NCBI GenBank assembly: GCA_003554945.1
Contig: PWHN01000035.1
Coordinates: 1 to 27,181 of the forward strand
Reading direction: 5' to 3'
From: a bacterium
Lineage (GTDB): Bacteria; T1Sed10-126
Length of the DNA: 27,181 bases
Shown: piece after piece, positions 1-27,181 of the stretch
Numbering within the stretch: the stretch's first letter is position 1
How the letters are laid out: every line of letters starts with the position of its first letter
The notes under the pieces: generated by a model
Database searches by the model: none
What the model saw: only the letters and a program-made list of their open reading frames with translations
What the model was told of the DNA's origin: nothing
Translations under genes and position numbers: made by a program

Positions 1-80
1 TAGTATTGAAACCAGGGTTTTAATGCCGTTTAATGGCTTTTAAGCAAAGTTCCGGCCTCGATTGAATGCGCCCCTGCGGG

Positions 81-119
81 CGAATTATTCACGACAGTGG
101 TGCTGTCGTGAATAATTCG
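81..119. repeat. Perfect 17-bp inverted repeat with 5-nt loop
   Basis: Arms CGAATTATTCACGACAG (81-97) and CTGTCGTGAATAATTCG (103-119) are exact reverse complements around the loop TGGTG. There is no T-tract after it on either strand, so a rho-independent terminator is unlikely. It could be a repeat-element core, the end of a mobile element, or a protein site. Confidence 0.9.
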
Positions 120-276
120 GGTTAAAATAATCATTTAGCGTATCCACCTTAAATACCACTTATCTCCTCATCCCGGCATCCAAACCAAAATCCATCTTGT
201 AATTGTTTAGCGTCTTCACTGTCATTCTCGGAACGAATGATGTCCCGGCAACGACGACCGCGAGGTCTTGACCGTC

Positions 277-296
277 ATTCCCGTGTAAACGGGAAT
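277..296. repeat. ATTCCC...GGGAAT hairpin (dRS3-like unit)
   Basis: ATTCCCGT and ACGGGAAT form an 8-bp stem around GTAA. The unit is preceded by GTC and followed by CCAG. Repeats with ATTCCC/GGGAAT ends are known as dRS3 in Neisseria, and similar units occur in many other genomes; the resemblance is by motif only. Confidence 0.7.
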
Positions 297-345
297 CCAG
301 CGGCTTTGAATTTGATAGGTCTAAGGTTAACGTCAAAACCACTGG

Positions 346-445
346 ATTGTCCGGTCAAGCCGGACAATGACGCCCAATAGATCAAGCCCGTTCTTGAATT
401 TGACGTCATTCCGGACAAGCGACCGAAGGGAGCGCGATCCGGAAT
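346..445. repeat. Composite REP-like repeat, two hairpins (copy 1)
   Basis: Hairpin 1 is ATTGTCCGG / CCGGACAAT (346-368) with loop TCAAG. Hairpin 2 is ATTCCGGA / TCCGGAAT (408-445). Between them is a TTCTTGAATTTGA segment. The same order (TCAAG-loop hairpin, TTGAATTTGA, GTCATTCCGG hairpin) recurs at 26041-26121, so this is a dispersed family. Confidence 0.75.
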
Positions 446-545
446 CCATCTTGAACTTGAACTTGATTTTCGGTCTTGCGCATCTTCGCCTGCTCGCAAG
501 CTCGCCTCTTCGAGCCCCCCGGCCTCCGAGCCGGAATCCATGGTA

Positions 546-661
546 GGACACGGATTAACACGGATAAATGCGGATTTTTTACAGAATTAAACAAAATTTT
601 TAAAACATTTGTTTGTTTATCCGTTGTATTTATCTGTGGCTATCTGTGTTCATCCGTGTCC
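546..661. mobile_element. MITE-like element with 30-bp imperfect terminal inverted repeats
   Basis: The left end (546-575) begins GGACACGGATTAACAC. The right end (632-661), read in reverse complement, begins GGACACGGATGAACAC. About 22 of 30 positions match. The 56-bp core is AT-rich and non-coding. The size, inverted ends and lack of a transposase fit a non-autonomous element; no clear target duplication was identified. Confidence 0.6.
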
Positions 662-683
662 CATATAAGACAATTTAAAATGG

Positions 684-704
684 ATTGCGGGTCAAGCCCG
701 CAAT
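684..704. repeat. REP-like hairpin, single unit
   Basis: ATTGCGGG / CCCGCAAT form an 8-bp stem around TCAAG. The unit and its flanks are identical over about 31 nt to the one at 26041-26061, apart from the outer bases. It sits just past the 3' end of the HD-GYP gene. Confidence 0.8.
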
Positions 705-717
705 GACAAACGTTAAA

Positions 718-1953
718 TCACTGCAGGCGAAAAAGTTGATGATTATTGAGACGGCGGAAAGTGTTTTGCACCTCTGGTTCGCTTATTTCTTTCACTTCGT
801 CAATGGAAACCGACCCATAAATCTTTATTGAATCGTCATAAATTTTCCCGTTGCGCAGAACTTTCTGCTGCTCGGTTCGCAGCAGATCCAGCAGATACGG
901 ATTTTTAACTGCTTTCCCGTTTTCGTCAACAATTACTGAAATGACCGGGGCCGAGGCCCGGCCGGGATGATTGGCGTTAACCACACCCACACTACCGTCA
1001 GTTAACTTAACAAGACTGCCAACCGGGTAGATACCAATAAAACGGAAGAGATCCATCAGAGCTTCACGGCTCTCATCCCAGCCTTTAAATTCATCGTAAA
1101 GTAACTTGAAGGCGTGGTCGGGGGCCTGTCTGGCCTTGTAAGAACGCTTGGAAACCAGGGCGTCGTAAACGTCAAACACACCGGCGCGAAGGGACACAGG
1201 GGAAACGTCGATTATACCGTCAGGATAACCAGACCCGTCGGGCCGTTCGTGGTGTTCGCGCGCCACCTGCCTGAGAAGTTCGTTTGCCCCCATCTCCTCA
1301 AGAAGCTCCTCGCCCCAGAGCGGATGTGTCTTCACAATACTGTACTCTTCGCTGCTTAAAGCACCGGCTTTATTTGTAAGCTCATTTGGTATAAAAATTT
1401 TCCCAATGTCGTGATAAAAACCAGCCAGCGCCATCGTAACGGAATTTTCCCTGGAAGACTGGTGGCGACGTTCGTAAAGAGCCAGTAAAACAGCCACATT
1501 CATGCTGTGTCTGTAGGTGTCAAAATCGTAATCCTCCAGTTGGGTCATTGCAGCTATGTTTACCGGATCATTATCTATCTGACGAACAAGTTCTTCGGCA
1601 AAAGGTAACAAGCTCTCGAGTTCGACCGATTCATGCTCGCTCACCTTACTAAAAATATGTTTTAAATTATGAACTGTGTGCCGGTATAGAATCTCGTTTT
1701 TCTCCGTGTTAGTCGAGGCCTGCTCCATTCGCGAACGTAAATTGTTAAAAGAGATAAACCCCACTTTTTTTACGGTCTCTTTTTCACTTTCTTCCTCAAC
1801 TACAACCCGGGAGACCCCCAGCTTCTTAAGTCGTTCCAGATCTTTTGTCTCAGTTACCTCGTAATTCTTAAGAATCAACACGTCCTGGTCGCCGTAGGCA
1901 GCCAGTATCTTCTGCCCGGGTTTCACTTTATTCAATCCAAGCGATTTAGTCAT
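718..1953 (-). CDS. HD-GYP domain protein (putative c-di-GMP phosphodiesterase)
   Basis: The product is about 411 aa. The N-terminal ~70 residues resemble the small beta-rich DUF3391-like region often found before HD-GYP domains. The central HD-GYP domain (about residues 135-300) shows YRHS near 149, HDIGK near 183, and HHERPDGSGYP near 236-246. That full motif set is typical of active dinuclear-metal c-di-GMP phosphodiesterases that linearise c-di-GMP. A ~100-residue C-terminal part is less conserved. No membrane segment or receiver domain is seen, so it is probably cytoplasmic and constitutive or ligand-sensing. ATG codons lie at 1959 and 1953; GGAG sits 9 nt before 1953 but only 3 nt before 1959, so 1953 is preferred. 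Single-gene unit. Confidence 0.9.
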   Translation of the reverse strand: MTKSLGLNKVKPGQKILAAYGDQDVLILKNYEVTETKDLERLKKLGVSRVVVEEESEKETVKKVGFISFNNLRSRMEQASTNTEKNEILYRHTVHNLKHIFSKVSEHESVELESLLPFAEELVRQIDNDPVNIAAMTQLEDYDFDTYRHSMNVAVLLALYERRHQSSRENSVTMALAGFYHDIGKIFIPNELTNKAGALSSEEYSIVKTHPLWGEELLEEMGANELLRQVAREHHERPDGSGYPDGIIDVSPVSLRAGVFDVYDALVSKRSYKARQAPDHAFKLLYDEFKGWDESREALMDLFRFIGIYPVGSLVKLTDGSVGVVNANHPGRASAPVISVIVDENGKAVKNPYLLDLLRTEQQKVLRNGKIYDDSIKIYGSVSIDEVKEISEPEVQNTFRRLNNHQLFRLQ

Positions 1954-2037
1954 TCTCATCCACTCCGGCCCATTAAAAAAATATTGTCCTTAGTCCCTAT
2001 AAACAGTTTATTTCCTTAGACCACCAAAAGCAAATTA

Positions 2038-2065
2038 ATTATGATTTTTTTGCAATTTTTTTCAA
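2038..2065 (-). promoter_or_regulatory. Candidate sigma-70 promoter for the HD-GYP gene
   Basis: Read on the minus strand: TTGAAA (2065-2060), a 16-nt spacer, CATAAT (2043-2038). This leaves a leader of about 80 nt before the start codon. The spacer contains long A runs, so chance matches are easy. Confidence 0.35.
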
Positions 2066-2182
2066 TGTGGGGGCGTTATATATAAATTGCCTCTCAGCAG
2101 GAACAAACTGCCTCCGACTTAGTTGATCAAAACTGGTCTATAAACCGGGTTTCCAAAGCGTATGAAATACTAACCTGATTTG

Positions 2183-2211
2183 TGGACATTGTGAGCCTAA
2201 TGTTTTATATT
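2183..2211 (+). promoter_or_regulatory. Candidate sigma-70 promoter for the small ORF / radical SAM pair
   Basis: TGGACA (2183-2188), a 17-nt spacer, TATATT (2206-2211). The predicted start near 2218 leaves about 38 nt before the 28-codon ORF. No other promoter-like site is closer. Confidence 0.5.
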
Positions 2212-2255
2212 TTTAGTGGTGTTCAGATAATTTTTAACAAGCACGGTGAGAAATT

Positions 2256-2342
2256 ATGGCTAAACAAGCATTAAATGAGTCACAGAAGCATGAGGGAGAG
2301 ACATTTGAGGTTGAAAAAGCAATTGAGCGAGGGGTGAAATAA
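2256..2342 (+). CDS. 28-aa small ORF upstream of the radical SAM gene
   Basis: ATG at 2256 follows GGTGAG with 5 nt spacing. It encodes a charged 28-residue peptide (starts MAKQALNESQ, ends IERGVK) with no Cys and no membrane segment, and no family is recognised. It stops 6 nt before the radical SAM ATG, and the ribosome site of that gene (GGGGTGA, 2331-2337) lies inside the last codons. It could be a small protein, a translational-coupling leader, or a chance ORF. The good ribosome site and tight spacing argue for translation. Confidence 0.5.
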   Translation: MAKQALNESQKHEGETFEVEKAIERGVK

Positions 2343-2348
2343 CGAAAG

Positions 2349-3209
2349 ATGGCGGATTTAAGCAGGATAGAGGAGCTTTTTACCCCGGAGTGCCGGTTGT
2401 GTCCGCGGGAGTGTGGGGTCAACCGGAAGCAAAACGAAACCGGTTACTGCGGCGTCGGGAAGCAAGCGCTGGTATCAAGCAGTTTTCCCCACCGGGGCGA
2501 GGAGCGACCGCTTAGCGGCCGGCGCGGTAGCGGCACCATCTTCCTCGCCGGCTGTAACCTGCGCTGCGTCTTCTGCCAAAATGCCGAGATCTCTCACGGT
2601 CTGGAGGGGCGCCCGGTTCGGCAAGGCGAACTCGTTTCCTTAATGTTCAACCTGCAGGAGCGCGGCTGTCACAACATAAACTTTGTCACCCCTACCCACT
2701 GCGCGGCTCAACTGGCCCCGGCAATTAAAGAGGCGAAAGACGAGGGACTTGAAATCCCCGTAGTCTACAACTGCGGCGGTTACGAATCAGTGAAAGTCCT
2801 GGAAGCTATGGAGGGCCTGATTGACATTTACATGCCCGACTTTAAGTTCTGGTCGGAGGAAAGCTCAAAAAAATACATGAACGCTTCCGACTACCCCGAA
2901 GTCGCCCGGCAGGCAGTCAAAGAAATGCACGCTCAGGTTGGAGATTTGGAAACGGACGGCCAGGGGATTGCCACGCGGGGGCTGCTTGTGCGTCACCTGG
3001 TGATGCCCGGTGGTAAGGAGGAAAGCAAAAAAATTATTGAATGGTTGAAGGAAGAAATTTCGCCCCATACTTATCTGAATATAATGCCCCAGTACCGCCC
3101 TGCCTGCGAAGCCTACCGTTATCCGGAATTGGATAAGCCGTTAAGAATAGAAACACATCGAGAGGTTGAAAACTACGCTCGTAAAATAGGCTTGACGAAT
3201 CTTGATTAA
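2349..3209 (+). CDS. PflX-like radical SAM iron-sulfur protein
   Basis: The product is 286 aa. The radical SAM signature is C69-x3-C73-x2-C76 (AGCNLRCVFCQ), preceded by a Cys-rich N-terminus (C15, C18, C22, C34) that resembles a zinc or second iron-sulfur site. This layout and length fit COG1313 (PflX, pyruvate formate-lyase activating enzyme-like), a family of unproven substrate. The C-terminal half has the expected MPGG and INIMPQYRP-type segments. A glycyl-radical enzyme activator role is not supported by neighbours, as no such enzyme gene is present. The first ATG after the small ORF is used, with GGGGTGA 11 nt upstream. Its TAA overlaps the convergent ankyrin stop codon inside TTAA. Confidence 0.88.
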   Translation: MADLSRIEELFTPECRLCPRECGVNRKQNETGYCGVGKQALVSSSFPHRGEERPLSGRRGSGTIFLAGCNLRCVFCQNAEISHGLEGRPVRQGELVSLMFNLQERGCHNINFVTPTHCAAQLAPAIKEAKDEGLEIPVVYNCGGYESVKVLEAMEGLIDIYMPDFKFWSEESSKKYMNASDYPEVARQAVKEMHAQVGDLETDGQGIATRGLLVRHLVMPGGKEESKKIIEWLKEEISPHTYLNIMPQYRPACEAYRYPELDKPLRIETHREVENYARKIGLTNLD

Positions 3210-4060
3210 TCTAAAAGTTCCAGTAATTCAGTGTGTTCGCGTTTTTCGGCGAGTTGACGGGGAGTATCGCCGTCCCGGTTCTCGAGTCGCGGATCTGCCT
3301 TCAGCTCCAGTAGAGCTACGACAGAATTTTGCAGTCCTTCGTAAGCAGCGACATGGAGCGGCGTCCAGCCGTGCTCCGAGCTGGCGTTAGGTTCAGCTCC
3401 CCCGGCTATGAGCATCTCGATCATGCCGCGATTGCCGCGTGCGGCGGCAAAATGCAGTGGCACCACATCTCCCTCGGTGCGGGCGTTTACGTCAGCCGTT
3501 GCCGCCACCAGGTCACGCGCCACCTCATTTGCGCCGACACGAGCAGCATCATGCAGCGGCGTTATACCCTCCACCCGCTGGCGGCCTACGCCGGCCGGGT
3601 AATCTTCAATCTCAAGATCCTCCCCCGGTAGAGGCAGGGGGGCTTCATCTTCAATATCCATCAGCGGTATCTCAACGTATTCGAACCGACCGGCGTTCGG
3701 ATCGGCGTTACAGCCCAGTCCGGCCAGAACAAGCTCCCGGTTAGAGAGCAGTACCCCGAGGTGCAGAATAGTCTTGCCGCGCTCCTCGTGCTCAAGAATC
3801 CCCGCCTTGAAAAAATTTTCTACTACATCCTGGCGGTCAGTCTCCACCGCCCAGACAAGCCCGTTCAGAGCGCCGGTGTCGGGTGGTGGATAGTATGCCC
3901 GGCCTTCGGGAAAAGCATCCTCAAGATAGGCGCGGGCGGTCTGACGCTGCTCGGCAGTTGGCTCACAGATGTAATGGGGTTCGGGGCTGCAGGCGACAGC
4001 AAATAAGACGACCAGGATAAAAAGTAGTAAAAATTTGGTTCGCAAAAAAATCAGTCCCAT
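3206..4060 (-). CDS. Ankyrin-repeat lipoprotein
   Basis: The product is about 284 aa from the ATG at 4060. Residues 1-24 are a hydrophobic signal (MGLIFLRTK, then a Leu/Val run) ending FAVAC; C24 is the likely lipidated Cys, with a slightly non-canonical Ala at -3. The C-terminal half carries at least three clear ankyrin repeats (ITPLHDAARVG, VPLHFAAARGN, WTPLHVAAYEG, and a partial DTPRQLAEKRE), so it is a protein-binding lipoprotein facing outward. An upstream TTG at 4123 would give a longer frame, but that TTG is the first half of a near-perfect -35 box, so transcription begins downstream of it. No strong ribosome site precedes 4060. It is a single gene; binding partner unknown. Confidence 0.85.
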   Translation of the reverse strand: MGLIFLRTKFLLLFILVVLFAVACSPEPHYICEPTAEQRQTARAYLEDAFPEGRAYYPPPDTGALNGLVWAVETDRQDVVENFFKAGILEHEERGKTILHLGVLLSNRELVLAGLGCNADPNAGRFEYVEIPLMDIEDEAPLPLPGEDLEIEDYPAGVGRQRVEGITPLHDAARVGANEVARDLVAATADVNARTEGDVVPLHFAAARGNRGMIEMLIAGGAEPNASSEHGWTPLHVAAYEGLQNSVVALLELKADPRLENRDGDTPRQLAEKREHTELLELLD

Positions 4061-4094
4061 GTTTGTGGTATATATTCGATGTTTCGCTGTTTTT

Positions 4095-4123
4095 ATCATA
4101 GCCGAATCAAATGATTCTGTCAA
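4095..4123 (-). promoter_or_regulatory. Strong sigma-70 promoter for the ankyrin lipoprotein gene
   Basis: Minus-strand TTGACA (4123-4118), a 17-nt spacer, TATGAT (4100-4095). The -35 is consensus and the -10 matches five of six bases. The predicted start near 4088 leaves a leader of about 28 nt. It decides the start codon of the lipoprotein gene. Confidence 0.75.
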
Positions 4124-4163
4124 ATCACGTTTACCTCGGAGGTTGAAAGTTTGAAAGTTTTCA

Positions 4164-4256
4164 GTTTCCAGTTAAAAGTTAAAATAAACCCTATTGAGGG
4201 TTACGAGTTACGGGTTAACAGATAAAACTAAAAACTGGTAACTATAAACTGGAAAC
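4164..4256. repeat. Inverted-repeat element in the deoB/ankyrin intergenic space
   Basis: GTTTCCAGTTAAAAGTT (4164-4180) and AACTATAAACTGGAAAC (4240-4256) are inverted with 15 of 17 matches. The interior holds short direct repeats of the GGGTTACGAGTTACGGGTTA type. It is non-coding, consistent with a small palindromic element, possibly decayed. ATGGATTG just after it (4270-4277) matches the edge of the REP-like units. Confidence 0.5.
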
Positions 4257-4302
4257 CAGAGACCTTAAAATGGATTGGGCAATAGATTCACTTTTGCTTT
4301 AG

Positions 4303-4332
4303 TTGAAAGGGAATACTACCGATAAATAAGAT
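4303..4332 (+). promoter_or_regulatory. Candidate promoter for the 41-aa small ORF
   Basis: TTGAAA (4303-4308), an 18-nt spacer, TAAGAT (4327-4332). A further TTGACA at 4346-4351 has no matching -10. This places a start near 4340, about 43 nt before the GTG. Confidence 0.35.
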
Positions 4333-4382
4333 GAGAGACATGCCATTGACATACCAGTAAATATAGCCGGGAGGTTTTAATC

Positions 4383-4508
4383 GTGGGACCAGTTAAGATA
4401 CCAGAGTGGTTGATACAGCGAGAAAAACGACTCAAGAAGCTGAAAATAGATTCTAAAAGCAAGCTGCGGCGAATGCGGGCCGAACGAACTACTAAATCAG
4501 CCGCCTGA
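4383..4508 (+). CDS. 41-aa basic small protein, convergent with deoB
   Basis: GTG at 4383 is preceded by GGGAGG (4369-4374) with 8 nt spacing, one of the best ribosome sites in the window. The peptide (starts MGPVKIPEWLIQREK) is strongly basic: about a third of the residues are Lys or Arg, mostly in one predicted helix, with no membrane segment. No family is recognised; a nucleic-acid- or ribosome-binding role is only a guess from charge. The last 12 nt overlap the 3' end of deoB on the other strand. An unannotated small gene is likely. Confidence 0.55.
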   Translation: MGPVKIPEWLIQREKRLKKLKIDSKSKLRRMRAERTTKSAA

Positions 4509-5681
4509 AGCCGTAACTTCGGGGAGAAAGCTCCGACCCTCCAGCCGCTTGTTTAGACCAAAATAATCAAGAATAGTCTGTCCCACGTCGTAAAATCCTA
4601 TCCGTATTCCAAGATCTTTTCCGCTCTCCAGCCCCGGTCCATAAACCAGCAGCGGAACGAGCTCACGGCTGTGGTCGGTCCCTTCGGTTGTCGGGTCATT
4701 ACCATGATCGGCGGTAATTATTAACATGTCGTCATCTTTGAGAGAATCCAATATATTCCCCAGCCCCTGGTCCCACTCTTCCAGAACGCGTGCATAACCC
4801 AGAGAGTCGTTACGGTGGCCGAAATGCATATCAAAATCAACCAGATTTGCAAAAATTAGTCCTTCTTTATCCTGTGATTCAACAAGATTTAGAATCTTTT
4901 CGATTCCGTCGGCGTTGCTGGTAGTTTTTATTGAATCAGTAACCCCCCGATCAGCAAAAATATCGCTTATCTTACCGACGGCCGTCACACTGTAACCGAC
5001 CTTCTTCAGATCATCCATTACCGTGGGTTCGATCGGTTCCAAGGAGAAGTCTTTGCGCCGGTGTGTACGCTCAAAGTTACCGGGTTTTCCGACAAAAGGC
5101 CGGGCAATAACCCGCCCAACGTTGTGTTCACCAGTAAGAATTTCACGCGCCAGCTTACACATTCGATACAGCTCTACAACCGGTATTAGTTCCTCGTGGG
5201 CGGCGATCTGAAAGACGCTGTCACCGCTCGTATAAACTATAGGCGAGCCCGTTCGCAGGTGCTCTTCTCCCAATTCTTCAATAATTTTTGTTCCCGATTC
5301 AGCTTTATTACCGAGTATAGGACGGCCAATAGCACGCTCAAAAGGTTCTATAACTTCCGGGGGAAAACCTTCCGGGTAAGGGGGAAAAGGTTCGGAAACT
5401 TTTACTCCCATAAGCTCCCAGTGACCGACCGTAGTGTCCATAGCGCCAGAGATTTCAGACATCGCGCCGTAATTACCAATCGGCTGAGGATGAGGATCAA
5501 CGCCCAGCAATGGATATATCTGGCCCAGTCCGAGCCGTTCCATGTTAGGCAAACTAACGCCGGCGACACGCGCTGCAGTATTGAAAAGGGTATTACTATC
5601 TGCAGAGTTAAAACTGCGCGCATCAGGAGCGGCGCCAATTCCAACGCTATCAATAACCACCAGTATAACTCGTTTAGTCAT
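4497..5681 (-). CDS. deoB: Phosphopentomutase
   Basis: The product is 394 aa, the usual length for DeoB. It interconverts (deoxy)ribose 1-phosphate and 5-phosphate in nucleoside salvage in the cytoplasm. The alkaline-phosphatase-like metal ligands are in place: VIDSVGIG with D near residue 10, SGDSVFQIAAHEE in the middle, VDFDMHFGHRND, and ITADHGNDPTTEGTDHSRE near the C-terminus. It is the last gene of a three-gene operon: its ATG lies inside the end of the CBS gene with 8 nt overlap, so translational coupling is likely. No partner salvage gene (deoA, pnp, deoC) lies in the window. Confidence 0.97.
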   Translation of the reverse strand: MTKRVILVVIDSVGIGAAPDARSFNSADSNTLFNTAARVAGVSLPNMERLGLGQIYPLLGVDPHPQPIGNYGAMSEISGAMDTTVGHWELMGVKVSEPFPPYPEGFPPEVIEPFERAIGRPILGNKAESGTKIIEELGEEHLRTGSPIVYTSGDSVFQIAAHEELIPVVELYRMCKLAREILTGEHNVGRVIARPFVGKPGNFERTHRRKDFSLEPIEPTVMDDLKKVGYSVTAVGKISDIFADRGVTDSIKTTSNADGIEKILNLVESQDKEGLIFANLVDFDMHFGHRNDSLGYARVLEEWDQGLGNILDSLKDDDMLIITADHGNDPTTEGTDHSRELVPLLVYGPGLESGKDLGIRIGFYDVGQTILDYFGLNKRLEGRSFLPEVTASGG

Positions 5682-6126
5682 AATTACGCTCCCACTCTAT
5701 GTTAATTCCAAGCAGTTCATCAAGATTTTCAGAGAAAAACTTAAGTAAATCTCGCTGCGCAACTATTCCTGCTACAGTCCCGTCCTCGTTGGTGACGGGG
5801 ATCTGATTGTTTCCGGTTTCAACAAATTTCTCGCAAGCTTCGCGCAAACTGGTTCCCGGACTGAAAGTGTTAACATTTTGGGTCATCAGGTCACTGACGT
5901 TAATATAATACTCAGCGTGTTTAGGCAGAATATTGCGGGTCCGATAGCGAACTATGTCGCGTTCACTAACAATACCCACCAGCTTTTCATCCTCATCAAG
6001 AACCAGCAGTGCCCGCAGATTTCTATCCAGTATCAGGTCGTAAGCCTTTTCAATCGTATCCCAGGGAAAGACAGAGACAGCGTCAGCATTCATAAAATCG
6101 CTGACAGTAGGTTGTGTTTCTTCCAT
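5674..6126 (-). CDS. CBS-pair protein
   Basis: The product is 150 aa, consisting of two CBS domains (about residues 10-65 and 78-140) with little else. The first has DAVSVFPWDTIEKAYDLILD and GIVSERDIVR; the second has SDLMTQNVNTFSPGTSLREAC and GIVAQRDLLK. Tandem CBS domains usually bind adenine nucleotides or S-adenosyl ligands and act as sensors. Its ATG starts one base after the stop of the HEAT gene, and its 3' end overlaps deoB, so it is co-expressed with both. A ligand linked to nucleoside metabolism is an inference from this position. Confidence 0.92.
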   Translation of the reverse strand: MEETQPTVSDFMNADAVSVFPWDTIEKAYDLILDRNLRALLVLDEDEKLVGIVSERDIVRYRTRNILPKHAEYYINVSDLMTQNVNTFSPGTSLREACEKFVETGNNQIPVTNEDGTVAGIVAQRDLLKFFSENLDELLGINIEWERNYD

Positions 6127-6127
6127 G

Positions 6128-7831
6128 TTAACTCACCCGAATCTTATTTGAGATTTCCCGTAAATAGGAATTTTCTTCTGCTAATTCTTCCAGGTGGAGC
6201 GGATTGGTTGATTTTAAGGCGGCAGCGGCAAAATATTGTATTGTCCGATCGGCAGCCTCCTGCAGCACATCGGCGGCCACCCGTTCAAACATCGAGGCGG
6301 GATTGAGATAAAAACCACGGAGATAGGCGATTAAAACCCGTGGTCTGATTTCTTCCCGAGCCAGTTGAGCAGCAAGCTTGCGTGCTTTAGTGCTTTCCAG
6401 TTTAGTCAGTTCCAGAGCTGCATAGGCAGCTACCGCCGGACTGTCATCACGACAGAGACGGCGCAGAAGGTGCAAACAATCGGGACATTCCTGGCCGGCG
6501 CAGACGCCGGCAATGTAATAACGGAGTTTTACATTATCAGCTTTAAGATAGCGGGAGAGATAAGAGCAGAGAGCTGCATTACCCAGCCCGGCCAGGGCTC
6601 GGATGATGTTGATCTTAAGCTCAGTGTTAGCCTCGGGTAAAATATCCAGCAAAGCACGTCGGGCGGCTGTATCCCGCACCGCTACCTTATGCAGGGCCTC
6701 AATGGCAAAGTGTTCAATTTCTTTATCAGTGGTGTAAGCTTTGTCAATCAGGTCGGGAATAACTTCAACGTCACCGATTTCGCCAAGAACATAGAGCGCT
6801 TCCTGAACTCCCTCGCGCTCTTCAGCTTCAAGCGCCCGTCTGTAAGGCTTAAGAACCACGTCCCCCTGCTCAACCAGTTTGTTGGAAGCAAAACCCCGAA
6901 CATCGGAATCCTCGTCGCCCAGCCGGTCGAGTAAAATTTCAATAGATTCACGATGATTGATTTGCACCAGAGCGGCGATCGAATAATACCTGACGCGGGA
7001 GTCCGGGCTACTGCAGGCAAGCTCTTCCAGTTGTTCCCAGCATTTATCTGAACCTATCTTCCCCAGCGCTTCGGCGGCGTAATACTGATGAATGGGATCT
7101 TCCGAGTTAAGGTAGGGTTCAACCAGGTTGTAAGCTTTTTCGCTTCCCAGCTCACCAAGGGCTTCAATAGCAAAAACATCAAAGTCTTCGTCGTCCAGCA
7201 GCCGTTCAAGCACCGGTATGGCTTCTGGAAGAGGTCGCTCTTTTATTATCAGGATCAAATAATACTTTAAGGAATCGGTAAGTTTTTCTTCCTTATAGAC
7301 CTGCTCCAGTTGCCCGGCCAGCCACTCATCGTCAATTTCTTCTATATGGCTGAGCGCCCGGGCAACGTGAAATTTAATCCTGTCCTCTTCATGGGCTAGA
7401 AAATCAACCAGCAGTTCTTCCGCACCGGCAACATTAAAAAACTCAAGAATATTGATCCCCACGGAAAGTAAAAGCTTATTTTCTGTAGAGCGGAGAGCTT
7501 CAATGATGATCTCAGTTGTTTCCTCATGAGCTACCATCCCCAACCCGATCAAGGCCAGGATTCGCTCCTGATCCGTCGCCGAATTGGTAACTATTGATTC
7601 AAAAAACTCCCTTAGTTCCGGGTTTTCTCGCCTTGAAAGTTCAAGTAACGCTTTAATTTTAGTTTCAAAGTCTTCAGCGGATTGGTATTCTTCGATAAGT
7701 TTCTCGTTGGAGAGTTTTTCGTATTGCTCGATGTCGGTAAGCCAGCGACCGGCGACCTGGTTGCGGTATAAACTCAGAAATTCTTTTGCAGACTCCGGTT
7801 CTAACTTTTGTTGTTCGTATTCAGTCATCAT
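6128..7831 (-). CDS. HEAT-repeat scaffold protein
   Basis: The product is 567 aa and is built almost entirely of ~30-residue alpha-helical HEAT-like units. Repeated signatures include LLDDEDFDVFAIEALGELGS, SEDPIHQYYAAEALGKIGS and LGDEDSDVRGFASNKL. No signal peptide, membrane segment or catalytic motif is seen. HEAT arrays act as protein-binding scaffolds, sometimes as lyases or phycobilin factors, but nothing supports that here. It is the first gene of the HEAT-CBS-deoB operon. Two ATG codons are adjacent at 7831 and 7828 with a weak ribosome site. The partner is unknown. Confidence 0.88.
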   Translation of the reverse strand: MMTEYEQQKLEPESAKEFLSLYRNQVAGRWLTDIEQYEKLSNEKLIEEYQSAEDFETKIKALLELSRRENPELREFFESIVTNSATDQERILALIGLGMVAHEETTEIIIEALRSTENKLLLSVGINILEFFNVAGAEELLVDFLAHEEDRIKFHVARALSHIEEIDDEWLAGQLEQVYKEEKLTDSLKYYLILIIKERPLPEAIPVLERLLDDEDFDVFAIEALGELGSEKAYNLVEPYLNSEDPIHQYYAAEALGKIGSDKCWEQLEELACSSPDSRVRYYSIAALVQINHRESIEILLDRLGDEDSDVRGFASNKLVEQGDVVLKPYRRALEAEEREGVQEALYVLGEIGDVEVIPDLIDKAYTTDKEIEHFAIEALHKVAVRDTAARRALLDILPEANTELKINIIRALAGLGNAALCSYLSRYLKADNVKLRYYIAGVCAGQECPDCLHLLRRLCRDDSPAVAAYAALELTKLESTKARKLAAQLAREEIRPRVLIAYLRGFYLNPASMFERVAADVLQEAADRTIQYFAAAALKSTNPLHLEELAEENSYLREISNKIRVS

Positions 7832-7937
7832 AGTGGATCATCTACCGGTTTATAAAAGCTGGATTCAATAGTTCATTGACAAACAAAGGGAAGTGAAATG
7901 CTAACTAATTGTATAATCTCAGCAAATTTTCTGCAAG

Positions 7938-9296
7938 TTACCCAAGCTCATCCTGCAGGTCGTAGGAGTCTAAAAAACCGGTGTGAAAGTCGGCGGCCCG
8001 GAACTTGTCATTCCAGATTAACCATTTAAAAAGCGGCAAGGTGGTGCGAAAACCTGAAATAGTGGTCTCGTTAATTGAACGACTCAAACGATTCAGACAC
8101 CTGTCACGATCCTTGTGCCAGGTTATTAGCTTGGCGATCATGGAGTCGTAGTAAGGTGAAATCCAGGTGTCAGGTTCAAGATAGGAATCCACCCGGACTC
8201 CGGGACCGGAGGGAAAAACTAATTTTTCGACGGTCCCCTGCTGCGGGGTAAAACCGGCCGCGGGGTCTTCGGCACAGACACGTATTTCAACGGAATGTCC
8301 CTTGTAAGTTATATCTTCCTGGTTCATGGGGAGCTCGCCTTCGAGCGCCGTCCGGATCTGAGTGGCAATAAGATCCTCGCCGGTAATCATCTCAGTCACT
8401 GGATGTTCTACCTGAATACGGGTATTGACCTCAATCACGTAAGCATTACCTGAATCATCCATCACAAACTCCACGGTGCCGGCATTACCGTAGTCCAGCT
8501 TGCCCAACGCTTCAGTCACGGTTTCGGCAAGTTCAACGCGCTGCTCCTCGCTCATCGCCGGCGACGGTGCTTCTTCAAGCAACTTCTGGTGACGCCGCTG
8601 AATTGAGCATTCCCGTTCAAAAAAGTGTACCACTTCTCCCTTACCGTCACCCATAACCTGCAGTTCTATGTGTCGGGGATCGGGAATAAATTTTTCGATA
8701 TACATCCACTCGGAATCAAAGGCGGCTTCCGCTTCGGCTTGAACGCGCGGAAACTGTTCACGCAGCTCCTCCATGTCTTCAACTTTAGCTATTCCACGTC
8801 CTCCACCACCGGAAGCTGCTTTAACCATCAGTGGGAAACCGACTTCGTCAGCCACCTTCTCGGCCTCCGCAAGCTCCTTCAAGCGGCCGTCCGAGCCGGG
8901 AAGCACCGGTATACCGGCTTGCTTGAGCTGGCGCCGGGCCTCGGCTTTCTGTCCCATCAGCTCAATAGTTTCTGCGCGCGGACCAATGAAAATATAACCG
9001 GCCTCTTCGACAGCACGAGCAAACTCGGCGTTTTCCGAGAGCAGACCATAACCGGGGTGAACAGCATCAGCATCACAGAGGTCAGCGGCAGCTAAGACAG
9101 CATCAATATCAAGATAACTCTTACCCGCTTCGGCGGGTCCAATACAGACCTTGCTATCGGCGACGCGCGACGGCAACGTCTGAGCGTCGGCACGGGAACA
9201 GGCGACGATGGACTCGTGCCCCAGCTCCTGACAGGCTCGCACCACCCGCAGCGCTATTTCCCCGCGGTTAGCTATGAGAATCCGCTTACTCTTCAT
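7938..9296 (-). CDS. accC: Acetyl-CoA carboxylase biotin carboxylase subunit
   Basis: The product is 452 aa, the normal length. It carboxylates biotin on the carrier protein using ATP and bicarbonate, the first half-reaction of malonyl-CoA synthesis. Seen: N-terminal ILIANRGEIALRVVRAC, the ATP-grasp glycine loop KAASGGGGRGIA, HQKLLEEAPSP, and the catalytic EVNTRIQVEHPVTEMITG segment. The family most often has EMN; EVN here is a small change. Its ATG overlaps the end of accB by 11 nt. The neighbouring carrier lacks the biotin lysine (see accB), so this enzyme must use another carrier, or the complex works differently. Confidence 0.96.
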   Translation of the reverse strand: MKSKRILIANRGEIALRVVRACQELGHESIVACSRADAQTLPSRVADSKVCIGPAEAGKSYLDIDAVLAAADLCDADAVHPGYGLLSENAEFARAVEEAGYIFIGPRAETIELMGQKAEARRQLKQAGIPVLPGSDGRLKELAEAEKVADEVGFPLMVKAASGGGGRGIAKVEDMEELREQFPRVQAEAEAAFDSEWMYIEKFIPDPRHIELQVMGDGKGEVVHFFERECSIQRRHQKLLEEAPSPAMSEEQRVELAETVTEALGKLDYGNAGTVEFVMDDSGNAYVIEVNTRIQVEHPVTEMITGEDLIATQIRTALEGELPMNQEDITYKGHSVEIRVCAEDPAAGFTPQQGTVEKLVFPSGPGVRVDSYLEPDTWISPYYDSMIAKLITWHKDRDRCLNRLSRSINETTISGFRTTLPLFKWLIWNDKFRAADFHTGFLDSYDLQDELG

Positions 9297-9702
9297 CTTC
9301 GCCCACCTCCCCCGTCTCTATCCGAGCCAGTTTTTCTCCAAATTCAACCGGCTCCGCCGGCAGTAAATCAATTATTGAACCACTCAAGGGAGCGATAACT
9401 TCCACCGTGCGGCGGTGCTTGTGAATCAGAGCAACAACCTGACCTTCCTCTACGAAATCTCCTTCATTCACTCGCCACTCAATTTTGCCTACGGATGGGG
9501 AAAATATAACGCCTGGGATTTCTACGCCCCGACCTTCAAGCAAAGGGGGCGAACTCTCCGTCTCGGAGCGAACCAGCTTTAAACCGGTACTCGTCTCCGG
9601 GTCTTTATACTCGAATTCGGTTAACCCGTAGCGATTCATAAATTTCAAAGCTCTTGTTAAATCGGCTCTGATTTTTTCAGAAGCTTTCTCTTCAGAACGC
9701 AT
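9286..9702 (-). CDS. accB: AccB-like biotin/lipoyl-domain protein lacking the biotin lysine
   Basis: The product is 138 aa. Residues 8-47 match the N-terminal helix region of AccB (GLTEFEYKDPE), followed by a linker and a ~70-residue biotinyl-type beta-sandwich (SPSVGKIEWRVNEGDFVEEGQVVALI, then APLSGSIIDLLPAEPVEFGEKLARIE). In ordinary carriers the hairpin between these halves reads EAMKM, with Lys biotinylated. Here the aligned residues are H94-K95-H96-R97-R98, so Arg97 takes the lysine place and both flanking Met are lost. The only Lys nearby is two positions off. The ATG directly follows the efp stop (TAGATG), with AGGTGA as ribosome site. The frame is intact, so this is not simple decay. 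It may be a non-biotinylated scaffold, with a second true carrier elsewhere. Confidence 0.88.
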   Translation of the reverse strand: MRSEEKASEKIRADLTRALKFMNRYGLTEFEYKDPETSTGLKLVRSETESSPPLLEGRGVEIPGVIFSPSVGKIEWRVNEGDFVEEGQVVALIHKHRRTVEVIAPLSGSIIDLLPAEPVEFGEKLARIETGEVGEDEE

Positions 9703-10266
9703 CTAATCACCTGACTTTCCGGCGTATTCGCCGTTTTTGGTATCAACAATAATTTTTTCACCTTCGTTTACGAATAACGGAACTGAAACCTTGAGGCCGC
9801 TCTCTGTATGAGCTCCCTTCGTACCGCCCTGTGCGGTGTCTCCTTTTACACCGGGGACAGTGTCAGCAATAGTCACTTCCACCTTGGGCGGGAGTTTAAT
9901 TCCAATTGGCTGGCCGTCACAGTATTCTAACTCAAGTTCCATTTTTTCAACCAGAAATTTTTTCTTCTCGCCCAGCGTCTCCGGCTCAAGCTCAATCTGT
10001 TCGTAGGTCTCCATGTCCATGAAAACGTAGAACTGATCGCTGGAATACAAATACTGGGCGGGCCTCTTCTCCATCATCGCCTGTTTATAGTTGTCATCCG
10101 GCGACAGTGTTTTTCTCTGAACTTTACCCGTCTTTAAGTTGCGCAGTTTTGTTCTCACGAACGCACCCCCACGCGCTTTGCGAGAGTGTTCATAATCAAG
10201 AACCTGGTGCAGCTCATCATCCAGGTATATTACCATACCGGTGTCAAATTGTTTCGGCGTAACCAT
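9703..10266 (-). CDS. efp: Elongation factor P
   Basis: The product is 187 aa from the ATG at 10266, the typical length; GTG at 10275 is also in frame, but GGGTGA lies 5 nt from the ATG. All three domains are present: KOW-like N-domain (TPKQFDTGMVIYLDD), OB domain 2, and the C-terminal GLKVSVPLFVNEGEKIIVDTKNGEYAGK signature. EF-P relieves ribosome stalling at polyproline. The loop that reaches the P-site tRNA reads KARGGAFVR, so the tip residue is Arg32 where E. coli and B. subtilis have the modified Lys. First of efp-accB-accC. Confidence 0.96.
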   Translation of the reverse strand: MVTPKQFDTGMVIYLDDELHQVLDYEHSRKARGGAFVRTKLRNLKTGKVQRKTLSPDDNYKQAMMEKRPAQYLYSSDQFYVFMDMETYEQIELEPETLGEKKKFLVEKMELELEYCDGQPIGIKLPPKVEVTIADTVPGVKGDTAQGGTKGAHTESGLKVSVPLFVNEGEKIIVDTKNGEYAGKSGD

Positions 10267-10467
10267 ATTACTCACCCGAGTTTATAAAAATATTTCTGCT
10301 TAAAAGATCAGACTGTGATAAATGTAATTTTTTTGGCTCCGTTGAAATCCCTGCTACTGTTACTTCTTACGCTCTAACTTGAGTGCTCGGAAGAATGAGT
10401 CCCAACAGCTTTGAGTAGCCCGTCTTCAGCAAGGATTTCAATATAGCTATTTTTTTCTGTTTGTAAA

Positions 10468-10495
10468 AGTATATTATTAAATCTGGCAGAGTAAA
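10468..10495 (-). promoter_or_regulatory. Candidate promoter for efp-accB-accC
   Basis: Minus-strand TTTACT (10495-10490), a 16-nt spacer, TATACT (10473-10468), just beyond the M24 peptidase stop codon. It implies a long leader of about 195 nt to the efp start. No riboswitch-like fold was recognised in that leader. Confidence 0.3.
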
Positions 10496-10500
10496 GCGTT

Positions 10501-11574
10501 TTAGCCGCCGTCGTCAAGGATTTGAGCTCCTTCTTCTGTAACATGGAGGACGTGCTCAATTCTTCCGCCGCCAACGCCGGGCACGTATATGCCGGGTTCT
10601 ACCGTGACAACCATTCCCTCCTTCAGGCGAGCGTCAACGTGTCTGGAAAGCGAGGGTGATTCGTGAATTTCAAGCCCAAGACCGTGACCGACCCCGTGAA
10701 GAATATTCTCCTGCGAAAATCCAGCCTCCTCGATCAGCTTATCAGAAAAGTTAGCTAACTTTTTGACCTCACAGCCCGGACGAATTCTCTCACAAATTTT
10801 ACGAGCAACTGCCGAAGAAAGCTCGTATAACTCCTGAACCTCCTGATTTTCGCCGCGAAAAAACATGCGCGTCAAATCGGTACAGTATCCATTTAGCCGC
10901 AGCCCCAGGTCCAGCAGAACCGCGTCTCCATCTGTTAGTTTTCTTTCTGAAGGTGGAGCGTGCGGTGCAGCAGTTCGCTCGCCAAACAAGACAAGCGGAT
11001 AAAAAGCTCTCTCCTCGCCTCGACTTTCAAGCTCGGCCCGCAACTGCCGGTTTAACTGCTTCTCACTTATCCCCTCCTCCAGCCAATTTTCGGCCTGTTC
11101 AAACAGCTCAAGCACTTGATCGGTTGCCTCAGTGATCTGGGCAACCTCGGCTGCCGTCTTCAGCTGGCGCTGTTCGCTTATCCAATCGTCACCATAAACT
11201 CGAACCTCAACCGGAAGCTCTTTTTTTAAAAACAAAAATTCGGCATAGTTCAAGTGCGAACGCTCAAGATGGAGATCTGCAATATTTTGAGCGGCTGCAA
11301 AGTTACAGAGCGCCTTCAACTTCTTCTCACCCTGAGCTACTTTAACCACTTCGAGTTCAGCAGCCGTGAGACTCTCCTGCGAAGAAGCCGGATAACGAGC
11401 ATCGAGGAAGAGATAACTCTTTGACCGGGTGATAAGAAGCAAACCGGTAGTACCTCGAAAACCGGTAAGGTAACGTATGTTTACCAGCCGGGTAGTTAAA
11501 TAACCGCTGCGCCCAAACTTTGATAGGCGCTGATAAAATTTTTGCCGGCGAGCAGCGTAATCAAGCGCGCAGAT
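10501..11574 (-). CDS. M24-family Xaa-Pro peptidase (start codon unclear)
   Basis: This is a metallopeptidase that removes residues before proline. The five M24 metal ligands are visible: LLDLGLRLNGYCTD (two Asp), GVGHGLGLEIHES (His), VTVEPGIY (Glu), GGRIEHV (Glu). The first ordinary start codon is TTG at 11442, but the frame stays open back to 11580. The upstream translation (ARRQKFYQRLSKFGRS, LVNIRYLTGFRGTTG) is the expected N-terminus of this family, so the gene starts well before 11442. No ATG, GTG or TTG exists there. ATC at 11574-11572, with GGCGG 9 nt upstream, is the most plausible rare start and is used here. The frame overlaps aroQ by 14 nt. It matches the yqhT/pepQ position between aroQ and efp. 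The function is secure; the start is not. Confidence 0.85.
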   Translation of the reverse strand: MCALDYAARRQKFYQRLSKFGRSGYLTTRLVNIRYLTGFRGTTGLLLITRSKSYLFLDARYPASSQESLTAAELEVVKVAQGEKKLKALCNFAAAQNIADLHLERSHLNYAEFLFLKKELPVEVRVYGDDWISEQRQLKTAAEVAQITEATDQVLELFEQAENWLEEGISEKQLNRQLRAELESRGEERAFYPLVLFGERTAAPHAPPSERKLTDGDAVLLDLGLRLNGYCTDLTRMFFRGENQEVQELYELSSAVARKICERIRPGCEVKKLANFSDKLIEEAGFSQENILHGVGHGLGLEIHESPSLSRHVDARLKEGMVVTVEPGIYVPGVGGGRIEHVLHVTEEGAQILDDGG

Positions 11575-11989
11575 GCTTAACTACCGCCCTCAGACCAAGT
11601 TCATAACTCTGAAGCCCCAAACCCGAAATTTGACCCAGGCAGGCGGGAGCGGTCAATGACTGGCGGCGAAACTGCTCACGCGCCGCTATGTTGGACAGAT
11701 GCACTTCCACAACTGGATACTCTGCCAGTTCAAGCACATCCCGCAGCACAACACTGGTGTGGGTAAGACCGGCCGGGTTAATCACCAAACCGTCCTTGTC
11801 CTGCTTCTGAATCCAACCCACGAGTTCGCTCTCTGAGTTGCTCTGGCGCGCTACTACTTCTACATTCAGTTCCTCTCCCAGTTCAACCAGAGAGCTGTCT
11901 ATTGCCTCCAGCCCCTGAGTCCCGTATTGGCTGGAATCCCGGCGCTCCAGACAGTTTAAGTTAGGACCATGATAAACATGTATTTCCAC
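11561..11989 (-). CDS. aroQ: 3-dehydroquinate dehydratase, type II
   Basis: The product is 142 aa, the typical size of the dodecameric type II enzyme of the shikimate pathway (3-dehydroquinate to 3-dehydroshikimate). Seen: HGPNLN at residues 7-12, Arg16/Arg17 and Tyr22 of the mobile active-site loop, VINPAGLTHTSVVLRD with Asn71, VEVHLSN with His97, and SLTAPACLGQISGLG. The usual Gly-Thr-Arg-Glu before the Tyr is changed to ERRDSSQY, but the Arg and Tyr remain. Start is GTG at 11989 with AAGGAGG 8 nt upstream. It overlaps the frame of the M24 peptidase, as in the common Firmicutes gene order. Confidence 0.95.
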   Translation of the reverse strand: MEIHVYHGPNLNCLERRDSSQYGTQGLEAIDSSLVELGEELNVEVVARQSNSESELVGWIQKQDKDGLVINPAGLTHTSVVLRDVLELAEYPVVEVHLSNIAAREQFRRQSLTAPACLGQISGLGLQSYELGLRAVVKHLRA

Positions 11990-12474
11990 TTCTGAAACCT
12001 CCTTAAAGTTGGATAGCTACTTGCAACCACAGACAGACAAAAGATTGTTAGTTTGCTGTCGCTTTTCAATCATAAGTTTAACAGTTATCGCGGCGAAAAA
12101 ATATATTTTTGTCGTTATCTGCTAGAGGTCGATGAGGCGAGCAGGCTAACAGCTAATTATTGAGCAATATCGCAGACAATTTTTTTACCCCGCCCAACTC
12201 TATCAATCAACATTCTGGCACAGAAAAATTTTTCAGCATGACATTCTTTCCAAAAACGCCGCCGGCTTTAAAAATACCTTGAACGACTAATAAGAGCATC
12301 CGTTTCCAAACTGGGCTTAAAGTTTAATCTTAACCATTATTTTCGAGATTAACTTTTGGGTTACTTCAACCACTGCGCAGCGGCGTCAGGCGGCTCGCTA
12401 AATTTTCAGACAACTCTGCCGGACGCAATCAACTGCTACCAAGAAAAGGCCATATGAGGTTCTCACAGCGGTTT

Positions 12475-12500
12475 TAAAAAGCTGGCGACAGCGCGGCCAG
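12475..12500 (-). terminator. Candidate rho-independent terminator (minus strand)
   Basis: Stem CTGGC / GCCAG (12482-12486 with 12496-12500) and a 9-nt GC-rich loop. Read on the minus strand it is followed at once by CTTTTT. A plus-strand reading is also possible but its T-tract begins 7 nt away. It could end transcripts from merR or from an RNA in this gap. Confidence 0.35.
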
Positions 12501-12665
12501 AGTTAAATTTTTTTAGTTTTTCCTCTTTTTTTAATCAAAAAAAGTTCATTCCCCACCATCAAGACAGTGACCAAGACAAATATTTGTCGGCGGGCGCTCC
12601 CTTATTCTCCAACCATGTTTAACCGCCGACGCCGACTATTATTCCTGTTATTATAAAGACTAACT

Positions 12666-12695
12666 TTGCCCTTTATTGCGATTTTTGACTATAAT
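12666..12695 (+). promoter_or_regulatory. Promoter-like site in the gene-free stretch
   Basis: TTGCCC (12666-12671), an 18-nt spacer, and a consensus TATAAT (12690-12695). No plus-strand gene lies downstream, which points to an RNA gene or chance. Confidence 0.4.
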
Positions 12696-12768
12696 TAGTT
12701 AGAGTGTTTTCTAAGTATTGGATAATTGTCGGCGGTGAGAAGCAAAAATCGCGAATTTTCAGTTGAGA

Positions 12769-12878
12769 GGCTGGAAATTATCGTAGCTTGAATCAGGCCA
12801 ACACATGCCCCGGCTTCTATTTTTTCTTTGTCTCGGGGAATTCAAGTCATTAAAACGATCTCGCGGGCAATCTCAGCC
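12769..12878. ncRNA. Candidate structured RNA (nested stems, strand unsure)
   Basis: Four helices nest inside each other: GGCTG / CAGCC (12769-12773 with 12874-12878), ATCGT / ACGAT (12780-12784 with 12855-12859), CTTGAAT / ATTCAAG (12787-12793 with 12840-12846), and CCCCG / CGGGG (12808-12812 with 12834-12838). A long rod with internal bulges recalls 6S RNA, but no conserved sequence was matched. A promoter-like site lies about 75 nt upstream on the plus strand. It may be only a fold by chance. Confidence 0.25.
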
Positions 12879-12967
12879 GGGAGTGTGGGAGGGTCCGTTT
12901 AGAGACGAGAGAAATTTAGTCTGGAGCAAGGTGGCCCGGAAGCTGAATTAAATGAGCTGGGACCGTA

Positions 12968-13471
12968 TCAGGAGATAATCTGTTGGACAAGTTTGTTATA
13001 GCGTTCAAGATTCATATCCAACAGTTTGCGAATGGTTTCCCCCTGCTCCTGCAGTGATCGGATGTGGGTCTCAATGGCGTCAAGACGCTGGGTAAGGTTA
13101 GTCATCTGATCATTCAAATCAGCCAGCTCCTGGCGGTATTGCTCTATCTCCACCGGATCAGGGGCGGGGTGATCAGTCTCCTCAGATTCAATCGAACCAT
13201 CAGCATCCTGCTGTTCAATTCGCCGCTTTTTGAATTCATTTTCGCTGGCAAATTTTTGTTTTACCTCTTCAACCGTATAACCCTCCCGTTTCAACAGGTA
13301 GCGGATATATTCGAGATCCTTTAAATTTTCTTCGTTAAATATTCGCTGGTTGTTTTTCCCCCGCTCAATCGAAAGGTAATCACAAAATTCCTGATCGTAA
13401 TAGCGAATTGTCGACTCGGGCAGCCCGGTCTCATCGCTGGCTTCTCCAATAGTATATTTTGGTTCACTCAT
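12968..13471 (-). CDS. MerR-family transcriptional regulator
   Basis: The product is 167 aa. Residues 6-75 are a MerR winged helix-turn-helix (YTIGEASDETGLPESTIRYYDQEF, then NNQRIFNEENLKDLEYIRYLLKREGYTVEEVKQKF). Residues 105-160 form a Glu/Gln-rich coiled coil for dimerisation. There is no C-terminal Cys or effector domain, so no metal or thiol ligand can be assigned. The N-terminus recalls the RacA/CarA-like small MerR class. It overlaps the upstream phosphoesterase gene by 4 nt (ATGA), so the two are one unit. Confidence 0.9.
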   Translation of the reverse strand: MSEPKYTIGEASDETGLPESTIRYYDQEFCDYLSIERGKNNQRIFNEENLKDLEYIRYLLKREGYTVEEVKQKFASENEFKKRRIEQQDADGSIESEETDHPAPDPVEIEQYRQELADLNDQMTNLTQRLDAIETHIRSLQEQGETIRKLLDMNLERYNKLVQQIIS

Positions 13472-13959
13472 GGTGCTGGCACCGTCCTTATTCTAACTTG
13501 TTTATTCTCCGTATCTATTAATGCAAAATGCGTTGTTCCGGTGAGCCATCCCCCGGCTTCTCCCGGATTAATTTTTAAGACGTCATCTGTTCTTGTAACT
13601 TCCGGCTCATGGGTGTGGCCGTGGACGTGACAGTCAACGTCCAGGTTAGCTTCCGCGAGCTGGTCGGGCGTGTGGGTGATAGCAAAAGTAAGGCCGCCCA
13701 GCTCCACCTGGAGTGGCGGTTCGGTAATTGAAACATCAGTCCCCTCAGACTGGCTTAGCAAAGTCTTTCGGTCGCCGTCGTTATTTCCAAAAGCCCCATG
13801 GACTTCTCCCTTGAACTGGTCGAGGGCGGGGACAACAAACGGAGAGATAAAATCTCCGGCATGAATCAACGCCTCAATTCCTCCGGCATTAAAAGCGCCT
13901 GTCAAATAAGAAACAGCCCTTAAATTATCGTGAGTGTCTGCAATAATTGCAACCTTCAC
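13468..13959 (-). CDS. YfcE/MJ0936-type metallophosphoesterase
   Basis: The product is 163 aa. The calcineurin-like motifs are complete: D8-T-H10 (MKVAIIADTHDN), HAGDFIS, GNNDGD, THTPDQL and HGHTHEP. They bind two metals and hydrolyse phosphodiesters. Family members are small cytoplasmic phosphodiesterases of uncertain natural substrate. GTG at 13968 gives three more residues, but the ribosome site AGAGGTGG covers it. GTG at 13959, 5 nt further on, gives the standard MKVAIIADTH start and is preferred. It overlaps merR by 4 nt. Confidence 0.93.
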   Translation of the reverse strand: MKVAIIADTHDNLRAVSYLTGAFNAGGIEALIHAGDFISPFVVPALDQFKGEVHGAFGNNDGDRKTLLSQSEGTDVSITEPPLQVELGGLTFAITHTPDQLAEANLDVDCHVHGHTHEPEVTRTDDVLKINPGEAGGWLTGTTHFALIDTENKQVRIRTVPAP

Positions 13960-14000
13960 GCGAACCACCTCTGTAGTTAATTAAACAGACTCAAGTAAAA

Positions 14001-14055
14001 GACGCCTAAAGTAGATTAAAGTTAATTAAAGCGGCTTGAAGTAACTTTAAGCGTC
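14001..14055. repeat. Imperfect inverted repeat between HDOD and phosphoesterase genes
   Basis: GACGCCTAAAGTA (14001-14013) and AACTTTAAGCGTC (14043-14055) match at 11 of 13 positions in inverted orientation. The interior is rich in TTAA. No adjacent T-tract makes a terminator convincing; a regulatory hairpin is possible. Confidence 0.5.
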
Positions 14056-14058
14056 CTT

Positions 14059-14919
14059 TCAGAGCTTAATTGCGGTTATTTTTTCAAATTCACCTGGAAG
14101 CTCCGACTGGATTATAGCCTCAATATCCGACTCTTTGAGCTCCAGCTCATCGACCCGTTCTTCACGCAAATAAGTAAGGTCGTAGTCGCCGGAAAAACCA
14201 AGTTCAAGAGATTTTGCCAGGACACTGGCAAAATGTACAATCGTAATTAGTTCATTTTCGGTCTCTTCTGGTTCGTAATAATATCGAGCTGAAAGGCTGA
14301 GTCGCTCCGGCAAACCCCAGCTCTGAAGAATTTCTCCCCCAACCTCGCAGTGGGTAACCCCTAACACATCTCTTTCAGCTTCATACATTGACATTTTTTT
14401 CTGCTTCATCACTTGAAAAATTTTGACAAAATCATCGTGAAGATGCTGATCAATTATTGTCTTACCAATCGCATGCAGGTGGCCGGCACTGAAGGCTTCG
14501 CTGCGGGATTCTGAGTCATAGGATAAACGCTGGGCAATAAGTTCGCTGGCCGCGCCAACAGCAAGCGAGTAATCCCAGAACTCCTGGCGAGGGAAGTCTT
14601 CTATCTCTGGAGTGGTATATTTCTTCTCCACCCCGTAGCTGAGCGCGAGACTCCGCACCGTATTAAAGCCCAAAACCGTTATCGCTCGCTGAATGTTATT
14701 AATTTTACCGCTCAAACCGTAGTAACTTGAATTAGCGTAACGGAGAAGTAGAGAGGCCAGCGAAGGATCGGTTCGGACCGCCCGGCTCAGCTCTTCAATA
14801 GTTGTTCTTTCTCGATTTACAAGTTTAACTATTCTGCCGGAAATTTCCGGTAACGAGGGAATGGAGTCAACTTTTTCAGCGATTATTTCAAGTGATTTGT
14901 TTTTTTTACTCGAAGTCAT
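14059..14919 (-). CDS. HDOD-domain signalling protein
   Basis: The product is 286 aa. The HDOD domain fills about residues 18-215: SIPSLPEISGRIVKLVNRE, DPSLASLLLRYANSSYYGLSGKINNIQRAITVLGFNTVRSLAL, SAGHLHAIGKTII and THCEVGGEILQSWGLPE. HDOD domains resemble HD phosphohydrolases but lack the metal His-Asp pair in most cases and are linked to signal transduction and stress. The motif at HLHAIGK has His where HD proteins have His-Asp, so catalysis is unlikely. It lies 63 nt downstream of the helix-hairpin-helix gene. Confidence 0.9.
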   Translation of the reverse strand: MTSSKKNKSLEIIAEKVDSIPSLPEISGRIVKLVNRERTTIEELSRAVRTDPSLASLLLRYANSSYYGLSGKINNIQRAITVLGFNTVRSLALSYGVEKKYTTPEIEDFPRQEFWDYSLAVGAASELIAQRLSYDSESRSEAFSAGHLHAIGKTIIDQHLHDDFVKIFQVMKQKKMSMYEAERDVLGVTHCEVGGEILQSWGLPERLSLSARYYYEPEETENELITIVHFASVLAKSLELGFSGDYDLTYLREERVDELELKESDIEAIIQSELPGEFEKITAIKL

Positions 14920-14982
14920 TATTTTTATGAACTGCCTGAAGTGAAATTACTTTTTTGACTGGAGCTCTGGTTAAAGTCAAAC

Positions 14983-15651
14983 CTAATTTTCATCGTATGG
15001 CCCCACCGCAAAATATTCTTTGATCTGACGGTAAAGGGTGCTACTTACGCCCGGGACCATCTCCAGCTCGCTGCGGTCCGAAAATGCTCCCACCTCTTCT
15101 CGATACCACCTTATTCGCTCGGCTATGTGATCAGGAATCGGCGGGATGTCTCGCAGCTCTTCCAGGCTTGCCTTGTTCGGATTAAGACCCTCTTCATCGA
15201 CCTCATCAATCTCGGGCGTGTCTTCCACAACAACTTTTTCAGGTGAAGTGTCCGGCGCACCGGCTCGCAGTTGTAATACCTCTTTTTCAAGAGACGCAAC
15301 CGTCTTGCGCAAATCCTCCATGTCGGCTTGAAGTCGCATAATAATTTCATACATTTGCTCCGTGTCGGAGGCAATATCTCGTACTTCTTTTTCAGTATCA
15401 ACCACTGGAGTGTCATCCACGGGCTGCTCTAAATGAGGCGTATCAGAAACCGGACCTAAAACACCAGGTCCCGGTTCAAGGTAAAAATTTCCCTCCATCT
15501 GTTCCTCCGGCAGTTGACGTCCTTCTTGCAGCAACTGTTCAATAAATTCCTCAAAATCTTCGTGTTCTGGTTCAGCTATGGCAGGATTTAGACTAAAAAC
15601 GGATAGCAAAAATAAGGCAAAAAATATAACCCAAAGGTCAGTTTTCAACAA
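14983..15651 (-). CDS. Secreted helix-hairpin-helix protein (ComEA-like C-terminus)
   Basis: The product is 222 aa. Residues 1-26 are a signal peptide (MLKTDLWVIFFALFLL, ending PAIA|EP). Residues 30-85 are acidic and Pro-rich. Residues 90-125 are a coiled coil (EIIMRLQADMEDLRKTVASLEKEV). Residues 157-220 are a tandem helix-hairpin-helix unit of the ComEA type (LNPNKASLEELRDIPPIPDHIAERI and LEMVPGVSSTLYRQIKEYF). ComEA binds DNA at the cell surface during uptake. Here there is no membrane anchor after the signal, and the coiled coil is unusual, so it may be periplasmic or bind another partner. No other competence gene is in the window. Confidence 0.82.
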   Translation of the reverse strand: MLKTDLWVIFFALFLLSVFSLNPAIAEPEHEDFEEFIEQLLQEGRQLPEEQMEGNFYLEPGPGVLGPVSDTPHLEQPVDDTPVVDTEKEVRDIASDTEQMYEIIMRLQADMEDLRKTVASLEKEVLQLRAGAPDTSPEKVVVEDTPEIDEVDEEGLNPNKASLEELRDIPPIPDHIAERIRWYREEVGAFSDRSELEMVPGVSSTLYRQIKEYFAVGPYDEN

Positions 15652-15684
15652 TCTGATTCAACCTCCCCGGCAATAAAATTTCGG

Positions 15685-15778
15685 GTAACTACTCACCTTA
15701 AATCCCCCCCTTAACGGGGAAAAACAAAGGGACCCTTGCTCTCTCCCCCCAGGGGAGAGGGGATAGATGAGTAGTTAC
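15685..15778. mobile_element. MITE-like element, perfect 11-bp terminal inverted repeats
   Basis: GTAACTACTCA (15685-15695) and TGAGTAGTTAC (15768-15778) are exact reverse complements. The 72-bp interior holds CTCTCCCC / GGGGAGAG (15741-15748 with 15752-15759), loop CCA. C-rich hairpins of the same kind occur in the element at 18143-18296. Non-coding. Confidence 0.6.
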
Positions 15779-15893
15779 AATTGCGGTATGATTTTAGCTT
15801 TTTTAACTCTATCTGAAATTGCCTGTTTTGTAAACGATCCCTCACCTGCATCATCTTCACGATAGCAGATATGCAATGACTCTGAATTTAATA

Positions 15894-17078
15894 TTAATCG
15901 TCAGCCAGGCTGTCAAAGTATCCCTGTATGTGAATGAGTGGTGTTCCCCGGTCACCGCTGCCACTAGCCAGATCACAGAGGCTACCCAGCAGATCGGTAA
16001 GCTGACGGGGCGTCGTCCCCTGGGCGACTTCACGACCGACCAGATCGTCATCCTTGACCTCTATCTCGCGGCGCATCAACTCCAGTAGCTCCTCTCCCTC
16101 CAGATCGGCGTATTGATTGTCAGCAAGATATTTAATCTTAATTTCGTCCGGGGTCCCCTTCAACCCCGATGTATACCCGGGAGAAACGACCGGGTCAGCC
16201 AGCTCCCAGATACCGCCAACAGGGTCCTTGAAAGCACCGTCGGCAAAAATCATAACTTCCGGAGCTACTCCAAATTTATCAGCGACAGCATCCTGCAGTT
16301 TTTTAACAAAAACGTTTCCGTCACGCGGAAAAAGCTTTAACACATCTTCCCTGGACTTATTTGAGCCAAGTAATCCATACTCCGGGTTGTATCCTTTTAC
16401 TCCCGGACGCTTCTCGGCACAGAGGTCGTCCAACCCGCAAATTCGGCCGCCACCGTTATCTTTAAGCAACCGTTTTGTTTGTTCACGCGTGTGTATGTCA
16501 GCGGCTATAACGTCCTTAGTATAATCGAGAATTGTTGTCGGATTGTTAGAAAAAATAAACTCGATTTCAGTATCGCCCGCCATCTCCCGGTATAGATCAA
16601 CATAATTAAGTCCGGTAAACGGATGTTTAAAATCAGCAAATTTTTCCCGGTAGTCATCTTCGGTCAAAACGTCCTCCCAGGGATTAAGCCCAAGCTCGTG
16701 CATTTTGTCCTCATCCAACAGCGGATTACCAACTTCATCGTCCGGATATTTTAGCTGCATATATATTTTACGACCGGCACGCGCTATACCCTTGAGGATC
16801 AAAGAGAAACGGTTCCTGCTGAGAATTGGAAAAACTACACCTAATTCCTCCGGGAATTTTTCACGAACTTCCTCTGCCACCTGATCTATATGAACATAGT
16901 TGCCCCGGGCTCGAGCGACGAGAGATTCTGTTACTGCGAGAACATCTTTCTCGCACAGTTCAAAATTGTCTTCCTCCAACGACTTTTCCAGCGTAGATAC
17001 AATGATCTGAACCAGATCATCGCCTTCTTTTATAATTGGCGTCCTAAGACCTCTTACGTGCGTGCCAACGGTTCGCAT
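15894..17078 (-). CDS. CofE-like (F420-0:gamma-glutamyl ligase family) protein
   Basis: The product is 394 aa. The N-terminal region (GLRTPIIKEGDDLVQIIVSTL, then KDVLAVTESLVARARGNYV) matches the COG1478/CofE family that adds glutamate to a phospholactyl-deazaflavin precursor. The middle has NPTTILDYTKDVIAADIHTREQTKR and a glycine-rich patch, and the C-terminal part has MIFADGAFKDPVGGIWELADPV. F420 proper is mostly archaeal and actinobacterial; bacterial homologues like this, about 390 aa, lack a proven substrate. No cofC, cofD or fbi gene is visible, so the true substrate may be another acid. The ATG at 17078 lies 12 nt after the small upstream gene. Likely one operon. Confidence 0.82.
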   Translation of the reverse strand: MRTVGTHVRGLRTPIIKEGDDLVQIIVSTLEKSLEEDNFELCEKDVLAVTESLVARARGNYVHIDQVAEEVREKFPEELGVVFPILSRNRFSLILKGIARAGRKIYMQLKYPDDEVGNPLLDEDKMHELGLNPWEDVLTEDDYREKFADFKHPFTGLNYVDLYREMAGDTEIEFIFSNNPTTILDYTKDVIAADIHTREQTKRLLKDNGGGRICGLDDLCAEKRPGVKGYNPEYGLLGSNKSREDVLKLFPRDGNVFVKKLQDAVADKFGVAPEVMIFADGAFKDPVGGIWELADPVVSPGYTSGLKGTPDEIKIKYLADNQYADLEGEELLELMRREIEVKDDDLVGREVAQGTTPRQLTDLLGSLCDLASGSGDRGTPLIHIQGYFDSLADD

Positions 17079-17090
17079 CTAAATCACCCG

Positions 17091-17339
17091 TTACAGATTG
17101 TTTAGTAGCTCAATCAACTGGTTAATATTTTTGAATAAATTTTCTCCGGCGTCTTCTATCTCTTCAGCATAAACTTCACGAAGTTTTTCTATCCCGTCAG
17201 GTTCGTCAAGAAGTTCAACTTTATCCCCTAAAAAGTCAGCAAAATTTTCCTTGATGTAATTGCGCATACTCTCCTCCGCCGCATCTTGTGACGAAAAATC
17301 AAGTTCTTGTATCAATTCGTTTTTTCGATCGGAAACCAT
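17091..17339 (-). CDS. Small acidic helical protein, unknown
   Basis: The product is about 82 aa from ATG at 17339; TTG at 17345 is also possible. It is acidic and fully helical in appearance (QELDFSSQDAAEESMRNYIKENF, IEKLREVYAEEIEDAGENLFKNINQLIELLNNL). No Cys, membrane segment or known domain. AGAGGCGG lies just upstream. It precedes the CofE-like gene by 12 nt, so it may be a partner or regulator. No family recognised. Confidence 0.75.
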   Translation of the reverse strand: MVSDRKNELIQELDFSSQDAAEESMRNYIKENFADFLGDKVELLDEPDGIEKLREVYAEEIEDAGENLFKNINQLIELLNNL

Positions 17340-17535
17340 TTTCAATACCGCCTCTCTGACACAACCTGCTGTTACAGGAGATTTTTTTACATCTTCCCAT
17401 TCAAAAGATTTTATCTCATATCAATACTTCCGAATTTCAACCCGGAGCATTTACAACAGCACAACCGCCGTAAACAACTCTCCCCAGGCCATCCGGCGTT
17501 TATCTGAGTAAACCAACTACGCTTATTCTTACAAA

Positions 17536-17577
17536 TAATCACCCATCGAGTGATTACTTCATCAGGTTAGTATAACA
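17536..17577 (-). promoter_or_regulatory. Extended -10 promoter with downstream operator-like palindrome
   Basis: Minus-strand TGTTATACT (17577-17569) fits an extended -10. No good -35 is seen. Directly downstream is TAATCAC / GTGATTA (17536-17542 with 17550-17556), a perfect 7-bp inverted repeat with a 7-nt spacer. It would lie over the early transcribed region of the small protein / CofE-like operon, a natural place for a repressor. The regulator is not known. Confidence 0.4.
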
Positions 17578-17590
17578 CATCACAGCGCTA

Positions 17591-18061
17591 TTATCCTGAA
17601 AAAGCAGCGTCGGGAAATTGCCGGCAGATTCCTTTCGACATCTGGGTGCGCAATTTTTGTCCTGTCCAGAAGCCGCAGCCCACAACAAGTTTACGATAAA
17701 CAAGCGCTACGTAACCACGACTGCAAAAATGCTCAGCCTGCGGTTCAATGTCGCGACGATTCATAAGCTGCTTTAACTCCCCGCGCTCCAGCTCGATTAA
17801 ATTTTTTGTGATTGAGTCATTTAACCACTGCAAGAGCCGGTTGCCCGGTTTGTATGCAGCCGTTGTCAGCCGGGCAATACGAAATCCCCGCGCTTTAAAC
17901 TGCCAGCCCTCGGGCGGTTCCGCTTCCTTAGGATAGATATAGACTGAGCGCCTTCCCGTATGAATAACGTAATTGCTCCAGACAGCGGGCTCAACCCCGA
18001 ATCGTTCCAGGAAATAATTTTCAAAATAACGTCTATCCTTTTGCTTTTTCATTGTTTTCAC
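17591..18061 (-). CDS. Stand-alone RsmF-type C-terminal / PUA domain (COG3270-like)
   Basis: The product is 156 aa. The C-terminal ~60 residues (HFCSRGYVALVYRKLVVGCGFWTGQKLR and QFPDAAF) resemble the PUA part of NOL1/NOP2/Sun-family methyltransferases such as RsmF, and the N-terminus (YFENYFLERFGVEPAVWSNYVI) the pre-PUA region. Stand-alone proteins of this kind form COG3270. It would bind rRNA next to the catalytic subunit. The gene is downstream of the catalytic gene on the same strand, but a 260-nt repeat-bearing gap lies between. A frame link between the two is broken by stops. Separate genes or a split fusion are both possible. Confidence 0.75.
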   Translation of the reverse strand: MKTMKKQKDRRYFENYFLERFGVEPAVWSNYVIHTGRRSVYIYPKEAEPPEGWQFKARGFRIARLTTAAYKPGNRLLQWLNDSITKNLIELERGELKQLMNRRDIEPQAEHFCSRGYVALVYRKLVVGCGFWTGQKLRTQMSKGICRQFPDAAFSG

Positions 18062-18142
18062 TTCTTTCTTGCGCCAATTAATTTTGTATTCTTCAGAAAA
18101 GAACCGGGGGCTCCCCTGGAACTGAAGAGGCCTAATTATCTC

Positions 18143-18296
18143 CTCTCCGAAAAAGTCCCCTCTCCCCCGGAGGGAGAGGGTTAGGGTGAGGGGGATAAAA
18201 CGTTAAAACCGTTGTTCGGCCTCTACGCAGCCTCTTCACCTCCACCTTAATCCTCCCCCCTCAAGGGGGAGGAAATTTTTAACCCTTTTTGGAGAG
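18143..18296. mobile_element. MITE-like element with C-rich hairpins between methyltransferase and PUA genes
   Basis: CTCTCCGAAAAAG (18143-18155) and CTTTTTGGAGAG (18285-18296) are inverted, with one extra base. Inside are two strong hairpins: CCCTCTCCC / GGGAGAGGG (18158-18180, loop CCGGA) and TCCTCCCCC / GGGGGAGGA (18251-18273, loop CTCAA). The second is followed by ATTTTT and could stop plus-strand transcription. Non-coding, repeat-like, no transposase. Confidence 0.55.
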
Positions 18297-18320
18297 GGCC
18301 TATTAATCGCTGTCAGTCTT

Positions 18321-19232
18321 TTACGCCGGTTTCGTTAACAAACCAAAAACCATACCGCAGCCGTTTAAATGATGCGGATAACAGCGCTTCATAAGTTGAA
18401 GCGATCTGTTAAAGTCCTGACCTCTCCAGGCGATTACTCCATCTGTCAGCTCGGGTTCCACTTTAATAGGCTTTAAGCGGGCTTTTGTTGCTTTAAGAAG
18501 CCGGTTAATCACGGCTTCATTCTCTTCCGGCGCAAAAGTACAGGTCGAATAGACCAAACGGCCGCCCGGCGACAGCACCCTGAAAGCAGCTCTCAAAATT
18601 CTATACTGCCGTTCAACCAATTCTTTTTGTTTTTCCTTTGCTTCCCGCTGAAAATCTTTTCTCAGGTAACGATTCGCCCCCTCACCACTGCAGGGAGCGT
18701 CGACAAGAATATAATCAAACTGCCGGTGTTTGGGAATCGACTGTCCCCGGTAGGCGGTCAGATAGACGTTGTAAGTGTTAAAACGCTGAACGTTAGCCTG
18801 AAGTGCAATGCGTCGGTCACCAAGTGGATCGTTGGCGATAACTATTCCATCCGGTGCAACCAGCTCCGCCAGGTGAAGCGTCTTACCACCGGGAGCGGCG
18901 CAGAGATCCAGAACAGTTGCTCCCACCGGCGGCGCCAGTGCTTCTACTGGAAGTAAACTTGAAATGTCCTTGATGTAGTAGTAACCTGCCCAGTGCAAAA
19001 AAGTTCGGCTCGCTTCATTTGTTTCTGACCGCCAGTGGTAGAGATTATCAAAGTACGGATTTTTTTCCAGTGGAAGATTGTGCTCCTTAAAAAGCTGGTC
19101 GGCTCTCCTTAAATCAGTCTTAAATCTGTTGACGCGGAGATAGGTGGGAGCTGGGCTACTGAGCGCCGCCTCAAAGTCTTCCCAATCCTCAACTATCGGT
19201 CTGTATATTTCCAGATCTGAACGTCCGGACAT
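18321..19232 (-). CDS. rRNA cytosine-C5 methyltransferase (RsmB/RsmF family catalytic subunit)
   Basis: The product is 303 aa. SAM motif I is VLDLCAAPGGKTLHLAE (residues 107-123). Motif IV is VDAPCSGEGANR with C181, and motif VI is YSTCTFAPEENE with C231, the two catalytic cysteines. It transfers methyl from SAM to C5 of cytosine in rRNA. It ends after the catalytic domain, with no PUA domain; bacterial RsmF homologues usually carry one and are longer (about 450 aa). The missing part is the neighbouring gene at 17591-18061. The ATG at 19232 has AGGTG 5 nt upstream. RsmF is the closer match than RsmB, from the neighbour. Confidence 0.92.
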   Translation of the reverse strand: MSGRSDLEIYRPIVEDWEDFEAALSSPAPTYLRVNRFKTDLRRADQLFKEHNLPLEKNPYFDNLYHWRSETNEASRTFLHWAGYYYIKDISSLLPVEALAPPVGATVLDLCAAPGGKTLHLAELVAPDGIVIANDPLGDRRIALQANVQRFNTYNVYLTAYRGQSIPKHRQFDYILVDAPCSGEGANRYLRKDFQREAKEKQKELVERQYRILRAAFRVLSPGGRLVYSTCTFAPEENEAVINRLLKATKARLKPIKVEPELTDGVIAWRGQDFNRSLQLMKRCYPHHLNGCGMVFGLLTKPA

Positions 19233-19456
19233 CAGAACACCTGCTTTCCCTGGTGGCTATTTTAAGACCTGAAAGTTTAACATATCATTTTTTGGTCAGA
19301 CTGAAAAACTATCCCCACTTTCCCTTCCGCCCTTGGAGGGGTGAACAAAAAGGGGGGGAGAAGATGGATTGCGAAACAAGCCACGTTATGCCTGACTTGA
19401 TCCTATACCGACAATGACTAAAGTGATAGAAAGTTCTGTTTTAGCCACCGCAAAAG
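19233..19456. other. Intergenic stretch with decayed repeats
   Basis: Divergent intergenic space. It holds remnants of the C-rich repeat (CCCTTCCGCCCTTGGAGGGG near 19321-19340) and a degenerate REP-like end (ATGGATTGCG near 19364-19373, ACAATGAC near 19411-19418). No gene is seen. Confidence 0.5.
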
Positions 19457-19484
19457 TTGACCTTTGCTGAATAACATCTATAAT
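19457..19484 (+). promoter_or_regulatory. Sigma-70 promoter for the DUF4914 gene
   Basis: TTGACC (19457-19462), a 16-nt spacer, TATAAT (19479-19484). The predicted start near 19491 leaves a 39-nt leader. It lies inside a longer open frame and rules out the earlier in-frame start at 19464. Confidence 0.75.
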
Positions 19485-19529
19485 ACTTTGGGTTTTAACG
19501 TGCCACTAATTTTTTTGGAGGTAATCTTT

Positions 19530-21425
19530 ATGCAATTAACTGAGTCTGATTTAGAACAAAAATTCAACCTGGAACCAGAGATAGATAAAACGTTTCGCCA
19601 GTCTCCCGGAGTCGGAATCGCTCAAAACGAGAAAGATCTTCACAAGAGCTGTCTACCTGACGAAGAAGACGGATGGTTTGAGGTGAAATACGAAGTTGAG
19701 GGTGAACAAATAACAGAAGCCCGCGTCTGTCGAGTCAAAAATGGTATAGCGGCCAACTATCCCAAACCATACATGCGACGCCGCGACCCTGACTGCATGT
19801 TTATCGGCGACGATCTGCCAACTGATAAAGATCGCTACGAGGAAGCCTGGGGAGAGGACTTCTCGGCTGTTCGAACAGAGACGTTCGATTGGTTGAGCAA
19901 GCAAGAGCTGCTCACCTTTCCTTTCATGGCCGGCGACGATCGCTGTGGCATACCCGCCCTGGCTGTAGTCCCCGCCAATGCCGGTTTTTTTGCTCTCGGT
20001 CTTGGATTGCTTCAGGGGATTTCCGACTTCCAGGAGTTTGAGGAGCCTTTTGAACCACAGGTCTACATTTACGCCGCTCCACCTTTCAGACACACTCATT
20101 TTGACGGCCAGCAGGTGGTTGTCCACAACCGCAGCCATGAGCGACACGAGATTTTTAGTTATAACCTCTATCCGGGTCCCAGCGCAAAGAAAGGTGTTTA
20201 CGGAGCTCTGCTCCATTTCGGAGAAGTTGACAACTGGGTAACTACCCACGCTTCTGTTGTCCGCACACGCACCCCCTATAACAATAAAACTAACATCATG
20301 CACGAAGGTGCCAGTGGTGGTGGGAAAAGCGAGATGAACGAACATCTGCACCGTGATGTTGACGGTTCAATTAAAATGGGTGAAAACATTGTTACCGGCG
20401 AGGATCACTACCTGGTCCTCCCCCGGACAAACAAGCTTATGCCCATGGCCGACGACATGGTTCTCTGTCACCCTGATATTCAGAAAGATAACGGAAAAAT
20501 TGGTGTGCTTGATGCCGAGGACGGCTGGTTCATTCGCGTCGACCACATCGACAGCTACGGCACCGACCCGGACATCGAGGCGCGCACAATCGATCCGGAG
20601 CTCCCCCTGTTATTTTTTAACCTGGATGTTCAACCGGACAGCACCGCTCTGCTCTGGGAACATATTGAAGATGAGCCGGGTGTCCCCTGTCCTAATCCCC
20701 GTTTTGTCCTCCCCCGGCAAACAGTTCCACGTATACAAAACGATCCGCTATACATTGACGTCAGAAGTTTTGGCGTTCGTACTCCCCCATGTACTAAAGA
20801 TGAACCAAGCTACGGCATTCTTGGCATGTTTCACGTCCTCCCACCGGCCCTCGCCTGGATCTGGCGACTGATTTCTCCGCGCGGCTTTGCTAACCCCAGT
20901 ATTGTCGATACCGAGGGAATAAGTGCTGAAGGGGTCGGCTCTTACTGGCCCTTTGCTACCGGCAAACGTGTTACACAGGCTAATTTACTTCTCGATCAGT
21001 TTAAAAATACCCCCAACGTTTTAAACGTCCTCTGCCCTGTCAAACACGTCGGCGCCTGGAGTGTCGGTTTTATGTCGGAGTGGATTATGCGTGAATACAT
21101 CCCCCGGCGCGGCGGCCAGTTTGAGCGGGAGGAACTGACCGAGGCCCGCTGCAACATGCTCGGTTACGCGCTGGAGGAGTTAGTTGTGGAAGGAATTGAA
21201 ATTGACCGGGAGCTACTCAGCGTTGAGAAACAGCCCGAGGTTGGAACCGCTGCTTACGACGAGGGCGCACAGGTGCTGCGGGACTTTTTCAACGAGCAAC
21301 TGCAGAAATTTCTCACCGACGATCTCGATCCCGTCGGACGTAATATTATCGAATGTTTCCTCGATAACGGCACGGTCAGCGACTACGAAGACATTATCCC
21401 GGCGCCCAATATCTTCAGCGACTGA
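19530..21425 (+). CDS. DUF4914 protein, PEP carboxykinase-like
   Basis: The product is 631 aa from ATG 19530, with GGAGGT 7 nt upstream. I place it in DUF4914 from the N-terminal and central pattern. Its core follows the ATP-PEPCK layout in order. AKKGVYGALLHF corresponds to the PEPCK KKG segment, TTHASV to MHCSAN, and HEGASGGGKSEM (P-loop, K266) to GLSGTGKTTL. PMADDMV and LDAEDGWFIRVDH correspond to the GDDEH and NFEGGCYAK region, and MFHVLPPALAW to FGVLPPV. So a nucleotide- and metal-binding kinase-like fold is likely. PEPCK itself is usually 520-550 aa, so the real substrate may differ. Single gene under its own strong promoter; the last 11 nt overlap the convergent SHOCT gene. Confidence 0.85.
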   Translation: MQLTESDLEQKFNLEPEIDKTFRQSPGVGIAQNEKDLHKSCLPDEEDGWFEVKYEVEGEQITEARVCRVKNGIAANYPKPYMRRRDPDCMFIGDDLPTDKDRYEEAWGEDFSAVRTETFDWLSKQELLTFPFMAGDDRCGIPALAVVPANAGFFALGLGLLQGISDFQEFEEPFEPQVYIYAAPPFRHTHFDGQQVVVHNRSHERHEIFSYNLYPGPSAKKGVYGALLHFGEVDNWVTTHASVVRTRTPYNNKTNIMHEGASGGGKSEMNEHLHRDVDGSIKMGENIVTGEDHYLVLPRTNKLMPMADDMVLCHPDIQKDNGKIGVLDAEDGWFIRVDHIDSYGTDPDIEARTIDPELPLLFFNLDVQPDSTALLWEHIEDEPGVPCPNPRFVLPRQTVPRIQNDPLYIDVRSFGVRTPPCTKDEPSYGILGMFHVLPPALAWIWRLISPRGFANPSIVDTEGISAEGVGSYWPFATGKRVTQANLLLDQFKNTPNVLNVLCPVKHVGAWSVGFMSEWIMREYIPRRGGQFEREELTEARCNMLGYALEELVVEGIEIDRELLSVEKQPEVGTAAYDEGAQVLRDFFNEQLQKFLTDDLDPVGRNIIECFLDNGTVSDYEDIIPAPNIFSD

Positions 21426-21705
21426 GTTCCTCTTTCTTCCGCTGATATTCGTCTTCTTCTATCTCGCCGCGTGCATAACGTCGTTCCAGTATCTCCATGG
21501 GGGTTGACTCCCCACTCCCCTGGGCGCCACTGTTCTCAGGCGAGCCGGTGGAAAGATGACGCACCAGGTATATAATCCCCAGCACTACCAGAGCGATAAA
21601 CAAAAGGTGGAGAAACAAAGCTAACCACCCCCAGACGCCGTGACCCAGGCCGCTAAAACTAAATAAACCCCACGGACAGTAACCGTGACCGACGTTTGCA
21701 TACAT
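21415..21705 (-). CDS. SHOCT-domain membrane protein
   Basis: The product is about 96 aa from ATG 21705 (GTG at 21714 is also in frame). The N-terminal part is Gly/Trp/His-rich (GHGYCPWGLFSFSGLGHGVWGW), followed by one transmembrane helix (LALFLHLLFIALVVLGIIYLV). The C-terminus is a SHOCT domain (PMEILERRYARGEIEEDEYQRKKEEL). Its first residues contain His and Cys that could bind metal. It ends inside the DUF4914 3' end by 11 nt. It is the last gene of the copper-related run. Confidence 0.85.
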   Translation of the reverse strand: MYANVGHGYCPWGLFSFSGLGHGVWGWLALFLHLLFIALVVLGIIYLVRHLSTGSPENSGAQGSGESTPMEILERRYARGEIEEDEYQRKKEELSR

Positions 21706-21742
21706 ATTAATCACTACCTTCCCGGACTTGTCAGTTCAAAAA

Positions 21743-22264
21743 TTAATCGCAACAATCAAGCAAATTTCTGGCCAGATCACCCAGCCGCTCAGTTAATTCA
21801 CCGTTGTTTCCTTCACCGGCTCCCCGCCCTTCTCCGGCAGGCGATTCCGGCAACTGCACTTTCCTCGCGACCAGCCCCCAAACAAGCGAATAAACCTCAA
21901 AAGCACGCTTGAAGTAGCTTTCTGCCCGGGGGTCTTTCCCCGCCGCTTTCAGCTTCTGACCGACCTCAAAAATACGCATACTCGCGCCCAGCAGGTGCTT
22001 GACCGCACAACGTATCTCCCCCTCGGGTTCTTCAAGTAAATCGTCCAGTAAACTGTTGCGGGCCTCCCGAACCGACTCAAGAAAACTATAGTATTCCGGA
22101 GATTCTGTCTTTGCACCGGTCATAAAAAAGTGTTCCTCCAGACTGACCAGGTTCATCAGGGCAAAGCTCAGATCCTCGGCGGCGCTAAAATCAGTTTCGC
22201 CTGTTTCCATCTCTAACTTCATGTTCTCGTAAAATTCCTCCACTTTTTCTTCCAATTGACTCAC
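21743..22264 (-). CDS. Helical protein of unknown function in the copper cluster
   Basis: The product is 173 aa. It appears all alpha-helical and acidic (SFALMNLVSLEEHFFM, SLLDDLLEEPEGEIRCAVKHLLGASMRIFEVGQKL, AESYFKRAFEVYSLVWGL), with a Gly-rich linker near residue 145 and a C-terminal LLDCCD. The pattern recalls HEPN-like or four-helix bundles, but no family is certain. GTG start at 22264, no clear ribosome site; an internal GGAGG precedes ATG at 22219. It lies 26 nt after the CcdA-like gene. The Cys pair at the end could bind metal. Confidence 0.72.
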   Translation of the reverse strand: MSQLEEKVEEFYENMKLEMETGETDFSAAEDLSFALMNLVSLEEHFFMTGAKTESPEYYSFLESVREARNSLLDDLLEEPEGEIRCAVKHLLGASMRIFEVGQKLKAAGKDPRAESYFKRAFEVYSLVWGLVARKVQLPESPAGEGRGAGEGNNGELTERLGDLARNLLDCCD

Positions 22265-22289
22265 CTGCGATAAAAGTAGTCATTCATAT

Positions 22290-22982
22290 TTAAAAGACGT
22301 AGAACACGAAAGCAAGTCCCAGCAAGATTAGAAAAAGCCCAATAACGAGACGTTGTTGTCGCTTGTATTTTTGTTGCAGCTCACCGAAAGCAGCAAGCGT
22401 AACCGGATTTAACGAGAGAGCAAGAATAACTATCAGGGGAGTGACAAAAGCCAAATTATATAGAACAAGGTACAACAATCCCCGGAAGTAGGTCGTGCGT
22501 GATGCCAGCAGGGCACTGATTGCTGCGTATACGCCGGCGGAACAGGGAATCGAACAGAGAGCAACCAAAAAAGCTGCCAGCACGACTGCGGGCACCGAAC
22601 TCCTCTGCAGCAGCTTTTTCGCCCGCTCAATACTCATTCCGGCGGGTGAAAAGCCAAGCTTAAACCCCGGGTAAAAATACTTACCAATGTTGTAAAAACC
22701 CATAAATATCAATGCGACAGCACCGATTTTTGCCAGTAAATGACCTTCAAAGAAGTGCAACCCGGAGAAAAAACCAACTCCCAGACCAAGATGGGTTAAA
22801 AATATTACCCCAATATACAGTGACCCAAGCAACAACACTCTACTTCTGCTTTCGCGCAAGGAGAGCAAAAAGGCGACAAAAAATACCAGTATGGCGATAG
22901 CACAGGGGTGAATACCGTCCAGCAAACCAGCAGAAAATATGGTGATTATACCCGAAACTCCACCGGTAAGATCAATTGACAT
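22290..22982 (-). CDS. CcdA/DsbD-type thiol transporter
   Basis: The product is 230 aa with six predicted membrane helices. The two Cys of the CcdA/DsbD core are present: GIHPCAIAILVFFVAFLL in the first helix and CSIPCSAGVYAAISALL in the fourth. These proteins carry electrons from cytoplasmic thioredoxin across the membrane to reduce outer thiols. The GIHPC variant without a second Pro is found in the smaller archaeal and anaerobe branch. It overlaps the DUF1573 gene by 11 nt, so the two are coupled. A role in keeping copper-binding thiols reduced is inferred. Confidence 0.88.
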   Translation of the reverse strand: MSIDLTGGVSGIITIFSAGLLDGIHPCAIAILVFFVAFLLSLRESRSRVLLLGSLYIGVIFLTHLGLGVGFFSGLHFFEGHLLAKIGAVALIFMGFYNIGKYFYPGFKLGFSPAGMSIERAKKLLQRSSVPAVVLAAFLVALCSIPCSAGVYAAISALLASRTTYFRGLLYLVLYNLAFVTPLIVILALSLNPVTLAAFGELQQKYKRQQRLVIGLFLILLGLAFVFYVF

Positions 22983-23427
22983 TGCCGCTCAACTCCACCG
23001 TCAGCAGGGGCTGACGGGGATCGTTATTTCCCACGAACACAAACCGTTCTTGAAAACCTGTCCCGGTCAAAGCCGGCATCTGATCAGTGTAATACACTAC
23101 ATCAAGCGTCGAGGTATCACCGGGCGCCAGCTTTTTACTTGAAAGCTCGGCAACGGCACAGGGACAGGAAGTTGATAGGTCACTAATTTGAAGATCCGCT
23201 TCGCCCCGGTTATAGAGAGTAAATTGAGTCCGAACTTCACTGCCGTATTCAACCTCGCCAAAATCGTACACTTCACTGGAAACTTCAATTTCCGGCAGCT
23301 CTCCGTCTTCCGGAGCTTCGGGCATCGCTGCATAAAACCCATAAGCCCCCAACATCACTAAAATAATTAAACCGGAACTGACCAGTAAAGTTTTAGAGGA
23401 TAGTAAAAAATCAGCCGGGGAACTCAT
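22972..23427 (-). CDS. DUF1573 protein with a CPC motif
   Basis: The product is 151 aa. One N-terminal membrane helix (residues 13-33, [16 protein letters not shown]) places the rest outside. The C-terminal ~100 residues are an Ig-like DUF1573 domain ([34 protein letters not shown]). Where most members have Ser-Cys-Gly-Cys, this has TSCPCAVA. A Cys-Pro-Cys motif is what P1B ATPases use for Cu(I), so metal binding is a possible role. It overlaps copA by 4 nt and the CcdA-like gene by 11 nt. Confidence 0.88.
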
Positions 23428-25946
23428 TCCAGTGAAACCCGGCGCAAGAGACTGGCGTTAGTAACTACGGTCAGCGAGCTGATAGTCATCGCAATCACAC
23501 CAATCAGGGGATGTAGCAGACCAAGGATCGCCACCGGAATAGCTACCGTGTTGTAGATGTAAGCCCAGAAAAGGTTCTGTTGAATTTTTCTGAATGTTGC
23601 CCGGGAAAGCCTGAAGGCACGAACAATAACGGTCAATGCCCCCCGGACCAGGGTAACGTCTGCCGATTCGATAGCAATATCCGTCCCGCTACCGATGGCT
23701 ACACCAACATCGGCCTGCGTTAAAGCTGGTGCGTCGTTGATCCCGTCTCCAACCATAGCAACACGCTTACCCGCAGCCTGAAGCTTCTTGATTTGCTCCG
23801 TCTTGTCTTCAGGCAGAACTTCGGCGATAACATTTTTAATCCCCACCTTCGCGGCGATAGCCTCAGCCGTGCGCTGATTGTCACCGGTCAACATGTAGGT
23901 CTCCAGGCCAAGCTGGTGAAACGCTTCTACTGCCGCTGGCGAGTCTTCTTTTATCTTATCAGCCACACCCAGCACACCAACGGTTTTACCACCTCTGGCA
24001 ACATACATAGCGGTCATCGCCTGTTCTTCCAGTTCATGAGCTTTTTCACGACAGGCGTCACTTATTTCCACTTCGTGCTCCTGCATCAGCTCCCGATTAC
24101 CTGCCAGGTATTTCTGACCGTCTACACGTCCTTCAACTCCTTTGCCTGTATGGGAAGTGAAATCTTCCGCATCCTTGAAATCTATTTCTCTCTCCTCAAG
24201 CCCGCTGACAATCGCTGCCGCCAGCGGATGTTCCGACTTGACTTCAATACCGCCAACCGCCGCCAGTAAATCCTGTTTCTCCTCGGTCTCCACAAACACT
24301 TCAATTAGACGAGGGGCTCCTTCAGTTATAGTACCGGTCTTATCTAAAACTACAGCGTCGAGATCTTTGATCACCTGTATCGCCTCACCGGAACGAATCA
24401 ATATTCCTTCCTCGGCACCCATGCCGGTGCCCACCATCAAAGCCGTCGGTGTGGCCAAGCCCAGGGCGCAGGGACAGGCAATCACTAACACGGTTATCGC
24501 CGCTATTAAGGCATAGATTACTTGTGTAGAAAAGGCCTGGGCAGCCAGGTTAGCCGGCACGTCGACCCAGGGCAGCCAGCCCTCTAACGCAACAGCAGCG
24601 GTGCTGAATAGGTTGGGCAGCAGCAGCCAGCCGAGGAAAGTCAAAAGCGATATAAGTAGCACGGCCGGAACAAAATAGGAGGTTACCTTGTCTGCAAAAG
24701 CCTGAATGGGTACCTTTGTCCCCTGCGCCTCCCTAACGAGGTCAACTACCTGCGAAAGAAAAGTATCCTCCCCTACCCGGGTGGCTTCCACTTTAAGGTG
24801 ACCCTGCTGATTAACGGTGGAGCCTATTACTTCGTCGCCAGACTGCTTGGTCACGGGCATGGATTCGCCGGTAGCCATCGACTCGTCCACACCGGACTCC
24901 CCTTCGACAACAACCCCGTCGGTGGGAATCTTTTCACCGGGTTTAATAACCATGAGGTCACCTTCGTTCACTTCCTCAATGGGAATCTCAACCTCACGGC
25001 CGTCGACTTCAACCCGGGCCGTCTTAGCTTCCATCTCCAGCAACTTCTGAATTGCCAGCGAAGCGCGACCGCGGGAACGGCTTTCTACGTATCGACCGAT
25101 AAGATGAAAGGCCATAATCATACCGCCGATACCGGCGTAGTTAAGTACAGGCAGACCGGTCAACGTAAGAATTCCGGTGGAGAAAGCGGCTAAAGAACCA
25201 ATCGCAATCAAGACATCCATGTTCGGACTGAGGTTACGACTGCTTTTCCAGGCCGAAACCAGAGTGTCCCATCCAGGGATCAGTATTATTAACGTCGCGG
25301 AAACCAGCATAACCCAGTCGTAGACGGGACGAGCAAAAATACTCTCGGCCAGCCAGTCGCTGAAAAATATGTTGGGAATCATCATCGCAAATATAGGAAG
25401 CATAAATAAACCGGCAAGGATCATGTCATTTCTAACCTGTCGGGCCTGGCTTTCCTCTTCAGTGCCCTGCTTGCTCTTTTCTCTACCAGATCGGGGGCGA
25501 GCTTCATAACCACTCTCTTTAACGGCGGCAATCAATTGCGCTGTCGTCACTTCCGGGCCCGCGACAACACGGGCCTGCTCGGCGGCAAAATTTACGTTAG
25601 CTTCGCTAACCCCCTCAAGCTCACTCAGTGCCGACTCGATCGAAGCGGCACAGGAGGCACAGCTCATACCGCTAATTTCCAGTTCTACTTCCCGCTCCCC
25701 CTGTCGCGAACTGTCTTCATCCTCAACAACCAATTCATACCCGGCGGAGCTCACCAGACCGGCAATGTCGTCAGTTTCAAGTTCACCCTGAGCATACTCC
25801 ACCGTCAAACGCTCGGCGGCAAAGTTCACGGACGCGGACTCTACTCCCGGGGCTGAACCAACAGTATCTTCAATTGTCTTGGCACAGGAGGCACAGTTCA
25901 TACCCTGCACCGGAAACTGTTTTTTTTCTATACTATTTTCGCTCAT
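23424..25946 (-). CDS. copA: Copper-exporting P1B-type ATPase
   Basis: The product is about 840 aa. Two N-terminal heavy-metal domains carry GMNCASC (C18, C21) and GMSCASC (C96, C99). The P-type core has TGES, the ion-site CPC (residues 491-493, VIACPCALG), the phosphorylation motif DKTGT (535-539), SEHPLAAAI, and [13 protein letters not shown] with two CxxC domains is the Cu(I) exporter class. Start: ATG at 25946 is preferred over GTG at 25958, which sits right against AGGAA. The stop overlaps the DUF1573 start by 4 nt. A REP-like repeat separates it from csoR, so it probably has its own promoter. Confidence 0.96.
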
Positions 25947-26040
25947 TGAAATAACCACTTCCTAACTTTCTCACGATGTCTTTTCCTACCATCTCGTTTA
26001 CATATGGCTGCTTATTATTAGATCAAAACCGTAAAAATGG

Positions 26041-26121
26041 ATTGCGGGTCAAGCCCGCAATGACGAGCGTTAGTTCAAGCTCGCTCTTGAATTTGATGTC
26101 ATTCCGGCCACTGAGCCGGAA
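26041..26121. repeat. Composite REP-like repeat (copy 2)
   Basis: Hairpin 1 is ATTGCGGG / CCCGCAAT (26041-26061, loop TCAAG). Hairpin 2 is TTCCGGC / GCCGGAA (26102-26121). Between them is TCTTGAATTTGA followed by TGTC. Same order as 346-445, and hairpin 1 with flanks is almost identical to 684-704. It sits between csoR and copA. Confidence 0.8.
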
Positions 26122-26125
26122 AACA

Positions 26126-26160
26126 CCAGCTTAAAGCTCAAAGCCAAAAGCTGAAAGCTA
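26126..26160. repeat. Short tandem AAAGCT-type repeat
   Basis: Four spaced near-repeats of AAAGCT or AAAGCC are seen just downstream of csoR and reach its stop codon. Low complexity; no regulatory meaning assigned. Confidence 0.5.
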
Positions 26161-26478
26161 TTTCAAAAATTTCTTCAGCGCCTCGATGAATTCCTCAACC
26201 TTTTCGCGTTCGTCGTAAGGGTCCTCAGAGCGCATGGCGTCACGAACACAGGTTTCCAGGTGCCGCTCCATAACTTTGGTTGCCAGCCCTTCAAGTGCCC
26301 GCGTGGCTGAACGAATCTGGTGGACCAGGTCAATACAATACCGTCCTTCCTCAATCATTCGCTCAATACCGCCAATCTGGCCTTTTATCCTCGCCACGCG
26401 ATTATGTAGAGCTTTCCGGTCCTGTGGCGAGTCAAACTCCTCGCTGTCTTCACTTGCTTCAAGACAAGTATCTGCCAT
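26158..26478 (-). CDS. csoR: CsoR-family copper-sensing repressor
   Basis: The product is 106 aa. It has the DUF156 all-helical fold (NRVARIKGQIGGIERMIEEGRYCIDLVHQIRSATRALEGLATKVMERHLETCV). The Cu(I) ligands C48, H73 and C77 (YCID and HLETC) are in place, the Cys-His-Cys set that tells CsoR from formaldehyde or sulfide sensors. It likely represses copA and is released by Cu(I). Start ATG at 26478 with AGGAGG 7 nt upstream. No clear GC-rich CsoR operator was seen, so the site is unassigned. Confidence 0.93.
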   Translation of the reverse strand: MADTCLEASEDSEEFDSPQDRKALHNRVARIKGQIGGIERMIEEGRYCIDLVHQIRSATRALEGLATKVMERHLETCVRDAMRSEDPYDEREKVEEFIEALKKFLK

Positions 26479-26504
26479 CTGAATACCTCCTAGTGTGATC
26501 GATG

Positions 26505-26545
26505 AAAACCCAGTAATCAGTAATCGGTGTTCGGTAATCGGTAGT
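26505..26545. repeat. Short direct repeats upstream of csoR
   Basis: Direct repeats of the GTAATCGGT / GTAATCAGT type occur here, between csoR and the His/Met-rich gene. Spacing is irregular and the units are short, so it is not a CRISPR. It may be a decayed element. Confidence 0.4.
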
Positions 26546-26634
26546 GAGCCTGAAAACCGGATAATCCAGTGTTCAGTTGTAGTCTATTGGTGTTGAAGTT
26601 ACTAATTATCTGCTGCACTCAGCTACTCAGCCAC

Positions 26635-27102
26635 TTAATGGTCTTCGTGCTCTTCGTGCTCTTCGTGGTCTCCTTCCTCGTTTTCCATCATTCCCTCCAT
26701 CATCGGACAATTATCCATCATTGGCTGGTGCTTTTGCATCATATCCATACCACGTTTCATCATCCGGCCTCTTCTCTTCTCAGCTTCCACAAGCTCTTCA
26801 AGCAGCTCTTCAAGTGGCTCCATCTTATCTTGCTCTTCAGCGTCTTTAAACTGCTCTAACACTCGACCAAGGTTTTCAGTTCTTTCCTCGATTCGTCGTT
26901 CCATTCGCCGATGTCTCTCACGCCGGTGGTCTTCATCCATTCCTTCGTTGTCACCATGGTGAGAGTGCCCCCCTGCTTCAGAGGTAGAAAACTCCTGGCC
27001 CTGATGATGATGACCGGTTACAATGCCGGGCAGACCAAACAGAAAATAAAAACCGGTCAGGACAACCAGGGCTGTCGCTGTTAAAATAGAAAATCGCTTC
27101 AT
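26635..27102 (-). CDS. Secreted His/Met-rich metal-binding protein
   Basis: The product is 155 aa. Residues 1-30 are a signal peptide or anchor (MKRFSILTATALVVLTGFYFLFG). After it come a His cluster (GHHHQGQ, GGHSHHGD), a charged helix (MERRIEERTENLGRVLEQF), and a Met/His-rich tail (MMKRGMDMMQKHQPMMDNCPMMEG, then EEHEEHEDH, encoded by three 9-nt repeats). Met and His clusters outside the membrane bind Cu(I)/Cu(II), so a copper-buffering role is likely. Ribosome site AAGGAG, start ATG 27102. Its position upstream of csoR-copA fits copper stress. Confidence 0.82.
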   Translation of the reverse strand: MKRFSILTATALVVLTGFYFLFGLPGIVTGHHHQGQEFSTSEAGGHSHHGDNEGMDEDHRRERHRRMERRIEERTENLGRVLEQFKDAEEQDKMEPLEELLEELVEAEKRRGRMMKRGMDMMQKHQPMMDNCPMMEGMMENEEGDHEEHEEHEDH

Positions 27103-27181
27103 ATTACCTCACTCCTTATAAAAATTTTTAACCTACTACCACTCAACTTCAGTGTATATTCCCTCAATATTTCCCGTGTGA

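Follow-up and report, generated by a model that had tools for sequence, protein, structure and literature searches.

A lysine-less AccB-like protein encoded beside accC and its putative structural role in biotin carboxylase

Biotin carboxylase, the product of accC, is required at the outset of fatty acid synthesis. The AccB-like protein encoded next to accC in the DNA analyzed here has, very likely, lost the lysine that carries biotin and is predicted not to be biotinylated. We propose that this protein, which we refer to as accB*, is a non-biotinylated, non-catalytic AccB paralogue that serves as a structural subunit assembling or tuning AccC. We give this reading a probability of roughly 0.58; the role is inferred, and we have no interaction data. 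The same arrangement recurs across several phyla, with a canonical AccB encoded elsewhere in nearly all cases checked. Throughout, the window denotes the whole stretch of DNA that was analyzed, 27,181 nucleotides of contig PWHN01000035.1.

The accB* gene and its product

Table 1. Features of the accB* locus and their positions in the window
Feature	Position	Strand	Basis
accB*, AccB-like protein without biotinyl lysine, adjoining accC	9286..9702	-	ORF, 138 aa; PF00364 match
accC, biotin carboxylase, 452 aa	7938..9296	-	ORF; NF006367 above cut-off
efp, elongation factor P, same operon as accB*	9703..10275	-	ORF and domain matches
pepQ-like M24 peptidase, upstream of efp, same strand	10501..11442	-	ORF and domain matches
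HEAT-repeat protein downstream of accC	6128..7831	-	ORF and domain match; order kept in sister genome
Two-CBS-domain protein downstream of accC	5674..6126	-	ORF and domain match; order kept in sister genome
Codons of hairpin H94-K95-H96-R97-R98-T99, where carriers have EAMKMM	9406..9423	-	E. coli AccB alignment
accB* N-terminal beta-hairpin region, residues 27-46 (LTEFEYKDPETSTGLKLVRS)	9565..9624	-	E. coli AccB N-terminus alignment

A reading of this locus made before our analysis, without database searches (here, the sequence-only reading), had claimed that an AccB-like carrier has Arg at the modified position and has lost both neighboring Met residues, in an intact frame and an intact operon with efp and accC. 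Both claims held. The ORF begins with ATG, is intact, and overlaps accC by 11 nt; the efp stop codon directly abuts its start, and the order pepQ-efp-accB*-accC is unbroken in the window (Table 1). The hairpin codons occur only once in the window. Alignment with E. coli AccB places Arg97 in the column of Lys122, and residues 94 to 98 read H-K-H-R-R where carriers read E-A-M-K-M, with the flanking Met residues absent as well. The further claim that the biotinyl domain aligns from start to end failed: the thumb, eight columns of the same alignment, is deleted in both the window protein and its sister protein described below, and the segment past the hairpin is 2 residues shorter than in E. coli AccB. 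The thumb contacts BirA, AccA, and AccC in AlphaFold models of E. coli (PMC10863985). The claim that this carrier should not be biotinylated is supported, as a prediction from the loss of the lysine.

The protein meets the criterion for a biotinyl/lipoyl domain fold, as judged by its sequence only: PF00364 (Biotin_lipoyl) matches residues 72 to 128 at 29.2 bits (gathering score, 22.1). It falls far below the curated BCCP model TIGR00531, scoring 18 bits where the cut-off is 115.2, and its identity to BCCP is 26%. The criterion for a lipoyl domain, a Lys in a DKA-type hairpin, is unmet, accB* having Arg there; the residues after the turn (TVEV) resemble those of lipoyl domains. Structure prediction from the two available sequences gave a mean pLDDT of 42.7, which is too poor for use. 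In these comparisons the N-terminal region is still AccB-like, and precisely the lysine and thumb, which a carrier needs, are gone. By analogy with the hairpin of Chloroflexus BC1 (PMC11077971), residues 27 to 46 would be the element that contacts AccC and tetramerizes.

The sole other genome of this phylum in our comparison set, MAG CSSed10_354m (G001, contig PWOD01000165.1; here, the sister genome), shows these genes in the order of the window and encodes an accB* with Gln in the Lys column (EKHQSIVEV). The sequence-only reading would have been refuted by relatives that keep AMKM with only this copy changed, which is not the case. The two proteins are 61% identical, and the hairpin is their least conserved part (2 of 6 residues identical). 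Neighboring genes are 71 to 80% identical between the two genomes, so that accB* is the faster evolving. That pN (0.29) is well below pS (0.81) shows purifying selection on accB*, which has stayed in this operon in the sister genome; dS is saturated, and thus no dN/dS is given. A base error is excluded because the sister genome has Gln in the Lys column, and together with purifying selection this also rules out a pseudogene. The HEAT-repeat and two-CBS-domain genes (5674-7831, minus strand) trail accC in both genomes of the phylum, and their names suggest no link to a carboxylase.

AccC, BirA, and a canonical AccB in the same genome

The sequence-only reading had proposed a search for other BCCP genes, birA, and the carboxyltransferase in the genome of the window (G000, a MAG that is 93.5% complete). 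This search returned a canonical AccB, a BirA, and one carboxyltransferase. The only biotin carboxylase identified by PF02785 is the AccC of the window, which is intact: all 19 E. coli AccC positions compared, which we take to be catalytic or conserved residues, are identical. PF01039 likewise identifies a single carboxyltransferase, of the MmdA/PccB type. The canonical AccB has the motif EAMKLMNE, passes TIGR00531 at 124 bits, and is encoded on another contig (L006:10153-10590) just upstream of this lone carboxyltransferase; a decarboxylase-type carrier and an OadB-type sodium pump subunit follow downstream. The sister genome holds the same set, with its canonical AccB adjoining an MmdA-type carboxyltransferase, and additionally encodes a protein of pyruvate carboxylase size and another, divergent carboxyltransferase.

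Because no other biotin carboxylase was found in the genome, the AccC of the window very likely uses the separate, unlinked canonical AccB. This remains an inference from a genome that is not closed, in which a second accC may be missing. On the same ground, accB* and the canonical AccB are inferred to share one AccC in the manner of plant BADC proteins. The sequence-only reading had offered two alternatives, an AccC that uses a second carrier or a protein turned structural or regulatory; both hold together, the latter by inference.

Two carboxyltransferase loci deserve a separate remark. On contig C102 of the window genome, one run of genes (L006:5376-10590) holds the canonical accB, the MmdA-type carboxyltransferase, the decarboxylase-type carrier, the OadB-type pump, and an RnfC/PrdC-like protein, and it is possible that this carboxyltransferase serves a carboxylase and a sodium-pumping decarboxylase alike. 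The second carboxyltransferase-like protein of the sister genome (L039:790-2262, contig C31) is very divergent, and mainly its C-terminal half matches MmdA.

Lysine-less copies beside accC in other phyla

Although a profile built from the window and sister proteins found no close relative in 386 genomes, restriction of lysine-less copies to one lineage was rejected once the position beside accC was surveyed. We inspected the neighbors of accC at 130 AccC loci from about 120 to 150 genomes and found a biotinyl-like frame near accC in 93. The lysine is kept in 82 of these frames and absent from 10, two in this phylum and eight in others; the remaining frame is dubious. The eight copies (L095, L096, L112, L119, L138, L188, L191, and L209), found among about 90 AccC loci outside this phylum, immediately precede accC, whether in efp operons or in other settings, and the residue in their Lys column is Gly, Glu, Asp, or Ser. 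Seven of these eight genomes also have a canonical AccB at another locus; the eighth, the exception, is 81% complete. This extent across phyla goes beyond what the sequence-only reading had seen.

Two phyla, referred to here by the representative genomes G022 and G018, were read more broadly. The G022 phylum has Gly in the Lys column in every AccC-linked copy read (41/41, from many genera), while the second loci read are canonical EAMK in 20 of 20 cases, 19 of them away from accC. About a dozen smaller genomes of this phylum gave no match whatever. Its accC is followed by an Asp23-like gene, and from gene order alone we would guess that this phylum is possibly Fusobacteriota. The order accB-accC-yqhY is conserved in Fusobacteria, where a 2017 paper treats accB as an ordinary accB (PMC5437119). 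For the G018 phylum, 30 loci were read; 16 of them, in 12 families, have Gly, His, Asn, or Gln in place of the lysine, with accC downstream in 14, and all eight second loci read are canonical.

The window protein has no thumb and has diverged much further than the other lysine-less proteins. A tree of 100 AccB-like rows, with long branches and 62 of its 97 inner branches open, is compatible with either one or several origins of the lysine-less proteins. BCCP phylogeny was omitted from a 2011 study of carboxylase evolution on account of the shortness of the domain (PMC3199775). Our search of the open-access literature, which leaves out most subscription journals, found the plant BADC proteins and no description of a bacterial lysine-less AccB.

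Proposed role and rival readings

Plant BADC proteins are BCCP-like, lack the AMKL motif, and help BC and BCCP assemble, with inhibition reported by others (PMC11926652). The likeness to accB* is close: in Arabidopsis (BADC1-3), a motif-less BCCP-like protein coexists with a catalytic BCCP, with one biotin carboxylase for both, and its identity to BCCP is 25 to 30% (PMC11926652), compared to 26% for accB*. However, accB* is bacterial and lies in an accC operon, whereas BADC is encoded in the plant nucleus; binding to BC and BCCP has been demonstrated in plants and is only inferred for accB*; and the window protein has no thumb. No BADC chain is among the PDB matches that we examined. We thus suggest by analogy that accB* works like BADC and make no claim of common descent.

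Canonical AccB (TIGR00531; E. coli) shares with accB* an N-terminal helix and hairpin, a C-terminal domain of biotinyl fold, and a gene directly upstream of accC; accB* differs in lacking the biotinyl Lys, flanking Met residues, and thumb and in scoring far below the TIGR00531 cut-off. The BCCP domain of Chloroflexus aurantiacus BC1 (PDB 8HZ4) also has an N-terminal hairpin before its biotinyl core, but it is part of the BC polypeptide and carries biotin on K553. There, four such hairpins come together as a barrel, linking two BC dimers and increasing BC activity, an effect that does not depend on the core; deleting the hairpin breaks the tetramer and lowers activity, and deleting the core does not (PMC11077971). 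In AlphaFold models of E. coli, the N-terminal domain of AccB sits on AccC only (PMC10863985). Bacterial acyl-CoA carboxylases with a "glue" subunit are cited in PMC11926652, and the epsilon subunit (AccE) of actinobacterial acyl-CoA carboxylase resembles our proposal in being non-catalytic and in promoting assembly and activity. Unlike accB*, AccE is not known to be a biotinyl-fold protein.

In the model we propose, accB* would be translated together with AccC as a building block of biotin carboxylase. Its N-terminal helix and beta-hairpin would bind AccC dimers and keep them together as a tetramer, whether by themselves or as part of a mixed barrel to which canonical AccB also contributes. 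The lysine-less domain would fill the carrier position without carrying CO2, by which accB* may fix the stoichiometry and tune the activity of the carboxylase, while the unlinked canonical AccB would transfer CO2 to the MmdA/PccB-type carboxyltransferase. It is possible that the window protein, being divergent and thumbless, does not share the role of the other lysine-less proteins. A bolder reading is that several phyla use a dedicated lysine-less BCCP paralogue, encoded next to accC, as a non-catalytic subunit that acetyl-CoA carboxylase cannot do without, the true carrier being the unlinked AccB. It is also an inference, resting on at least one phylum that is lysine-less in every AccC-linked locus read, and we lean toward it only slightly.

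The main rival is that accB* is a competitive inhibitor, which would occupy the carrier sites of canonical AccB on AccC, lower the activity of acetyl-CoA carboxylase, and act as a brake on fatty acid synthesis. The anatomy would be the same, other authors have proposed an inhibitory model of plant BADC (as reported in PMC11926652), and co-expression through the 11-nt overlap would be expected to fix the ratio of such an inhibitor to AccC. Yet a protein that is always co-translated with AccC looks more like a building block than a brake, we saw no regulatory signal at the window locus, and the authors of PMC11926652 hold their own NMR data to be inconsistent with inhibition. We consider this rival unlikely. 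We give still less credence to a relic, according to which the ancestral accB, once replaced in function by a second accB, degenerated within its efp-accB-accC operon, its frame being kept mainly for translational coupling to accC. The faster evolution of accB* relative to its neighbors (61% versus 71 to 80% identity) and the loss of thumb and motif are as such a relic would have them, but pN is well below pS, the domain is conserved outside the hairpin, and Gly throughout the copies of the G022 phylum together with retention in another phylum speak against neutral decay.

That accB* remains a carrier modified at a shifted residue can be all but dismissed. The candidate is Lys95, two residues before the usual position, which is common to the window and sister proteins. 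However, the alignment, which has no gaps on either side of the hairpin, puts it in the column of the Ala of EAMKM; a Lys at the hairpin tip is missing from most other lysine-less AccC-linked proteins; and the Chloroflexus carrier domain was no longer biotinylated after the K553A change (PMC11077971). A departure from carboxylase biology altogether, for example toward EF-P or the HEAT and CBS proteins of the cluster, draws support from the conservation of these neighbors in both genomes of the phylum; elsewhere, however, the constant partner is accC while the upstream genes vary (efp, dnaE, and others), and we regard such a role as highly improbable.

If the bolder reading is true, a type of subunit described as unique to plants is either old and widespread in bacteria or has been invented there repeatedly. 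The accB-like gene of the accB-accC operon very likely does not encode the biotin carrier in these bacteria, and annotations, pathway models, and drug-target work on acetyl-CoA carboxylase may point at the wrong protein. Such operons would also offer simple bacterial systems for the dispute over assembly or inhibition by plant BADC proteins, and under the structural reading one would expect mixed BC-BCCP complexes amenable to purification.

Some genes away from the accB* operon are recorded here as minor observations. By eye, a large protein of the window (19464-21425, plus strand) with a P-loop-like GASGGGKSE motif resembles DUF4914/PEP carboxykinase-related proteins, and another (15894-17078, minus strand) resembles F420 gamma-glutamyl ligases of the CofE type. 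Also judged by eye, the genes at 22290-26478 (minus strand) appear to form one cluster, which encodes a copper-type P-type ATPase that has two metal-binding domains, along with small proteins of membrane and periplasm type and a repressor resembling CsoR. On contig C103 of the same genome (L008:4774-5739), a transposase-like gene interrupts the glycine cleavage cluster between gcvT and gcvH.
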